64,000 bases of DNA from Ancylomarina sp. DW003 (GTDB lineage Bacteria > Bacteroidota > Bacteroidia > Bacteroidales > Marinifilaceae). The position numbers were made by a program, and so were the translations under genes. The notes under the pieces were generated by a model. The model was not told the DNA's origin and made no database searches. It saw only the letters and a list, made by a program, of their open reading frames with translations. Location of the stretch: assembly GCF_029029505.1 (NCBI RefSeq), contig NZ_JAKJSD010000019.1, positions 1 to 64,000 of the forward strand, written 5' to 3'. Positions 1-64,000 of this stretch are shown in pieces. Each line of letters opens with the position of its first letter. The first letter of the stretch is position 1.

Positions 1-24
1 TTGTCTCTATAATATATCGAGTGA

Positions 25-312
25 TTATTTCTCTTTATTTTTTAAAATCTGAATTCTCAATGCATCTGCAACAAGTTCTGCTGCTGCCTCGAATGAATTA
101 GATTGTTTTCTGGCGAAAAGTTCATTACCTGGAACGTTTACCTTCACTTCAACAACTTTATTAGCCTTAGGGTCTGAATTTTCGATATTTAAAGTGACAT
201 TATAATCACAAATACTATTGTCAAACTTATTTAATTTACTCAACTTCTGATTGATGAAAGCTTCAAGTTTCTTATCTGCTTTAAAGCCTACGGATTGCAT
301 CTTCATATTCAT
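25..312 (-). CDS. hpf: Ribosome hibernation promoting factor (HPF/RaiA family), copy 1
   Basis: A short HPF/RaiA protein of about 95 residues. Members bind the 30S decoding region and shut down or dimerise ribosomes in stationary phase. The sequence has the family pattern: an N-terminal QSVGFKAD strand, a basic first helix rich in K/N, a central ENSD...VEVKVNVPG strand pair, and a C-terminal helix with FEAAAELVADALRIQI. There is no long C-terminal dimerisation domain, so it is the short form. The frame also opens with GTG at 315. I chose ATG at 312 because an AGGAGG motif (320-325) sits 7 nt upstream of it. A paralogue lies at 15129-15428, so the strain has at least two. Confidence 0.9.
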   Translation of the reverse strand: MNMKMQSVGFKADKKLEAFINQKLSKLNKFDNSICDYNVTLNIENSDPKANKVVEVKVNVPGNELFARKQSNSFEAAAELVADALRIQILKNKEK

Positions 313-315
313 CAC

Positions 316-583
316 AATTCCTCCTATATTTTATTGCTCAGTAGAGCATAAGTTAATATTTCGTTAAATAGTAACTGATCAGTGATAAATGTGCACAGGT
401 GGCTTGAAATAGCCTATTTGATTAATCTTTCTACCTTGAAAGTAGATAAAATAATTCAATAAAGAAAGCCTAAGAAGAGAAATATTATGATGAAATAATG
501 TTAAGAAAACTTAAGAGCCTTATTATTAGGTGTGATAGCATTGTAAATAATTTACAATTTAATTCTATAGTCTTGAGAAAGGC
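316..583. other. Intergenic region, no gene seen
   Basis: A 268-base AT-rich spacer between the unknown membrane protein and hpf copy 1. It contains the hpf SD at its left edge and a short palindrome ACTGATCAGT near 371-380. I see no tRNA, no convincing terminator and no ORF with family features. Confidence 0.5.
320..325 (-). promoter_or_regulatory. Strong Shine-Dalgarno of hpf copy 1
   Basis: AGGAGG on the minus strand, 7 nt before the ATG at 312. SD motifs are almost absent elsewhere in this window (only hydA and the second hpf also have one), so this site is unusual and fixes the start codon. Confidence 0.75.
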
Positions 584-1204
584 TTAAGCTTGCTTTCTGG
601 ATACGGCATTTAATACATGATACAATTGATCATCTAAAAAATAATTCTCAAAATCAACCATTATACTTTTAAAAAGAGGTAAAGTGTTTCCCTCCATTAT
701 TAAAAGCATGTCACCTAAATCGTAGTCGGCAATTCTGATTGGAACATAAATCGCCCGTTTACCAGATTTAAGTTTGTATTTAGTTATTGTATCCGTTTTA
801 AATTTATCTATGTCTTCACCAGAGTTGTTGGCATAACTAATACAATTTTTAAAATGAAAATTCCCACCAATGACATTTGCTCCGGGATAATTGAAAAAAT
901 CGATAATAAAATCAGCAACTTCTTTCTGAAATTCTTCGCAAGTGTTGTAAGTTTCGAGAGCAACCTTATTTTTTATAGTGTCAAATTTTCTAGAAAGCTT
1001 ATATGGAATTGATAAGATTGTATAGAAATATACACCAGAGATAACAGCTAATAAAGTTCCTGCAATAGTTGCGGGTATCTGCCAAAGACTAATGCCAAAA
1101 ACCAACTCAATGCTAAACCATGATACTAAAGACCAAACAAGAATCCAAAAACTCAATAGTAATTGTAGTGAGAATTTGTAGATGATTTCAAAGGAGCTGA
1201 ACAT
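584..1204 (-). CDS. Unknown two-helix membrane protein with cytoplasmic domain
   Basis: A 206-residue protein I do not recognise. Residues about 8-35 and 40-68 form two hydrophobic segments, WILVWSLVSWFSIELVFGI and ATIAGTLLAVISGVYFYTIL. They are followed by a soluble domain of about 135 residues with mixed alpha/beta character (KRAIYVPIRIADYDLGDMLL). There is no signal peptidase site or catalytic motif. It is transcribed on the same strand as the exchanger upstream (67 nt gap) and the hpf gene downstream. A regulatory or accessory membrane role is possible but I have no evidence for one. Confidence 0.6.
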   Translation of the reverse strand: MFSSFEIIYKFSLQLLLSFWILVWSLVSWFSIELVFGISLWQIPATIAGTLLAVISGVYFYTILSIPYKLSRKFDTIKNKVALETYNTCEEFQKEVADFIIDFFNYPGANVIGGNFHFKNCISYANNSGEDIDKFKTDTITKYKLKSGKRAIYVPIRIADYDLGDMLLIMEGNTLPLFKSIMVDFENYFLDDQLYHVLNAVSRKQA

Positions 1205-1271
1205 GGTAAATCGTATTTGAGAATTGAATGTAATTTAAAGTTAGATGGATATATGATATATGCAAAATCTT

Positions 1272-2468
1272 TTACCAGCCTGAAGTAAAATAATTTGCAA
1301 TTTCTTGAAGCTGCTCTCCAAGTCCACCTGGTTGTCTGAGATATTGAATAAAAGAACCTGCTGTTTGTGCAAGAAAAGAATTGCCCCCCGCATAATACTC
1401 GGCAGCTCCAATGGCATATAAGATGAATAAGACATATAGGAAACCTAAAAGTACTACATGGCGTTTTTTGAGAGCTTTGCTAAAATAAAAAATTACAATT
1501 GTTATAAGAGTGACAATTAGTAATACAATTCGGATATCAACAAGAGTAGAACCAGCTTCGGAGAATTCAATCTTCTGGCCTGTAAATAATAAGAATAGTG
1601 CTAGTGGGAGCCCCAAGCTAATTGATATATCGAAAATGTTAGAACCTAAAATATTTGCTAAAGAATCGTCGTAGTTTCCTTTTTTGGCATCTCGTATAGA
1701 AATAATAGTATCTGGTACACTACTGGCAGCTGCAATTAATATCAGGGCTACAAAAAGAGGATTGATGCCTAAGGAATCTGAAATACCTTTGCAACCTTCG
1801 ACTAATCCTGCGCAAGCTGCTGCAATCACAAGGGTAGAAATAACTAATAGCAACCAGCTTCTGCGCTTTCTTCCTTTGTTTGCTTTTAAAACATACTTCA
1901 AATACTTACCATTTTCACAATCTTCACTTGTTTGAGGTTCGAATTTTTCACCCTTTTTCATTGATAGCATTGTGTATGCTAGATAAATAAGGTAAAAAAC
2001 TGTAAATGCCCAACCATGCCAGTGAGTTATATAGTTACTGGAAAGTAGTACAATAAGTAGAAGCTCGGCAGCAATGAGAAATAAGCCATCGCGAAGAATA
2101 ACTTTTTTACTGATTTTTAAACCTACAACACTTGGTGCAGTCGCAAGAACTGTTCCGATAACTAACATGGGGATGGCAATGCTGTTGAATATTGCAGAAC
2201 CCGTATTGCCGCCAATGCTAGCAGCTAAATCGCGAGCTAAATTGGCATGGGTCGCAAAGACTAGAAAGAAGACGGTTGTTAACAACTCAGGGATTGACGA
2301 TCCAATTGCATTTAATGATGCTCCTTTTACACCTTCTCTCATATTTCTCCCTAGATAATCAGTTGCAACCTCAAACGCATTGCATGATTTTGCAATTATA
2401 AGGGAGCAGAGTATCATTAAAGATAAACCTCCGTACCAAGTATGAAAAATGAGATTGAAAACGTCCAT
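1272..2468 (-). CDS. Sodium/calcium (cation/Ca2+) exchanger family protein
   Basis: A 398-residue inner-membrane antiporter of the CaCA superfamily. It has about ten hydrophobic segments and the two inverted alpha repeats that form the ion pathway. Alpha-1 contains GSSIPELLTTV and GGNTGSAIFNS near residues 55-95. Alpha-2 contains AASSVPDTIIS and LANILGSNIFDIS near residues 247-280. A cytoplasmic loop rich in K/E/R (about 170-205) separates the halves. In alpha-2 the usual Glu of the S-x-P-E motif is Asp (SVPD), a substitution known from the potassium-dependent NCKX branch. Exchange of Na+ (or H+/K+) for Ca2+ is inferred from family only. No partner genes lie nearby. Confidence 0.85.
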   Translation of the reverse strand: MDVFNLIFHTWYGGLSLMILCSLIIAKSCNAFEVATDYLGRNMREGVKGASLNAIGSSIPELLTTVFFLVFATHANLARDLAASIGGNTGSAIFNSIAIPMLVIGTVLATAPSVVGLKISKKVILRDGLFLIAAELLLIVLLSSNYITHWHGWAFTVFYLIYLAYTMLSMKKGEKFEPQTSEDCENGKYLKYVLKANKGRKRRSWLLLVISTLVIAAACAGLVEGCKGISDSLGINPLFVALILIAAASSVPDTIISIRDAKKGNYDDSLANILGSNIFDISISLGLPLALFLLFTGQKIEFSEAGSTLVDIRIVLLIVTLITIVIFYFSKALKKRHVVLLGFLYVLFILYAIGAAEYYAGGNSFLAQTAGSFIQYLRQPGGLGEQLQEIANYFTSGW

Positions 2469-2630
2469 ATTTTATTTAAATAGATGAGTTCCGAAATACA
2501 GTTTATTTACGTCCCGAAAATAAAGGTAATTTTTTAATTAAAATCGGTAAAGTCGTTATTTAAATATTTATAAATGTTGTCAAATACTTTCTCAAACAGT
2601 TTTATCAAAACAATCTTTGTATTGGCATGT

Positions 2631-3437
2631 TTATCCGTCGCAAGGTAAATAGTAATCTTTCATTGGATTGATAAGAAGAATAGGGTTTGTGTAATTATTA
2701 ATAAAATATTTAATCCTTTTTGAATTGAATTGAAGAAAAAAGACGCCTTGTATTTTGCCAGTCATCAAAATAATAAGATCAGACTCTTTTGTTGTACTCG
2801 ATTTAAAAGCTTCTTCGTCGATTCGTTTGCTGGATAGTTCAGATTTTAATATTTTGTATTCGAAGGTAAATTGAGAAAACATTTTTTTTGTAAAAAAAAG
2901 CGTATTCCTAATTGTCTTTATTAGAATATTGTCTTTCTCTTGGGGAATTATAAGTTTTATAATAGCATTATTAAAACGTCCGAAATAACTGGCCCATATC
3001 ATTTTTTCTTTGGATTCCTTTTTGTGATCGATGGGCAGAATAATATTTGAATAATCAGCTTGACTAGATGTTTTATGACCTACCAGAATAGTTGGAATTT
3101 TAGCATTAAGAACCCAATTGAAATTACTGTTCTTTAAAAAGAATTTGAAATCATTTTTTTTATCAACATCCAAAACTAAAAATATGATATTATGTAGTTT
3201 AATGCTTTTGTTAGGTTGATCATTTCTATTTGTGATTTGGAGTGAACTGACCTCGGGATAGTCCTTGATGTAATTTTTAAGTTCTTCAGGATGAATTTTT
3301 TTTCTTGAGAAAGGAGATGTTGAAATAAGAACTTTAGCTTTAAAAATCTGAGCAATTTTTAAAGCGTGATTTAAAGCTTTCTTTTTAGCATCTAGTTTTT
3401 GAATTAGAAGTAATATATGTTGATTTTTCTTGTACAT
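2631..3437 (-). CDS. UspA-like protein, divergent tandem domains
   Basis: A 268-residue protein with the outline of two universal-stress-protein domains. The N-terminal half starts HILLLIQKLDAKKKALNHALKIA, ending near IPTILVGHK. The second half starts NIILPIDHKKESKEKMIWASYF and ends ESDLIILMTG...NPILLINP. The spacing of hydrophobic strands and the DLIILMTG/NPILLI ending resemble Usp folds. The usual ATP-binding G-2x-G-9x-G(S/T) signature is not visible, so it is probably a non-nucleotide-binding or degenerate member. It is very lysine- and AT-rich compared with the core genes. Function unknown. Confidence 0.55.
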   Translation of the reverse strand: MYKKNQHILLLIQKLDAKKKALNHALKIAQIFKAKVLISTSPFSRKKIHPEELKNYIKDYPEVSSLQITNRNDQPNKSIKLHNIIFLVLDVDKKNDFKFFLKNSNFNWVLNAKIPTILVGHKTSSQADYSNIILPIDHKKESKEKMIWASYFGRFNNAIIKLIIPQEKDNILIKTIRNTLFFTKKMFSQFTFEYKILKSELSSKRIDEEAFKSSTTKESDLIILMTGKIQGVFFLQFNSKRIKYFINNYTNPILLINPMKDYYLPCDG

Positions 3438-3956
3438 GTAATTAAAGAAAAAATGTGTTAAAAGGAACGGTATTCTGAATTGATTACGCCTTTATTTGTT
3501 AACCTAATGTTTGAAAAGTATGAATCTAAGATAATAATTGATACTTAAAACTCTTTTGTATGAATAAATGTTCAATTTATTTCTTAGTAAACGGTTATTG
3601 TCTTGTTGTAATTTTCACCCCTTAAGATAATTGTTTAAATTCAACATAAACACAAAGTTAGTTTTTAAATGTGTTGAAAATAAATCTAAGAACAGTTCAG
3701 TATATACAGGCTTTGCAGAGTGTTTTTCAACATGTTCATGATGTTGAAAAAAAACAATTTCTCCTATGTTCTAGTTTACAGACTTTTTCTTTATTAATAC
3801 TGATTAAAAACTGTTGTGAAGCATAGTTATTTAGACTAAATATGTATTTTCTACTTTTCTTTCTATTCGGCCTTTAAGCATTCTTTTATCTTGCTCTATT
3901 TCTTATCTTAGCAACGTTGTTTATGCAAGCGACTGAACATAATTTGAAAATTAGGA
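3438..3956. other. 519-base divergent intergenic region
   Basis: Lies between the UspA-like gene (minus) and the hydrogenase operon (plus), so it must carry both promoters. It is very AT-rich. The only clear structure is an 11-bp perfect inverted repeat (3723-3733 / 3741-3751). I found no TAnnTTTG element close to the first plus-strand gene and no RNA gene. Confidence 0.6.
3723..3751. repeat. 11-bp perfect inverted repeat upstream of hydrogenase operon
   Basis: TTTTTCAACAT and ATGTTGAAAAA separated by 7 nt, about 205 bases before the first gene of the hydrogenase operon. It could be an operator or a hairpin. No T-run follows, so a rho-independent terminator is unlikely. Confidence 0.55.
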
Positions 3957-4304
3957 ATGATAAAAGTCTCTCAAATAATTAATGATTTAAATGCACAGTT
4001 GGTCTGTGGTAATACAGATTTAAATCAGGATATAGATTTTGGTTTTGCTTCTGATCTCATGAGTGATGTCTTAACTATTGATTCTGATAATCTATTGTTG
4101 GTGACAGGTTTAAATAATTTACAGACGATAAGAACCTCTGAAATGTCGGATATTCCATACATATTATTTGTTCGCGACAAAAAAGCTTCTGAAGAAATGA
4201 AAAATCTGGCAGAAGAAAGTGGGATTACTATTTTAGAGTGTCGTTATTCAATGTTTCGCGCTTGTTCTATTTTGTGTAATATGGGTCTGGAGCCCGTTTA
4301 TTAA
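3957..4304 (+). CDS. DRTGG-domain protein, hydrogenase operon (copy 1)
   Basis: A 115-residue soluble protein. The first 60 residues (ISQIINDLNAQLVCG, then FGFASDLMSDVL) match the DRTGG fold found beside HPr-kinase-like and CBS proteins and in [FeFe]-hydrogenase operons. It is a homologue of the gene at 6096 in the same operon, which shares the SDLLSDVM-type core. No catalytic residues are evident. The family is presumed to bind a ligand or a partner. It is the first gene of a ten-gene run with gaps of only 9, 4, 2, 8 and 11 nt, so co-transcription is nearly certain. Confidence 0.75.
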   Translation: MIKVSQIINDLNAQLVCGNTDLNQDIDFGFASDLMSDVLTIDSDNLLLVTGLNNLQTIRTSEMSDIPYILFVRDKKASEEMKNLAEESGITILECRYSMFRACSILCNMGLEPVY

Positions 4305-4313
4305 TTCTGATGT

Positions 4314-4727
4314 ATGGATTTTAAATTTGATATAGAAGGAGGCAATTTTTCAAAAGCAGGGACTGCATCAAGCGACGTGAAGAAAGTGTTGAAGAAGTTG
4401 AATGTTGACCCAAAGCTAATTAAACGAATTGTTGTTTCGATATATGAGGCCGAAGTGAATGTTGTTGCTCATGCCTATGAAGGTGAAATGAATGTCTCAA
4501 TATTTCCGGAAAAAATAATAGTACGTATTGTTGATAAAGGGCCTGGTATTCCTGATATAGAATTAGCAATGCAGAAAGGGTATTCGACAGCCTCTCCTGA
4601 AGTTAGAGAAATGGGGTTTGGAGCAGGTATGGGCTTGCCAAATATAAAAAAGAATACGAATGAGCTAAATATTAAGTCAGAGGTTGGAGTTGGAACCGAA
4701 GTTGAACTAATTAACTATTTAAATTAG
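4314..4727 (+). CDS. RsbW-like GHKL ATPase (anti-sigma-factor/serine kinase type)
   Basis: A 137-residue stand-alone HATPase domain. Visible boxes are the N box EAEVNVVAHAY (about 48-58), G1 DKGPGIPD (about 75-82) and G2 GFGAGMGLPNIKK (about 101-113). No histidine phosphoacceptor domain is present, so it resembles RsbW/SpoIIAB anti-sigma kinases rather than a two-component kinase. In this operon it lies 4 nt upstream of the sensory-type hydrogenase. A role in relaying the hydrogenase's redox or H2 state to transcription is an inference from context. No cognate sigma or anti-anti-sigma (STAS) gene is in the window. Confidence 0.8.
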   Translation: MDFKFDIEGGNFSKAGTASSDVKKVLKKLNVDPKLIKRIVVSIYEAEVNVVAHAYEGEMNVSIFPEKIIVRIVDKGPGIPDIELAMQKGYSTASPEVREMGFGAGMGLPNIKKNTNELNIKSEVGVGTEVELINYLN

Positions 4728-4731
4728 AACG

Positions 4732-6093
4732 ATGGAGAAGCTGCCCTTTTATCACGCGCTAAAAGTTGTCGAAAACGTTTGTATTGGTTGTACACATTGT
4801 ATGAATGTGTGCCCCACAAAGGCAATTCGTGTGAAATCAGGAATTGCTGATATTGACAAGTATGCTTGTGTTGATTGCGGAGAGTGTTTAAAAGCTTGTC
4901 CTGTGAATGCTATAATAGTGGAGCAAGATGACTTTAATCAGATATTTAGCTTTAAACAAAGAGTGGCCTTGTTACCAACTGTGCTGTTAGGACAATTTCC
5001 TGACGATATTACTGAAGAACAGATTTATTCTGTTATTCATGATATGGGATTTACTCACGTTTTTGAGGTTGACGAGGCAGTCGATTTGCTGATTGAGGGA
5101 ACGAAAGAATATATGCGGAAGCATACTCAAATGAGACCATTTATTTCGAGTTTTTGTCCTGCAGTTGTTCGTTTGATACAAGTGAGATTTCCTTCTCTTG
5201 TTGAGAATATTGTGCGTCTAAAGCCTGTTGTTGATATTTCATCTCAATTTTATCGTAAGAAATTGGTTGATGAGGGGTTCAAGAATGAAGAAATAGGCAT
5301 TTTTTATATAACGCCATGTGCAGCTAAAATTGCATCAGTAAAATCACCAGTAGGCGAAGAAGAGTTGCTGATTGATGGTGTCATAAACATGGACTTTATT
5401 TATAATAAAGTCATGTTGAGTTTGAAGAAAGCGAATAAGGAAAAAGATGCGATTTCGAATCACAGGCATCTTTCGAAAACGAGTATTGAGTGGTCATTAA
5501 CCAATGGCGAGGCTTCTCAATATTCTGGTAGATGTTTAGCAATAGATGAGATTCACAATGTGATTGCATTTCTAGATAAGTTGGAGAATGAAGAGATCAC
5601 GGATGTTGATTTCTTAGAACTAAGAGCTTGTGACAGGTCTTGCGCTGGCGGCGTTTTGAGTACAGAAAATAGATTTTTAGCCGTTGAACGTTTGAGTAAG
5701 CGTGCTAAAAAAGATATAAAGCAGCAGAAAGAGACGGAAGAAATATATACGACTTATCGTCCCTATTTACTCGATAATATGGCAATTTCTGAAATTGAGC
5801 CAAGATCAATTTTGAGTTTGGATTCGGATATGATGATTGCCATGGATAAGATGAAGAAAATTCAGCGTATCATGAAAGTTTTACCCGGTATAGACTGTGG
5901 AGCTTGTGGTGCGCCTAAATGCAAAGTATTGGCTGAAGATATCGTTCAGGGAAAAGCCAAAATGACGCAATGTGTGTTCTTGCAAAAGATGCTCACAAAA
6001 GAAGAGTTAATTACCCCTCAGGAATCTTTTGATATATCAGAAGGTACATGGGGAAAAGAACGTTTTGAGAAAAAGACGATTAAAAATAGATAA
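4732..6093 (+). CDS. hydS: Sensory-type [FeFe]-hydrogenase (group C/D, HydS-like)
   Basis: A 453-residue iron-sulfur protein. Two N-terminal [4Fe-4S] ferredoxin motifs (CIGCTHCMNVCP and CVDCGECLKACP, residues about 17-57) precede an H-cluster domain with all three cysteine loops in non-catalytic-type form: L1 ISSFCPAVVRLIQ, L2 ITPCAAKIASVKSP, L3 LRACDRSCAGGV. The bifurcating enzymes have TSCCPGW, MPCxAKK and MxCPGGC instead. A C-terminal Fe-S motif (CGACGAPKC...C, about 384-415) follows. There is no PAS domain, unlike the described Thermotoga HydS. H2 sensing is family knowledge. Coupling to the flanking ATPases and DRTGG/PHP proteins is inferred. Confidence 0.85.
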   Translation: MEKLPFYHALKVVENVCIGCTHCMNVCPTKAIRVKSGIADIDKYACVDCGECLKACPVNAIIVEQDDFNQIFSFKQRVALLPTVLLGQFPDDITEEQIYSVIHDMGFTHVFEVDEAVDLLIEGTKEYMRKHTQMRPFISSFCPAVVRLIQVRFPSLVENIVRLKPVVDISSQFYRKKLVDEGFKNEEIGIFYITPCAAKIASVKSPVGEEELLIDGVINMDFIYNKVMLSLKKANKEKDAISNHRHLSKTSIEWSLTNGEASQYSGRCLAIDEIHNVIAFLDKLENEEITDVDFLELRACDRSCAGGVLSTENRFLAVERLSKRAKKDIKQQKETEEIYTTYRPYLLDNMAISEIEPRSILSLDSDMMIAMDKMKKIQRIMKVLPGIDCGACGAPKCKVLAEDIVQGKAKMTQCVFLQKMLTKEELITPQESFDISEGTWGKERFEKKTIKNR

Positions 6094-6095
6094 GA

Positions 6096-6434
6096 ATGAA
6101 GGTAAGTGATATTGTTGAAAAATTGGGTTTAAAAGTTTGTTCGGGAGAACAAGGCTTGAACAAAGAAATTGAAGGTGGCTATACATCAGATTTATTAAGT
6201 GATGTTATGGGGAATGCCGATGCAGACCAGGTGTGGGTAACACTTCAAACTCATAAAAATATCATGGCAATTGCTTCATTAAAAGAATTAGCTGCAATTG
6301 TGTTGGTTAAGGGCTACGAGCCAGAAGCTGATGCTGCAGAGCAAAGTAACGAGGAAGGGATTCCAATTTTGTCATCAGAAGAGGAAGCCTTTGAGTTGAC
6401 AGGAAAGCTTTATAAGCTATTGAGTGTTGAATAA
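6096..6434 (+). CDS. DRTGG-domain protein, hydrogenase operon (copy 2)
   Basis: A 112-residue paralogue of the gene at 3957. It has the same layout: VSDIVEKLGLKVCSGEQGL, then GGYTSDLLSDVM, a strand with QVWVTLQTHKNIMAIAS, and a C-terminal strand AIVLVKG. It starts 2 nt after the hydS stop, so it is translationally coupled. Two DRTGG proteins bracketing the sensory hydrogenase suggest a paired or heteromeric partner, which is only an inference. No enzymatic motif is visible. Confidence 0.75.
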   Translation: MKVSDIVEKLGLKVCSGEQGLNKEIEGGYTSDLLSDVMGNADADQVWVTLQTHKNIMAIASLKELAAIVLVKGYEPEADAAEQSNEEGIPILSSEEEAFELTGKLYKLLSVE

Positions 6435-6442
6435 CTGAAATC

Positions 6443-7180
6443 ATGAAAACGTTTCGAGTCGACCTACATACACATACAGTACTTTCTCCATGTGGAGATT
6501 TGGAGATGAGTCCGGTAAATATTGTAGAGAAGGCGAAAGAGCGAGGAATTGATGTTTTAGGCATAAGCGATCATAACTCAACTTTACATGCCCCTTTGAT
6601 TAAAAAGTTGGCAGCAAAAGAAAATATTGAGATTATGATGGGCGCAGAGGTGACAACCAAAGAGGAAGTACATTGTCTTTGCTTTTTTGAGACAGAAGAG
6701 AAGTTAGTTGTTTTTCAAAAGTATTTGGATAAGCATTTGCCACATATAGCTAATGATAGCGATAAATTTGGTTATCAGGTTGTGGTAAACGAGGAGGAAG
6801 AGATTTTAAATGAAGTTGAATGGTTATTGATTTCAGGTATAAATCAGAGTATTGATCAATTAGAGAAAAAGGTTCACGAATTGGATGGTTTGTTTATACC
6901 AGCTCATGTAAATAAGATGCAGGATAGTATAATCTCGCAACTGGGATTTATTCCCATCGATTTAAATGTTGATGCACTCGAATTGACACGACATATAAGT
7001 AAGGAAGCATTTTTAAAGAAGAATGCTTATTTGAAAAATAAAACATTTATAAAGAGCTCCGACGCTCATTGTATAGATTTAGTTGGAGAAGTTTATACCG
7101 AATTCATCATGAAGGAAGCCAATTTTAATGAAGTGAAAATGGCATTGAGAAACCAAGAGGGACGAAAGGTGAATTTTTAA
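6443..7180 (+). CDS. PHP-domain metal-dependent phosphoesterase
   Basis: A 245-residue PHP domain protein. Metal-binding motifs are DLHTHTVLSPCGDLEMSP (residues 6-23), GISDHNS (about 40-46), GAEVTTKEEVHCL (about 67-79), IPAHVNK (about 153-159) and KSSDAH (about 208-213), the order expected for PHP phosphoesterases. The likely reaction is hydrolysis of a phosphate ester or nucleotide, substrate unknown. It follows the second DRTGG gene by 8 nt. PHP genes accompany HydS/DRTGG genes in other [FeFe]-hydrogenase operons (family knowledge). It may make or remove a signal used by this module, which is inference. Confidence 0.8.
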   Translation: MKTFRVDLHTHTVLSPCGDLEMSPVNIVEKAKERGIDVLGISDHNSTLHAPLIKKLAAKENIEIMMGAEVTTKEEVHCLCFFETEEKLVVFQKYLDKHLPHIANDSDKFGYQVVVNEEEEILNEVEWLLISGINQSIDQLEKKVHELDGLFIPAHVNKMQDSIISQLGFIPIDLNVDALELTRHISKEAFLKKNAYLKNKTFIKSSDAHCIDLVGEVYTEFIMKEANFNEVKMALRNQEGRKVNF

Positions 7181-7191
7181 GAAGAAGAAAA

Positions 7192-7731
7192 GTGAGAGAC
7201 TTGTCAGAACATATCATGGATATAATTCAAAACTCAGTAAGAGCGAATGCAACTCTTGTTGAGCTTGAAATATTTGAGGATGAAAAGGCAGATATGTACA
7301 AATTGTTGTTTAAGGATAATGGTTGTGGCATGTCAGAAGGAGTATTAGCTAAGGTGGCTGATCCATTCTTCACATCCCGAACAACAAGAAAAGTTGGTTT
7401 GGGGATTTCACTATTGAAGCAAAATGCCGAACAGACTGGTGGAAGTTTAAATATTTGGTCTAAAGAAGGAGAGGGGACTCAACTTGAAGTCATTTTTTCT
7501 CATTCGAATATTGATAGACCAGTGTTAGGTAATATAGCCGAAACCATGATGCTGTTGGTTGGAGCTAATCCGGAAATGGATTTTTTGTATAAGCACACAA
7601 CTGCTGAAGGTGAATATGTGTTTGACACAAAAGAAGTAAAAGAAATTTTAGAAGGGGTGTCATTAAATGACCCTAATATTTTGGTTTATCTAAAAGAGAT
7701 GATAAACGAAAATATAAATACAATAATATAA
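7192..7731 (+). CDS. Stand-alone GHKL ATPase in hydrogenase operon
   Basis: A 179-residue protein starting at GTG 7192, 11 nt after the PHP gene. Boxes: N box DIIQNSVRANA (about 9-19), G1 DNGCGMSE (about 43-50), F box DPFFTSR (about 57-63), G2 VGLGISLLKQNA (about 68-79). These look like a histidine-kinase ATP lid, but the dimerisation/His-phosphotransfer domain is missing. About 65 C-terminal residues of unknown fold (GNIAETMMLLVGANPEMDF) follow. It differs from the RsbW-like ATPase at 4314, so the operon carries two distinct ATPase types. Its role in hydrogenase regulation is inferred. Confidence 0.75.
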   Translation: MRDLSEHIMDIIQNSVRANATLVELEIFEDEKADMYKLLFKDNGCGMSEGVLAKVADPFFTSRTTRKVGLGISLLKQNAEQTGGSLNIWSKEGEGTQLEVIFSHSNIDRPVLGNIAETMMLLVGANPEMDFLYKHTTAEGEYVFDTKEVKEILEGVSLNDPNILVYLKEMINENINTII

Positions 7732-7767
7732 TTTGAATTTAGTTTCTAACCTTTAATATTTGAGATT

Positions 7768-8160
7768 ATGGCAAAAGTAAAATCTCTTGCAGACCTGAAG
7801 AAAATGAAAGAAGATCTTCAGTCGAAAATGGATCTTAGAGAAAAGAGTGATGCGCCAGATAGCATGGTGCAGGTAAAAGTAGGTATGGCTACTTGTGGAA
7901 TCGCTTCTGGTGCAAAAGAAGTGATGAATTTCTTTATCGAAGAAAGTGCTAAGAGAGGAATTTCAGCTGTTGTTACCCAAACAGGATGTATGGGCTATTG
8001 TTTTGCAGAACCAACTATCGAGGTAATTATGCCTGGTAAAGATCCAATCGTTTTTGGTGATGTTGATGTGAAAAGAGCTGATGAGATTATTGAGAAGTAC
8101 GTTAAGAATGGTGAGTTGGTTGATGGAATTATTCCTGTAAACTATAATACTATTGACTAA
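7768..8160 (+). CDS. Thioredoxin-fold [2Fe-2S] ferredoxin-like protein (HndB-like)
   Basis: A 130-residue protein resembling the HndB / Thermotoga TM1420 type. After a charged helical start (LADLKKMKEDLQSKM), it has VGMATCGIASGAKEV and TGCMGYCFAEPTIEV. Only three cysteines are present (about 43, 74 and 78) where four would ligate a [2Fe-2S] cluster, so cluster binding is uncertain. It precedes hydB by 21 nt and probably marks the start of the catalytic half of the operon. It may be an electron carrier or an assembly partner of the bifurcating hydrogenase. Confidence 0.75.
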   Translation: MAKVKSLADLKKMKEDLQSKMDLREKSDAPDSMVQVKVGMATCGIASGAKEVMNFFIEESAKRGISAVVTQTGCMGYCFAEPTIEVIMPGKDPIVFGDVDVKRADEIIEKYVKNGELVDGIIPVNYNTID

Positions 8161-8181
8161 TATCTAAACCCAAACACTGTT

Positions 8182-9972
8182 ATGGAAAAGTATAAAATGC
8201 ATATTCTTATTTGCGGAGGTACGGGATGTCGTGCGTCTGAAAGTGAGCTTATTCAAACTAATTTAGAAGATGTTCTTAAGGCCAAAGGTCTAGAGGATGA
8301 AGTGCAGGTTGTGACCACGGGTTGCTTTGGTTTTTGTGAAAAAGGACCTATTGTAAAGATTCTTCCGGATAACACATTCTATATTGAAGTGAAGCCTGAG
8401 GATGCAGAAGAAATTATTGAGGAGCATATTGTAAAAGGACGCCAGGTGATGCGACTTCTTTACACAGATCCTGATAAGAAAGAAACTGTAAGTGATGCGA
8501 AAAACATGGGTTTCTATAAGAAACAAATTCGTATTGCTCTTAGAAACTGTGGATTTATTAATCCTGAGAATATTGACGAATATATTGCTCGTGAAGGTTA
8601 TGGTGCACTAGGTACGTGTTTCGAAATGACGCCACAGGCAGTTATCGATGTAATTAAAGAATCTGGTCTGCGCGGACGAGGAGGAGGAGGATTCCCAACT
8701 GGTTTGAAGTGGGAGTTTGCTTCTAAGAACGATGCTGATCAGAAATATGTGGTTTGTAATGCTGATGAGGGAGATCCGGGAGCATTTATGGACCGTTCAA
8801 TCCTTGAGGGAGATCCACACTCAGTACTTGAAGCGATGGCTATTTGTGGTTACACAATGGGCGCTGATTTGGGTGTGATTTATATTCGTGCGGAGTACCC
8901 ACTTGCAATTGAGCGTTTAAAGATTGCAATTGCTCAAGCTCGTGAATATGGTTTGTTAGGTAAGGATATTTTGGGTTCTGGTTTCAATTTCGACGTAGAA
9001 ATGCGTTATGGAGCTGGTGCTTTTGTTTGTGGTGAGGAAACTGCATTGATCCACTCTATGGAAGGTCTTCGTGGTGAGCCAACTGTTAAGCCTCCATTCC
9101 CAGCTGAATCAGGATATAATGGAAAGCCAACTAATGTAAACAATGTTGAGACATTTGCTAATGTTCCTGTTATCATCAACAAAGGTGCTAAGTGGTTTAG
9201 TGCAATTGGAACTGATAAGTCAAAAGGTACTAAGGTATTTGCTTTAGCAGGAAAGATCAATAATGTTGGTCTTATTGAGGTGCCAATGGGTACTACTCTT
9301 CGTGAAGTAATTTACGAAATTGGTGGTGGTATTAAAGATGGTAAGAAATTTAAGGCTGTTCAAACAGGTGGTCCTTCCGGAGGTTGTTTAACTGAGAAGC
9401 ATCTTGATACACCTATCGATTTTGATAATCTTATTGCTGCAGGTTCTATGATGGGATCAGGTGGTATGATTGTTATGGACGAAGACGACTGTATGGTTTC
9501 TATGGCAAAATTCTATCTTGACTTTACGGTTGAGGAATCTTGCGGTAAATGTACGCCATGTCGTGTTGGTAACAAGCGTCTTTATGAGATGTTAGATAAG
9601 ATTACTGAAGGTAAAGGAACTAAAGAAGACTTAGATTTATTACGTAACCTTTCTGGTGTAATAAAAGATACGTCTCTTTGCGGATTAGGTCAAACTTCTC
9701 CAAATCCAGTTTTATCTACTCTTGACAATTTCCATGATGAATATATTGCTCATGTTGAGAATCATAAGTGTACTGCTGGACAGTGTAAAGCATTGATGCA
9801 GTATGTTGTTGATCCGGAGCTTTGTGTTGGTTGTACGCTTTGTGCGCGTAACTGTCCGGTTGATTGTATTGCTGGAGAACGTAAGGAAGCTCATATTATC
9901 GACGTTGAAAAATGTATTAAGTGTGGTGCTTGTATGGATAAGTGTAAGTTTAACGCCATTAGCATACAATAA
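8182..9972 (+). CDS. hydB: Electron-bifurcating [FeFe]-hydrogenase subunit HydB (NuoF-like)
   Basis: The 596-residue flavin subunit of the trimeric NAD(P)-linked hydrogenase. An N-terminal thioredoxin-like [2Fe-2S] domain has CGGTGCRAS and TGCFGFCEKGP. The NuoF core has the FMN/NAD glycine loops GRGGGGFPTGLKWE and GAGAFVCGEETALI. A [4Fe-4S] site is ESCGKCTPCRVG with SLCGLG. The C-terminal ferredoxin domain has CVGCTLCARNCP and CIKCGACMDKC. Length and domain order match HydB/HndC. It transfers electrons between NAD(H) and ferredoxin/H2 with HydA and HydC in the cytoplasm. Confidence 0.93.
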   Translation: MEKYKMHILICGGTGCRASESELIQTNLEDVLKAKGLEDEVQVVTTGCFGFCEKGPIVKILPDNTFYIEVKPEDAEEIIEEHIVKGRQVMRLLYTDPDKKETVSDAKNMGFYKKQIRIALRNCGFINPENIDEYIAREGYGALGTCFEMTPQAVIDVIKESGLRGRGGGGFPTGLKWEFASKNDADQKYVVCNADEGDPGAFMDRSILEGDPHSVLEAMAICGYTMGADLGVIYIRAEYPLAIERLKIAIAQAREYGLLGKDILGSGFNFDVEMRYGAGAFVCGEETALIHSMEGLRGEPTVKPPFPAESGYNGKPTNVNNVETFANVPVIINKGAKWFSAIGTDKSKGTKVFALAGKINNVGLIEVPMGTTLREVIYEIGGGIKDGKKFKAVQTGGPSGGCLTEKHLDTPIDFDNLIAAGSMMGSGGMIVMDEDDCMVSMAKFYLDFTVEESCGKCTPCRVGNKRLYEMLDKITEGKGTKEDLDLLRNLSGVIKDTSLCGLGQTSPNPVLSTLDNFHDEYIAHVENHKCTAGQCKALMQYVVDPELCVGCTLCARNCPVDCIAGERKEAHIIDVEKCIKCGACMDKCKFNAISIQ

Positions 9973-9977
9973 GGAGG
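9971..9977 (+). promoter_or_regulatory. Strong Shine-Dalgarno of hydA
   Basis: AAGGAGG 7 nt before the ATG at 9985. This is one of only three consensus SD sequences I see in the window. It decides the ATG start over the in-frame TTG at 9979. Confidence 0.75.
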
Positions 9978-9984
9978 ATTGAAA

Positions 9985-11757
9985 ATGGAACAAATGATAA
10001 AATTAACCATTGATAATAAAGAGGTAGAGGTTGCTAAAGGCACCACTATGCTCGAAGCTGCAAAGCAGATTGGTGTTGAAATACCAACGCTTTGCCACAT
10101 GCACCTTGAGGATATGAATATTGAGCATAAGCCTGGTGGATGTCGTATTTGTGTTGTTGAAGTAGACGGTAGAAGAAATCTAGCGCCTTCATGTAACTCA
10201 AAGTGCGAAGCTGGAATGAATATCAAAACTCACTCTATGAGAGTTTTGAACGCTCGTAAAACCGTAATGGAATTGATGCTTTCTGATCATCCGTTTGATT
10301 GTTTAGTTTGTGCGAAGTCAGGAAATTGTGACTTGCAAACTACAGCTCAAAATATGGGTGTTCGTGAGATTCACTACCAAGGTGAGCAATCAACTTATAA
10401 GGTAGATTATTCTCCATCGATTATCCGTGATATGGATAAATGTATCATGTGTCGTCGTTGTGAAACGATGTGTAACGATGTACAAACTGTTGGAGCTCTT
10501 TCTGCTGTTAACCGTGGATTCGAATCAGTAGTCGCTCCAGCTTTTGAGATGGATCTTGAGAAATCTACTTGTACTTATTGTGGTCAGTGTGTTGCTGTAT
10601 GTCCTACAGGTGCACTTACTGAAAAAGATCATACGAATCAGTTGATTAGAGACCTTGCTAACCCGAATAAGACTGTGGTAGTTCAAACGGCTCCTGCTGT
10701 ACGTGCTGCTCTAGGTGAAGAGTTTGGTATGGAAGCTGGTACTTTGGTAACGGGTAAAATGGTTGCTGCGCTTCGTAACTTAGGTTTCGACAGTGTGTTT
10801 GATACTGATTTTGCTGCCGATCTTACTATTATGGAGGAAGGTACTGAGTTGCTTCAGCGTCTTGATGCTCACCTAAAAGGTGACAAGGATGTGAAGCTTC
10901 CTATTTTGACTTCATGTTGTCCAGGTTGGGTGAATTTCTTCGAGCATCACTTCCCAGAGATGAAAGAGATTCCTTCAACGGCTCGTTCTCCTCAGCAAAT
11001 GTTTGGTCCTATTGCTAAAAACTATTTGGCAAAAGAAATGGGAATCAAGCGTGAGGATATGATTGTTGTTTCTATAATGCCATGTTTGGCTAAGAAATAC
11101 GAATGTCAGCGTGATGAGTTTAAGGTTGATGGTGATCCTGATGTGAATTATTCTATCTCAACTCGTGAATTAGCTAACTTGATTAAGCAAGCTAATATGG
11201 ATTTCGTTACTCTTCCTGAAGAAGATTTTGATAATCCATTGGGAGAGTCTACAGGTGCTGGTGTAATTTTCGGTGCTACTGGTGGTGTTATCGAAGCTGC
11301 AACTCGTACTGCTTACGAAGTATATACTGGAAAAACACTTGAGAAAGTTGATTTCAACGCACTTCGTGGTATGGAAGGTATTCGTAGTGCTAAAGTTGAT
11401 TTTGATGGACTGGAGTTAAATATTGGTATTGCTCATGGTTTGGGTAATGCTCGTAAGCTTCTTGAAGAAGTAAGAGATGGAAAATCACAATATCACGCAA
11501 TTGAAATCATGGCTTGTCCTGGTGGATGTATTGGTGGTGGTGGTCAGCCATTGCACCACGGTGATGCTTCTGTTTTAGGTAAGCGTGCTGCTGCTCTTTA
11601 TCGTGAAGATGAAGGTAAAGCAATTCGTAAGTCTCATGAAAACCCATACATTATTAAGTTGTATGAAGAGTTCTTGGGTAAGCCTTGTGGTGAATTGTCG
11701 CATAAATTGCTACATACTCACTATTTCGACAAGAAAAATGAAATCGAAATTGAATAG
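9985..11757 (+). CDS. hydA: [FeFe]-hydrogenase catalytic subunit HydA
   Basis: A 590-residue catalytic subunit that reduces protons or oxidises H2. An N-terminal [2Fe-2S] plug domain comes first (CHMHLEDMNIEHKPGGC, APSCNSKC). It is followed by the His-ligated cluster HPFDCLVCAKSGNCDLQ, two [4Fe-4S] motifs (CIMCRRCETMC and CTYCGQCVAVCP), and the H-cluster loops L1 TSCCPGW, L2 MPCLAKKYE and L3 MACPGGCIGGGG. All H-cluster cysteines are present, so it should be active. It is of the HydA/HndD type used in electron-bifurcating complexes. The maturases HydE, HydF and HydG are not in this window. Confidence 0.95.
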   Translation: MEQMIKLTIDNKEVEVAKGTTMLEAAKQIGVEIPTLCHMHLEDMNIEHKPGGCRICVVEVDGRRNLAPSCNSKCEAGMNIKTHSMRVLNARKTVMELMLSDHPFDCLVCAKSGNCDLQTTAQNMGVREIHYQGEQSTYKVDYSPSIIRDMDKCIMCRRCETMCNDVQTVGALSAVNRGFESVVAPAFEMDLEKSTCTYCGQCVAVCPTGALTEKDHTNQLIRDLANPNKTVVVQTAPAVRAALGEEFGMEAGTLVTGKMVAALRNLGFDSVFDTDFAADLTIMEEGTELLQRLDAHLKGDKDVKLPILTSCCPGWVNFFEHHFPEMKEIPSTARSPQQMFGPIAKNYLAKEMGIKREDMIVVSIMPCLAKKYECQRDEFKVDGDPDVNYSISTRELANLIKQANMDFVTLPEEDFDNPLGESTGAGVIFGATGGVIEAATRTAYEVYTGKTLEKVDFNALRGMEGIRSAKVDFDGLELNIGIAHGLGNARKLLEEVRDGKSQYHAIEIMACPGGCIGGGGQPLHHGDASVLGKRAAALYREDEGKAIRKSHENPYIIKLYEEFLGKPCGELSHKLLHTHYFDKKNEIEIE

Positions 11758-11852
11758 TATTACAATGGATTTGAGAGTTGAGATGTGACGTTTAGGTTTT
11801 ACATCTGACTCATGTCTCATATCTATGATCTCATATCTTAAATATAAGTATT

Positions 11853-12332
11853 ATGGCAAAAATAAAATTAGCAAAAGACAAGATTGAAAAGCTTGTTGAA
11901 ATTTGCAAATCATTTAATAATGAAGGCAGCGAGCTGATTAATGTACTTCATAAGGCGCAAGAAAATTTTGGTTATCTTCCTGCTGAAGTTCAAGAGGTTG
12001 TTGCTCGTGAGCTTGGAGTTTCTGTAGCACACGTGTATGGCGTTGTTACTTTCTATTCTTTCTTTACTATGGTTCCTATGGGTGAATTCCCTATTTCAAT
12101 CTGTATGGGTACAGCTTGTTATGTGCGTGGTGCTGAGAAGGTCTTAGAAGAGTTTAAAACACAGCTTAAGGTGCCGATTGGTGAAACGACTGAAGATGGT
12201 AAATTTTCGATCTCATGCCTGCGTTGTGTAGGTGCTTGTGGTTTGGCTCCGGTTGTAACAATTGGTGAGCGTACCTATGGCCGTGTGGCTGCAGGTGATG
12301 TTGCTGACATTCTAAAAGAGTATCAAAACTAA
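11853..12332 (+). CDS. hydC: Electron-bifurcating hydrogenase subunit HydC (NuoE-like)
   Basis: A 159-residue NuoE-family subunit with a helical N-terminus (NVLHKAQENFGYLPAEVQEVVA) and a thioredoxin-like [2Fe-2S] domain (CMGTACYVRGAEKVL, then SCLRCVGACGLAPV). It forms the smallest subunit of HydABC. It is separated from hydA by 95 nt, longer than the other gaps in the operon, and that spacer carries degenerate TGAGAT/CTCATATC-like sequence. A strong terminator follows 22 nt after the stop. Confidence 0.93.
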   Translation: MAKIKLAKDKIEKLVEICKSFNNEGSELINVLHKAQENFGYLPAEVQEVVARELGVSVAHVYGVVTFYSFFTMVPMGEFPISICMGTACYVRGAEKVLEEFKTQLKVPIGETTEDGKFSISCLRCVGACGLAPVVTIGERTYGRVAAGDVADILKEYQN

Positions 12333-12354
12333 GTTTTGATTTAGTAAGATAATG

Positions 12355-12385
12355 AAGCCTTCGGATTTTCCGAAGGCTTTTTTTG
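12355..12385 (+). terminator. Rho-independent terminator of hydrogenase operon
   Basis: AAGCCTTCGG, a 5-nt loop, CCGAAGGCTT, then a T-run. A 10-bp perfect stem immediately after hydC. Confidence 0.9.
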
Positions 12386-12493
12386 TGCTTGGGAAATACG
12401 TATTTGTATGATTAAGTGAAATGTTATAAATTTAATATGGCAATTTGGTATGTTGGTTTGAATCTGCGTGGTAAGTACTCATCTTGATTAGTC

Positions 12494-13786
12494 ATGTCCT
12501 TTAAAAAGTATTTAAAAACTTATTTTTCCTATTCCGCTTCGGAAAGGAGGAGCCTAATAGTTCTCCTGACTGTAGTTGTTTTATTATTTGGGTATCCGTT
12601 TTTTATTCCTGATGATAAAGTGAAGGTTTGGGATGCAGATTCAATTAAGCAAAAGCAACTGGATAGCTTGCTACTTGCAATGTATTTGAAGGTTGAAAAG
12701 AAAGAGAAGGAAAAGAATGTTTATTCTCGGTTTGTATTTGATCCTAATGAGACTGATAGTTTAAGCTTAATGACTTTGGGTTTTTCTGCATATCAAGCTA
12801 GAAATTTGTTGAGTTACATAAAGAGTGGTGGGCGTATCAACACTGCAATAGATTTGCAAAAGGTTTATGGTATGACTGATGATTTGTATCAAAGCCTTAA
12901 ACCTTATGTTAATATATCATCTAAGTCTAAATTAGATAGATCTAAATTTGTAAACATTCAGCCGTTTAACCCCAATAAGTTAGATTCGTTAGGATTTATA
13001 GAGTTGGGTTTCTCAAAACTTCAAACTCAAAATATTCTTAGTTTCAGAAGAAAATCTGGTTGCTTTCGTGAAAAGAAAGATTTAATGAAGATATACGGAA
13101 TTGATTCGATGGAGTATAGTCGAGTTAAAGAATATGTGGACCTGCCTTTAAATTTTGAAAGTACGCCGTATAATTTGTTTGTGTTTAATCCTAATGAGAT
13201 AGGTGAGAGCGAATGGGATAGTTTGGGTGTAGATTCAAGAGTCGCGGCCAGAATTCAAAACTACTTGTCAAAGGGAGGTTGTTTTGTGAAGGCTGAAGAT
13301 TTAGGTAAAATTTATGGTTTTGATTCTTTGAAGTTTGCTGAATTGCTGCCATATATACAAATAACTAAAAAAGAGAAAAGGGAGATTTCAAAAATAGATT
13401 TGAATGAAGTCGACTCCAGTCAATTAGTTAGCTTGTCAGGTATTGGACCATATTTTTCTCAGCGTATATTAGATTATCGCAAAAAATTAGGTGGATTCTT
13501 AAGCTTAGATCAGTTAAGTGATATTAGAGGGATGAGATTAAGCCGAATAGATAGTTTGAAACCTTTCTTATTTGTCAATACAAAATCTCTACGACAAATC
13601 AATATTAATGAAGCAAGTGTTGAAGAGTTAAGTTTTCATCCCTATATAAGTTATCAGGAGGCATCAGATATTGTTCGCTTGAGAAAGAGAAAAAAACAGA
13701 TTGTTGATATAAATGTGCTCCTTAAGAAGAAAATAATCCGAGAATCTAACTTTAAGCGATTGGAGCCTTACCTTATTTTGGAGTAA
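12494..13786 (+). CDS. Membrane-anchored multi helix-hairpin-helix protein
   Basis: A 430-residue protein with one N-terminal transmembrane segment (SLIVLLTVVVLLFGYPFF, about 20-37) followed by five tandem ComEA-like helix-hairpin-helix modules of about 60-70 residues. Each opens with an N-P-N or N-E/A motif and ends with DL-KIYG-Y or similar: FVFDPNETDS, QPFNPNKLDS, FVFNPNEIGE, KIDLNEVDSS, ININEASVEE. The fourth has the most canonical SGIGPYFSQRI hairpin. HhH repeats bind DNA or mediate protein contacts. Whether this one works in DNA uptake is unknown. It stands alone between the hydrogenase operon and rpsU. Confidence 0.75.
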   Translation: MSFKKYLKTYFSYSASERRSLIVLLTVVVLLFGYPFFIPDDKVKVWDADSIKQKQLDSLLLAMYLKVEKKEKEKNVYSRFVFDPNETDSLSLMTLGFSAYQARNLLSYIKSGGRINTAIDLQKVYGMTDDLYQSLKPYVNISSKSKLDRSKFVNIQPFNPNKLDSLGFIELGFSKLQTQNILSFRRKSGCFREKKDLMKIYGIDSMEYSRVKEYVDLPLNFESTPYNLFVFNPNEIGESEWDSLGVDSRVAARIQNYLSKGGCFVKAEDLGKIYGFDSLKFAELLPYIQITKKEKREISKIDLNEVDSSQLVSLSGIGPYFSQRILDYRKKLGGFLSLDQLSDIRGMRLSRIDSLKPFLFVNTKSLRQININEASVEELSFHPYISYQEASDIVRLRKRKKQIVDINVLLKKKIIRESNFKRLEPYLILE

Positions 13787-13884
13787 TTTGGATTGAAATG
13801 TGCTTTTTGCTTGTTAAGAATCGTCTAATTACCTGACTTTTGCATTAGATGCAATTAATTTTAAGGTAATTGGTCAGATTTTTA

Positions 13885-13892
13885 TAAATTTG
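13885..13892 (+). promoter_or_regulatory. Candidate -7 element for rpsU-xerC-hpf
   Basis: TAAATTTG fits the Bacteroidetes TAnnTTTG -7 motif, 70 nt upstream of rpsU. The matching -33 TTTG is weak (TTTA about 22 nt upstream), so confidence is moderate. Confidence 0.4.
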
Positions 13893-13961
13893 TTTGAAAT
13901 ATCGTGAATGAATTAATAAGTTTGCGGCTCATTTAGAAATAATTAAATAAAAGAAGAAACT

Positions 13962-14153
13962 ATGATTATTATTCCTATGAAGGAAGGCGAAAACATTGAA
14001 AGAGCCTTAAAAAAATTCAAAAGAAAATTCGAAAAGACTGGTGTGATCAAAGAATTACGTGGAAGACAAGTTTACATTAAGCCTTCTGTAAGAAAGAGAA
14101 AAGAAAAGATTCATGCAGTTTATGTTCAGCAAATGCAATTGAACGAAGATTAA
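13962..14153 (+). CDS. rpsU: 30S ribosomal protein bS21
   Basis: A 63-residue basic protein with the bS21 pattern: MKEGENIERALKKFKRKFEK, then a C-terminal RKRKEKIHAVYVQQMQ. In Bacteroidetes bS21 helps sequester the anti-SD tail of 16S rRNA (established for Flavobacterium), which is relevant to the SD-bearing hpf genes here. The order rpsU, xerC, hpf, tRNAs, tuf is typical of the phylum. Only a weak AAGAAG-type purine stretch precedes the start. Confidence 0.95.
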   Translation: MIIIPMKEGENIERALKKFKRKFEKTGVIKELRGRQVYIKPSVRKRKEKIHAVYVQQMQLNED

Positions 14154-14226
14154 TTTCTTTTGAAAAAGGTTTCAGTATCTTATTTTTTTTGTAATTTAGT
14201 TAATCTAGACTATGAATTAAAAGTGT

Positions 14227-15111
14227 ATGAGATATAAGGAATCTTTTCTGTCTTATTTACAATACGAGAAACGATACTCCAAACATACTTTGGTATCTTA
14301 CGATTGCGACTTAAGTCAATTTTTTTCTTTTTTATCATCCTATGGGATTGAAGAGTCTGAAATTGTTGATTTGAATTTCAAAGATGTTAGAAAGTGGATC
14401 GTTTTTTTAATGAATGACGGCTGCTCAGCCAGAACTGTAAATAGGAAATTATCTTCTTTGAAATCCTTTTTTAAATATTTGTTGAGAGAATCGCTAATAC
14501 AACAAAATCCGATGGATAGAGTTGTTGGGCCTAGGCAAGGGAAGAAGCTTCCTGATTTTGTTGCCGAGCACAGTATGCGATTGCTTCAGGAAATTGATTT
14601 TGGTGAAGGATTCGAAGGGATTCGAGACAGATTAGTTGTTGAATTGTTTTATCATACTGGCATGCGTTTATCAGAATTGATGAATTTAAAAGTGTCGAGT
14701 TTTGATCGTTCAGCATCTGTTGTTCGAGTTTTAGGTAAAAGAAATAGGGAGAGAATTATTCCTGTTAGTAGTAATCTCGAAACACTTCTTGATGAGTATC
14801 TGGAGCAGAGGTTTTTACTTTGTTCTGATGAGGATGGTTTTTTGGTTTTAACCAGCCAGGCGAAACCTGCTTACGAAAAATTGTTGTACAGAATCGTGAC
14901 AAAACATTTGTCAAAGATCACAACGCTTTCAAAAAAGAGTCCTCACGTGTTGCGACACACATTTGCAACACATTTGCTTAATAATGGAGCTGAGTTGAAT
15001 GCTATAAAAGAGTTGTTGGGACATTCTAATTTGTCTGCAACTCAAATATACACTCATACAAGCTTCGAGAGGTTAAACGATATTTATAAACAGGCTCACC
15101 CCAGAGCATAA
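14227..15111 (+). CDS. xerC: Tyrosine recombinase XerC/XerD
   Basis: A 294-residue site-specific recombinase. A SAM-like N-terminal core-binding domain (SYLQYEKRYSKHTLVSYDCD) precedes the catalytic domain with R in HTGMRLSEL, K in VLGKRNRERI, HxxR in HVLRHTFATHLL, H in LLGHSNLS and nucleophile Y in QIYTHTSF. All catalytic residues are present. Length and location between rpsU and hpf fit the chromosomal Xer that resolves dimers at dif. It is unlikely to be a mobile-element integrase because the neighbourhood is core. XerC versus XerD cannot be settled from sequence alone. Confidence 0.88.
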   Translation: MRYKESFLSYLQYEKRYSKHTLVSYDCDLSQFFSFLSSYGIEESEIVDLNFKDVRKWIVFLMNDGCSARTVNRKLSSLKSFFKYLLRESLIQQNPMDRVVGPRQGKKLPDFVAEHSMRLLQEIDFGEGFEGIRDRLVVELFYHTGMRLSELMNLKVSSFDRSASVVRVLGKRNRERIIPVSSNLETLLDEYLEQRFLLCSDEDGFLVLTSQAKPAYEKLLYRIVTKHLSKITTLSKKSPHVLRHTFATHLLNNGAELNAIKELLGHSNLSATQIYTHTSFERLNDIYKQAHPRA

Positions 15112-15116
15112 AACTT

Positions 15117-15121
15117 GGAGG
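15117..15121 (+). promoter_or_regulatory. Strong Shine-Dalgarno of hpf copy 2
   Basis: GGAGG 7 nt before ATG 15129, between the xerC stop and the hpf start. It matches the arrangement in front of the other hpf gene. Confidence 0.75.
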
Positions 15122-15128
15122 ATAGAGT

Positions 15129-15428
15129 ATGAAAGTAAACATTCAGGCAGTCGGTTTCAATGCTGATGTTCAGTTGGAAGAATTTATCACCGGAAGAGTC
15201 GATAAATTGCTTAAGCTAGATGATGACGTGACAAGCGTAGAAATCTTTTTGAGAACTGAAAAACCATCGGTTGTAGAAAATAAAGAAGTAGAGATAAAAT
15301 TTAATATCCCGGGAGGTGATATATTTGCACAAAAGCAAAGCAAAACTTTTGAAGAAGCCGTTGATTTAGCGTCTGATGCGTTAAAGCGCCAGATCACTAA
15401 GCGTAAGGAAAAGCTTCGTGGAAAATAA
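15129..15428 (+). CDS. hpf: Ribosome hibernation promoting factor (HPF/RaiA family), copy 2
   Basis: A 99-residue short HPF. NIQAVGFNADVQLEEFI, then VTSVEIFLRT, KEVEIKFNIPGGDIFA and FEEAVDLASDALKRQITKRKEK follow the same order as the copy at 25-312. It binds the small ribosomal subunit and inactivates ribosomes under starvation (family knowledge). It is the last protein gene of the rpsU-xerC-hpf group. Linkage with rpsU plus the strong SD suggests its translation could respond to bS21 supply, which is inference. Confidence 0.92.
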   Translation: MKVNIQAVGFNADVQLEEFITGRVDKLLKLDDDVTSVEIFLRTEKPSVVENKEVEIKFNIPGGDIFAQKQSKTFEEAVDLASDALKRQITKRKEKLRGK

Positions 15429-15449
15429 TTGGAAAAATTATTTGATAGT

Positions 15450-15481
15450 TTTGTTATATAGGTAAAATGTTTTTACATTTG
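15450..15481 (+). promoter_or_regulatory. Promoter of tRNA-tuf operon
   Basis: TTTG at 15450-15453, 20 nt, then TACATTTG at 15474-15481: a consensus Bacteroidetes primary-sigma promoter. A 9-bp hairpin (15482-15490 / 15518-15526) lies just downstream, before tRNA-Thr. Confidence 0.75.
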
Positions 15482-15532
15482 CAGACCATTTGTGAGGGAA
15501 TTGTATGTCCTGATGCGAATGGTCTGTTAATT

Positions 15533-15606
15533 GCCAGTGTAGCTCAGTTGGTCAGAGCAGCTGATTTGTAATCAGCAGGTCGTCGGTTCGAATCCGGCCA
15601 CCGGCT
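15533..15606 (+). tRNA. tRNA-Thr (TGT)
   Basis: Cloverleaf folds by eye: acceptor GCCAGTG/CACCGGC with one A-C mismatch at the fourth pair, D-arm GCTC/GAGC, anticodon stem GCTGA/TCAGC with loop TTTGTAA, and T-arm GTCGG TTCGAAT CCGGC. The anticodon TGT reads ACA. No CCA is encoded. Confidence 0.93.
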
Positions 15607-15627
15607 CTTTTTATTGAATTTATTATT

Positions 15628-15709
15628 GGGGAGATACCAAAGTGGCCAACTGGGGCGGACTGTAACTCCGCTGACTTTGTCTTCGTAGGTTCGAATCCTG
15701 CTCTCCCCA
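15628..15709 (+). tRNA. tRNA-Tyr (GTA)
   Basis: An 82-nt class II tRNA with acceptor GGGGAGA/TCTCCCC, a long variable arm and T-loop TTCGAAT. The anticodon loop CTGTAAC gives GTA. No CCA is encoded. Confidence 0.93.
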
Positions 15710-15746
15710 CAGTGAATTTTTCATGAAACTTTTGTTTTGTGATTAT

Positions 15747-15819
15747 GCGGGAATAGCTCAGTTGATAGAGCATCAGCCTTCCAAGCTGAGGGTCGCGAGT
15801 TTGAGTCTCGTTTCCCGCT
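15747..15819 (+). tRNA. tRNA-Gly (TCC)
   Basis: Acceptor GCGGGAA/TTCCCGC, D-arm GCTC/GAGC, anticodon stem TCAGC/GCTGA with loop CTTCCAA (anticodon TCC), and T-arm GCGAG TTTGAGT CTCGT. No CCA is encoded. Confidence 0.92.
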
Positions 15820-15830
15820 CAAATTGTTTT

Positions 15831-15902
15831 GCCGTTGTAGCTCAGGGGTAGAGCGTTTCCTTGGTAAGGAAGAGGTCATGAGTTCAAATCTCATCAATGG
15901 CT
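15831..15902 (+). tRNA. tRNA-Thr (GGT)
   Basis: Acceptor GCCGTTG/CAATGGC (one G-T pair), D-arm GCTC/GAGC, anticodon stem TTTCC/GGAAG (one T-G pair) with loop TTGGTAA (anticodon GGT), and T-arm ATGAG TTCAAAT CTCAT. No CCA is encoded. Confidence 0.92.
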
Positions 15903-15961
15903 CAAGAAAATATAAAATATTGTTTTAATTGTTGTCTAATCATTAATTAACTTTTCGAGTT

Positions 15962-17149
15962 ATGGCTAAAGAACATTTTGATAGGTCAAAACCACACGTA
16001 AATATTGGTACTATCGGTCACGTTGACCACGGTAAAACTACCTTAACTGCTGCTATTACAACTGTATTGGCAAATAGAGGTCTTTCTGAGGTTGCATCTT
16101 TCGATTCTATCGATAATGCTCCAGAGGAAAAAGAGAGAGGTATTACTATTAATACTGCTCACGTAGAATATCAAACAGCTAATCGTCACTATGCGCACGT
16201 TGACTGTCCAGGTCACGCGGATTACGTGAAGAATATGGTAACTGGTGCTGCTCAGATGGACGGTGCTATTCTTGTTTGTGCTGCTACTGATGGTCCTATG
16301 CCACAAACTCGCGAGCATATCCTATTGGCTCGTCAGGTAAACGTTCCTAAAATCGTTGTTTTCTTGAATAAAGTTGACATGGTTGATGATGAGGAAATGC
16401 TTGAGCTAGTTGAAATGGAAGTTCGTGAACTTTTAGATTTCTACGAGTTTGATGGTGATAACACTCCTATCATTGCTGGATCTGCTCTAGGTGGATTGAA
16501 CGGTGAGCCTGAGTGGGAAGAGAAGATCATGGAGCTTATGGAAGCTGTTGATACTTGGATTCCACTTCCTCCACGTGATGTAGATAAGGCGTTTTTGATG
16601 CCAGTTGAGGATGTATTCTCTATTACTGGTCGTGGTACTGTTGCTACAGGTCGTATCGAAACTGGTATTGTAAAAACTGGTGAGGAGCTTCAGATTATCG
16701 GTCTTGGTGCTGAAGGAATGAAGACTGTTTGTACTGGTGTTGAGATGTTTCGTAAGATTCTTGACGAAGGTCAAGCTGGTGATAACGTAGGTATCTTGCT
16801 AAGAGGTATTGATAAAGCTGCTATCAAACGTGGTATGGTTATCTGTCACCCTAACACTATCAAGCCTCATACTAAGATTAAAGCTGAGGTTTATGTATTG
16901 AAAAAAGAAGAAGGTGGACGTCACACTCCATTCCATAACAAATACCGTCCTCAGTTCTATATCAGAACTCTTGATGTAACTGGTGAGATTACTCTTCCAG
17001 AAGGTGTTGAGATGGTAATGCCAGGTGATAACGTTACTATCAACGTTGAGTTGATTACTCCAGTAGCTTGTGACTTAGGTCTACGTTTCGCTATCCGTGA
17101 AGGTGGTAGAACAGTGGGTGCAGGTCAGATTACTGAAATTGTAGAGTAA
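15962..17149 (+). CDS. tuf: Elongation factor Tu
   Basis: A 395-residue GTPase delivering aminoacyl-tRNA to the ribosome. It has the P-loop [15 protein letters not shown], switch [30 protein letters not shown] and the domain 2/3 sequences ([19 protein letters not shown]). It is full length. It lies in the phylum-typical position after the tRNA cluster and before tRNA-Trp and secE, and no SD precedes it. Confidence 0.98.
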
Positions 17150-17159
17150 TTTTGATATA

Positions 17160-17188
17160 AAGAGTGATTCGTTTTTCGAATCACTCTT
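17160..17188 (+). terminator. Hairpin after tuf
   Basis: A 12-bp perfect stem AAGAGTGATTCG / CGAATCACTCTT with a 5-nt T loop. Only a short CTTT follows, and tRNA-Trp begins 5 nt later, so it may act as a processing signal or leaky terminator rather than a full stop. Confidence 0.6.
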
Positions 17189-17192
17189 CTTT

Positions 17193-17268
17193 ACGGGTGT
17201 AGCTCAGTTGGCAGAGCACTGGTCTCCAAAACCAGGTGTCGGGAGTTCGAGTCTCTCCACCCGTGCCA
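17193..17268 (+). tRNA. tRNA-Trp (CCA)
   Basis: Acceptor ACGGGTG/CACCCGT, D-arm GCTC/GAGC, anticodon stem CTGGT/ACCAG with loop CTCCAAA (anticodon CCA), and T-arm GGGAG TTCGAGT CTCTC. The 3' GCCA is encoded, unlike the four upstream tRNAs. Confidence 0.95.
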
Positions 17269-17367
17269 AAGGATATTTTGTCTTATAAAATAAGTCTCAC
17301 AAACTGGATTTATTTTGGACTGTGAGACAACTTCCATGTGAATTAATAAAAATTTAATTGTAAGCAC

Positions 17368-17559
17368 ATGAAATTAGTAAATTATATTAAAGACGTTTAT
17401 AACGAACTTACACAGAAAGTATCGTGGCCGTCATGGTCTGAACTTCAAAGCAGTGCTATCGTAGTAATGATAGCTTCAGCAATTATTGCAACTGCAATTT
17501 CCGTAATGGATTTGGGGTTTAAGAGTTTGATGGACACTGTATATAGTATGTTTTACTAA
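17368..17559 (+). CDS. secE: Preprotein translocase subunit SecE
   Basis: A 63-residue single-pass membrane protein. The amphipathic stretch YNELTQKVSWPSWSELQSSA precedes one transmembrane helix (VVMIASAIIATAISVMDLGF), the minimal SecE type. It is a component of SecYEG. It lies 16 nt before nusG, the standard order. Confidence 0.95.
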   Translation: MKLVNYIKDVYNELTQKVSWPSWSELQSSAIVVMIASAIIATAISVMDLGFKSLMDTVYSMFY

Positions 17560-17575
17560 TCACTGAAAAATTAAG

Positions 17576-18124
17576 ATGGCAGAAATTGAAAAGAAATGGT
17601 ATGTTCTACGGGCTGTAGGAGGAAAAGAAAAGAAGGTCCAAGAGTATATCTTAAGTGAGATTTCTAATCTTGGTCTTCAGGATTACGTATCACAGGTTCT
17701 CATTCCAACCGAGAAAGTGTTTGTGGTGCGCAACGGTAAAAAAATTAGCAAGGAAAGAATTTTCTTACCAGGCTATGTTTTAATCGAAGCTGCATTGACA
17801 GGCGAAATTCCTCACATCCTTCGTAGTGTTACGAATGTGATTGGCTTCCTGGGGGATACTAAAGGCGGCGACCCGTCTCCATTGCGACAATCAGAAGTGA
17901 ATCGTATTTTGGGTAAGGTTGACGAACTTACTAATAAAGATGAGGAAATTAGTGTTCCTTATTTTGTTGGCGAGTCGGTAAATGTGACTGATGGACCATT
18001 TAATGGTTTTACTGGTGTGATAGAAGAGGTTAATGCAGAGAAGAGAAAACTGAAAGTTATGGTTAAGATCTTCGGACGTAAGACTCCTCTTGAATTAAGT
18101 TTCATGCAAGTAGAAAAAGAATAA
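17576..18124 (+). CDS. nusG: Transcription termination/antitermination factor NusG
   Basis: A 182-residue protein. The NGN domain starts [17 protein letters not shown] and has [10 protein letters not shown] and VTNVIGFLG. The C-terminal KOW domain has [17 protein letters not shown]. It binds RNA polymerase and couples it to Rho or the ribosome. It is the second gene of the secE-nusG-rplKAJL-rpoBC run. Confidence 0.96.
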
Positions 18125-18147
18125 GAAACCTTTAGAAAAGTAAAACT

Positions 18148-18591
18148 ATGGCTAAAGAAGTAGCAGGATTAATAAAGTTGCAGATCAAAGGTGGTGCTGC
18201 AAATCCTTCACCTCCAGTAGGACCAGCATTAGGTGCTAAGGGAGTAAATATTATGGATTTCTGTAAGCAATTCAATGCTAGAACTCAAGATATGGCTGGA
18301 AAAGTTGTTCCAGTTGTAATCACTGTTTACAATGATAGTTCTTTTGAATTTATTACAAAAACTCCTCCTGTTGCTGTTCAGGTTTTGGAAGCTGCAAAAT
18401 TGAAATCAGGTTCTGCGGAATCAAACCGTGTTAAGGTTGGTTCAATTACTTGGGAACAAGTAAGAGCTATCGCAGAAGGAAAGATGAAAGATTTAAATGC
18501 TTTTGAAGTTGAAAGCGCTATGAGTATGGTAGCTGGAACAGCAAGAAGTATGGGTGTCACTATTTCAGGTGATAGTCCGCTTAATCAATAA
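18148..18591 (+). CDS. rplK: 50S ribosomal protein uL11
   Basis: A 147-residue protein with the L11 signature: [20 protein letters not shown], then [17 protein letters not shown] in the N-domain, and the rRNA-binding C-domain ending [16 protein letters not shown]. It is part of the GTPase-associated centre. Confidence 0.97.
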
Positions 18592-18611
18592 TTTTTAATA
18601 CTGCATTTAAA

Positions 18612-19304
18612 ATGAGTATAACAAAGAATAGAAAGTTAGCTTTAGAAAAAGTCGAGGCAGATAAGATCTATACTATCGACGAAGCAGCAGCATTGGTTAA
18701 GGAGATTACTACAACTAAATTTGACGCTTCAGTGGACATGGATGTTCGCTTAGGAGTTGACCCTAGAAAAGCGAATCAAATGGTTCGTGGAGTGGTAACT
18801 CTACCTCACGGTACTGGTAAGAATGTTCGTGTTTTAGTACTTTGTACTCCTGATAAGGAAGAAGAAGCTAAAGCTGCAGGCGCTGACTATGTTGGGCTTG
18901 ACGAATTTATTGCTAAGATCAAAGGAGGATGGACTGATATTGATGTTATCATTACAATGCCAACTGTTATGGCTAAAGTAGGTGCACTAGGACGTGTATT
19001 AGGCCCACGTGGTTTAATGCCAAACCCTAAGAGTGGTACTGTAACTATGGACATTGCTAAAGCTGTTAACGAAGTTAAGGCTGGTAAGATTGATTTCAAG
19101 GTCGACAAATATGGTATTATTCATTCATCAGTTGCTAAGGTATCTTTTGAAGCAGATAAAATCAAAGATAATGCTAAAGAATTTGTAGGTATTATCAACA
19201 AGTTGAAGCCATCTGCAGCAAAAGGGACTTACATCAAGAGTGTATACCTGTCAAGTACAATGAGTGTAGGAATTCAGATTGATCCTAAATCACTTATTGA
19301 CTAA
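18612..19304 (+). CDS. rplA: 50S ribosomal protein uL1
   Basis: A 230-residue L1 protein with the conserved core [39 protein letters not shown] and the C-terminal [18 protein letters not shown]. It forms the L1 stalk and in many bacteria represses its own operon. No L1 leader site was searched beyond inspection. Confidence 0.97.
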
Positions 19305-19337
19305 TCAAATTTTTTTTTAATCGAGACCTTGGTAATC

Positions 19338-19844
19338 ATGAAAAAGGAAGACAAAATTCAGATTATTGATAGCTTGACAGAACAAATCAACGCATCAAAC
19401 CATTTTTATCTAGCTGACACTTCAGGAATGGATGCTGAAACAACTTCTGCTTTACGTAGAGCTTGTTTTGAGAAGCAGATCAAAATGATTGTTGTAAAAA
19501 ACACTTTACTTCGTAATGCATTAAATAATGTAGAAGTTGAGTGCAATGATTTGACTGAAACACTTAAGGGAGCTACCTCTCTTATGCTTTCAGATGTGGG
19601 AAATGCTCCTGCTAAGCTAATCAAAGAATTCAATAAGACTAATGAGAAGCCAGTACTAAAAGGAGCTTTTGTTGAAGGAGCTGTTTATATTGGAACTGGT
19701 GAATTAGATACGCTTGCGTCTATCAAGTCTAAGGAAGAACTTATTGGTGATATTATTGCAGCATTGCAATCTCCAATTCAGAAAGTTGTTTCTGCACTAG
19801 AGAACGGTAAGGGTGAAGCTACTGAAGAAGTAGTATCAGAGTAA
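19338..19844 (+). CDS. rplJ: 50S ribosomal protein uL10
   Basis: A 168-residue stalk base protein: KEDKIQIIDSLTEQI, DTSGMDAETTSALRRAC, VVKNTLLRNAL, and a C-terminal helix for bL12 binding (IAALQSPIQKVVSALENG). The frame also opens at TTG 19329. ATG 19338 gives the usual MKKEDK start and is preferred. Only 33 nt separate it from rplA, so there is no room for the long L10 leader seen in E. coli. Confidence 0.95.
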   Translation: MKKEDKIQIIDSLTEQINASNHFYLADTSGMDAETTSALRRACFEKQIKMIVVKNTLLRNALNNVEVECNDLTETLKGATSLMLSDVGNAPAKLIKEFNKTNEKPVLKGAFVEGAVYIGTGELDTLASIKSKEELIGDIIAALQSPIQKVVSALENGKGEATEEVVSE

Positions 19845-19888
19845 GAGTAATATATTTAGAGTATTTTAATTTTAAAAAATAAATCAAA

Positions 19889-20257
19889 ATGGCAGATTTA
19901 AATAAGTTTGCAGAAGAATTAGTTAATTTGACTGTTAAGGAAGTAAGTGAATTAGCTACAATCTTAAAAGAGGAGTACGGAATTGAGCCAGCTGCAGCAG
20001 CAGTTGTAGTTGCTGGTGGTGGTGCTGAAGGTGGTGCTGCTGAGCAGACTGAATTCGACGTAATTCTTAAAGCAGCAGGTGGATCTAAGCTAGCTGTTGT
20101 AAAATTGGTTAAGGAATTAACTGGTCTTGGACTTAAGGATGCTAAGGCTGCAGTTGACGCTGCACCAGCTCCATTGAAAGAGAAAGTTTCTAAAGAAGAA
20201 GCTGAAGCATTAAAAGCACAATTAGAAGAAGCTGGAGCTGAAGTTGAACTTAAATAG
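19889..20257 (+). CDS. rplL: 50S ribosomal protein bL12
   Basis: A 122-residue acidic stalk protein. It has an N-terminal dimerisation helix, an Ala/Gly-rich hinge ([19 protein letters not shown]) and the C-terminal domain [18 protein letters not shown]...[14 protein letters not shown]. Present as multiple dimers on uL10. Confidence 0.97.
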
Positions 20258-20292
20258 AAGCGCTAAGACCTTTAAATAAGGTTATTCTTGGT

Positions 20293-20320
20293 TTAGAGTT
20301 TCATTAATTTGGAACTCTAA
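20293..20320 (+). terminator. Possible attenuator hairpin between rplL and rpoB
   Basis: TTAGAGTT and AACTCTAA separated by 12 nt, followed by GCCTTTTTG. The position matches the partial terminator known between rplL and rpoB in other bacteria. Activity is inferred. Confidence 0.5.
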
Positions 20321-20367
20321 GCCTTTTTGTTGTTTATTATTGTTTAGGTTCAATTAATTTCAAGTAA

Positions 20368-23300
20368 ATGTCTTCAAATACTATTAGTCAAAGAATTAGT
20401 TTTGCTTCGAATAAAGATCAGTTTTTATATCCTGACTTTTTGGAAGTACAATTAAAATCTTTTCAAGACTTTTTTCAGTTGGAAACAATTTCTGAAAAAA
20501 GAAAGAGCGAAGGATTATTTAAGGTATTTAGTGAGAATTTCCCAATTACAGATACGAGAAACAATTTCGTATTGGAATTTCTTGACTATTTTGTTGATCC
20601 ACCACGTTACTCTATCGAAGAGTGTATTGAACGAGGCCTTAGTTATAGTGTGCCCCTTAAAGCCAAACTAAAGCTATATTGTACAGATCCTGAGCATGAG
20701 GATTTTGATACAGTTATTCAAGATGTATATCTTGGAACAGTTCCTTACATGACCGAAAAAGGTACATTTGTTATCAATGGTGCAGAACGTGTTGTTGTTT
20801 CTCAGCTTCACCGTTCACCAGGTGTATTCTTCGGACAAAGTTTACATACCAACGGAACTAAGTTATATTCCGCTCGTATTATTCCTTTCAAAGGATCATG
20901 GATCGAGTTTGCTACTGACATTAATAATGTCATGTATGCTTATATCGACCGTAAGAAAAAGCTTCCTGTTACCACTCTGTTAAGATCGATTGGTTTCGAA
21001 AGCGATAAAGAAATTCTTGAGATCTTTGATCTCGCTGATGAGATTAAAGTTTCAAAAACCGGACTTAAAAAAGTTGTCGGTCGTAAACTTGCCGCTCGTG
21101 TTCTTAAATCTTGGATTGAAGACTTCGTAGATGAGGATACAGGAGAGGTTGTTTCTATCGAACGTAACGAAGTTATCATCGATAGAGAAACTATAATTGA
21201 ACCAGAACACATAGAAGAAATTCTTGAGTCAGGTGCTAAGACTATCTTATTACACAAGGAGCAGCAAAATCTTGCTGACTATGCGATTATTTATAATACG
21301 TTGCAGAAAGACCCTTGTAACTCTGAGAAAGAAGCAGTTCTTCATATCTATCGTCAATTAAGAAACTCTGAGCCACCAGATGAGGCGACAGCTCGTGATG
21401 TAATTGATAAGTTGTTCTTCTCTGACAAACGTTACGATTTAGGTGATGTTGGTCGTTACAGAATCAACAAAAAACTTGGTTTAAATACTGATGGTGATAC
21501 TAAAGTATTGACTAAGGAAGATATTATAGAAATTATCAAGTACCTTATTAAGCTATTGAATGCGCGTACTGATGTGGATGATATTGACCACTTGAGTAAC
21601 CGTCGTGTTCGTACCGTAGGGGAACAATTATATAGTCAGTTTGGTGTTGGTTTAGCTCGTATGGCGCGTACTATTCGTGAAAGAATGAATGTTCGTGATA
21701 ACGAGGTATTTACTCCAATTGACTTGATTAACTCGAAGACTTTGTCTTCAGTTATCAATTCATTCTTCGGAACAAATGCTTTATCTCAGTTTATGGATCA
21801 AACGAATCCACTTGCCGAGGTAACTCATAAAAGAAGAATGTCAGCTCTTGGACCAGGTGGTCTGTCTCGTGAGAGAGCAGGTTTCGAGGTTCGAGATGTT
21901 CACTATACTCACTATGGTCGTTTATGTCCTATTGAAACACCAGAGGGACCAAATATTGGTTTGATCTCTTCTTTATGTGTTTTCGCTAAGATTAATGATC
22001 TTGGGTTTATTGAAACACCATACCGTAAGGTTGTGGATGGGAAAGTTGATCTTAGTCACGAAGGTGTAGGTTATTTATCTGCAGAAGAGGAAGAAGGATT
22101 GACTATTGCACAAGCAAATGCTCCACTGAATGAAGATGGTTCATTTGTAAATGCAAAAGCAAAATCACGTAAAGATGGTGACTTCCCATTTGAAGAGATT
22201 GAGAATTTAGATTTGATGGACGTTGCGCCTAATCAGATTGCTTCTATGGCGGCTTCTTTGATTCCGTTCCTTGAGCATGATGATGCCAACCGTGCTTTGA
22301 TGGGATCGAATATGATGCGTCAGGCTGTTCCTGTAATCAAACCTGAATCTCCAGTTGTAGGTACTGGTCTTGAGGCAACTGTTGCTAAGGACTCCCGTAC
22401 TCAGATTGTAGCTGAAAGAAATGGTGTTGTTGAATTTGTTGATGCAACAAAAATTGTAATCGCTTACGAAAGAAGCGAAAATGAAGCATTTGTGAGTTTT
22501 GAATCAAATGTTGTCACTTACAATTTACCAAAATATCAAAAAACAAACCAGGGAACTACTATTGACCTTAAGCCTATTGTAGCTAAAGGTGACAAGTTAG
22601 TTAAAGGCCAAATCCTGACTGATGGATATGGTACACAAACTGGTGAGTTAGCACTTGGTCGTAACCTTAAGGTGGCATTTATGCCTTGGAAAGGTTATAA
22701 CTATGAGGATGCGATTGTAATTTCTGAGCGTATTGTTAAGGATGATGTATTTACTTCAATTCACGTTGATGAATATACTCTTGAAGTACGTGACACGAAG
22801 CGTGGTATGGAAGAATTAACTTCTGATATTCCTAACGTAAGTGAGGAAGCTACACGTAACCTTGATGAAAATGGTTTGATTCGTATTGGTGCGAATGTAG
22901 AACCAGGCGATATCCTTATCGGTAAGATTACTCCTAAAGGAGAATCTGATCCTTCTCCAGAAGAGAAATTGCTTCGTGCAATTTTCGGTGATAAAGCAGG
23001 TGATGTAAAAGATGCATCTCTTAAAGCTTCACCTTCACTTCGTGGTGTTGTGATTGAGAAGAAATTATTCTCTCGTGCCGTGCGCGATCGTAAGTCGAAG
23101 CAAAGTGATAAGCCATTATTGCAGAAACTTGATGAAGAATTTGACAAAACTATTGCAAGCTTAAACACCCTTCTTATTGAGAAATTGTTTACGATTGTTA
23201 ATGGTAAAACTTCACAAGGTGTTAAGGATTATTTGAGTGTTGACTTGATTCCTAAAGGCGTTAAGTTTACTCAGAAATTATTAATGGAGATTAATTACCT

Positions 23301-24180
23301 TCAGGTTGACCCTAATAAGTGGACTACTGATAAGGAAAAGAATGAAACCATTAAGACCTTACTGCATAATTACGTTATTAAGTACAAAGAACTTGATAGT
23401 GCAAGTAAGCGTAAAAAATACAATGTTACTATCGGAGATGAAATGCCAGTAGGTATCATCCAAATGGCTAAGGTTTATGTTGCTAAAAAACGTAAGCTTC
23501 AGATTGGTGATAAGATGGCAGGTCGTCACGGTAATAAAGGTATTGTTTCACGTGTTGTTCGTCAGGAAGATATGCCATTCCTTGAGGATGGAACTACTGT
23601 TGACATTTGCTTGAACCCACTTGGTGTACCATCTCGTATGAATCTTGGGCAGGTTTTCGAAACCGTTCTTGGATGGGCTGGTATTGAACTAGGGTTGAAG
23701 TTTGCGACACCGATTTTCGATGGTGCAAGTCTAGACGAAATTACTGCATATACTGACAAAGCTGGTGTTCCTGCTTTCGGTAAAGCTTACCTTCATGATG
23801 GAGGTACTGGTGTAAGATTTGATCAGCCTGCTACGGTTGGTGTTATCTACATGCTGAAACTAGGTCACATGGTTGATGATAAGATGCACGCGCGTTCTAT
23901 CGGTCCTTATTCTCTGATTACTCAGCAACCACTTGGTGGTAAGGCTCAGTTTGGTGGTCAGCGTTTTGGAGAGATGGAGGTTTGGGCTCTTGAGGCCTTT
24001 GGTGCTGCCCATATTCTACAGGAAATCTTGACTATTAAGTCGGATGATGTGATGGGTAGAGCGAAAGCTTATGAAGCTATCGTTAAAGGTGAACCTATGC
24101 CAGCTCCAGGTATTCCTGAATCTCTAAACGTGTTATTACACGAATTAAGAGGTCTTGGCTTGAGCGTTAAATTAGTATAA
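20368..24180 (+). CDS. rpoB: RNA polymerase beta subunit
   Basis: The 1270-residue catalytic subunit, complete from [17 protein letters not shown] to [11 protein letters not shown]. Recognisable regions include the rifampicin-pocket segment [20 protein letters not shown] and [14 protein letters not shown], the [15 protein letters not shown] active-site region and the C-terminal clamp [21 protein letters not shown]. The rif region looks wild type (Q, D and H present in LSQFMDQTN and THKRR). rpoC follows after a hairpin-bearing 81-nt gap. Confidence 0.98.
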
Positions 24181-24191
24181 GCCTTATATAG

Positions 24192-24224
24192 AAAGTGAAT
24201 GTTGGTTCTTCCGACATTCACTTT
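24192..24224 (+). other. Intercistronic hairpin between rpoB and rpoC
   Basis: A 14-bp stem (24192-24205 with 24211-24224, one T-G wobble) and a 5-nt loop. It is followed by only TCATG, so it is not a strong terminator. It is a candidate RNA processing or stability element. Confidence 0.6.
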
Positions 24225-24261
24225 TCATGAATCAATTTGTTAATATCCTAATTTTCAATAT

Positions 24262-27200
24262 ATGGCATTCAGAAGAGATAACAAAGTAAAGAGTAATTTT
24301 ACAAAAATCTCTATCAGTCTTGCTTCTCCTGAGGAGATCTTAGAAAGATCCAGTGGTGAAGTTTTAAAGCCTGAAACCATCAACTATCGTACTTATAAGC
24401 CAGAACGTGACGGTTTATTCTGTGAAAGAATTTTCGGTCCTGTGAAGGATTATGAGTGTCATTGTGGTAAATACAAGCGTATCCGTTACCGTGGTATTGT
24501 TTGTGACCGATGTGGTGTTGAGGTAACCGAGAAAAAAGTACGTCGTGAGCGTATGGGGCACATCCAGTTGGTTGTACCTGTAGCACATATTTGGTATTTT
24601 AAATCGTTGCCAAATAAAATTGGTTACCTTTTAGGTTTACCAACAAAAAAATTAGATACTATCATTTATTACGAACGTTATGTCGTAATTAACCCAGGTG
24701 TAAAAGCCGCTGATGGTGTCAATTACCTTGATTTCCTAACAGAAGAAGAATATTTAGATATTCTTGATGAACTTCCAATGGAAAATCAATTCCTAGATGA
24801 TGAAGATCCAAATAAGTTTATTGCTAAAATGGGTGCTGATGCACTTTGCAGTTTATTATCACGTTTAGATCTTGATTCATTATCATATGAGTTACGTCAT
24901 AAGGCTAACACTGAGACTTCACAGCAGCGTAAAAACGAAGCTTTGAAACGTCTTCAAGTTGTTGGTGCTTTCCGTGATTCAAAGGAAGTAAACAATCCAG
25001 AATGGATGGTTGTTAAAGTTGTTCCTGTAATTCCACCAGAATTACGTCCATTGGTTCCATTGGATGGTGGTCGTTTCGCAACTTCTGACTTGAATGACCT
25101 TTACCGTCGTGTAATCATTCGTAACAACCGTCTGAAAAGATTAATCGAAATCAAAGCTCCGGAAGTAATTTTACGTAACGAGAAACGTATGCTTCAGGAA
25201 GCTGTAGATTCACTATTTGATAACTCACGTAAATCTAATGCGGTTAAGACAGAAAACAACCGTCCTTTGAAATCTCTTTCAGATTCATTGAAAGGTAAGC
25301 AAGGTCGTTTCCGTCAGAATCTATTGGGTAAGCGTGTTGACTATTCTGCTCGTTCGGTAATTGTTGTAGGTCCGGATTTGGAAATGCACGAGTGTGGTAT
25401 CCCTAAGGATATGGCTGCTGAACTTTATAAGCCTTTCGTTATTCGTAAGCTTATTGAGCGTGGAATTGTAAAGACTGTTAAGTCGGCTAAGAAAATCGTA
25501 GATCGTAAAGATCCTGTGGTTTGGGATATCCTTGAGAATGTATTGAAAGGACATCCGGTACTACTTAACCGTGCTCCTACGCTTCACCGTTTGGGTATCC
25601 AGTCTTTCCAACCAAAACTTATTGAAGGAAAAGCGATTCGTCTTCATCCTCTTGCATGTACCGGTTTCAATGCCGATTTTGATGGTGACCAGATGGCGGT
25701 TCACTTGCCTTTAGGTAATGAAGCTGTTCTTGAGGCTCAGATGTTAATGTTGTGTTCTCACAATATTCTGAATCCTGCCAATGGTACTCCAATTACTGTT
25801 CCATCTCAGGATATGGTACTTGGTCTTTACTATATTACAAAGGCTAGAACAGGTTGTAAAGGTGAAGGTATTACTTTCTACTCAGCGGAAGAGGCAATGA
25901 TTGCTTTTAATGAAAAAGCCGTTGATCTTCATGCTAAGATTAAAGTAAAAGTTAAGGATCTTAATGAAAATGACGAATTGGTTGACACTATTGTTGAGAC
26001 AACTATTGGTCGTATCATCGTAAATGAGTGTACTCCTGCACAAGCTGGTTTCTTAAACCAACTGATTACAAAGAGAGCTCTACGTGATATCATTGGATAC
26101 GTTTATAAGAAGTGTGGTGTTCACGCTACTGCTAAATTCCTTGATGATATTAAAAACTTAGGTTACCGTAAAGCATTCGAAGGTGGACTATCGTTTAACC
26201 TTTCTGATGTTAAAGTTCCTGATGAGAAAGAAGGAATGGTAGCTGACGGTTACGCGCAAGTTGAAGAAGTATTGAATAACTATAATATGGGTTTCATTAC
26301 GAACAACGAGCGTTACAACCAGATTATTGATATCTGGACGCATGTAAATGCTAATCTGACTCAAACATTGATGACTCAGTTGGAAAACGATAACCAAGGT
26401 TTCAACTCTGTATATATGATGCTTGATTCTGGTGCTCGTGGATCGCGAGAGCAGATTCGTCAGTTGGGTGGTATGCGTGGTTTGATGGCTAAGCCTCAGA
26501 AATCTGGAGCTAAAGGTGGTCAGATTATTGAGAATCCAATTCTTTCAAACTTTAAGGAAGGTCTTTCTGTACTTGAGTACTTTATTTCTACTCACGGTGC
26601 GCGTAAAGGTCTTGCGGATACGGCACTTAAAACAGCCGATGCGGGTTACTTAACTCGTCGTTTGGTTGATGTTGCTCAGGATGTTATTATTCATGAAGCT
26701 GATTGTGGTACATTAAGAGGTCTTTCTGCATCTGCAATTAAGAATCAGGAAGATGTTGTAGCATCACTTTTCGAAAGAATTTTAGGTCGTACAACTGTTC
26801 ACGATGTTTTCCATCCATTAACTGGTGAGCTACTTGTAGCTTCAGGTATGGAGATTACAGAGGAAATTGCTGAAGCTATTGAAACTTCTCCAGTTGAAAC
26901 TGTTGAGATTCGTTCAGTATTAACTTGTGAAGCTCGTCAGGGTGTTTGTGCTAAATGTTATGGACGTAACCTTGCTAGTGGTGAACTGGTTCAAAAAGGT
27001 GAAGCTGTCGGTGTAATTGCTGCACAGTCAATCGGTGAGCCGGGTACACAGTTAACACTTCGTACTTTCCACGTAGGGGGTACCGCGGGTAACGTATCTG
27101 CAGAAAACTCGGTTGTTTCTAAATACGATGGTATTGCAGAGTTCGAAGAATTAAGAACTGTTTCGCATACTTCTGAAGATGGAAAAACTTATGATGTTGT

Positions 27201-28527
27201 AATCGGTCGTTTGGCTGAATTACGTATCATCGATAAGAATACAAATATTGCAGTATCTACACATACTATTCCTTACGGTTCTAAACTGTTTATTAAGGAT
27301 GGTGTTGATGTTTCAAAAGAAGAATTGATTTGTGAGTGGGATCCATATAATGCCATGATCATCTCTGAATTCTCAGGTAAGATTTCATTCGATAACTTGA
27401 TTGAAGGTGTTACTTATAATGAGGAGTCTGATGAAGCAACAGGTTTTGCTGAGAAAGTAATTATCGAATCTAAGGATAAAGCTAAGAATGCAAGTGTTAG
27501 AATCTTAGGAGCTGACGGTGAAATTCTTAAATCTTATAACTTACCAGTAGGTGCTCACGTTTCTGTAAACGAAGGTGACATGATTACTATTGGTCAATCA
27601 GTTGTTAAGATTCCTAGAAACGTTGGTAAGACGGGTGATATTACCGGGGGGCTTCCTCGTGTTACTGAGTTGTTTGAGGCTCGTAACCCATCTAATCCAG
27701 CAGTTGTTTCTGAGATTGACGGTGAAATTACTTTCGGTAAGATCAAGCGTGGTAATCGTGAGGTTATTGTAACTTCAAGAACAGGTCAGGAGAAGAAGTA
27801 CTTAGTACCTCTATCTAAGCAAATGCTTGTTCAAGAGAACGATTACATTAGAGCTGGTACACCACTTTCTGATGGTGCTACTACACCTGCTGATATCTTA
27901 GCAATTAAAGGTCCTACAAAAGTTCAGGAATATATCGTGAACGAAGTACAGGATGTATACCGTATGCAGGGTGTGAAGATTAACGATAAGCACTTTGAAA
28001 TTATCGTTCGTCAGATGATGCGTAAGGTTGTTATTGCTGATCCGGGAGATACAACTTTCTTGGAGAAACAAATCGTTGATAAACAAGCATTCATGCTTGA
28101 GAACGATGAGATTTTCGGTAAAAAAGTTGTTGTTGATGCTGGAGATTCTAACGAATTAGTATCAGGACAGATTGTTACTGCCAGACAATTACGTGATGTG
28201 AATTCAGTATTGAAGCGTAAGGATATGAAATTAGTTGTTGCTCGTGATGTTATCGCAGCTACTTCTACTCAGATTCTACAGGGTATTACCCGTGCGTCAC
28301 TTCAAACTCGATCATTTATTTCAGCTGCTTCTTTCCAGGAGACAACTAAAGTATTGAACGAGGCTGCAATTCGTGGTAAGGTTGATCAACTTGAAGGATT
28401 GAAAGAGAACGTTATTTGCGGTCACTTAATTCCTGCTGGTACTGGTCTTCGCGACTACAAAGACATCGTTGTTGGAGCTAAAGAAGATTACGAAAAACTT
28501 CTTGCTAATACATCTACAGAAGAGTAA
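24262..28527 (+). CDS. rpoC: RNA polymerase beta' subunit
   Basis: A 1421-residue subunit. The N-terminal zinc site is [20 protein letters not shown], the catalytic Mg motif is [14 protein letters not shown], and the second zinc region is [17 protein letters not shown]. The trigger loop region lies near [20 protein letters not shown]. The C-terminus is complete and a strong terminator follows, ending the ribosomal/RNAP transcription unit. Confidence 0.98.
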
Positions 28528-28546
28528 AAATCTCTTACTAAATACG

Positions 28547-28580
28547 AAGGCTGTTTCATTTATTGAAACAGCCTTTTTTT
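28547..28580 (+). terminator. Rho-independent terminator after rpoC
   Basis: A 12-bp stem AAGGCTGTTTCA / TGAAACAGCCTT with a 5-nt loop and a T-run. Confidence 0.9.
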
Positions 28581-28677
28581 ATACTTCAGTCCGAATATAT
28601 TTTATTATTTTAGCTAAGCTCAATTAATGAGCTTCAAAATCAAATAAACTTCTGATACAGAACTAAAAATATTTATA

Positions 28678-29004
28678 ATGGAAGACAATAAAAAAGGCAA
28701 TCAAATCGATATTCAACTTAGCGAAGAAGTTGCACAGGGAACGTATTCAAATCTAGCTGTAATTACACATTCAAGCTCTGAATTTGTAGTTGATTTTGTA
28801 CGCATTATGCCTGGAGTGCCTAAGGCGGATGTAAAGTCAAGAGTTATTCTAACACCTGAGCATGCAAAGCGCTTGATGTTGGCTTTACAGGATAATATTA
28901 ACAAGTTTGAGTCTATGAATGGACCTATTAAAAATGTTGATGGTGGACAAGGACCACAAGGACCAATTATACCAATGGGATTTGGGCCAACAGGACAAGC
29001 ATAG
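28678..29004 (+). CDS. DUF3467 family protein
   Basis: A 108-residue protein. QIDIQLSEEVAQGTYSNLAV, then EFVVDFVRIMPG, and LTPEHAKRLMLALQDNINKFE match DUF3467, a small family commonly located after rpoC in Bacteroidetes. The C-terminal 20 residues are Gly/Pro/Gln-rich. Function is unknown. The conserved link with rpoC suggests, but does not show, a transcription-related role. Confidence 0.85.
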   Translation: MEDNKKGNQIDIQLSEEVAQGTYSNLAVITHSSSEFVVDFVRIMPGVPKADVKSRVILTPEHAKRLMLALQDNINKFESMNGPIKNVDGGQGPQGPIIPMGFGPTGQA

Positions 29005-29022
29005 GGTTTTTAACGATATAAG

Positions 29023-29057
29023 AAAAGCGGAGTTTCAATAGAAATCTCCGCTTTTTG
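29023..29057. terminator. Bidirectional terminator between DUF3467 gene and cstA
   Basis: AAAAGCGGAGTTTC, loop AATA, GAAA-T-CTCCGCTTTT with one bulged T, and T/A runs on both sides. The two flanking genes converge here. Confidence 0.85.
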
Positions 29058-29077
29058 TATTTGATATTTAAATGAGC

Positions 29078-30532
29078 TTAAGCCTTAATTTTCTGCGTTT
29101 TTAATTGCTTACGGATACTTATCTTGAAAAGACTAAAACCAATGATAGCTATTATAAGTCCAAAACTATAACCATATTCGACAGCAATGTTGAGACCGCC
29201 ATTTTTAATAGGAGCTACTAGTAGATAAGTAAAACAAATTGCAGTCATGAATAGGGCAGGTATACTGAGTATATAATGGACCTGGCCTTTTTTGGCTAAA
29301 TACATTGCACCAGTCCATAACATTGTCATTGATAGGATTTGGTTGGCTAAACCAAGGTATTTCCAAATTGTTGAGAATTCTAATTGAGACAATAGGAATC
29401 CAACAGCAAAAAGTGGTAAACTAACCAAAAGTCTACTCTTAATAGAACCTTGTTTTATTTTCATCATATCAGCTATAGTTAAGCGTGCGCTTCTAAAGGC
29501 TGTATCACCTGTAGTTATAGGACAAGCAATTACACCAATAATAGCGAATATTGCTCCGATTTTCCCTAACCAAGTATTGCAAATTTCATTAACCACCCAT
29601 GCCGGATTATGGCCTGATGTAAGTGTATCATTTAAGGCATAAGTATCACCAAAGAAATTCATAGCCGCAGTTGCCCAAATAATTGCTACGATTCCCTCAG
29701 CTATCATCGCTCCAAAGAACACAGGTCGTCCGTAGCTCTCCTTTTTCATACATCTCGCCATCATTGGAGATTGAGTGGAGTGAAATCCGGAAATAGCACC
29801 ACATGAAATAACGATAAACATCATAGGGTAGAGGATATTCTGAGATGGATTCGAATGTAAATTTTTCAACTGATCAAAATTCATTTCATTCATGACGAGG
29901 CTACCATCAAGTGATTTGAAGATCATTGCACCTGCAATGGTAATCGCCATGATTAGAAGTGCGGCTCCGAAGAGTGGGTATATTTTACCAATTATTTTAT
30001 TTATAGGGAGAAGCGTAGCTACCAGATAATAGGCAAAAATACCATAGAGCCAATAATGAAACCCACCACCAGTCAGATCTTTAAGCAAACCAGCAGGCCC
30101 GGTTACAAATGCGACACCTACAAGAATTAATAAGAGGATTGTAAATATTCGAAGAAAGTTTTGAAATCCAGGGCCTAAATATTTCCCGACTATTTCAGGA
30201 AAACTGGAGCCATTGTTTCGAATAGAAAGCATTCCTGAAAAGTAATCGTGTGTTGCGCCCATAAAGATGCATCCAAACACAATCCAAATATAAGCTACAG
30301 GACCATACATAGCTCCCAGGATGGCTCCAAAGATTGGACCAAGGCCAGCAATATTTAGAAATTGAATGGTAAACATCTTCCAGGTTGGCATAACGATAAA
30401 ATCAACGTCATCTTTCAATCTTATTGCAGGTGTTTGAATTGAATCATCTGCACCAAAGAAACGTTCTATAAACTTACCGTATATAAAATAACCTAATATT
30501 AAGGATAGAATAGCTACTAGAAATGTAATCAT
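29078..30532 (-). CDS. cstA: Carbon starvation protein CstA family transporter
   Basis: A 484-residue inner-membrane protein of about 13-15 hydrophobic helices. Family motifs: LGYFIYGKFIERFFG at the N-terminus, LNIAGLGPIFGAILGAMYGP, GATHDYFSGMLSIR, SGFHSTQSPMMARC and CPITTGDTAFRSARL. CstA proteins take up peptides or pyruvate during starvation. An upstream GTG-type extension to 30577 exists, but ATG 30532 gives the standard MITFLVAIL start. Monocistronic. Confidence 0.9.
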   Translation of the reverse strand: MITFLVAILSLILGYFIYGKFIERFFGADDSIQTPAIRLKDDVDFIVMPTWKMFTIQFLNIAGLGPIFGAILGAMYGPVAYIWIVFGCIFMGATHDYFSGMLSIRNNGSSFPEIVGKYLGPGFQNFLRIFTILLLILVGVAFVTGPAGLLKDLTGGGFHYWLYGIFAYYLVATLLPINKIIGKIYPLFGAALLIMAITIAGAMIFKSLDGSLVMNEMNFDQLKNLHSNPSQNILYPMMFIVISCGAISGFHSTQSPMMARCMKKESYGRPVFFGAMIAEGIVAIIWATAAMNFFGDTYALNDTLTSGHNPAWVVNEICNTWLGKIGAIFAIIGVIACPITTGDTAFRSARLTIADMMKIKQGSIKSRLLVSLPLFAVGFLLSQLEFSTIWKYLGLANQILSMTMLWTGAMYLAKKGQVHYILSIPALFMTAICFTYLLVAPIKNGGLNIAVEYGYSFGLIIAIIGFSLFKISIRKQLKTQKIKA

Positions 30533-30932
30533 GAAATTTAAACTAAGGGGTTTATTAAAAGATATTAAAGTTACCATTAATACTAAATGAGAAAATAGTT
30601 AAGAGTAAATATTTTGATTAGAATTGAATAGGAAGAAAAATATGGATATATACTCTTGTATAACATGCTTTGTTATTGATCGATAAAATAACTTAACATA
30701 CTGTTTGTGAGATGTTAATGTTCGACCAGATATGTGTTCGAAAGATGCTTATATAAATTTGTTTTAAGTAGTCTATTCCATATATTTGCTAAGCCTGATT
30801 TTAGGCCCCAATAAAGCTTAAAACTGAATAATAACAAATTGTAATCGAAGAGATTGATTGTTCTATTTTCGTAATATAGAAATAGATAAAATTTGAGAGA
30901 TATTCGATTATAAACTGATAAAACATATAACA
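30533..30932. other. 400-base intergenic region between cstA and etfB
   Basis: A divergent spacer that must hold the promoters of cstA (minus) and etfB (plus). A TAAATTTG at 30754-30761 fits the -7 consensus, but its -33 partner is poor and it lies 170 nt from etfB. A 72-codon minus ORF here has no family features and I do not call it. Confidence 0.5.
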
Positions 30933-31808
30933 ATGAAAGGATTAAAAATTGTTGTTCTTGCTAAGCAGGTTCCTGATACTCGTAATGTTGGGAAAGATGC
31001 TATGAAAGCTGATGGAACTGTGAACAGAGCTGTTTTGCCTGCTATCTTCAATCCTGAAGATTTAAATGCACTTGAGCAAGCATTGCGCTTAAAAGATAAA
31101 TACCCTGGAACTGAGATTACTATTTTGACAATGGGACCAGGTAGAGCTGCTGAAATTATTCGCGAAGGTTTATACCGTGGGGCTGATAATGGTATCCTTT
31201 TATCTGACCGTGCTTTTGCTGGATCTGATACTTTAGCAACTTCTTACGCTTTGTCTTGTACTCTAAAGAAAATGGGTAAGATTGATATTATCATTGCAGG
31301 TCGTCAGGCTATTGATGGTGATACAGCTCAGGTTGGACCTCAGGTTGCCGAAAAATTAGCTATACCACAAATTACTTATGCTGAAGATGTAATTTCTGCA
31401 GAAAAGGGTAAAATTGTAGTTAAGCGTCGTTTAGAGCGTGGTGTTGAAACTGTTGAAGGTACTCTTCCAATGGTTGTAACAGTAAACGCTTCTGCTCCCG
31501 ATTGTCGCCCACGTAACGCGAAGTTTGTAATGAAATACAAGCACGCAAGAGCGGTTTCTGAAATGCAGGATGCTGACGAAGATTATATCGCATTGCACAA
31601 CAACCGTCCTTACCTAAATATTGGTGAGTGGAGTGTGAACGATATCGACACTAAAGCTGAAGAACTTGGTTTAACTGGATCACCAACAAAGGTAAAAGCG
31701 ATTGAAAATGTCGTGTTCCAAGCTAAAGAAGCTAAAGTACTTGAGCCTAGCGATGCTGATATGGATGAACTAATGAAAGAGTTAATTGCTAATCATACTA
31801 TTGGTTAA
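30933..31808 (+). CDS. etfB: Electron transfer flavoprotein beta subunit
   Basis: A 291-residue EtfB/FixA: KIVVLAKQVPDTRN at the start, NPEDLNALEQALRLKDK, ILTMGPGRA, IIAGRQAIDGDTAQVGPQ and VNASAPDCRPRNAKFVMKYK. It binds a nucleotide (AMP or a second FAD) and passes electrons from acyl-CoA dehydrogenase. It precedes etfA by 50 nt. The long C-terminus (about 35 residues beyond classical EtfB) is common in anaerobic Bacteroidetes. Confidence 0.93.
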   Translation: MKGLKIVVLAKQVPDTRNVGKDAMKADGTVNRAVLPAIFNPEDLNALEQALRLKDKYPGTEITILTMGPGRAAEIIREGLYRGADNGILLSDRAFAGSDTLATSYALSCTLKKMGKIDIIIAGRQAIDGDTAQVGPQVAEKLAIPQITYAEDVISAEKGKIVVKRRLERGVETVEGTLPMVVTVNASAPDCRPRNAKFVMKYKHARAVSEMQDADEDYIALHNNRPYLNIGEWSVNDIDTKAEELGLTGSPTKVKAIENVVFQAKEAKVLEPSDADMDELMKELIANHTIG

Positions 31809-31858
31809 TCGATTGGTTTTTCCTATCATTTCAATGTAGAATTTTAAAATTAAGAACC

Positions 31859-32878
31859 GTGAATAACGTATTTGTATATTGCGAAATAGAAGAGGGACAG
31901 ATTGCTGATGTAAGTCTTGAACTTTTAACTAAAGGTAGATCGCTAGCTGATGATTTGAAGTGTAACCTGGAAGCGATTGTAATTGGCGCCGATCTTAAAG
32001 GTGTTGAGAAACAAATTATCCCTTTTGGTGTTGATACTTTATGGATGGCTGACGATAAACGTCTTTATCCATACACAACTTTACCTCATACCTCAATCAT
32101 TGTAAAATTATTTGAAGAAGAGAAACCACAAATCGCTTTGATGGGTGCTACTAGCATCGGTCGTGATTTGGGGCCTCGTGTATCTTCTGCACTTCACTCA
32201 GGTCTAACTGCTGACTGTACGAGTTTGATCATTGGTGATCATACTGATAAGAAGAACAAAAAGGATTATAAAGATCTTTTGTATCAGATTCGTCCTGCTT
32301 TCGGTGGTAATATTGTTGCTACAATTATTAACCCAGACTGTCGTCCACAAATGGCTACAGTGCGTGAGGGTGTAATGAAGAAAGAGATCCGTTCTGAAGC
32401 CTACAAAGGAAAAGTTAAGAATATCGAAGTTGCTAAATACTTGAACGATACAGATTTTGTTGTGAAAGTTATTGAGCGTCATATGGAAGCTTCAAAAGTA
32501 AACATCAAAAATGCAGGTATTGTAGTTGCTGGTGGTTATGGTGTTGGTTCAAAAGAAAACTTCGATAAGTTATACGAACTAGCTGATGTTATTGGTGGTG
32601 AAGTAGGTGCTTCTCGTGCGGCAGTAGATGCTGGTTATGCTTCTCACGAACGTCAAATTGGTCAAACAGGTGTTACTGTACGTCCTAAGTTATATATTGC
32701 TTGTGGTATTTCTGGTCAGATTCAACATACAGCAGGTATGGAAGAATCAGCAATGGTTATTGCGATCAATACGGACAAGAATGCTCCAATCAACAATTTC
32801 GCTGACTATGTGATTACAGGTGATATTGCTGATGTTGTGCCTAAGATGATCAAGAAGTACAAAGAGAATACCAAGTAA
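31859..32878 (+). CDS. etfA: Electron transfer flavoprotein alpha subunit
   Basis: A 339-residue FAD-binding EtfA starting at GTG 31859. Motifs: LMGATSIGRDLGPRVSSAL, GIVVAGGYGVGSKENF and the FAD signature region RAAVDAGYASHERQIGQTG, YIACGISGQIQHTAGM, ending VITGDIADVVPKMIKKYK. It has no N-terminal ferredoxin domain. With etfB and the dehydrogenase downstream it forms a beta-oxidation or butyryl-CoA-type electron route. Confidence 0.93.
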   Translation: MNNVFVYCEIEEGQIADVSLELLTKGRSLADDLKCNLEAIVIGADLKGVEKQIIPFGVDTLWMADDKRLYPYTTLPHTSIIVKLFEEEKPQIALMGATSIGRDLGPRVSSALHSGLTADCTSLIIGDHTDKKNKKDYKDLLYQIRPAFGGNIVATIINPDCRPQMATVREGVMKKEIRSEAYKGKVKNIEVAKYLNDTDFVVKVIERHMEASKVNIKNAGIVVAGGYGVGSKENFDKLYELADVIGGEVGASRAAVDAGYASHERQIGQTGVTVRPKLYIACGISGQIQHTAGMEESAMVIAINTDKNAPINNFADYVITGDIADVVPKMIKKYKENTK

Positions 32879-32948
32879 TAAATTTAGTAATTAGAAGGTA
32901 AGAGTTGGTATTATGACCTAAGACTTACCATTAAATACATCTAAAGAA

Positions 32949-34664
32949 ATGGCTAATTTCTATACAGATAACGAGGACATGAAGTTCCATTTGGAACACC
33001 CGTTAATGAAAAAAATTGTTGCGCTTAAAGAGCGTGGCTTCGAAGATAAAGATAAGTATGACTATGCACCTCTTGATTTTGAAGATGCAATGGATTCATA
33101 CGATCGCACATTAGAAATCGTTGGTGAAATTTGTGGTGACATTATCGGCCCTAACGCTGAAGGCGTTGACCAAGAAGGTCCACAGGTTGTAAACGACCGT
33201 GTTATTTATGCAAAAGGTACTGCCGAAAACCACGAAGCTTTAACTAAAGCTGGTTTAATTGGTATGTCTCTTCCACGTGAGTACGATGGATTGAATTTCC
33301 CAATTGTACCTTACGTAATGGCTGCTGAATTGGTATCTCGTGCCGATGGTGGTTTTGCTAACATCTGGGGGCTTCAGGATTGTGCTGAGACAATTCACGA
33401 ATTTGCTTCAAAAGAGCAAAAGGAGAATTACTTACCACGTTTCGCTAAAGGTGCTACTGCAGCTATGGATTTAACTGAGCCAGATGCTGGTTCTGACCTT
33501 CAGGCTGTACAGTTGAAAGCAACTTACAACAAGGAAGAAGATCAGTGGTACTTAAACGGTGTGAAACGTTTTATTACCAATGGTGATGGCGATGTTTCAT
33601 TGGTACTTGCTCGTTCTGAGGAAGGAACTAACGACGGTCGTGGTTTGTCAATGTTTATCTATGACAAAAAGCACATGGCTGTTAAGGTTCGTCGTATCGA
33701 GCATAAAATGGGTATCATCGGTTCACCTACTTGTGAGTTGGTATTTACTGATGCTCCAGCTGAGCTAGTAGGATCTCGTAAGATGGGTCTTATCAAATAT
33801 GTAATGTCATTGATGAACGGTGCTCGTTTAGGCGTAGGTGCTCAATCAGTAGGTATTGCAGAAGCTGCTTACCGTGAAGGTTTAGCTTATGCAAAAGAGC
33901 GTCGTCAGTTTGGTAAAGCGATTATCGAATTCCCAGCTGTTTACGAAATGTTGACTAATATGGAAGCTAAGCTTAACGCTTCTCGTTCTGTATTGTATGA
34001 AACATCTCGTATGGTTGATGTTTACAAAGCATACTTCCACATTTCTCAAGATCGTTCTCTGGATAAAGAAGAGAGAATGGATATGAAGAAATATCAGCGT
34101 TTAGCTGACGTATTTACGCCACTATTGAAGTTGTTTGCTTCTGAGTTCTGTAACGAAGTTGCTTACGATTCATTACAAGTTCACGCGGGTTCTGGTTATA
34201 TGAAAGATTACCCAATTGAGCGTTTGGTTCGTGATGCACGTATTACAAACATTTACGAAGGAACTACTCAGTTACAAGTTGTAGCTGCGGTTCGTGGGGT
34301 AACGACAGGACAGTATCTTTCTCAGATTAAATTCTACGAAGGTGAAGAACTTAATCCACAATTGGAGTACATCAGAACGACTCTTAAGGGTATGACTGAA
34401 AAGTACGAAGAGGCTGTTGCTAAAGTAAACGAGATTAACGCTACTGCTGATCACAACGACTTCCTGGATTTCCACGCACGTCGTTTGGTTGAGATGGCAG
34501 GTTATATCATTATGGGTTACTTGATGTTGTTAGATACAACTCGTAATGAGAAATATCAGGCATCAACAGAGGTATTTGTTAAAATGGGTAAAGCTAAGTG
34601 TGCTGCTCACCTTGACTATATTTCAACTTCAGACTTGAAAGACTTAGGTATCTTCAAAAAATAA
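32949..34664 (+). CDS. Acyl-CoA dehydrogenase with C-terminal extension
   Basis: A 571-residue flavoprotein, longer than the usual 380 because of an extra C-terminal helical region of about 130 residues. Family motifs: MDLTEPDAGSDLQAVQ, RFITNGDGDV, KMGIIGSPTCELVF, YAKERRQFGKAI and RDARITNIYEGTTQLQVV, the last with the catalytic Glu after IY. It is probably specific for a short- or medium-chain acyl-CoA and could be butyryl-CoA dehydrogenase working with EtfAB. It lies 70 nt after etfA, followed by a terminator. Substrate is not determinable here. Confidence 0.9.
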   Translation: MANFYTDNEDMKFHLEHPLMKKIVALKERGFEDKDKYDYAPLDFEDAMDSYDRTLEIVGEICGDIIGPNAEGVDQEGPQVVNDRVIYAKGTAENHEALTKAGLIGMSLPREYDGLNFPIVPYVMAAELVSRADGGFANIWGLQDCAETIHEFASKEQKENYLPRFAKGATAAMDLTEPDAGSDLQAVQLKATYNKEEDQWYLNGVKRFITNGDGDVSLVLARSEEGTNDGRGLSMFIYDKKHMAVKVRRIEHKMGIIGSPTCELVFTDAPAELVGSRKMGLIKYVMSLMNGARLGVGAQSVGIAEAAYREGLAYAKERRQFGKAIIEFPAVYEMLTNMEAKLNASRSVLYETSRMVDVYKAYFHISQDRSLDKEERMDMKKYQRLADVFTPLLKLFASEFCNEVAYDSLQVHAGSGYMKDYPIERLVRDARITNIYEGTTQLQVVAAVRGVTTGQYLSQIKFYEGEELNPQLEYIRTTLKGMTEKYEEAVAKVNEINATADHNDFLDFHARRLVEMAGYIIMGYLMLLDTTRNEKYQASTEVFVKMGKAKCAAHLDYISTSDLKDLGIFKK

Positions 34665-34687
34665 GAAATCTGAGTTTAGAATATATT

Positions 34688-34719
34688 AAAGGAGTTGCAA
34701 TCTGCAACTCCTTTTTTGT
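34688..34719 (+). terminator. Terminator of etfBA-acyl-CoA dehydrogenase operon
   Basis: AAAGGAGTTGCA / TGCAACTCCTTT, a 12-bp stem with 3-nt loop and T-run. Confidence 0.9.
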
Positions 34720-34810
34720 ATTTAAGGATGTTATAACTAGAAATCAAACTTTGAATGAATTCTTATATTAAAACATGAGTCTACTTTAAATATTCTTTAA
34801 TTTATTATAA

Positions 34811-34818
34811 TATATTTG
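34811..34818 (+). promoter_or_regulatory. Candidate -7 element upstream of padR-glpK
   Basis: TATATTTG fits TAnnTTTG. The -33 partner is only TTTA at non-ideal spacing, and the leader to padR is about 125 nt. Confidence 0.4.
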
Positions 34819-34906
34819 TAGGTGGCAGGCTTTTTCGAGCCTATTAAAATCAAAAAAAACAGTAATACTAATCATGAATAGTTTGATTAGAACTGAAATT
34901 TATTGA

Positions 34907-34924
34907 TATCTCGATATTGAGATA
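34907..34924. promoter_or_regulatory. Palindrome before padR, candidate operator
   Basis: TATCTC-GATATT-GAGATA, 17 nt before the padR ATG, with an overlapping GATATC/GATAT symmetry. The position suits autoregulation, but it is not the ATGT-N8-ACAT site common for PadR. Confidence 0.4.
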
Positions 34925-34941
34925 AACAATCTTTTGGTACT

Positions 34942-35307
34942 ATGGAATCAGAAAACAACGAATATTTTATTGCCAAATGGAAATCCCAATATAAAAAGGG
35001 GTTACTTGAATATATTATCATTTTACTATTGCGCTCACGTCCTTGTTACGGTTACGAACTCATAAGTGATATGAACCAGTTTACCTCACTTGAAATTGCT
35101 GAAGGAACTATATATCCACTTCTAAACAGGTTGAAGAAAGAAGGCTTAGTGACATCTGAATGGGCTGAGCAGGAATCTGGAATCCCACGTAAATATTATA
35201 AGCTAACAGAAGGTGGTTTAGCTATCTTAGGTACAATGAATGAATACGTTGGTTCTCTCAATATATCTGTTGAGAAAATACTTAAGAAAACGGATTCTCT
35301 GAAATAA
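34942..35307 (+). CDS. PadR family transcriptional regulator
   Basis: A 121-residue winged-helix regulator. The helix-turn-helix region is LEYIILLLLRSRPCYGYELISDM, followed by EIAEGTIYPLLNRLKKEGLV and the wing EQESGIPRKYYKLTEGGLAIL, all diagnostic of PadR. The C-terminal dimerisation helix is short. It lies 21 nt upstream of the first glycerol kinase gene and is presumably co-transcribed with it, so glycerol kinase or a related signal may be under its control. The ligand is unknown. Confidence 0.9.
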   Translation: MESENNEYFIAKWKSQYKKGLLEYIIILLLRSRPCYGYELISDMNQFTSLEIAEGTIYPLLNRLKKEGLVTSEWAEQESGIPRKYYKLTEGGLAILGTMNEYVGSLNISVEKILKKTDSLK

Positions 35308-35328
35308 TCATTTAATATATCGACAGCT

Positions 35329-36825
35329 ATGCAACAATATATCCTATCCTTAGATCAGGGAACATCAATTTCAAGAGCTATTATTTTTGATAGAGAAGGT
35401 AAAATTATTGCGATTTCTCAAAAAGAATTTGAGCAATATTCACCTCGATTGAGCTGGATTGAACAGGATGCTAACGAAATTTGGTATTCTCAGGCTTCAG
35501 TGGCCGAAGAAGTAATCGAGAAAGCAGGCTTAACTGCAAAAGACATAAAAGCTATTGGTATCACCAATCAGCGAGAAACAACTATTCTTTGGGATAAAGA
35601 AACTGGCAAACCAATTGGAAATGCCATTGTGTGGCAAGACAGGAGAACGTCGCAGTATTGCGATGAACTTAAGGAAAGAGGTTTAGCTGATAAAATAAAG
35701 GAAAAAACGGGCTTAATTTTAGATGCTTACTTTTCAGGAACTAAGGTTAAGTGGCTGTTGGACAATATTCCCGGAGCTAGACAAAAAGCAGAAGAAGGTA
35801 AGCTTGCTTTTGGAACTGTTGATTCGTGGTTAATTTGGAAATTAACTAAAGGTACATGTCATGTAACAGATGTTTCCAACGCCAGTAGAACCATGTTGTT
35901 TAATATTAAAACTCTGGAATGGGACAAAGAGATTCTTAATCTTCTGGATATTCCTGAGGGTATTTTGCCTGAAGTTAAAAGCTCTAGCGAAGTGTATGGG
36001 GTGACTTCAAAATCCTTATTTGGTGATGAAATTCCAATTGCAGGTATTTGTGGTGATCAGCAAGCTGCACTTTTTGGACAAATGTGCCATGAAAAGGGGA
36101 TGGTTAAAAATACCTATAACACAGGCTGTTTTATCTTGATGAATACAGGCGATCAAATTGTAAGATCGAATAATGATTTGGTAACAACAATTGCCTGGCA
36201 AATTGGAGATAAAGTAACTTATGCTTTGGAGGGGAGTGTGTTTATTGGAGGTGCTGTTATTCAGTGGCTTCGTGACCAAATGAACTTGATACATTCTGTT
36301 GAAGAAATTGAGGAACTAGCCCTTTCAGAAAAAGATAATGGAGGTATTTATATTGTACCTGCTTTTACTGGCCTAGGTGCACCTTATTGGGATCAATATG
36401 CTCGAGGAACCTTTTGGGGTTTAAATATGGGAACTACTCCAGGACATATTGCACGCGCAGCATTAGAATCAATAGCTTTACGTTCTCGTGATGTTTTAAA
36501 AGCCATGGAGCGAGATTCTGGAAATTCACTCACTCAACTAAGAGCTGGGGGTACAGTATTGAATAAAACGATCATGCAATTTCAAGCTGATATTTTGGAT
36601 ACTCAAGTGGTACGACCTAATGTGAAAGAGATTACAGCCTTAGGATCGGCATATCTTGCTGGGTTAGCAGTTGGATTTTGGAAAGATACTGAAGAAATTA
36701 AAAAGCATTGGGAAGTTACTGAAGTTTATGAAGCTAAAATGCAAAAAGCAGAACTGGATAAAACTTTAAAATATTGGAACCGGGCTGTTGGAAGAACTTG
36801 TCAATGGTTAGATTCAGAAGACTAA
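35329..36825 (+). CDS. glpK: Glycerol kinase paralogue with altered nucleotide-binding loops
   Basis: A 498-residue FGGY-family protein that aligns along its full length with the canonical copy at 36985. The substrate-side motifs are kept: [33 protein letters not shown] and the catalytic Asp in GICGDQQAALFG. Several ATP-side positions differ: DQGTSISR instead of DQGTTSSR (about 8-15), TYNTGCF instead of TYGTGCF (Asn at 264) and RAGGTVLNK instead of VDGGAAIND (Asp replaced by Ala at 406). Binding of glycerol with weak or no phosphotransfer is possible. The neighbouring padR could make it a sensor or regulator, which is inference. The frame is intact. Confidence 0.85.
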   Translation: MQQYILSLDQGTSISRAIIFDREGKIIAISQKEFEQYSPRLSWIEQDANEIWYSQASVAEEVIEKAGLTAKDIKAIGITNQRETTILWDKETGKPIGNAIVWQDRRTSQYCDELKERGLADKIKEKTGLILDAYFSGTKVKWLLDNIPGARQKAEEGKLAFGTVDSWLIWKLTKGTCHVTDVSNASRTMLFNIKTLEWDKEILNLLDIPEGILPEVKSSSEVYGVTSKSLFGDEIPIAGICGDQQAALFGQMCHEKGMVKNTYNTGCFILMNTGDQIVRSNNDLVTTIAWQIGDKVTYALEGSVFIGGAVIQWLRDQMNLIHSVEEIEELALSEKDNGGIYIVPAFTGLGAPYWDQYARGTFWGLNMGTTPGHIARAALESIALRSRDVLKAMERDSGNSLTQLRAGGTVLNKTIMQFQADILDTQVVRPNVKEITALGSAYLAGLAVGFWKDTEEIKKHWEVTEVYEAKMQKAELDKTLKYWNRAVGRTCQWLDSED

Positions 36826-36842
36826 TCTCATTTTAAGAGACT

Positions 36843-36880
36843 AAAAAGAGCGATAATTTCATTAATTATCGCTCTTTTTT
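36843..36880 (+). terminator. Terminator after glycerol kinase paralogue
   Basis: A 16-bp perfect stem (36843-36858 / 36864-36879), 5-nt loop, T-run. It separates the two glpK transcripts. Confidence 0.92.
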
Positions 36881-36984
36881 AGTTTAGATTTTATAGGTCA
36901 ACCTAGCTTACAAGAATGTTGATCTGAGAAATCTGTTGTATTTTTATGTTGATGAACCTTAAATATTACTAGCAAAAACTTCAA

Positions 36985-38478
36985 ATGAAAAATAAGTTTA
37001 TTCTGTCATTAGATCAAGGAACAACAAGTTCGAGAGCAATTATTTTCAATAAAAAAGGTGAGGTCGTTAGTTCTGCTCAAAAAGAATTGACCCAAATATT
37101 CCCTAAACCAGGATGGGTTGAGCACGATGCTAATGAAATTTGGTCGACACAAGCCGGTGTTGCAGCTGAAGCTATTATGAGCGCTGATGCTAATGGTTTA
37201 AACATTGCTGGTATAGGTATTACCAATCAAAGAGAAACGACAGTCGTTTGGGATCGTGAAACTAGCCAACCTATATATAATGCTATTGTATGGCAAGATC
37301 GTCGTACTTCAAAATATTGTGACGAATTAAGGGCTAATGGTCATGCTGATATGATTCAGGATAAGACAGGTCTGATTATCGATTCTTATTTTTCAGGAAC
37401 GAAAGTAAAGTGGATTCTCGATAATGTAGAAGGAGCCCGAGAAAAAGCAGAGGCTGGTAAGTTAGCTTTTGGAACAATCGACTCCTGGTTAATTTGGAAA
37501 TTAACACAAGGTAAAGTTCATGTAACAGACGTTTCTAATGCAAGTCGAACTTTATTATATAATATAAAGACGTTAGAGTGGGATATTGAAATGTTAGAAC
37601 TTCTTAATATTCCAAAGAGTATGCTTCCTGAAGTAAAATCATCATCAGAAGTATATGGACATACTGTAACAACTCTTTTTGCGCACTCAGTACCTATCTC
37701 CGGAATTGCAGGTGACCAGCAAGCAGCAACTTTTGGGCAAATGTGTATTGAGCCGGGAGCGGTTAAGAATACATATGGAACAGGTTGTTTTATGCTTTGT
37801 AATACAGGAAATAAGCCTGTAAAATCTAAAAATAATTTGTTAACGACCATTGGTTGGCAAATTAATGGTGAAACCACATATTGTCTTGAGGGGAGTATTT
37901 TTATGGGAGGTGCTATTGTGCAATGGTTGCGCGATGGTTTAGGTATCATTAAGTCTTCTGCAGATGTAGAGGCATTAGCAAGTTCGGTTCAAGATAATGG
38001 TGGCGTATTTATGGTTCCTGCTCTTACAGGTTTAGGAGCTCCACATTGGGATCAGTATGCCAGAGGAACAATTGTAGGCTTAACTCGTGGTTCAACAGCA
38101 GCACATATTGCCAGAGCTGCTTTAGAAGGAATTGCTTTTCAGGTTACGGATGTATTAAAAGCTATGGAAGCTGATGCTGGTATTGAGATTAGAGAATTAC
38201 GTGTTGATGGTGGAGCAGCTATTAATGATTTGTTGATGCAATTCCAATCAGATATACTTGATATGCCAGTATATAGGCCTAAAATTCTTGAAACAACAGC
38301 TTTAGGAGCAGCTTACCTTGCTGGCTTAGCTGTTGGATATTGGGATGGTGTAAAAGATGTTCAAAGTCAATGGGTTATTGATAGAAAATTTGCACCGGAA
38401 ATGCTTAAAGAAGAATCTCTGAGGTTAATTAAAGGATGGGATAGAGCTATAGGGCGCTCGAAGAACTGGGATATTTAA
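36985..38478 (+). CDS. glpK: Glycerol kinase (canonical)
   Basis: The 497-residue ATP:glycerol 3-phosphotransferase. All diagnostic motifs are intact: [81 protein letters not shown] and [15 protein letters not shown]. It makes glycerol-3-phosphate, the substrate of GlpD downstream. It has its own transcript start region (105 nt gap after a terminator). Tandem duplication with the copy at 35329 is evident. Confidence 0.96.
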
Positions 38479-38563
38479 GTTTATTTTCAATATTCCTGGT
38501 TATCAATAATTTCAAGCTTTTTATCGAGAGGTTTTCTAAATAATAAAGAAATTAAAAGAATAC

Positions 38564-38594
38564 TTTGCATAGCTATGTATTTTTTTTAAGTTTG
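38564..38594 (+). promoter_or_regulatory. Promoter of tiny ORF-glpD-glpT-glpQ-porin operon
   Basis: TTTG at 38564-38567, 19 nt, TAAGTTTG at 38587-38594: an ideal Bacteroidetes -33/-7 promoter, about 108 nt before the tiny ORF. Confidence 0.7.
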
Positions 38595-38605
38595 TCTCGA
38601 CGAGA
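38595..38605. promoter_or_regulatory. Palindrome at the glp promoter start site, candidate operator
   Basis: TCTCGACGAGA, an 11-base palindrome with central A, directly abutting the -7 element and covering the expected transcription start. That is a classic repressor position. The regulator is unknown. Confidence 0.5.
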
Positions 38606-38701
38606 GATAATAATAAATAAGCCTGGCTTATATATTTTTTTTCCAACTGCATAGTATAACAATGTATCTGATTATAAAATGTATTCTAAAATCAATTTGA
38701 C

Positions 38702-38848
38702 GTGGAACAGCAAAATGATATGACATCTGAATTTAATGCTACCATGAATCGTTTTTATAATTTCTTCTCTGATTTATTAGACGAAGAACAGAATAGAAAA
38801 GATGATGCTAGTTTTCAGGATTCGAAGAAACAAATGATTAATAAATAA
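38702..38848 (+). CDS. Tiny ORF upstream of glpD (48 aa), paralogue at 47305
   Basis: GTG at 38702, 48 codons, stop TAA at 38848, only 7 nt before glpD. The product is acidic with the core FNATMNRFYNFFSDLLDEEQ. A homologue of 40 residues at 47305-47427 shares the pattern MEQ-ND-T-E----TM-R-YNFFSDL-DEE. Its conservation in two places next to glp-region genes indicates a real, undescribed small protein rather than chance. It has no signal peptide and no transmembrane segment. It could be a regulator or small partner of GlpD/glp transport, or a leader peptide coupled to glpD translation. Confidence 0.65.
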   Translation: MEQQNDMTSEFNATMNRFYNFFSDLLDEEQNRKDDASFQDSKKQMINK

Positions 38849-38855
38849 TAGTAAA

Positions 38856-40424
38856 ATGGTAATGTTACGTGAAAGAATGATTTTTAACTTGAAGGATAAT
38901 TCTGAAAAATGGGATGTTGTGATAGTTGGAGGAGGAGCTTCTGGTCTTGGTGCTGCACTTGAATCTGCAACCAGAGGTTTTAAAACTTTATTGCTTGAAC
39001 AAAATGATTTCACCAAAGGAACTTCTAGCAGAAGTACGAAGTTGGTTCATGGAGGTGTTCGTTATTTGGCTCAAGGAAATATTTCTTTGGTTTTGGAGGC
39101 TCTTAGAGAAAGAGGCTTGATGAAACAAAATGCGCCACATTTAGTCAAAGATCAATCTTTCATTATTCCTAGCTACAAATGGTGGGTTAAGCCTTATTAT
39201 ACTTTGGGCCTAACGGCTTATGATTTAATGGCCGGACGATTAGGTTTGGGGCGTTCATTACCATATTCTCGTAAAAAAACACTAAAACATATTCCAACAC
39301 TGGTTAAAAATAAGCTTAATGGTGGTGTTGTTTATCATGATGGTCAGTTTGACGACGCACGTTATGGGATAAATTTATGCCAGACTTTTATAGAAAAAGG
39401 TGGTGCAGCTATTAACTATATGAAAGTTGTAGCTTTAAAGAAAACCGAAGGGCAAATATCCGGAGTATCGGCTATAGATCAGGAAACAGGAGAGCAAATT
39501 GAAATTAACGCAAAGGTTGTCGTAAATGCGACAGGTGTATTTGTTGATGATATAATTAAAATGGATGCCCCAAAATCGAGAGATATTGTTTGTGTTAGTC
39601 AGGGAGTACACCTTGTTTTAGATAAGGAGTTTGTTCCTAATGATCACGCTATCATGATCCCCAAAACTGATGATGGACGTGTTTTATTTGCGGTGCCTTG
39701 GCACAATAAAGTAGTTGTAGGAACAACAGATATTCAAAAAGAAACAGCAGAACTGGAACCTAAAGCCCTTGATGAAGAAATTGACTTTATTCTTGAGACA
39801 GCAGGACGTTTCTTGACAAAGAAACCGACACGATCTGATGTGAAATCGGTATTTGCCGGACTTAGACCTTTGGCTGCTCCAACAGGAGAAGGTAAAAAAA
39901 CAAAAGAAATTTCACGAGGACATAAGATTTATACATCTGATGCTGGATTAGTAACGATAACCGGAGGCAAATGGACGACCTATAGACAAATGGCTGAGGA
40001 GACAGTTGATGTGGCATCGAAAGTCGCTGGTTTTGAAATAAAGAAATCTGTGACCCGCCATTTAGCTTTACATGGTTGGAAAAAGAATGTTGATTTGAAT
40101 GATCCTCTATATTACTACGGATCCGATTCTGATAAAATATTGGACTTAGCTCGTTCAAGTAAAGATATGGCGACTTGTTTAAGTAAAGATCTTGGAATAA
40201 TTAAAGCACAAATTGTATGGGCAGTTCGAAAAGAAATGGCACGTACGCTTGAAGATGTTTTATCCAGAAGAACCAGAGCCTTATTATTGGATGCACGAGA
40301 GAGTAAACGAATTGCACCGGAAGTTGCCACAATAATGGCTGTTGAACTTGAACAAGATGAAGTTTGGATTCAAAATCAAATAGAAGAGTTCACAAGCCTA
40401 GCTGAAAATTATATACTAAACTAA
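38856..40424 (+). CDS. glpD: Glycerol-3-phosphate dehydrogenase, FAD-dependent
   Basis: A 522-residue membrane-associated flavoprotein. It has the FAD Rossmann motif DVVIVGGGASGLGAALESA (about 24-42), SSRSTKLVHGGVRYL, the substrate domain VPWHNKVVVGTTD, FAGLRPLA, ITGGKWTTYRQMAEE and a C-terminal helical domain. It oxidises glycerol-3-phosphate to DHAP and gives electrons to quinone. Several in-frame Met codons exist near the start. ATG 38856 is chosen because it follows the tiny ORF by 7 nt. A decayed 3' copy is at 44769-45413. Confidence 0.94.
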   Translation: MVMLRERMIFNLKDNSEKWDVVIVGGGASGLGAALESATRGFKTLLLEQNDFTKGTSSRSTKLVHGGVRYLAQGNISLVLEALRERGLMKQNAPHLVKDQSFIIPSYKWWVKPYYTLGLTAYDLMAGRLGLGRSLPYSRKKTLKHIPTLVKNKLNGGVVYHDGQFDDARYGINLCQTFIEKGGAAINYMKVVALKKTEGQISGVSAIDQETGEQIEINAKVVVNATGVFVDDIIKMDAPKSRDIVCVSQGVHLVLDKEFVPNDHAIMIPKTDDGRVLFAVPWHNKVVVGTTDIQKETAELEPKALDEEIDFILETAGRFLTKKPTRSDVKSVFAGLRPLAAPTGEGKKTKEISRGHKIYTSDAGLVTITGGKWTTYRQMAEETVDVASKVAGFEIKKSVTRHLALHGWKKNVDLNDPLYYYGSDSDKILDLARSSKDMATCLSKDLGIIKAQIVWAVRKEMARTLEDVLSRRTRALLLDARESKRIAPEVATIMAVELEQDEVWIQNQIEEFTSLAENYILN

Positions 40425-40447
40425 ATACTTACCCAAAATAGATTAAT

Positions 40448-41785
40448 ATGATTGGCTTTTTAAAACCAGCATCTCACAAAGAGATGCTGCCTGAGGATAA
40501 GATTGACCCTACCTACAAACGATTGCGTTTACAAGTATTTCTGGGTATATTTTTTGGATATGCAGGCTATTACCTTGTAAGAAAGGTGTTTTCTTTAGCT
40601 ATACCTGATTTAATAGAATTAGGGTATTCAAGAACAGAACTAGGTTTTGCCTTATCAGGTGTTTCTATAGCTTACGGTTTAAGTAAGTTTATTATGGGTA
40701 ATGTTTCTGACCGAAGTAATGCGCGTCGATTTTTAACCTTAGGCCTTGTATTATCAGCCATTACGATGATTGCAATGGGTTTACTACCTGTTGCGACTTC
40801 ATCAATTGGAATCATGTTTGTTCTATTATTACTGAATGGGTGGTTTCAAGGAATGGGCTGGCCTCCTTGTGGTCGTGTAATGGTGCACTGGTTTTCGATA
40901 CGTGAACGTGGAACAAAGATGTCTATATGGAATGTAGCACACAATGTAGGTGGTGGAATTATTGGACCTCTTGCAATTTTAGGTGTTGCCATCTTTGTTG
41001 ATTGGCACTCTATATTATACTTTCCAGGTTTCGTGGCATTAGGTGTTGCCTTTATTGCTTGGTTACTAATCCGTGATACACCTCAATCATGCGGGTTGCC
41101 TAATATCGAGAAGTATACAAATATTTATCCAGATAACTATTCTGAAAAATATGAAGTGGAGATGACAGCAAAGGAAATCTTCATGAAATACGTCTTTAAA
41201 AATAGATTGTTATGGTCTATAGCTTTCGCAAATGCCTTTGTTTATTTGGTGCGCTATGGCGTGCTCGATTGGGCTCCATTATATCTTAAGGAAGCAAAGG
41301 GGTTTTCTATTCAAGAGTCGGGGTGGGCTTACTTTGCTTACGAATGGGCAGGAATACCAGGGACTCTTCTTTGTGGATACTTGAGTGATAAAGTTTTTAA
41401 AGGTAAACGAGCTCCTGTAAGTATCATTTATATGGTATTGGTATTTGTTTCTGTACTAATGTATTGGTTTAGCCAATCGATTTTGATGAATTCTATAGCT
41501 CTTATTTTTATTGGCTTCCTAATCTACGGTCCCGTTATGCTAATCGGCGTTCATGCATTGGATTTAGTACCTAAAAAGGCTGCTGGAACAGCTGCTGGCC
41601 TAACCGGTTTGTTTGGATACGTGGGAGGTGCATTATTTGCAAATATTGCTATGGGTGCAGTTGTAGACACCTGGGGATGGAACGGAGGTTTCATTGTTCT
41701 TCTTGGAGCCTGTGTTGCAGCTATTATCCTAATCGGAGTTTCCTGGATTCAAGAATCAAACGGACATAATGGTCTTCATGACTAA
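40448..41785 (+). CDS. glpT: Glycerol-3-phosphate/phosphate antiporter (MFS, GlpT type)
   Basis: A 445-residue 12-helix MFS organophosphate:phosphate antiporter. Evidence: [24 protein letters not shown] in two parts at the N-terminus, the [17 protein letters not shown] loop, [28 protein letters not shown] and, in the second half, [15 protein letters not shown]-like sequence ([16 protein letters not shown]). It imports glycerol-3-phosphate released by GlpQ. It lies 23 nt after glpD. A remnant of its first 20 codons is at 45438. Confidence 0.93.
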
Positions 41786-41873
41786 ACGATTTAAATCTGA
41801 ATTATTGGATGATGTCATTCAGTAAAAATCACTAATAAAATTAATAATTACTAACCATAAATTTTATACACAC

Positions 41874-43184
41874 ATGAAAAAAATTAATGTGAGAAATTTG
41901 TTGGCAGGTGCTCTTATCCTGTCTAGCATCGGATTTGCAGGATGTGAAGATGACACACCTGATTACAATCCGTTGAACCTTTACAAAACCTATCCGTTAA
42001 ACGAGCTTAGTGCTGAAGCTAAGATTGTTCGCGACTATGTGAAGCCAGATGCTGTGATTGCTCACCGTGGATCTACTTTTTGGGCACCGGAAGAGACTGA
42101 GGCAGCATTCCGTTGGGCACGTAATATGGGTGCTGACTATTTAGAAATAGACCTTCAGAGAACAAGTGATGGTGTGTTATTAGCATTGCATGATGGCAAC
42201 CTTCGTCGTACTTCTAATATTGAAAGTATTTTTCCAGGGAAGGAAGATTATCCGGTAAGTGTATTTACATTAACTCAATTGCGCAAGCTTGACGCAGGAG
42301 CATGGTTCAATGTTGCCGTACCTGAAAATGCTCGTAACTCATTCATAGGTCAAAAGATTTGTACACTGGAAGAGGTTTTAAAAATTTCTGAAGGTTATAG
42401 AATTAAACGTGATGTTAGTGGTGAGCCGGTAAAAGATATGACTCGTTTGACTGACGGAGGAGAATGGGCCGGATTTTATGAATTTGAGATTGATCCTCAG
42501 GATAATGGTAACCGTCCAGGTGTATATGCTGAAACTAAAGAGCCATATTTATTTCCTAAAATGGAAGCTGATTTAGCTACTTTCTTATCAGAAGAGGGAT
42601 GGAATGTTACTGATTCTCCAAAAACAATTCCTACAACTGCCGGTAAAGTAGATGTTGCAAATACCATGGGACGTTTTATCTTACAATCATTTTCCCGTCA
42701 ATCAATTGTATCACTAGAGAAAGAGCTTCCTGGTGTACCTAAATGTATGTTGCTTTGGGAAGACGAAAGTGCGAGTTATGTTCGTCCTTCTAATTCAATT
42801 GAATCATTGGCTGAATTCATTAATTTTTCAGTAGAATACAACTGTCATATTGCAGGTCCGTCTATTGAGGGAAAACCTAATAAATATCCTGATTTAACTG
42901 AACCTTGGATGTGCGAAATGTATCACCGTGCAGGAATGATTGTTCATGCTTACTCTTTCGATACTGAAGATCAGTTGAGAAAATACAATGGTGATTATTT
43001 CTATGGTGGTGTTTCTCGTTTTGAAGATGCTAACAGATCTGTACAAGGTAATTTTGAGTACGATGTAAACCCTAATATGTTTATTGATGGTGGTTTTACA
43101 AACTTGACAGATTTGTCAATGAAGTACCAAGGTCGTGAACTTGTTGGGACAGCTCAAGAAGTGTTAAATAGCTTAGGTTACTAA
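41874..43184 (+). CDS. glpQ: Glycerophosphodiester phosphodiesterase, lipoprotein
   Basis: A 436-residue lipoprotein: signal NVRNLLAGALILSSIGFAG with lipobox Cys at residue 24. The catalytic TIM-barrel start is VIAHRGSTFWAPEETEAAF (His-Arg and the two acidic metal ligands), followed by EIDLQ and LALHDGNLRRTSN. The common PENT is PEET here. It cleaves glycerophosphodiesters to glycerol-3-phosphate and an alcohol in the periplasm or at the surface. It is 88 nt after glpT in the same operon. The start of a second copy survives in the fusion at 46781. Confidence 0.93.
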   Translation: MKKINVRNLLAGALILSSIGFAGCEDDTPDYNPLNLYKTYPLNELSAEAKIVRDYVKPDAVIAHRGSTFWAPEETEAAFRWARNMGADYLEIDLQRTSDGVLLALHDGNLRRTSNIESIFPGKEDYPVSVFTLTQLRKLDAGAWFNVAVPENARNSFIGQKICTLEEVLKISEGYRIKRDVSGEPVKDMTRLTDGGEWAGFYEFEIDPQDNGNRPGVYAETKEPYLFPKMEADLATFLSEEGWNVTDSPKTIPTTAGKVDVANTMGRFILQSFSRQSIVSLEKELPGVPKCMLLWEDESASYVRPSNSIESLAEFINFSVEYNCHIAGPSIEGKPNKYPDLTEPWMCEMYHRAGMIVHAYSFDTEDQLRKYNGDYFYGGVSRFEDANRSVQGNFEYDVNPNMFIDGGFTNLTDLSMKYQGRELVGTAQEVLNSLGY

Positions 43185-43210
43185 TTGTTAAATCTATAAA
43201 CGATAAAGAT

Positions 43211-44563
43211 ATGTTAAGAAAGATATATATCGCTACACTAGCTTTAGGAATGGTAGCGGCAAGTGCAGTAGCTCAGGAAAAACAATTGACTGCTGAATCA
43301 AAAAAAGGAGGAATTGTGTTAACCTCAGCTGATAAGGATTATCAGGTAAGCCTTAATGGTAGAATTTATATGGATGGTGTTCATTATTTTGATGATAAGA
43401 CTGATTTAAGTTCTGATGCATCTGTTGAGGATATCCGTTTAGGAACAACTATTAAGTGGAAACAATGGAGTGCTAAGGTAAATGTAAGCTTTGGTAATAA
43501 TGAAGTTAAGATTAAGGATGCATTTTTAAGATACAATCAAGCTAAGAACAGTATTTTTACAGTAGGTAACTTTTTTGAGCCATTTGGTATTGAAGCATCA
43601 GCTTCAAGCAAAAACCTTCGTTTCATCGGAGGAGCTAATACAACACAAGCAATGGGTATTGGTCGTAGTATTGGTTTAGGATATACTTATTATACCGATA
43701 AATTCTACGGTTCAACTGGTCTTTTTGCAGGTTCGGTAGATAACCACAATAAAGGTGACCAAGGTTTCTCTACGACAACTAAATTGGTCTACACGCCAAT
43801 TGTAAACGATAAAGTTCTTTTCCAGTTAGGAGGTTCATTTACTTATCGTATGCCGGAAGCCAATGGATTTAACGAGTCATTAAATGATGATGATTATAAC
43901 CGTGAAGTTTTACTAGCAGCTGGTCCGGAGCATAAATTCTTAAATGCTGATATTAAAGGTGCAAGAACAGACATGCGTTATAACTTCCAATCGATGGTTC
44001 TTAGTGGCCCTGTTATGTTGCAAGCAGAGTACACTAAAACGAAAGTGACTCGTGATGATGATTACGTTTCAAGACTTATGAAGGACAACCCATATTGGAC
44101 TCATACTGCAACAGGCGGATATGCCTGGCCAACAAAACCAGAGGATTACCCGGGGTGGTATGGTGAAATGCGTGACATTGAAACAGAAGCTTTCTATGTA
44201 ACAGCAGGCTTCCTTTTAGGTGATAACTATTCATATAATTCTTCAACAGCTTATATCAATAGACCCAAAGCTGGTTCTTATGAGTTCCTTTTACGTTACG
44301 ATAATACAGATTTGAATGATATTGATGGTACTTATTTCAATGGTTCATACGGACCAGCAGATCTGGATGCTGCTTTAGGCGGAGCTGGAAACATGAGTAT
44401 TCAAGGTGGAAAAGCAGAAACAATTAGTGCTGCTGTTAACTACTATTTGAATGATAATGTGATGTTTCGTTTAAACTATAGTTATATGGATGTTCAGAAT
44501 CAAGTGTATCCATTAGACGAAAAAGTTGGAATGATTAAAGCCAGAGTACAGGTTAATTTCTAA
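43211..44563 (+). CDS. OprP/OprO-type phosphate-selective porin
   Basis: A 450-residue outer-membrane beta-barrel. Signal peptide YIATLALGMVAASAVAQ is followed by barrel strands with FSLNGRIYMDGVHYFD-like sequence (VSLNGRIYMDGVHYFD), GNFFEPFGIEASASSK, and a C-terminal strand ending in Phe (KARVQVNF). Homologous to the porin at 48876. Its place after glpQ suggests uptake of phosphate or glycerophosphodiesters. Its last 64 codons are duplicated at 46881-47071. Confidence 0.85.
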   Translation: MLRKIYIATLALGMVAASAVAQEKQLTAESKKGGIVLTSADKDYQVSLNGRIYMDGVHYFDDKTDLSSDASVEDIRLGTTIKWKQWSAKVNVSFGNNEVKIKDAFLRYNQAKNSIFTVGNFFEPFGIEASASSKNLRFIGGANTTQAMGIGRSIGLGYTYYTDKFYGSTGLFAGSVDNHNKGDQGFSTTTKLVYTPIVNDKVLFQLGGSFTYRMPEANGFNESLNDDDYNREVLLAAGPEHKFLNADIKGARTDMRYNFQSMVLSGPVMLQAEYTKTKVTRDDDYVSRLMKDNPYWTHTATGGYAWPTKPEDYPGWYGEMRDIETEAFYVTAGFLLGDNYSYNSSTAYINRPKAGSYEFLLRYDNTDLNDIDGTYFNGSYGPADLDAALGGAGNMSIQGGKAETISAAVNYYLNDNVMFRLNYSYMDVQNQVYPLDEKVGMIKARVQVNF

Positions 44564-44599
44564 TCTGAATCATAAATATTACACTTCGACATGTAATTT

Positions 44600-44641
44600 A
44601 AAAAAGAGTAAGTCAATTTATATTGACTTGCTCTTTTTTTG
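44600..44641 (+). terminator. Terminator of glpD-glpT-glpQ-porin operon
   Basis: AAAAAGAGTAAGTCAAT / ATTGACTTGCTCTTTTT with one T-G wobble, 4-nt loop and T-run. Confidence 0.9.
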
Positions 44642-44722
44642 TTTTCTGAATTGATTTTATTAAGGAAGAAATAAGTCCGAATTGTCTTGATTGATGAAAT
44701 CAATTTAGAATTTCATTGCTAA

Positions 44723-44766
44723 GAAGTTTATAAGGGATTGTTTAATATAGTCTTGTTGTTTTTCCC
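44723..44766 (+). repeat. Duplicated spacer sequence (copy 1)
   Basis: GAAGTTTATAAGGGATTG then TTTAATATAGTCTTGTTGTTT resembles 47457-47500. It marks part of the glp-region duplication outside coding sequence. Confidence 0.6.
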
Positions 44767-44768
44767 TT

Positions 44769-45413
44769 ATGACAGAAGTGATTATTCTAGAAACAGAAGG
44801 ACGTTTCTTGACAAAGAAATCTCAACGATTAGGTGTTAAACGTGTGCTTGCTGGCCTAGACCTTTAGCAGTGTCAATCGGAGAAGGAAAAAACACAAGAG
44901 ATTTCTCACGGACATAAGATGTATATATAACAGATTTAGTAATTATCATAGGTGATAAATGGACGACTTACAGATAAATGGCAGAGGAAACCATTGATGT
45001 TGCATTGAAAGTTACCGCTCTGAAATTGAAGAAATATATAACTTGAAAATTACAACTATATGGTTGGAAACAGAATGTAGATTTGAGCGATCCATTATAT
45101 TTTTACGATTCAGATAAAGATATAATTAATAGTTTAGCTGATTCGAATAAAGATTTGGCAAGATGTTTAAGTGAAGATCTTGGAATTATAAAAGTAAAAG
45201 TAGTTTGGGCTGTATAAAACGAAATGGCATGAACAGTTGAGAATTTATTATCGAGAAGAGCTCGTGCTTTATTATTGGATGCTCGCGAAAGCGCTCGAAT
45301 TGCGACTGAAGTGGCAACTATAATGGCAATTGAACTTGAGCAAGATGAAGTTTGGATATAAAAGCAAATAGAAGAATATATAAGTTGTAGCAAACAACTA
45401 TGTGTTGAACTAA
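44769..45413 (+). pseudogene. glpD: glpD 3' remnant
   Basis: Corresponds to the last ~215 codons of glpD (39780-40424). Intact patches read as LETEGRFLTKKSQR, SRRARALLLDARESARIATEVATIMAIELEQDEVW. It carries frameshifts (for example after VLAGL) and in-frame stops, such as TAA at about 45215 and at 45359 where the functional gene has CAA. The order glpD'-glpT' is preserved, so this is a decayed duplicate of the upstream operon. A 96-codon minus-strand ORF inside it is only its antisense shadow. Confidence 0.88.
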
Positions 45414-45437
45414 ATTTTTCACCAAAAATTTATTGAT

Positions 45438-45545
45438 ATGATTGGTTTTCTAAAACCGGCAGCACATAAAGAACTGCTTCGGGATGATAAGATTGACTTT
45501 GTCAATCAGAAATTGGGGAATTATTCTTATCCTATTTTTAATTAG
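45438..45545 (+). pseudogene. glpT: glpT 5' remnant
   Basis: Starts [20 protein letters not shown], matching the first 20 residues of GlpT at 40448 ([20 protein letters not shown]). The match then ends and a stop comes at codon 36. The rest of glpT has been lost from this copy. Confidence 0.8.
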
Positions 45546-45591
45546 TTTTGGTAATAGGGTTGAACTGTGAAAAATCCAACCCTTTATTATT

Positions 45592-45813
45592 TTACACTAC
45601 ATCATTCGACCATCTCGCAATATTCCTCCCTAATGCATGCCAAATATCGTTTGATTCAGCACCCATTGTTCCCATATATCCATCATAATATCCATTCCAA
45701 AACCCAGTGCATCCTTCTTGTCCTCGAAAACATCCACCAACACATTTTCTCATTTCAAGAGTATTGATTTCTTCAATATTTGTTAAATTAATTAATTTAT
45801 TCATAATATTCAT
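45592..45813 (-). CDS. Putative double-glycine leader peptide (bacteriocin-like)
   Basis: A 73-residue precursor (possibly starting at Met4, 45804). Residues 4-27 look like a Bacteroidetes GG leader: MNKLINLTNIEEINTLEM then RKCVGG. The predicted mature peptide of about 46 residues starts CFRGQEGCTGFWNGYYDGYM. It is glycine- and aromatic-rich with two cysteines, the kind of product exported by C39-peptidase ABC transporters. No such transporter, modification enzyme or immunity gene is in the window. It lies between the glp remnants and the IS element. Function is inferred from the leader only. Confidence 0.5.
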   Translation of the reverse strand: MNIMNKLINLTNIEEINTLEMRKCVGGCFRGQEGCTGFWNGYYDGYMGTMGAESNDIWHALGRNIARWSNDVV

Positions 45814-46119
45814 TTATATAATTTATTGAAACATTTTCATGGTAGTTTCATTTACCAACAATTTAAAGAACTTTTAATTTTTACTACATTAAGTGGGATA
45901 CATTATACCGTTAAATACGAAGTTATGATTTTTTATTACATAAGCAAAATATATGTTGAATATCATATTCGTGTTATTTTGATTGTAGAGCTGGAATTCG
46001 TCAATTTAATCAGTATCAGGCTTTCTATGTCTGCATATTATTAATGTAGTTCTCTGTTAAAATACTCACTATTCTTGTCAATATCTCTTTTTAAAAACAA
46101 AGCTCTGAACTAAATATTT
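45814..46119. other. AT-rich region with no supported gene
   Basis: About 300 bases between the GG-leader peptide gene and the IS200-like element. One 72-codon plus-strand ORF (45826-46044) lacks any family or codon signal. This is probably remnant sequence from the decayed duplication. Confidence 0.5.
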
Positions 46120-46160
46120 AATTTGATAGGGGTTTAATTCCCCGAAGCTTGCCTCGTAAT

Positions 46161-46193
46161 TACTATCTTTAGACTCTATGTCTAAAGATAGTA
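46161..46193 (+). promoter_or_regulatory. Inverted repeat enclosing the tnpA start codon
   Basis: TACTATCTTTAGA and TCTAAAGATAGTA are perfect 13-bp arms. The 7-nt loop CTCTATG contains the ATG at 46178. The RNA hairpin would hide the start codon, like the translation-blocking stem known in IS200. Confidence 0.75.
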
Positions 46194-46638
46194 ATGGAAT
46201 TCATAAGAATCATAATGTTACAGTTTTGCTTTATCATGTTGTATGTGCAGTAAAGTATCGTCGTATAGTAATTGACGCGGATGTTGATCAAGTAATTCAT
46301 GATGTTTGTAGTGGAATTGAGTTTCGCTATGATATTCATTTTCTTGGGTTGGTGCTGATTTAGATCACATTCATTTTTTGATACAATCTGTACCAGACTA
46401 TAGTGTAACGAAGCTAGTACGAACAGTAAAAAGTATATTGGCTCGCGAGGTATTTCGTCAGTGTCCTCAAGTAAAATAGAAATTATGGGGAGGTGAGTTT
46501 TTTGGAAAAGGTTATTATACCAATACAGTAGGTGAGCATGGTACTGAGAATATGATTGCTAAATATGTAAAAAACCAAGGAAGGCAAGATGAATACCATC
46601 AACTGAAAGTTGGTGGAGAACAGCTTAAGCTGTTCTAA
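46178..46638 (+). pseudogene. tnpA: IS200/IS605 TnpA transposase, frameshifted
   Basis: A Y1 HUH transposase relic. N-terminal HNVTVLLYHVVCAVKYRR and YDIHFLG read in the first frame. A single-base shift near 46345 moves to GADLDHIHFLIQSVP (the HUH motif as H-I-H). A TAG stop interrupts at about 46477, then LWGGEFFGKGYYTNTVGEH and IAKYVKNQG contain the tyrosine helix. Total length (about 153 codons) is normal for the family. Frameshift plus stop means no active transposase. Confidence 0.85.
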
Positions 46639-46677
46639 GTGAACGATGCCTCTGGGCTTGCCCCGAGGTGGTTCACT
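46638..46677 (+). repeat. Right-end hairpin of IS200-like element
   Basis: AGTGAAC-gatg-CCTC-t-GGGC-tt-GCCC-c-GAGG-tg-GTTCACT: three nested stems (7, 4 and 4 bp) with small bulges. It starts at the last base of the tnpA stop codon. Confidence 0.75.
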
Positions 46678-46780
46678 CTGTGTTATATTCCTATTTTCAG
46701 AGTTTAAAAAATTCTTGCCAAACTATGATTTCATTTATGTTAGTTGTGGAATTTATAATTACTGACCAATAATTGCAGAC

Positions 46781-47071
46781 GTGAAAACCTTTAATGTGAG
46801 AAATTTATTGGCAGGCGCTCTTATCATGTTTAGCATCGGATTTGCAGGTTGTGAAGATGATACTCATGATTTAGGAGCCGCTTTAGGTGGAGCTGGAAAC
46901 ATGAGTATTCAAGGTGGAAAAGCAGAAACAATTAGTGCTGCTGTTAACTACTATTTGAATGACAATGTGATGTTCCGTTTAAACTATAGTTATATGGATG
47001 TTCAGAATCAAGTGTATCCATTAGACGAAAAAGTTGGAATGATTAAAGCTAGGGTACAGGTTAATTTTTAA
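46781..47071 (+). CDS. glpQ-porin fusion ORF (lipoprotein signal plus porin C-terminus)
   Basis: An intact 96-codon frame starting at GTG. Residues 1-29 match the GlpQ lipoprotein signal (FNVRNLLAGALIM, SIGFAGCEDDTHD). From about residue 33 on it is identical to the last 64 residues of the porin at 43211 (AALGGAGNMSIQGG ... KARVQVNF). It arose by a deletion joining glpQ and the porin in the duplicated operon, with GAT at the junction in both parents. Over those 64 codons I count seven base differences, all synonymous. It may be a pseudogene or a small membrane lipoprotein. Confidence 0.7.
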   Translation: MKTFNVRNLLAGALIMFSIGFAGCEDDTHDLGAALGGAGNMSIQGGKAETISAAVNYYLNDNVMFRLNYSYMDVQNQVYPLDEKVGMIKARVQVNF

Positions 47072-47110
47072 TCTGATCACATAGAAATTACACTTCGACA
47101 TGTAATTTTT

Positions 47111-47148
47111 AAAGAGTGGGGCAATTCATTTTGGTTCACTCTTTTTTT
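47111..47148 (+). terminator. Terminator after the fusion ORF
   Basis: AAAGAGTG / CACTCTTT 8-bp stem with an 18-nt loop and T-run. The sequence before it (ACACTTCGACATGTAATTT) duplicates the region after the first porin. Confidence 0.7.
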
Positions 47149-47304
47149 ATCCTCCATTTTAATATTTTATTAAAGAAAGCTTAACGAAAAAGAACGTTTT
47201 ATAATCAGCTATCCCTTTAATTTTAGGATAGAATACTAAGTTAATTATATAGTGTTTATTAAATTGTTTTTAATCCCTATTGAAACCTTATAAAATTAAA
47301 AATT

Positions 47305-47427
47305 ATGGAGCAGTCTAATGATTTTACATTTGAATATACTATAACTATGGATCGCTTATATAATTTCTTTTCTGATTTAATGGATGAGGAATTTGAAGAG
47401 TCTGAAAAGGCAAATTGTTTTGATTAA
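47305..47427 (+). CDS. Tiny ORF, second copy (40 aa)
   Basis: ATG 47305 to TAA 47427. The product contains YTITMDRLYNFFSDLMDEEF, matching the 48-residue ORF before glpD (TM-R-YNFFSDL-DEE). The C-terminus differs (ESEKANCFD). It is acidic with no signal or membrane helix. It stands alone here because the glpD copy that would have followed is lost. It may still be expressed. Function unknown. Confidence 0.6.
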   Translation: MEQSNDFTFEYTITMDRLYNFFSDLMDEEFEESEKANCFD

Positions 47428-47456
47428 TAAAATTAAATGTAGTCTTTTATGAGGAT

Positions 47457-47500
47457 GAAGTTTATAAGAGATTGTATAAGTTAGGTTTGTTGTTTGTTTT
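47457..47500 (+). repeat. Duplicated spacer sequence (copy 2)
   Basis: GAAGTTTATAAGAGATTG and GTTAGGTTTGTTGTTTG resemble 44723-44766. They suggest the region arose by more than one tandem duplication step. Confidence 0.6.
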
Positions 47501-47568
47501 ATTTAAATTGATCATTCTTCTTTCGAGTATAAGTTTTGTTGATGTTTTAAGAATAGAGAGGGCTTAAC

Positions 47569-47584
47569 GTAAAGTTAACTTTAC
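47569..47584. promoter_or_regulatory. 16-bp perfect palindrome upstream of porin, candidate operator
   Basis: GTAAAGTTAACTTTAC, about 28 nt upstream of a -7-like element and 95 nt before the porin start. A probable binding site for a dimeric regulator, identity unknown. Confidence 0.5.
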
Positions 47585-47611
47585 CGTTACTTACTGATTA
47601 AATTGTGACTC

Positions 47612-47619
47612 TATTTTTG
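47612..47619 (+). promoter_or_regulatory. Candidate -7 element of porin 47679
   Basis: TATTTTTG fits TAnnTTTG. No good -33 TTTG is present, consistent with an activator-dependent promoter using the palindrome upstream. Confidence 0.45.
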
Positions 47620-47678
47620 TGCATGAATTAGATGAGGTATGTCTAATTTTCGTGTACTACTAAATAAAAACAACCACA

Positions 47679-48713
47679 ATGAAAAGAATGAAAACAATTT
47701 TAGGTCTATTGTTAATGACCTTATGCTTGGGAGCAGTGGCTCAGGAAAACTCAGAATTTAAGCCATCAGGAAAAGCAACAGGAAAAGTATTCTTTAATTA
47801 CCATTACGATATGACTGATGGAGAAGAACAGGAGAGTAGTTTTGAAATAAAGAGAGCTTATTTGGGATACAACTATAATATTGCAAAAGGTTTAAAAGCA
47901 AGTATTACGCTAGATGTTGGTAAGAATGATGGCGGTAGCGACTACACGGCTTATCTTAAGAAAGCCCAGTTAGAGTGGAAAGCATCATCTGCAGTAAAAG
48001 TATCATTGGGGATGATTAGTACAATCCAGTTTAAAGAACAAGAAAAATTCTGGGGGTATCGTTATATTATGAAATCTTTTAATGATCAGTATGGCTTTGG
48101 CCCAAGTGCTGATGTAGGTATTAAAGCTAATTTTAAATTGAGCGATTCTTTTTCGGCAAATGCTTTTATTATTAATGGAGAAGGCTACAAAAAAGTACAG
48201 GATGAAGATGGTAAACAAAAAGTAGGAGCCAGTTTAATTTATAAGCACAAAGGCTTAATTGCTAAAGCTTACGCAGATGCTAATTCAGGTAAAGTGATGA
48301 CTGAAGGTGGAAAAGAGAAGGATGTTACAGTATCAGCTTTAGCTACTTTTATTGGATATAAATTCTCTGATAAGTTTAGATTAGCTGCAGAATACAACCA
48401 ATTAGTTAATGGAGAGAAATACTCAAAAGTAGCAGAAGATAAAGATTTAGAAGGGTTTTCTTTCTACTCAACATACACATTCAATAAGAAATGGGAAGTG
48501 TTTGGAAGATATGACAATTTATCTTCGAATAAACTTGAAGGGGAAGCAGAAAAGTGGAACCTGGCTAAGAATGGTAGCGCAATTACAACAGGTGTTCAAT
48601 ATGCACCAACTAAAGGTTTAAGAATGGCATTTAACTACCGTAACTTTGCTCATAAAGATTCTGGTAAAGAAGATCAATCTCAAGTTTTTGTGAACTTCGA
48701 ATTTAAATTTTAA
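47679..48713 (+). CDS. Porin-like outer-membrane beta-barrel protein
   Basis: A 344-residue protein with signal peptide MKTILGLLLMTLCLGAVAQ. The barrel has alternating strands: GKVFFNYHYDM, FEIKRAYLGYNYNIAKGLKA, KAQLEWKASSAVKVSLGMI, FRLAAEYNQLVNG, WEVFGRYDNLSS. The C-terminal strand VFVNFEFKF ends in Phe. It resembles OprP/OprO-like porins but is shorter and not closely similar to its neighbours. Given the context, it may take up phosphate or organophosphate. Confidence 0.75.
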   Translation: MKRMKTILGLLLMTLCLGAVAQENSEFKPSGKATGKVFFNYHYDMTDGEEQESSFEIKRAYLGYNYNIAKGLKASITLDVGKNDGGSDYTAYLKKAQLEWKASSAVKVSLGMISTIQFKEQEKFWGYRYIMKSFNDQYGFGPSADVGIKANFKLSDSFSANAFIINGEGYKKVQDEDGKQKVGASLIYKHKGLIAKAYADANSGKVMTEGGKEKDVTVSALATFIGYKFSDKFRLAAEYNQLVNGEKYSKVAEDKDLEGFSFYSTYTFNKKWEVFGRYDNLSSNKLEGEAEKWNLAKNGSAITTGVQYAPTKGLRMAFNYRNFAHKDSGKEDQSQVFVNFEFKF

Positions 48714-48732
48714 GCTTGATACAGACTGTTTG

Positions 48733-48763
48733 TAAAAGTCATCCCAACGGGATGGCTTTTACT
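48733..48763 (+). terminator. Terminator after porin 47679
   Basis: AAAAGTCATCCC / GGGATGGCTTTT with one T-G wobble and a 3-nt loop, followed by T-rich sequence. Confidence 0.75.
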
Positions 48764-48875
48764 TTTGATGTTAATTTGGCATTATACCCCATAGGATTAC
48801 ACAGTATAGGTAGAATTATTCAAATTAGTATATTTATGAGCAGATAAAATACACTAATCTAATACAACCTATTTT

Positions 48876-50072
48876 ATGAAAAGACATTATGTGTTATTTA
48901 TTCTCTGTTTTCTTTTTTCAACTTTTTTGTCAGCCCAAAATAAGAATGGAATACTTATGAAAACAAAGAAGGGATCAATTTCTTTTGCCACTGAAGATGG
49001 TAATTTCAAGTTCGGTTTTGGGGGCCGTGTTTATATGGATGCCGCAGGGTATTTTGATGATAAAACAGATTTGGGATCAGGAAGCGAAATGAGAGATATT
49101 CGTCTGCTAATGAAAGCAACACTTTGGAAGAACTGGGATGCTAAAATCAATATTGGTTTTGCTGATGGAACAGTATCTTTAAAGGATGTTTTTCTGACTT
49201 ATAAAATAAATAAAACCAGTTTTGTAAGAGCTGGTCATTTCTTAGAACCATTCGGAATTGAACAAACAGAAAGTTCAAAAACGACTAAGTTTATGCATGC
49301 TGCAAGTACTGTGGAAGCATTCCGTCCAGGAAGAAATTTAGGCGTTTCCTACGCCACCTGGGGTAAGAAATATTCCTGGGAAGCTGGTCTTTTTGGAAGT
49401 GATGCCAATAATAAAACAGCTGGTGATGAAGGTTACAGTTTGACATCAAGGTTTGCATTTGCTCCTGTTCAAACAGATGAAGGAATATTCCATTTGGGTT
49501 TTTCTGGTATCTATAGAACTGCAGATGCGGCTGGTTTTGATGATAATGGTGTTGAGAATGCAAAATCGATCCGCTACCGTTCAAGAGCTGCAACGCATAT
49601 CGAAAGAAGACGATTTATTGATGCAAAAGTATCCAATGCTGAGAATCAAGTAAAGCTAGGTTTTGAAATGATTGCTGCAAGTGGGCCAGTATCTTTGCAA
49701 GGAGAATATATCGATGCTTCAGTTTCAAGAAAATCAGGAAACGAAGATTACCACTCAAAAGGGTGGTATGCTCAGTTTGGCTGGTTGATAAAAGGCGGCG
49801 ACTACAAGTACAAAATAAAATCGGCACGTTTGGCAAAACCAGGTCCCGGATCAGTTGAATTACTAGCCAGATATAATGAGACAGATTTGAATGATACTGA
49901 TGCTGTTATAATGGGTGGTAAGCAAAAGGATTTAACTTTAGGTTGTACCTGGTATGTGAACCACAACGTTATGATGAAGTTTAATTTTACGAATGTAGAC
50001 TTGGATGAAAATTCTCTAAATGGAGAAGAAAATTTCAATATGATTCAAACACGTTTACAGTTTTCGTTTTAG
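48876..50072 (+). CDS. OprP/OprO-type porin, paralogue of 43211
   Basis: A 398-residue beta-barrel with signal peptide LFILCFLFSTFLSAQ. It shares the porin 43211 pattern: FGGRVYMDAAGYFDDKTDL, DAKINIGFADGTVSLKDVFL, GHFLEPFGIEQTESSKTTKF, LLARYNETDLNDTDA, and a C-terminal MIQTRLQFSF. The paralogue has HYFDDKTDLSSDASVEDIRLG and NFFEPFGIEASASSK at the same places. A phosphate- or anion-selective channel is the family expectation. Confidence 0.85.
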   Translation: MKRHYVLFILCFLFSTFLSAQNKNGILMKTKKGSISFATEDGNFKFGFGGRVYMDAAGYFDDKTDLGSGSEMRDIRLLMKATLWKNWDAKINIGFADGTVSLKDVFLTYKINKTSFVRAGHFLEPFGIEQTESSKTTKFMHAASTVEAFRPGRNLGVSYATWGKKYSWEAGLFGSDANNKTAGDEGYSLTSRFAFAPVQTDEGIFHLGFSGIYRTADAAGFDDNGVENAKSIRYRSRAATHIERRRFIDAKVSNAENQVKLGFEMIAASGPVSLQGEYIDASVSRKSGNEDYHSKGWYAQFGWLIKGGDYKYKIKSARLAKPGPGSVELLARYNETDLNDTDAVIMGGKQKDLTLGCTWYVNHNVMMKFNFTNVDLDENSLNGEENFNMIQTRLQFSF

Positions 50073-50094
50073 GAAACCCTGAAAATAGATAATG

Positions 50095-50124
50095 AAAAGC
50101 TATCCTTCTGGATAGCTTTTTTTG
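50095..50124. terminator. Terminator between porin and macro-domain gene
   Basis: AAAAGCTATCC / GGATAGCTTTT 11-bp stem, 4-nt loop, T-run on the plus side and A-run before it. It can serve both convergent genes. Confidence 0.9.
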
Positions 50125-50136
50125 TTATTCGTATTT

Positions 50137-50646
50137 TTACAGAATATCTTTTAATAAATCTAGGTAGAGTTTATAATTCGTATCATCGAAAACACAAAAG
50201 GTAATTTGCCTAACATGCTTAAGTTTTTCTGACCTTTTCTTTATTGCTTTTACGGCAATTTTAGCCGCTTCTTCTTTGGGGTAGCCATAAACGCCTGTGC
50301 TGATATTAGGAAAAGCTATAGATTCTAACTTATTTTTATCTGCTAATTTAAGACTTTCCTTATAGCAAGATTTCAATAGTTTGGCTTCATTATTTTGTCC
50401 ATTTTTCCATATTGGACCAACGGTATGGATTACATGTTTGCATGGGAGCTTGTATGCTTTTGTAATTTTAGCTTCCCCCGTAAGGCAACCTTTTAGAGTT
50501 TTGCATTCTTTTAGTAATTCGGAGCCAGCCACGCGATGAATAGCACCATCGACTCCGCCACCACCTAGTAAGCTTGAATTGGCAGCATTTACAATGGCAT
50601 CAACTTTTAATTGTGTGATATCTCCTTTGAATAGTTTAATTTTCAT
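50137..50646 (-). CDS. Macro-domain (ADP-ribose hydrolase-like) protein
   Basis: A 169-residue single macro domain of MacroD type: [20 protein letters not shown], then [20 protein letters not shown] (catalytic loop), [22 protein letters not shown] and [20 protein letters not shown]. Family members hydrolyse O-acetyl-ADP-ribose or remove ADP-ribose from proteins. All loop residues appear intact. It is a stand-alone gene with no ADP-ribosyltransferase partner nearby. Confidence 0.93.
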
Positions 50647-50947
50647 AAAGCTTCATTTAGAATGAAAAAAATATTGAAAAATTAACGTAAATTAAATTTT
50701 GAGCTTTTAAAGCTTTTAAACACAGCTTTATCTATCAAAATTATGAATTAAGAATCAATAAAAAAAAAAGAAGCGAAAACGATTGCAAAGTGCTGATAGT
50801 GAAAATGTTTCTTTTGTTTTAAGAAAATAGTTTTAAATTAGCATCAGCTAGCCAAGCCATATAATTTGAAATAATTGATAATTGATTGAAATCAGGATTT
50901 TTAAGAATAGGATGACACTCTTATCAATTAAAACTTAAACTTTGAAT
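50647..50947. other. Divergent intergenic region macro/pfkA
   Basis: About 300 AT-rich bases. No RNA gene, repeat or consensus TAnnTTTG with a matched -33 box was found. It must contain the promoters of both flanking genes. Confidence 0.5.
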
Positions 50948-52042
50948 ATGAAAAGAGTATTAGTTGCAACAGGGGGTGGCGATTGCCCGGGATTAAATGC
51001 GGTAATTCGTGCAGTAGTAAAACGTGCAGCACAAGAAAAAGATTGGGAAGTAATAGGTAGTATTCAGTCTTTCGATGGAATATTAAAAGAGCCTACTGAA
51101 ATAAAAATATTAGATGATGCTGCCGTAAAAGGCATCCATTATCAGGGAGGAACTATAATTGGAACAACAACTAAAGGTGGTCCTTTTGCTTGGCCAGTTA
51201 AAAATTCTGATGGAACATGGGGATCAGCTGATCGTTCCGATGAGATGATTCGCAAACTGCAATATTTAGGCGTTGATGCTGTAATTAGTATTGGTGGTGA
51301 CGGTTCACAGAAAATTTCACAAGCTTTATATGAGAAAGGTTTAAATATTATTGGTGTTCCTAAGACTATTGATAACGACTTGATGGCGACTGATTTTACT
51401 TTCGGTTACCAGACTGCAGTTCAGGTTTGTACAGAAGCTGTTGATAAGCTGAAAACAACGGCTGCATCTCACAACCGTATTTTCATTCTGGAAGCAATGG
51501 GACGTGATGCAGGATGGATTGCTTTATCGGCAGCTATTGCTGGTGGTGCAGAAGCATGTTTGATACCTGAAATTCCTTACGATATCACGAAAGTGAAAGA
51601 GAAGTTAGATACGCGTTTTCTCAAAGGCAAAGGTTTTGGAATTATTGTAATTGCTGAAGGTGCAATGCCGGAAGGAGGAGAGGCCCTTGCTGAAGAGAGT
51701 ATTGAAGTTGGTAATCCAAACTTGAAATTAAGTGGTGCTGCAGATCGTTTGGCATACGAGCTAAAGGAAGCTGGTATTGAAGCTGATATTAGAACAACAG
51801 TGCTAGGTCACTTACAACGTGGCGGTATTCCTATGGCCTATGACCGGGTGCTGGCAACTCAGTTTGGAGTGAAAGCTTTCGAAATGGTTTTGGAAAAGAA
51901 ATTTGGACATATGGTAGCTTACCATCACCCGGAAGTTGTAGCTGTACCACTTCCTGAAGCAATTGGAAAACAAAACCTTGTTGATCCGGATTCAAACTTG
52001 GTTAAAACAGCTAAAGGTGTTGGAATCTGCTTCGGAGACTAA
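50948..52042 (+). CDS. pfkA: 6-phosphofructokinase
   Basis: A 364-residue phosphofructokinase converting fructose-6-phosphate to fructose-1,6-bisphosphate. Motifs: ATGGGDCPGLNAVIRAVV, ISIGGDGSQKIS, GVPKTIDNDL, EAMGRDAGWIAL and TVLGHLQRGG. It has Gly in GGDGS (ATP-type) but Lys in PKTIDND (PPi-type position), the combination of the mixed/group III PFKs, which are usually ATP-dependent. A TTG opens the frame 6 nt earlier; ATG 50948 is the likely start. A strong terminator follows. Confidence 0.94.
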   Translation: MKRVLVATGGGDCPGLNAVIRAVVKRAAQEKDWEVIGSIQSFDGILKEPTEIKILDDAAVKGIHYQGGTIIGTTTKGGPFAWPVKNSDGTWGSADRSDEMIRKLQYLGVDAVISIGGDGSQKISQALYEKGLNIIGVPKTIDNDLMATDFTFGYQTAVQVCTEAVDKLKTTAASHNRIFILEAMGRDAGWIALSAAIAGGAEACLIPEIPYDITKVKEKLDTRFLKGKGFGIIVIAEGAMPEGGEALAEESIEVGNPNLKLSGAADRLAYELKEAGIEADIRTTVLGHLQRGGIPMAYDRVLATQFGVKAFEMVLEKKFGHMVAYHHPEVVAVPLPEAIGKQNLVDPDSNLVKTAKGVGICFGD

Positions 52043-52067
52043 ATAGAGTTAAATAATAGAATATAAG

Positions 52068-52105
52068 AAACCCGAAAGTTGTAATACTTTCGGGTTTTGT
52101 TTTTT
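52068..52105. terminator. Terminator between pfkA and DCC gene
   Basis: AAACCCGAAAGT / ACTTTCGGGTTT 12-bp stem, 6-nt loop and T-rich tail, between convergent genes. Confidence 0.9.
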
Positions 52106-52511
52106 ATATGAATCTATCTTTCCATTCTTCTTTAGGCATCATGCAAAATTGTTTCTTGCCAAACCAGGAATAACGGTTTTGTGCGATTAGATTGTAAAAC
52201 CAATCACAAAAACGTTTGGGGAAGTGTCTAAAATGATAGATCACTTTCCACGGGTAACTCAGGTGTTTTGAGATTCGGAAAGCCGCTTCACTTTTGATAT
52301 AAGCCTGATTATTTTCTATAAATATGAGGCTGTCCATAGGTCTATTTCCCAAATTTAAATCCTTTAATAACTCTTTTGCTTTTGCAGATTGCAAAGGAGA
52401 AAAGCGCAGATTCTTTTCCTGATTATAAGCCAATATAAACCTTACAGAGGTATTGCATAAATTACAAACACCGTCGAAAAGAACAATTGGGCAAGGTGAA
52501 TCTGTCGTCAT
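52104..52511 (-). CDS. DCC-family thiol-disulfide oxidoreductase-like protein
   Basis: A 135-residue protein of the DUF393/DCC family named for the DxxCxxC start: CPIVLFDGVCNLCNTSVRFI (residues 7-26), then FSPLQSAKAKELL and YSWFGKKQFCMMPKEEWKDRFI at the end. A thioredoxin-like fold is predicted for the family. The biochemical role is unclear. It is the last gene of the arsR-led cluster, 20 nt after the permease, and may contribute thiol chemistry to it. Confidence 0.85.
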   Translation of the reverse strand: MTTDSPCPIVLFDGVCNLCNTSVRFILAYNQEKNLRFSPLQSAKAKELLKDLNLGNRPMDSLIFIENNQAYIKSEAAFRISKHLSYPWKVIYHFRHFPKRFCDWFYNLIAQNRYSWFGKKQFCMMPKEEWKDRFI

Positions 52512-52531
52512 ATTAAAAGTTAGAATCTAAA

Positions 52532-53566
52532 TTAAAAGAAGATATTAAAAATAAAGCCTACAGCTAGAATTCCAGCAGCAACAACTCCAATAAAGATAAG
52601 AATCAAAGGCATTTTTAATACCTTTTTCAGGATAATAATCTCAGGCAGAGATAAGCCAATTACCGACATCATAAAGGCTAAGGCTGTTCCAAGTGATGCC
52701 CCTTTTTCAATAAGTACACTTACAATCGGAATGATACCAGCCGCATTCGAATACATTGGAATACCAATTAAAATTGAAAGAGGTACCGAATACCAAACTG
52801 ATTTACCCATCAAGTTAGCCATGAAATCTTCGGGAACATAGCCATGAGCAGCGGCACCAATGGCAACACCAATCACAATATAAAGCCAGATTTTACCAAC
52901 AATTTCCTTAACCGTTTCAAAACCAAGTTTAATCCTTTCTGAGAAAGTGATTTTTGTTTCATCAACACCAGTTTGTCCTGTTTTAACTTCGAATACCCAT
53001 TCCTGAATATATTTTTCAAGCTTAAGAACACCAATAAGCCAACCTGCAACAATTGCAATTAATAAGCCTGTAAGGGTGTAGATTATTGCTGTTTTCCATC
53101 CGAAAAGGCCCACTAACATGATAAGGGCAATTTCGTTGACCATAGGCGCAGCAATAAGAAAGCTGAAAGTAACTCCTAGTGGCACACCAGCCTCAACAAA
53201 CCCTAAAAACAATGGAATGGCTGAGCAAGAACAAAAAGGCGTTAAAACACCTAAAAGAGCAGCCATAATATTCCCCATGAAGGTGGATTTACCCGCTAAA
53301 GCTTTTTTCGTTTTTTCAGGAGAAAAATAACTTCGAATAATACCAACGCCGAAAATAACCAGAACCAGAAGTAAAAGAACTTTAGGTACTTCAAAAATGA
53401 AGAAACGTAGCGTTTCACTCAAATGACTTTCGGGCATTCCCAATAAGCCATCGATAATAAAATCAGAGATATTCTGAAGATTAACGTATAAAAGATACCA
53501 AACTGGTAAAAGAAGTAAAACTGAGAGCAGTTGCTTTCTATTGGTGATTTGAATTGATTTAATCAT
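52532..53566 (-). CDS. Permease, DUF318/ArsP-like
   Basis: A 344-residue inner-membrane permease with about 8-10 helices. The defining motif is TPFCSCSAIPLFLGFVEAG, followed by FLIAAPMVNEIALIMLVGLF and, in the second half, SVPLSILIGIPMYSNAAGII. Related proteins export trivalent organoarsenicals (ArsP) or metals. It is 11 nt after arsG in the same orientation, so it probably serves the same detoxification route. The CSCS cysteines may be thiol ligands for As(III). Confidence 0.85.
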   Translation of the reverse strand: MIKSIQITNRKQLLSVLLLLPVWYLLYVNLQNISDFIIDGLLGMPESHLSETLRFFIFEVPKVLLLLVLVIFGVGIIRSYFSPEKTKKALAGKSTFMGNIMAALLGVLTPFCSCSAIPLFLGFVEAGVPLGVTFSFLIAAPMVNEIALIMLVGLFGWKTAIIYTLTGLLIAIVAGWLIGVLKLEKYIQEWVFEVKTGQTGVDETKITFSERIKLGFETVKEIVGKIWLYIVIGVAIGAAAHGYVPEDFMANLMGKSVWYSVPLSILIGIPMYSNAAGIIPIVSVLIEKGASLGTALAFMMSVIGLSLPEIIILKKVLKMPLILIFIGVVAAGILAVGFIFNIFF

Positions 53567-53577
53567 GACTTAATAAC

Positions 53578-54282
53578 TTAAGCAATAAAGAATATATATG
53601 TGAAATAAAGTCCGGCAATAATGAAAATGACTGCTGCCACTTTTCTAAACCAGAACTCGAAGCTTTTTACCTTATTGTAGAAATTTCCAACGCCTGAAAG
53701 TGTGAAGGCAAGTAGATAGGCAATAATAATTACAGGAAGGCCTGTTGCTACAGCATAAACAAAGGGTAGAAATAAACCATCTGGTGATGAAATACTAATA
53801 GGAACAAGCATTCCGAAGTATAAAATACCACTGTATGGGCAAAATGCCAGAGCGAATATAATTCCCAACAGAAGTGCTCCCCAATAGCTTCCTTTTATTT
53901 TTTCGCCATTCAATTTTTCAGTAATTCTTCCTACACCAGGAAAATTGAATGAGATAATATCAAGCATGAATATGCCGATAAGAATTAGAACAGGGCCTAA
54001 TAAACGTTCACCATATGAATGGAAAAAAGAAGAAACATCAAACTTACTTGCTCCAAAATAGAGAATAACACCAAGAACTGTATAGCTAATTGCACGTCCT
54101 AAGGTATAAACCAAACCACTTATAAATATCTTCTTTTTATCGCCTAAACTTTTACTAATATAAGCTGTAGCTGTAATATTTGTTGCCAGTGGACATGGGC
54201 TAATAGCCGTCATAATTCCAAGCAGAAAAGCTGAAAATATGGGTAGATTACTTTGTGCTAACAGTTGATCCAGATATTCCAT
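53578..54282 (-). CDS. arsG: ArsG-like efflux permease (CcdA/DsbD-type membrane protein)
   Basis: A 234-residue, six-helix protein of the DsbD/CcdA transmembrane family. It has LLGIMTAISPCPLATNITA (about 21-39) and the second-half counterpart GIIFALAFCPYSGILYFGM. The paired Pro-Cys-Pro and Cys-Pro helices are typical. In arsEFG clusters this protein is the efflux permease for reduced aromatic arsenicals. The presence of E- and F-like genes upstream supports that assignment over cytochrome c biogenesis. A 174-nt gap with an inverted repeat separates it from arsF. Confidence 0.75.
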   Translation of the reverse strand: MEYLDQLLAQSNLPIFSAFLLGIMTAISPCPLATNITATAYISKSLGDKKKIFISGLVYTLGRAISYTVLGVILYFGASKFDVSSFFHSYGERLLGPVLILIGIFMLDIISFNFPGVGRITEKLNGEKIKGSYWGALLLGIIFALAFCPYSGILYFGMLVPISISSPDGLFLPFVYAVATGLPVIIIAYLLAFTLSGVGNFYNKVKSFEFWFRKVAAVIFIIAGLYFTYIFFIA

Positions 54283-54383
54283 TTAATTCGTTTTATGACT
54301 TAGCAATAGCTCATTCAATCCCAAACACGAAGGTTTTAAATCTTGAGTTATTTAAATATCACTAAGTTGTAATTATGAATAGT

Positions 54384-54421
54384 ATGTACTGTTACACCTC
54401 AATTGAAATATAACAGTACAT
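54384..54421. repeat. 11-bp perfect inverted repeat between arsF and arsG
   Basis: ATGTACTGTTA and TAACAGTACAT separated by 16 nt. No T-run follows on the minus strand, so it may be an RNA processing hairpin or an operator for arsG. Confidence 0.5.
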
Positions 54422-54456
54422 GAGATCTTTATAATTAAGAGTGAAAAAACGAGTTT

Positions 54457-54924
54457 CTAGCTCTCAGACTTAAGAGTCGATTTCAACTTTTCAATATAGT
54501 CTTTAGGGTTGCTTATTGCATTACGAAATGCAAAGTTTGTAAGATCCTCGATTTTACCTGATTTTGCATGTAAAATCATCAAACTTGAACCAGTTGCTTC
54601 GAATTGTTTTGCTAAATCTTTGTTTTCTTCCTGATCAATGTTTATGTCATAAAACTTCACATTCAACTCAGCAGCAACTTCTTTAGCTTGTGCACCAACA
54701 GATTTACAAGTTTTACATTTTCTATCGCCATGGAAATAGTATATGCCAGCACCTTTAGTACTTTCAGCTACTTTAGTATCGCTACATTTTGAAGCACATC
54801 CATTGCATCCTGATGCACATTCAGTAGAAGCTTCTTCTGCTTTCGCAGTTTTTTTAGCCTTTGATTGGCATGCTCCAAAGCTAAGACCTAATGCAAGTAC
54901 GGCTAGTATTAAATAATTTTTCAT
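54457..54924 (-). CDS. arsF: ArsF-like lipoprotein (nitroreductase subunit type)
   Basis: A 155-residue lipoprotein: signal LILAVLALGLSFGACQS with lipobox Cys at 19. A Cys-rich linker (CASGCNGCASKC, about 37-48) follows, then a thioredoxin-fold domain with YYFHGDRKCKTCKSVG (CxxC about 69-72) and DINIDQEENKDLAKQF. This layout is that of ArsF, reported with ArsE as a nitroreductase for nitroaromatic arsenicals. It is anchored facing the periplasm. It is 20 nt downstream of arsE. Confidence 0.75.
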   Translation of the reverse strand: MKNYLILAVLALGLSFGACQSKAKKTAKAEEASTECASGCNGCASKCSDTKVAESTKGAGIYYFHGDRKCKTCKSVGAQAKEVAAELNVKFYDINIDQEENKDLAKQFEATGSSLMILHAKSGKIEDLTNFAFRNAISNPKDYIEKLKSTLKSES

Positions 54925-54944
54925 GTGGGATTTGTTTATTGGAT

Positions 54945-55181
54945 TTATACAGCTTGAATTAGTTCTTTGATTTCAGATACAGATGGCACTTTACCACTAA
55001 ATAACACTTTCTCATTTACAACCAAAGCTGGAGTAGACATAACGCCATAAGAAAGAATTTTAAGCATATCATCAACCTTTGTTACAGAAGCTTCAATATT
55101 CAATTCTTCAAGTGCTTTTTGTGTTGCATCGTGTAGGGTGTTGCACTTTTTGCAACCAGGACCTAATACTTTAATATCCAT
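54945..55181 (-). CDS. arsE: Small thioredoxin-like protein (ArsE-like)
   Basis: A 78-residue redox protein: MDIKVLGPGCKKCNTLHDAT (CxxC at 10-13), a helix ALEELNIEAS, and YGVMSTPALVVNEKVLFSGK with the cis-proline strand. It is the minimal thioredoxin fold also called redox-active disulfide protein 2. Position between arsR and arsF supports an ArsE role. Standing alone it would simply be a thioredoxin. Confidence 0.8.
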   Translation of the reverse strand: MDIKVLGPGCKKCNTLHDATQKALEELNIEASVTKVDDMLKILSYGVMSTPALVVNEKVLFSGKVPSVSEIKELIQAV

Positions 55182-55234
55182 GTTTATTTTGTTTAAGTTT
55201 TTTAAGATGGCCTAGGCAACCTTAGTTTTGTTTA

Positions 55235-55558
55235 TTATTTTATTTCTGTCATCGCTTTTTCCGAGTCAAAAAGAGATTCAAACATTTCACTTGCTCTGGC
55301 CCAATTCTCTTTATTCAAACAATATTTAATTTTTGGAGGAACAATCTCTCCTTGTATTAAACCCGATGCTTTCAACTCTTTCAAGTGTTGTGAAAGGGTA
55401 GAACGGGCAATGGGCACTTCTTCAGCCAAATCGCCACTGTAGCAGCAGGATTGGCTTGATAAGAGTTTGCAAATGTAGACTCTCACCGGATGTGATAGTG
55501 CTTTAGCAAAACGAGCTAATTGTTTTTCTTGGTCGGAATAGAATTTTTCGTCGGTCAT
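55235..55558 (-). CDS. arsR: ArsR-family transcriptional repressor
   Basis: A 107-residue winged-helix regulator from ATG 55558 (the frame extends upstream to 55615, but ATG 55558 gives the family start MTDEKFYSDQEKQLARFAK). HTH: FAKALSHPVRVYICKLLSSQ, SCCYSGDLAEEVPIARSTLSQHLKELKASGLI. The CC pair (residues about 37-38, SQSCCYSG) sits at the alpha-3 region where As(III) or metal-sensing cysteines occur. A palindromic site lies 10 nt before the start. It heads the arsE-arsF-arsG-permease-DCC cluster. Confidence 0.88.
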   Translation of the reverse strand: MTDEKFYSDQEKQLARFAKALSHPVRVYICKLLSSQSCCYSGDLAEEVPIARSTLSQHLKELKASGLIQGEIVPPKIKYCLNKENWARASEMFESLFDSEKAMTEIK

Positions 55559-55568
55559 ATGTTTCGCA

Positions 55569-55586
55569 TTTCGTAAAAATACGAAA
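55569..55586. promoter_or_regulatory. Candidate ArsR operator
   Basis: TTTCGTA-AAAA-TACGAAA, a perfect 7-bp inverted repeat, with a second TTTCG/CGAA pair outside it. On the minus strand a TACCTTCG (-7-like) with TTTG 18 nt upstream lies just above, so a bound repressor would cover the transcription start. Confidence 0.65.
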
Positions 55587-55698
55587 CGAAGGTAGGGATT
55601 TATTTCAAAAAACAAATAGAGTGCTGTTTTTTTTAGATTAATTAGGAATCTAAGTTTAGATAAAGCTTATCTTCGAGCAAAGAACAGAAAGTAACAGA

Positions 55699-56160
55699 AT
55701 GGGTAGCATTAAAGAATTGAAAAGTATCGTATATCACAAAATTTTAGAAGAACTTGATCGTAAGATTGAGGTCATTAGTGAGGCTATTGCTTCTGCAAAG
55801 GATTCCAGGAATAATGATACAAAAAGTAGTGCAGGCGATAAGTACGAAACGGGTCGCGAGATGATGCAGATAGAGATAGAAAAAAATGAAGTTCTATTGA
55901 GTCAGACAGCTAAGCAAAGAAAAGAGTTGGCACGTATAGATATTTTAGAAAAATACGATAAAGTGGCCTTTGGTAGTCTCGTAACAACGGATAAAGGTAC
56001 GTACTTTATCTCTATAGGCATTGGTAAAATTCAAATAGCAGATCAAACCTGTTATGCTATTTCTTTAGCTTCACCAATTGGTGGTTTGTTGAAAGACAAA
56101 GTAGTGGGCGATGAGGTACAATTTCAGGGAAGAACTTTTACGATAAAGGAGATTGCGTAA
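55699..56160 (+). CDS. GreA/GreB-like protein
   Basis: A 153-residue protein. The N-terminal coiled coil (SIVYHKILEELDRKIEVI to QIEIEKNEVLLSQTAKQRKE) includes KSSAGDKYETGREMMQIE. The C-terminal FKBP-like domain has AFGSLVTTDKGTYFISI and ASPIGGLLKDKVVGDEVQFQ, as in transcript cleavage factors. Databases often mislabel this Bacteroidetes family as 3-oxoacyl-ACP synthase. The acidic tip typical of GreA is not obvious, so it may act on RNA polymerase without cleavage activity. Divergent from arsR. Confidence 0.7.
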   Translation: MGSIKELKSIVYHKILEELDRKIEVISEAIASAKDSRNNDTKSSAGDKYETGREMMQIEIEKNEVLLSQTAKQRKELARIDILEKYDKVAFGSLVTTDKGTYFISIGIGKIQIADQTCYAISLASPIGGLLKDKVVGDEVQFQGRTFTIKEIA

Positions 56161-56201
56161 ATGCTATTCCGTAAATATTAGATTATTTACTTCCCAATTG
56201 T

Positions 56202-56582
56202 TTACTTTTCAGCAAATGCAATGATATGACCATCTAAGTCAGAAATATATCCAACAGTATCACCCCAGTCTCGACTTTTAAACTCATCAGCCATTCTTCC
56301 ACCCAACTTAATTCCTCTGGCGATATATGCTTCTGCTTCATTCACCTTGAAGTACAATTCACATCTTGGAATTCCGCTTCCTTTATTAGGGTGTGGCATT
56401 TTATTTTGCAATATTTTTGCAATCCCGTTTTCAGGCATAAGTCCCAACTTAAGACAATGCCCCAGTTCAAATTCTGTCATTCCGGGAACATTTAAACTTG
56501 GCTTTTTCTGTAATAACTGCTCATAGAAGTCTGTACTCTTTTTCTGATCTGATACGTAAAGTATGAATTCTATTTCTTCCAT
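56202..56582 (-). CDS. VOC/glyoxalase-family protein
   Basis: A 126-residue single-module vicinal-oxygen-chelate protein: EFILYVSDQKKSTDFYEQLL at the start, MTEFELGHCLKLGLMPENG in the middle, CELYFKVNEAEAYIARGIKLG, and DTVGYISDLDGHIIAFAE at the end. This resembles lactoylglutathione lyase/bleomycin-resistance-like proteins with no assigned substrate. It is the first of three small minus-strand genes separated by related repeats. Confidence 0.85.
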   Translation of the reverse strand: MEEIEFILYVSDQKKSTDFYEQLLQKKPSLNVPGMTEFELGHCLKLGLMPENGIAKILQNKMPHPNKGSGIPRCELYFKVNEAEAYIARGIKLGGRMADEFKSRDWGDTVGYISDLDGHIIAFAEK

Positions 56583-56640
56583 TTTATTATTTTTTATCGC
56601 AGTTATATGATCTGAAAAATGAAGTTCTCTAACTAACTTA

Positions 56641-56732
56641 GCTTGCTGGTATTTATTCTTGTACTATTTCAATAGCTATTGAAATCAAGCGACTCATCAG
56701 CGTCTATGACAATTTAGCTTTTGTTAGTGGCA
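56641..56732. repeat. Intergenic repeat, copy A
   Basis: CTTGCTGGTATTTATT, then TCAAGCGACTCATCAGCGTC and CTTTTGTTAGTGG. Related to copy B at 57454-57532 (same blocks in the same order). On the coding (minus) strand it begins CCACTAACAAAAG. Confidence 0.65.
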
Positions 56733-56867
56733 ATTATTTTCTCCTTGATTTTCATTTTTTTCAAATTCCGACTAATGGTTTTGTGTAAGATTAATTGCGG
56801 ATTTTAAATACAAATTGAATAGAAAATCCGCAAGGGGCTTCGTAATTAAGTTTTTACCAGTAATTAA

Positions 56868-57332
56868 TTATACTTTGTTTTTATTTAAAATTGGTTTTAT
56901 CTGTATAGTCCCTCTAAGGTATAAATATCCAAGGATTAATGATATTACTGAACTAAAAATCATAAATACAATCTTTTCTTCTAATTTGTTCAAATATGGG
57001 TGATCAATGAATATAACCATTGGAATTCCAACAATACCTCGTAAGATATAAATCATTGAAATGATTGCTAATATAGGTTTTAAAAAAGGAAGCTTAATCA
57101 TCAGCCCTGCTCCCGAAAACCCATATAGTCCCCATAAAGCCAAAATTAATGCTATCATTGTCGTTATTATAGTAGGGGCAGTTGAACCATTTTCAGCTAA
57201 TTGAGCCATACCTTCTCCAGCTCCAAAAAAACGATACCAAGCTGGCCCTCCTATTATTATGGCAACATGTAATATTGATGCTACAATACTTAACACTCCT
57301 CCAATAATTAAAAATCTATTTTTTTTCATCAT
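56868..57332 (-). CDS. Unknown four-helix membrane protein
   Basis: About 154 residues from ATG 57332 (the frame opens upstream to 57404, but the extra 24 residues overlap repeat sequence and lack features). Four hydrophobic segments: FLIIGGVLSIVASILHVAII, TIITTMIALILALWGLYGF, ILAIISMIYILRGIVGIPMV and MIFSSVISLILGYLYL. No catalytic motif is evident. Similar small membrane proteins are widespread and uncharacterised. The flanking repeats suggest it travels as a cassette. Confidence 0.6.
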   Translation of the reverse strand: MMKKNRFLIIGGVLSIVASILHVAIIIGGPAWYRFFGAGEGMAQLAENGSTAPTIITTMIALILALWGLYGFSGAGLMIKLPFLKPILAIISMIYILRGIVGIPMVIFIDHPYLNKLEEKIVFMIFSSVISLILGYLYLRGTIQIKPILNKNKV

Positions 57333-57403
57333 GTTGGATATTAATGCTATTTCCTTATTTACCGACCAGCGGGAATTCACGAAACGAAGTGAGTAACACG
57401 CCA

Positions 57404-57460
57404 AGCAAGCCGCATAAGTTTGTTTATATTTTTAAGCAAACCAAATCTAGGTGGCTTGCT
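57404..57460. repeat. Long inverted repeat adjoining intergenic repeat B
   Basis: AGCAAGCC (57404-57411) pairs with GGCTTGCT (57453-57460), and inside it GTTTG pairs with CAAAC, giving a two-part imperfect stem upstream of the membrane protein gene. Confidence 0.5.
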
Positions 57461-57532
57461 GATGTTTATTAGTTGAACTAACTCTCAAGCGACTCACCAC
57501 CGTCCATTAATTTTAACTTTTGTTAGCGGTTC
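57454..57532. repeat. Intergenic repeat, copy B
   Basis: CTTGCTGATGTTTATT, TCAAGCGACTCACCACCGTC and CTTTTGTTAGCGG. Aligns with copy A. It lies directly after the stop of the gene at 57538 on the minus strand. Confidence 0.65.
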
Positions 57533-57537
57533 GGTGT

Positions 57538-58401
57538 TTATTCTATCTTAAAATCATATATCAATTTATAATAATCTTTTGTTCCTGCCCACCAAATGAA
57601 ATTCTCTCTTTCTTCCAAAACTCCGATCCCTTGAGACTGCCATTCCTTTGCTAGCATAACCTCAAATCTATATTCAAATGGCATCAATTTACTTCTATAA
57701 CCAAATGAACCAACAGTAGCAAGCTTTGTTGAATCAGGACACATTGGAGGTGAACCAACAAATTCATAATCAAGGATTCCAATTCTAGATGCAAGTATTG
57801 AATCATTTCTGATATATGATAAAGTTCCCCAGAAATAGCCAGGCAAATGTTCACCATATAACGTATCGCTTGAATTGTTTTTTATTTTGAAAAACGGCCC
57901 TTTGTAAAATTCATCACTTAAGTAGTTAGTGTCAAGTTCTATTTCAACTGCTTTTGTAGCATTATAGTATTTATTTAGTCGAACATAACCATTCAGTGTT
58001 TTTTCACCTTTTACATAAATGTTTCCTTCTTTTATAAGTCTCTCCTTATAATCAAATGACACAGAAATTGCTGTCGCTATTTCACTTCCTTTTAAGTCGA
58101 AGGTGTAGTCTAAATAGTCTTTACCATATTTTCCAGCTTCAAAGTGGATTGAAAGAATGTATCTCCCTTTTGATTTAAAATAATTCTTTTCTGAAAATTT
58201 ATAATTTGATAACGTGTCATCAAATAAGTTAAAGATTTCCTTATCTGGGGATTTCAATATAATTTTTGCGTTGCTGGGACATTCTATTTTGTCATTACAT
58301 TCATATGTAAAATGTATATCATTTTGCCCATAGAGAGTTATTCCCATTAATAATAAAAGGGATAACAAAATATTTTGAGCCATTTTCCTTACGTATGTCA
58401 T
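57538..58401 (-). CDS. Unknown secreted protein
   Basis: A 287-residue protein with an N-terminal signal (Met7 start gives MAQNILLSLLLLMGITLYGQ). The exported part is beta-rich: FTYECNDKIECPSNAKIILK, YILSIHFEAGKYGKDYLDYT, and a late VGSFGYRSKLMPFEYRFEVML. No lipobox and no known domain. It is located between the cassette-like repeats and the giant T9SS protein. Function unknown. Confidence 0.6.
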   Translation of the reverse strand: MTYVRKMAQNILLSLLLLMGITLYGQNDIHFTYECNDKIECPSNAKIILKSPDKEIFNLFDDTLSNYKFSEKNYFKSKGRYILSIHFEAGKYGKDYLDYTFDLKGSEIATAISVSFDYKERLIKEGNIYVKGEKTLNGYVRLNKYYNATKAVEIELDTNYLSDEFYKGPFFKIKNNSSDTLYGEHLPGYFWGTLSYIRNDSILASRIGILDYEFVGSPPMCPDSTKLATVGSFGYRSKLMPFEYRFEVMLAKEWQSQGIGVLEERENFIWWAGTKDYYKLIYDFKIE

Positions 58402-58473
58402 CTTTGTCTTTTTACACTGACCGCTAAGTTTATAATAACCATATGCTTGTTATTTCCTATATATCGCATTGAA

Positions 58474-58514
58474 AGGTGTTGTTAGCTCACCGTATTGGAG
58501 GGTTAACAACACCT
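58474..58514. repeat. Long hairpin with one internal mismatch
   Basis: AGGTGTTGTTA / TAACAACACCT (11 bp) continuing inward through further pairs with an A-A mismatch to loop GTATT (about 17 pairs in total). It lies 158 nt after the T9SS protein gene and has no T-run. It resembles a folded attC-like site. Confidence 0.5.
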
Positions 58515-58623
58515 AATTATGACTGATTTAAATATCATGCATAGAAGAATACTTAAATTTTCACTAAAGTATAAAATCTAAACTAAGATTCATATTGTTT
58601 AGTTTTCAGAATGAAAAAAGAAA

Positions 58624-58645
58624 CGCCATTCCAACAGGAATGGCG
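58624..58645 (-). terminator. Terminator of the T9SS surface protein gene
   Basis: CGCCATTCC / GGAATGGCG with a 4-nt loop. On the minus strand it is followed by TTTCTTTTTT. Confidence 0.85.
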
Positions 58646-58671
58646 CATAATTGTTAGGAATTTTGAATTGA

Positions 58672-61600
58672 CTATTTCTCCTTTGTTAAAAGTATCTTCT
58701 TGGAAATATTATCTTTTGACCCTGATACACTAATGAAATACATCCCTCTGGTTAAACTGCCCAAATAATAGTCGAATCGGTTCCAACCTTCATCTACGAG
58801 CTGCTTCTCGGAACGGACAATTTTACCGTTTATATTGCATATCTGTATAAGTACCTCTTCCTTATCTAAGGATTTATACTGAGCTGTCATTTGATTGACT
58901 ACTGGTTGAGGATATACAATCAGACTGTTTTTATCTTCTGCAACACTTATTTTGGGCTCCAGCCTCACCACTGTGTTATTGGTTGGTGTATTCTGGTAAT
59001 AATCGAATACAATGAGAGCTGAGTTTTCAATGTCTACACCATAAGGTAAATTAGCTTTAGGAAGAATGTTGAACTGTACAAAACCATGACTTTCGGGTTC
59101 ATTATGAACACTATCAGCTAAATTGATGTCTTTGAATTCCCAAAAAAGAACATTGTCTGATAGAATAGAAAAGCTGGCATTGTGCGATGTTTGTATATTT
59201 TTAAGTGTTTGTAAATCTAAGTTATCGCTAATGGTATCATAAATGGCCACGTGGTCGGCTGGGAAATTACCCACATTCTGAAAGCGAATGCGATAGGTTA
59301 ATTCTTCATTAGGGCGAACACTCGACTCCGGGAATACCAGTTTATCATTAGGATCGATTGCTCCAACAAAAAGGGCAACATCATCACAACCATTATTCGA
59401 ATAATCAGCATCAGGCGACTCAGAACTTATTCGTATGGTATTGGTGGCATAATCACCCAATATCACATTCGAAGTTACCGAATCTTTAACGGTAAAGCTA
59501 ACTGATGTTTGTGGCCGAATTTCATCGAAATACCAATACAATTTCTGTCCATCCTTATAATCCCATGGCAGTGTACTGGAAACGATATCAATACCATTTT
59601 CGAAACTCATGACCAATGTATCGTTATAGGCCACATCAGTTCCAATATTCTCGTAAGTCACAGCATAGTCGTTGGTGAAATTAATTCGCAAACTGGTTGT
59701 ACTTAAACAAGCGGTTAAATCGGCCACACTCGTCTCAGGTTTAAATGCAAAGTCGAGATTCGGGTGTGTGCTTCCAATCTCGGAAACCACTACAGTATGT
59801 GTCCCATTATTAATTGGACAATGCTGAGAATAGTAAAGAGGAGCTTCCGCCGATAGGATATAGTCACCTGTATTCATATAAAATGAATAGTTGCCATTGG
59901 CATCGGTGTAAGTTTTTTTACCATTGGGAGCAATTACAATAGCTACATTTTTAAATAGCATTTCTCCGTCATCGAAAGTACAATTCAAATTGTCATCAAC
60001 ATATGCTTTCCCACTTATAAGTGAGCCGTTAGCTTCGGTGTAAACCTGACAATCAGATGCTGTAGTTGTTAAGTTGGTTTGAATTTCTCTGTAACCCGAT
60101 GGCCATTCTATAATCAGACTATCTACCTGACTGGCATCACCCAATCCGAAAATAACATTCAAGCTATTTTGACCACCTGCACCACCACCAGATTGTGCGC
60201 TGACTTCGCGCATCTGCCATTGATCAGTTCCAAATATATTGGCTTTAACTCTCACTTTTGTTCCAAGAGCAGAGCGGTTCGAATTGGTTCCAATCAGGTT
60301 TAAGCATAGGTACTGAGAACACTGACCTTTGGTATTTTCAAAAAAGAAATTCTCACTATCGCTATGATTAGCAACAAAAAGGTCATAATCTCCATCCTTA
60401 TCGTAATCTGATATGGATGTACCAAATGAATCACCACCTAGTTTAGTTAGGTCGTTTTGCACTTTCGAGAAACTGCCATCACCTTCGTTACGATACAGGT
60501 AATTGTCCTGATCCTGATCATTAGTTACATAAAGATCCAGATCTCCATCGTTATCAATATCAATCCATGTACTACCATGCGAATTGCCTTTATCAGAAAC
60601 CACTTGACCACTTGTTACGGCGGTAAAACTACCGTCACCATTATTGGTGTAAAGGAAATTGCTTGAGTTACCCGAATTGGCAATAAATAAGTCGAGATGA
60701 CCATCGTTATTGTAATCGCCCCAACTACATCCTACTGAGTTAGAGGCTGTACTAACGACATCTTCATTAACCTTAACAAACTGACCATTACCAATGTTCT
60801 TGTACAACCAATTTTCTTCTTTATTGGTATTAGGTACGAAAAGATCGACCAAGCCATCGTTGTTGTAATCACCCCATGCTGCACCAATGGAATGACCTGC
60901 ATCTGTTACTACCGGACTATTTTCAACTCGTGTAAATGTGCCATCTCCACTGTTGTGGAAAAGGTGATTCGTTTTGGTTGGAAAATATTCAGCTACAAAA
61001 AGGTCGAGATAACCATCGTTATCGTAATCTGCCCAGGAGGCAGAATGACAATAGGTACCATCTTCTACAATTGGTCCACTCATAACTCGGCTAAAGGTCT
61101 CGTTTCCATTATTGTGATATAGGAAATTCTTGGAACCTGTGTTATTGGCTACAAAAAGATCGAGATAACCATCATTATCGTAGTCGCCCCAAGTTGCTGC
61201 TACTGAATTGGCAATATCTGTTACGATAGCGCCAGAAGTAACTTTGGTAAAGGTTTTATCACCATTGTTTGTGTAAAGAATATTCGGCTTGGTTTTATCA
61301 TAGGTGGTGATAAATAAATCATCGTAACCATCGTTATTATAATCTCCCCAACTTGATGACCAGCTATCGGTTAATTCATCAGTTAAGCCTGAATTTGTTG
61401 CCAATTGGAAGCCGATACTTGGATCGAATGCCAAGTTAATTGTAGGTATGTTTTCTCCACATATTGCTTGACCAGAAATGCTAACTGCGACATAATGTCC
61501 TGGTAAGAAATAGGGACTTAGGGTCATGTTAAATTTTAGTTTGACATGATTACGGTCCAATTGCAGAACACCAGGTAAACCATCATTAGCAAGATTTGCA

Positions 61601-64000
61601 TCTAAATTAACAAGCTTATAAGTATAGCTTCCATTGTTTGAAACAGGATCGGCTACTGTGTTGTATTCGGCAGTCAAAGGATATTTCAATTGACCGCTGC
61701 CTGCTTCAAAGTTTATACTATTACCCACAGGTGAAATACTAACCTCTATGCTATCAACCGCAGCGAATTTTACACTGGAAACATCCAGCTCAATTTCAAC
61801 GGTATTGCTGCAATCATCACCAATATTCTGACCGATAAGGCTCACTTGCATTTGAGCAGGCTTAGGTTCAACAAATAAACCAATGCTTGTAAAGTTGCAA
61901 GTAAAATCGCTAAAGGTAGCAGGGTAGGAGGTACATTCGTAACCGGCATATACAGTTATATAGTCGGCCACACAGGCACTATAAGTTCCAACAATGGTTA
62001 GATCTGTAGTGGAATTACCATTAATTAAACCTAGTCTGTACAGGTCACCATCAACCAGTAATGTATCTTGGCTGGCATCGTCTATAACGTGAAGAATTTG
62101 TATGTCACCCGAAGGATTTTTAATATGTACCCATGCATTATCAGCATCAATACTAGAAGCATTTGTTTTTACTTTTAAATCCCAATTTACTGTTTTCGAC
62201 ACACCATCAATAATTGGATTATTGGATGAAAGCTTCAGTTCAGGTGGGTTAAATTTAATTTGATCAGGTTTATTAGTTTCAATAAAACCAGTCTCACCAC
62301 CATCTAAATAATCGCTTTTAGCAAAATTGAATTTCCAGGTTAAATCTTCATAATTGTTAATTGGGACGTCGCAATTAGGTGATAAATCCATATAAAGTGT
62401 TCCATAAAACCCATCATCAGACAAGTTTAGCGAGCCACCGTTATTTGTATAATATTGTTCTAAATCGAAGGTGTAAAGATTACCATTTACAGAAGAAATA
62501 TTGATATCATTAACCGTTTCGTTTACCGATGAATTATTCTTACGTGTACGTCGTACTTTCATCCATACATTACTTACGGTATAATTGGAAGGAATTTCAA
62601 CAGTGGCTGTTTTAATATGTGCCCAGTTACGGTATTCCGATGGAAAAAGATTTCCCCCGGCATAATTGGAACAGCAATCACCTATACTCAAATAGAAATT
62701 TTGAGATACACGTTTAGAACATTTCGTTACATTAAAATAGTTACGCGAGGCATTTTTAAAGAAATAACCAATTAGCGTGAAGTTATCGTTATAATAACCA
62801 CATTGATATCTGTTATTGCTATCTGGAGTTTCGATATTACTTAGATAAAAGGCATTGGAAGATTTGTGTTGCTGCACAGCGCCACCAATATTTGTACTAA
62901 CACGATAGTCTGCATTTACCCATACCGAATCGCCTTGACTGTATTGAAAACCATCAAAATCGGAACAATTGGCCGCTAAACCTGCAACACTAATATCATA
63001 AGTAAAACTCTTGTCCTGACCATTTGTAGAACTGGTTAAATCTAAGTTTGTACAATACAGATAGCTATTTGAACTGGCATCGTAAACCGATACTGAAGCT
63101 GAAATAGGAGTGAGGTATGTACCTTTTTCAATAGATTGCGTTGCATAAGCATAAGCCCAATTTGCATTCGAAACAGAACTGTTTACAAAACCTGTAAAGT
63201 TTCCCCTAAGGGTGTCACCATACATGGCTCTGTTGGTTCTAATACGATCAAAATCTAAATCTCCACTGGTATCTGCCAGACCATCCTGATTGTTATCAGG
63301 TGCACCAAAGCTGATACGTTCGAAGGTGAAATTATCAAAACGCATTCCCTCGCAAACTTCACCCGATGGACAATGTAAATCAACCGAAACTGTTTCGTCG
63401 CAAACAAATGGTATTTCGAAATTGCATGATTCATTTGTCACATACGATACATTCATGGCAATATCAACCTGTCCTTCCTGGACATTTGCCATATTGCAAT
63501 CGCCCATTAGGTAGAGATTAAAAGCTGCTTTATTCATATTAAACCCGGAAGGAAGTGGTAGTTTGTATTCTGCAGTGACCTGATTTGTTAGGTTATTATA
63601 GTCTAGTGTTTCTGGTGTCCAGCTAATATTGTTGTAAAATTCCAGGCTAGAGTAACTTAGTCCGGCAGGTAAATCGAAAACAACGCGATACATGGCACCA
63701 TTGCCTGCCGGTAAATCATTATTGTGTGAGGATACAGTAAAACTAAAGAGTTTGGTTTCACCATCACTAATATCTGTTGGACTCTCAGGAAACAGAGACA
63801 TATTTGTATTGTTCGTTTCCTGTCCGGTACCAGATTTACTATAGGAGTTTGCTTGACAAACATCAGTATAATCTAATTCGTATTTCCATCCTTTTACAAA
63901 ATCATCGACGCAAACATTAATATTACAATGGTAGGTTTCAAAATTGATTAGCATTTTTTGTCCTGCTTCTAAGTTGGCTAGGTTTAGAATAACACGTCCG
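58672..64000 (-). CDS. Giant FG-GAP/ASPIC surface protein with T9SS sorting domain (5' end outside window)
   Basis: More than 1770 codons are visible. The frame stays open past the first Met (63954) to the window edge (codons read GRVILNLANLEAGQK), so the true start lies beyond. An N-terminal region of beta-sandwich-like modules with many Asn/Thr comes first. Seven tandem FG-GAP/VCBS repeats of about 52 residues follow (cores such as WGDYDNDGYLDLFVANN, about 61370-60330). Next are an ASPIC/UnbV-like domain (LGTKVRVKANIFG, IEWPSGYREIQTN), a carboxypeptidase-like module (SGKAYVDDNLNC), DUF11-like repeats, and a C-terminal type A sorting domain (SLIVYPQPVVNQMTAQY, GMYFISV). The sorting domain implies type IX export to the cell surface. 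Calcium binding by the DxDxDG repeats and adhesion are inferences. Confidence 0.88.
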   Translation of the reverse strand, partial: GRVILNLANLEAGQKMLINFETYHCNINVCVDDFVKGWKYELDYTDVCQANSYSKSGTGQETNNTNMSLFPESPTDISDGETKLFSFTVSSHNNDLPAGNGAMYRVVFDLPAGLSYSSLEFYNNISWTPETLDYNNLTNQVTAEYKLPLPSGFNMNKAAFNLYLMGDCNMANVQEGQVDIAMNVSYVTNESCNFEIPFVCDETVSVDLHCPSGEVCEGMRFDNFTFERISFGAPDNNQDGLADTSGDLDFDRIRTNRAMYGDTLRGNFTGFVNSSVSNANWAYAYATQSIEKGTYLTPISASVSVYDASSNSYLYCTNLDLTSSTNGQDKSFTYDISVAGLAANCSDFDGFQYSQGDSVWVNADYRVSTNIGGAVQQHKSSNAFYLSNIETPDSNNRYQCGYYNDNFTLIGYFFKNASRNYFNVTKCSKRVSQNFYLSIGDCCSNYAGGNLFPSEYRNWAHIKTATVEIPSNYTVSNVWMKVRRTRKNNSSVNETVNDINISSVNGNLYTFDLEQYYTNNGGSLNLSDDGFYGTLYMDLSPNCDVPINNYEDLTWKFNFAKSDYLDGGETGFIETNKPDQIKFNPPELKLSSNNPIIDGVSKTVNWDLKVKTNASSIDADNAWVHIKNPSGDIQILHVIDDASQDTLLVDGDLYRLGLINGNSTTDLTIVGTYSACVADYITVYAGYECTSYPATFSDFTCNFTSIGLFVEPKPAQMQVSLIGQNIGDDCSNTVEIELDVSSVKFAAVDSIEVSISPVGNSINFEAGSGQLKYPLTAEYNTVADPVSNNGSYTYKLVNLDANLANDGLPGVLQLDRNHVKLKFNMTLSPYFLPGHYVAVSISGQAICGENIPTINLAFDPSIGFQLATNSGLTDELTDSWSSSWGDYNNDGYDDLFITTYDKTKPNILYTNNGDKTFTKVTSGAIVTDIANSVAATWGDYDNDGYLDLFVANNTGSKNFLYHNNGNETFSRVMSGPIVEDGTYCHSASWADYDNDGYLDLFVAEYFPTKTNHLFHNSGDGTFTRVENSPVVTDAGHSIGAAWGDYNNDGLVDLFVPNTNKEENWLYKNIGNGQFVKVNEDVVSTASNSVGCSWGDYNNDGHLDLFIANSGNSSNFLYTNNGDGSFTAVTSGQVVSDKGNSHGSTWIDIDNDGDLDLYVTNDQDQDNYLYRNEGDGSFSKVQNDLTKLGGDSFGTSISDYDKDGDYDLFVANHSDSENFFFENTKGQCSQYLCLNLIGTNSNRSALGTKVRVKANIFGTDQWQMREVSAQSGGGAGGQNSLNVIFGLGDASQVDSLIIEWPSGYREIQTNLTTTASDCQVYTEANGSLISGKAYVDDNLNCTFDDGEMLFKNVAIVIAPNGKKTYTDANGNYSFYMNTGDYILSAEAPLYYSQHCPINNGTHTVVVSEIGSTHPNLDFAFKPETSVADLTACLSTTSLRINFTNDYAVTYENIGTDVAYNDTLVMSFENGIDIVSSTLPWDYKDGQKLYWYFDEIRPQTSVSFTVKDSVTSNVILGDYATNTIRISSESPDADYSNNGCDDVALFVGAIDPNDKLVFPESSVRPNEELTYRIRFQNVGNFPADHVAIYDTISDNLDLQTLKNIQTSHNASFSILSDNVLFWEFKDINLADSVHNEPESHGFVQFNILPKANLPYGVDIENSALIVFDYYQNTPTNNTVVRLEPKISVAEDKNSLIVYPQPVVNQMTAQYKSLDKEEVLIQICNINGKIVRSEKQLVDEGWNRFDYYLGSLTRGMYFISVSGSKDNISKKILLTKEK

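Follow-up and report, generated by a model that had tools for sequence, protein, structure and literature searches.

The window (the whole 64,000-nucleotide stretch of Ancylomarina sp. DW003 DNA that was analysed) carries a ten-gene operon in which a sensory-type [FeFe]-hydrogenase, HydS, is surrounded by small proteins that, judging from natural variants of the locus, divide into two DRTGG–ATPase pairs, D1–RsbW beside HydS and D2–GHKL beside HydB. We propose, with a probability of roughly 0.4, that these pairs constitute a redox/H2 relay tuning an enzyme linked to NADH and ferredoxin, which in the window is the [FeFe]-hydrogenase HydABC. The parts with their intact active sites, their co-inheritance, the two pairings and the possible absence of HydS and even of HydA could be read from the sequences of the window and its relatives.

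The six genes at 3957..7731 correspond to ORFs of 115, 137, 453, 112, 245 and 179 aa, all on the + strand and with spacers of 2–11 bp, which confirmed the six tightly spaced genes ahead of the catalytic hydrogenase subunits described in an earlier note on this DNA. They are followed in the same orientation by the remaining genes of a complete HydABC operon and a hairpin.

3828..3842, + strand: TATTTAGACTAAATA, a perfect 7-1-7 palindrome ahead of the D1 gene
3904..3911, + strand: TATCTTAG, candidate −7 box for the promoter of the operon, by its fit to TAnnTTTG, which we take to be the Bacteroidota −7 consensus
3957..4304, + strand: D1, DRTGG protein, 115 aa (Pfam DRTGG 23.8 bits, just below the cut-off of 25.2), pairs with RsbW
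4314..4727, + strand: RsbW, SpoIIAB-like GHKL ATPase/kinase, 137 aa (Pfam HATPase_c_2)
4732..6093, + strand: HydS, PAS-less sensory-type [FeFe]-hydrogenase, 453 aa (Fe_hyd_lg_C, 4Fe-4S motifs, C-terminal FeS domain)
6096..6434, + strand: D2, DRTGG protein, 112 aa (Pfam DRTGG 26.6 bits, above cut-off), pairs with GHKL/PHP
6443..7180, + strand: PHP metallophosphoesterase, 245 aa (Pfam PHP and PHP_C)
7192..7731, + strand: GHKL ATPase, histidine-kinase-like, 179 aa (Pfam HATPase_c)
7768..8160, + strand: [2Fe-2S] ferredoxin of thioredoxin-like type, 130 aa, belonging to the hydrogenase operon (sub-threshold 2Fe-2S_thioredx)
8182..9972, + strand: HydB, NuoF-like subunit (profile matches)
9985..11757, + strand: HydA, group A6 NADH-dependent catalytic subunit (NF040763 901 bits, cut-off 765)
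11853..12332, + strand: HydC, NuoE-like subunit (profile matches)
12354..12380, + strand: terminator-like hairpin, end of the ten-gene run

HydABC was assigned to the NADH-dependent group A6 through NCBIfam model NF040763, above its cut-off, together with HydB and HydC. D1 and D2 are related to each other (profile match, E 9e-21) and belong to the DRTGG domain family (PF07085) and fold; D1, whose S-D-L-M-S motif may or may not be particular to this module, aligns too weakly with the DRTGG region of E. coli Pta for a decision on that point. Pfam matched no phospho-acceptor domain in the 179-aa GHKL ATPase, and neither STAS, PP2C, sigma-factor or DNA-binding genes nor a nucleotide synthase among the ten operon proteins.

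In the alignment of 86 HydS sequences (the window's own copy included twice) the H-cluster cysteines are maintained, C142 and C196 in all of them and C300 and C304 in 85, with L073 showing a gap there. The residue preceding the first H-cluster cysteine (Cys299 of CpI) is replaced by Phe (75 sequences), Tyr (9), Ser (1) or Ala (1), and the Met353 position is occupied by Thr (80), Ser (5) or Ala (1). Two 4Fe-4S motifs are placed N-terminally and a Cx2Cx4Cx16C motif C-terminally (residues 389–414); each of their cysteines is kept in 83–85 of the 86 sequences, the misses being gaps (L027, L062, L073, L078) except at C20, which is His in L089 and Arg in L088. PAS was absent among the 18 Pfam families matching the window HydS at E≤0.1. 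The earlier description of a sensory-type HydS without PAS and with its H-cluster cysteines kept is thus borne out by Pfam and by the alignment, and these features fit the PAS-less group D (M2e) putative sensory [FeFe]-hydrogenases; an apparent homologue in Petrimonas is classed 'C1' by HydDB in the accessible part of PMC7768429.

TamHydS, a group D (M2e) putative sensory [FeFe]-hydrogenase according to the available text of PMC8163306, PMC10407848 and PMC13104023, shares with the window protein the two N-terminal 4Fe-4S motifs, an H-domain without the Cys299 proton-relay residue, Ser/Thr in place of Met353, the C-terminal Cx2Cx4Cx16C motif and the lack of PAS, and its secondary structure changes under H2 (PMC13104023, 2026). 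Its operon is likewise upstream of a trimeric bifurcating hydrogenase and includes a histidine-kinase-like ATPase as neighbour, whereas the other neighbour is reported as an AraC-type regulator, and DRTGG, PHP and the SpoIIAB-like pair are not named in the available text. Group C HydS proteins (T. maritima, R. albus, hfsB of Thermoanaerobacterium) are also proposed H2 sensors near [FeFe]-hydrogenases with a proposed kinase/phosphatase relay (PMC8163306, PMC5707799 and PMC11837493, accessible parts), but they bear a PAS domain, and DRTGG and PHP stand here in the places of PAS and serine phosphatase there. In the group D clusters of Clostridia listed in six rows of table 6 of PMC3561251, the HydS locus tag is five numbers from that of the nearest listed trimeric-hydrogenase gene, with room for four genes; extrapolating from L080, an unannotated record and the one Clostridia locus of our set, these may be D2, PHP, HydC and GHKL.

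Within the 247 Bacteroidales genomes searched, HydS was found in 79, RsbW in 83 (the same 79 and four more), the DRTGG family in 86 and PHP in 81. All 79 HydS genomes hold RsbW and the DRTGG family and 76 hold PHP, so that the genome-neighbourhood test brought no refutation of the co-conservation of the six genes with HydS; PHP was absent in this search from G062, G130, G072 and G235. A HydS of this kind is carried by 72 loci in related genomes, and since D1 and RsbW are present at every one whose contig extends far enough, their association with HydS is not due to chance. At 37 of the 45 loci with room, HydB follows downstream in the same orientation, no more than 9 kb away. D2–PHP is absent despite downstream room in L057 (2.7 kb), L069 and L073, the last of which, with a truncated HydS, may be an assembly or deletion artefact.

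No HydS match was obtained in four genomes that hold RsbW, PHP and two DRTGG proteins, and because they retain the rest of the module, HydS is, on this comparative evidence, a removable and dispensable input. Two of the HydS-less modules lead into HydABC (L085, L087), and in L086 the genes that follow the module encode a ferredoxin-like subunit, HydB, a formate-dehydrogenase-like molybdopterin subunit and a HydC-like protein. L084/L085 are nested in a HydS-bearing clade (support 0.979) and L086 in another (0.872 for 28 members, lower towards the tip). The molybdopterin subunit, with a NuoG-like N-terminus, takes the place of HydA in L086, L088 and L089 (the molybdopterin match being weak in the last two); judged from these loci, HydA is also replaceable, and HydABC was discarded as a fixed partner of the module. 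The proposed junction of module and HydABC holds in the window and in most relatives, with the qualification that the set is separable from HydABC in some of them.

The same kind of variation indicates how the set is partitioned. D1 and RsbW lie within 60 bp of each other in 72 of 74 rows and are fused into a single 282–283-aa ORF in two genomes (L088, L089). D2–GHKL forms a stand-alone two-gene unit in L091 and L092, and the two genes are 2–4 bp apart in L112 and L097. In both Bacteroidales and Subdoligranulum, GHKL adjoins the ferredoxin-like subunit and HydB. It is the fused D1–RsbW and the solitary D2–GHKL that argue for the two pairs. Catalytic residues of the kinase, PHP and GHKL are almost invariant across relatives. 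In RsbW, the catalytic Glu and Asn and the G1 and G2 glycines were examined, and E45, N49, D74, G76, G78, G103 and G105 are conserved in 89 of 89 sequences and G107 in 88, with a gap in L048. The PHP residues H9, H11, D43, H44, E69, H77, H155, D207 and H209, which presumably form the metal site, are each present in 80 of 81 sequences, the misses being the truncated ORFs L060 and L018, and this alignment supports the PHP phosphoesterase with intact metal site that had been predicted.

The small ATPase had been described as an RsbW-like anti-sigma ATPase; its kinase-competent GHKL residues are intact, and its closest relationship was refined to SpoIIAB, with 57.9 bits for TIGR01925 against 29.2 and 25.4 for the RsbW models, all far under the equivalog cut-offs, and with anti-sigma F SpoIIAB as its nearest match in the PDB set (E 2.5e-11). 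It shares with the SpoIIAB/RsbW–STAS–PP2C systems the GHKL serine-kinase fold with ATP-binding and catalytic residues and an adjacent small partner protein, but this partner is DRTGG instead of STAS, and the operon is without PP2C and sigma factor. Arg20 of SpoIIAB, which we take to be a contact with sigma and antagonist, was aligned by HMMER to Ser19 of RsbW (23 of 23) at the low-confidence end of the alignment; a five-place shift of this ambiguous alignment pairs it with position 14 (Arg in 7, Lys in 6, Asn in 6, His in 3 and Ser in 1 of 23). Given this ambiguity, an Arg20-to-Ser exchange was not counted as evidence against sigma binding. Elsewhere in the genome, unlinked to the operon, are a second RsbW-like ATPase of 134 aa, whose neighbours are YbeY/GidA-like genes, and three STAS matches, one of them stand-alone (117 aa, beside an RNase Z-like gene); these neighbours were named from their translations.

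We infer a relay in which H2 at the H-cluster would be the signal and would bring about a conformational change of HydS, gating the SpoIIAB-like kinase RsbW and its phosphotransfer to D1. As output, D2 and the GHKL ATPase would alter the function of the NADH-linked HydB core, and PHP would reset the relay, most simply as a D1/D2 phosphatase. Transcription of the operon would be set separately, with Rex-type control in some relatives.

This relay is favoured over release of a sigma factor or another regulator for hydABC by RsbW, acting as an anti-sigma factor/kinase under D1 and HydS control, which we consider possible though doubtful. Partner switching, which had been proposed first, was demoted in its classical form as the leading reading on account of the missing STAS, PP2C and sigma genes in the ten-gene operon. 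Also against it, 12 of 73 loci have −33/−7 elements, presumably those of housekeeping promoters in Bacteroidota, ahead of D1, where 0.8 would be expected. In its favour are the SpoIIAB match with its kinase residues, the STAS genes elsewhere in the genome, among which a distant partner is possible, and the route from HydS to a Ser/Thr kinase proposed for the PAS-bearing HydS of R. albus in the accessible part of PMC5707799. In an unlikely variant of partner switching, the kinase would be the one classical part retained, with DRTGG exchanged for STAS, a PHP metallophosphatase for PP2C and an [FeFe]-hydrogenase as plug-in ligand sensor; two DRTGG–ATPase pairs in series would have a HydB-type NADH/ferredoxin core as their direct target, whichever catalytic subunit, hydrogenase or formate-dehydrogenase-like, it carries.

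That the ATPases, DRTGG proteins and PHP assemble, activate or repair a HydB-type complex, with HydS as a low-rate partner and not a sensor, is quite unlikely. The position of GHKL next to the ferredoxin-like and HydB subunits, even where HydA is replaced (L086), and a PF02906 protein besides HydS in 24 of 25 genomes tested would agree with such a role, but hydrogenases persist in the module-free genomes G007 and G181, and in G001, which has HydS and the module, no further PF02906 protein was found. Least probable is a second-messenger module in which the DRTGG domains bind a nucleotide that PHP degrades. Among the fold matches listed for D1, which include no STAS chain and so lend no support to a hidden STAS fold in DRTGG, the CBS-DRTGG region of a pyrophosphatase ranks second, and we understand its structure to have been solved with AMP and a dinucleotide; the nucleotide site is presumably in the CBS part, which counts against this reading, as do the lack of a nucleotide synthase in the operon and the four genomes without PHP. 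In its fold, PHP comes closest to phosphoesterases of nucleic acids and nucleotides (EndoQ, RNase AM, nucleotidase 2yb1), consistent with nucleotide turnover. The small phosphate ester suggested earlier as a possible signal is unsupported.

The location of group D HydS beside trimeric hydrogenases was already known, and the dissection of the module appears to be new within the searchable literature. The signalling partners of group D HydS are an open question in print, with a call for their identification (PMC13104023, 2026, available text); co-inheritance and fusion nominate D1–RsbW first and D2–GHKL second, turning the question into binding and kinase assays on small soluble proteins, for which HydS-less and HydA-swapped operons are natural controls. 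The relay, if true, would also establish a role in signalling for the DRTGG domain and offer a way to influence how much H2 fermenting Bacteroidota release.

Upstream of related loci, Rex-like operators at ≤2 mismatches were seen in 25 of 73 regions. The TGTGA-N6-TCACA sites are, we assume, compatible with CRP/FNR-type sites too, and Rex is favoured because a rex-like gene (PF06971 and CoA_binding) adjoins. Rex control, strong in some relatives, found no support for the window's own operon (best match 4 mismatches, p 0.91). Five-gene hyd operons controlled by Rex, with Rex sites preceding the operon, are reported for Athe_1295-1299 and Clo1313_1885-1881 in the accessible parts of PMC6391272 and PMC8457756. 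The palindrome ahead of D1 was dismissed as a regulon mark, since its 13-bp core shows no enrichment in the genome, where 54 sites match at ≤1 mismatch and the reversed control gives 85. An exact copy of this core is present in L007, L008, L009 and L013, and there are four in the genome, including that of the operon itself and one ahead of a 2-oxoacid-dehydrogenase E2-like gene, and a double near-copy precedes an isocitrate-dehydrogenase-like gene.

The genes D1 (a DRTGG protein of 115 aa), RsbW (a SpoIIAB-like ATPase), HydS (a sensory-type [FeFe]-hydrogenase), D2 (a second DRTGG protein), PHP (a metallophosphoesterase) and GHKL (an ATPase) were located in one orientation at 3957-7731 by ORF and Pfam analysis of the window, which lies on contig 11 of a Bacteroidota genome of 4.84 Mb. 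Downstream of them lie a ferredoxin-like gene, HydB (NuoF-like), HydA (the catalytic subunit, group A6, 901 bits), HydC (NuoE-like) and a terminator-like hairpin. The six co-oriented genes leading into a complete HydABC operon had been accurately described in the earlier note. No DNA-binding protein, sigma factor, STAS or PP2C domain was matched by Pfam among the genes of this operon.

HydS, whose nearest relatives (91-92% identity) are from Ancylomarina and a Marinifilaceae MAG, carries two N-terminal 4Fe-4S motifs and the four H-cluster cysteines and gave no match to a PAS domain, as the earlier note had it. The position of Met353 in group A is occupied by Thr or Ser in 85 of 86 HydS sequences, and no equivalent of Cys299 was found in HydS. 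Its C-terminal Cx2Cx4Cx16C is the motif given for group D in PMC8163306. The assignment of HydS to group D rests on these motifs, since an apparent Bacteroidales homologue (Petrimonas) is annotated as HydDB group C1 in PMC7768429.

A single scan of genome contigs yielded 73 loci, 72 of them with a HydS-type protein (absent in L079); these 72 form a set of 76 rows together with two further loci, L080 (Subdoligranulum) and L081 (Parabacteroides distasonis), the window, and L006, which is the window's own copy. Many of the rows are closely related. All but two of them have D1 (74) and all but one RsbW (75), the misses (L027, L048) being contig ends. D2 and PHP appear in 70 rows; contig ends explain L049, L062 and L078, and in L057, L069 and L073 both are absent despite available room. 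GHKL is found in 55 rows. Eight lack it even though 3 kb or more of sequence follows downstream (L031, L035, L041, L052, L054, L069, L070 and L072); in one of these, L070, PHP sits at the contig start and the absence may only reflect a cut locus. Same-strand gaps between module genes are small (medians 4-10 bp). The arrangement varies: kilobases separate D1-RsbW-HydS from D2-PHP-GHKL in L071 and L074, P. distasonis has all six genes with no HydABC next to them, and in L080 a D1-RsbW-x-HydS-D2-PHP set diverges from HydC-GHKL-ferredoxin-HydB-HydA. Extra genes interrupt the RsbW/HydS or PHP/GHKL intervals in L052 (4421-9957), L054, L025 and L026. At L073:9980-10900 HydS is truncated, D2-PHP is gone and GHKL follows directly, by deletion or assembly error. 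The L081 sequence (NZ_OY725779.1), labelled a plasmid, bears gyrA and other chromosomal genes and is probably a chromosome piece.

The genes also co-occur across 247 Bacteroidales genomes. This single set, in which every genome is at least 90% complete and the window's own genome is counted, was searched four times; its members are related and so are not independent trials. HydS (E<=1e-60) was detected in 79 genomes; RsbW (1e-22) in 83, namely these 79 plus G028, G081, G131 and G134; the DRTGG family (D1 profile, 1e-8) in 86, the RsbW genomes plus G072, G187 and G235; and PHP (1e-35) in 81, the 79 without G062, G130 and G157 but with the four HydS-less genomes and G064, where the match is a fragment at the start of a contig. 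Even within a genus the genes are present or absent together (G096 with and G181 without; G114 with and G007 without). The earlier observation is sound and stronger than originally stated. D2-PHP and D1-RsbW-HydS are separated in G119, G161, G133, G109, G192 and G001 (26 kb), and perhaps in G005 and G086, where contigs break; separation onto different contigs may reflect the assembly. In G091, G176 and G245 D2-PHP is upstream of D1.

L084-L087 keep D1-RsbW-D2-PHP-GHKL together (D1 of L087 cut by the contig end) with HydS missing between RsbW and D2 and the RsbW catalytic residues unaltered. The four genomes hold 5, 4, 6 and 3 matches to PF02906, the [FeFe]-hydrogenase domain family, all in ORFs of at least 481 aa, mostly at least 568 aa, and none in the RsbW-D2 gap. 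Both L085 and L087 have HydABC after the module; in L084 the contig stops after GHKL, and a separate [FeFe]-hydrogenase set lies upstream. HydB of L086 is followed by a gene (12746-15460) for a molybdopterin oxidoreductase of 904 aa, whose N-terminus is NuoG-like and whose domains are formate-dehydrogenase-like; the large subunits beside HydB at L088:2087-4441 and L089:13518-15815 are also NuoG-like, with weaker molybdopterin matches. These last two loci encode natural D1-RsbW fusions (L088:10367-11215, minus strand; L089:8625-9470, plus strand). A diverged HydS lies downstream of each fusion and an extra DRTGG gene upstream, and the surrounding stretch gave no match to PHP or GHKL. Judged from gene content, HydS is dispensable, and HydA likewise. 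In the D1+RsbW tree (72 sequences) L084 and L085 fall within an otherwise HydS-bearing clade (support 0.979), L086 within a wider clade (0.872 at 28 members, only 0.26-0.46 towards the tip) and L087 on a deep branch (0.651) that could be an older state; the simplest reading is that HydS was lost at least twice. The earlier interpretation, an H2/redox sensor module before HydABC, is broadly right, HydS being one input, and a removable one, to what would be a two-pair DRTGG-ATPase module.

Transcription of the module seems to be controlled separately, at least in relatives with Rex-like sites, given the Rex-like operators, rex-like genes and -33/-7 pairs before D1. A -33/-7 pair of the housekeeping Bacteroidota promoter type precedes D1 in 12 of 73 regions against 0.8 expected. 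Rex-like operators with a single mismatch occur in 15 of 73 regions (each at shuffle p 0.005-0.015); with up to two mismatches the count is 25 (p up to 0.07), of which 24 start 72-170 bp before D1. Nine loci carry a rex-like gene (PF06971 and CoA_binding in the one examined) 196-314 bp upstream of D1; gene and operator (1-2 mismatches) stand directly before the module in L036, L037, L040, L043, L045, L046, L049, L059 and L076. In L038 and L039 such a gene is some 6 kb off, and L084 and L090 have one near the module. The window has no Rex-like site upstream of D1, and its genome carries the rex-like gene elsewhere. Rex is reported to bind ahead of the corresponding hyd operons of five genes in C. 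bescii, by EMSA, and in C. thermocellum, by DAP-seq (PMC6391272, PMC8457756). Upstream of D1 in the window lies a perfect palindrome, TATTTAGACTAAATA (3828-3842), conserved in Ancylomarina relatives; its core recurs as a double near-copy before an isocitrate-dehydrogenase-like gene (L108).

RsbW kinase residues are retained in 89 of 89 sequences, and GHKL has the ferredoxin-HydB core, not HydA, as its constant neighbour. Taken with the separate transcriptional control in relatives, this placement suggests that the module would most simply be a protein-level relay acting on that core. Of the 45 loci that extend far enough, 37 have HydB downstream within 9 kb on the same strand; its absence nearby on that strand in the other eight counts against the relay, as does G001, where the module with HydS is present but no further PF02906 protein was found, such a protein being found in 24 of 25 genomes tested. 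The G001 genome (L112) is 1.8 Mb, and an assembly gap is possible.

PMC3561251 already places sensory group D genes ahead of trimeric hydrogenases, in many cases with a histidine/serine kinase gene in the interval. No description of the six-gene module was found in the searchable passages of the open literature, and an earlier account of the gene order in subscription papers is possible. The proposed two-pair DRTGG-ATPase module makes the question of how group D HydS signals directly testable. A D2-GHKL pair also stands alone at L091:9382-10274 and L092:8321-9213, amid lepA-like and YqeY-like genes; both genomes do carry [FeFe]-hydrogenases.
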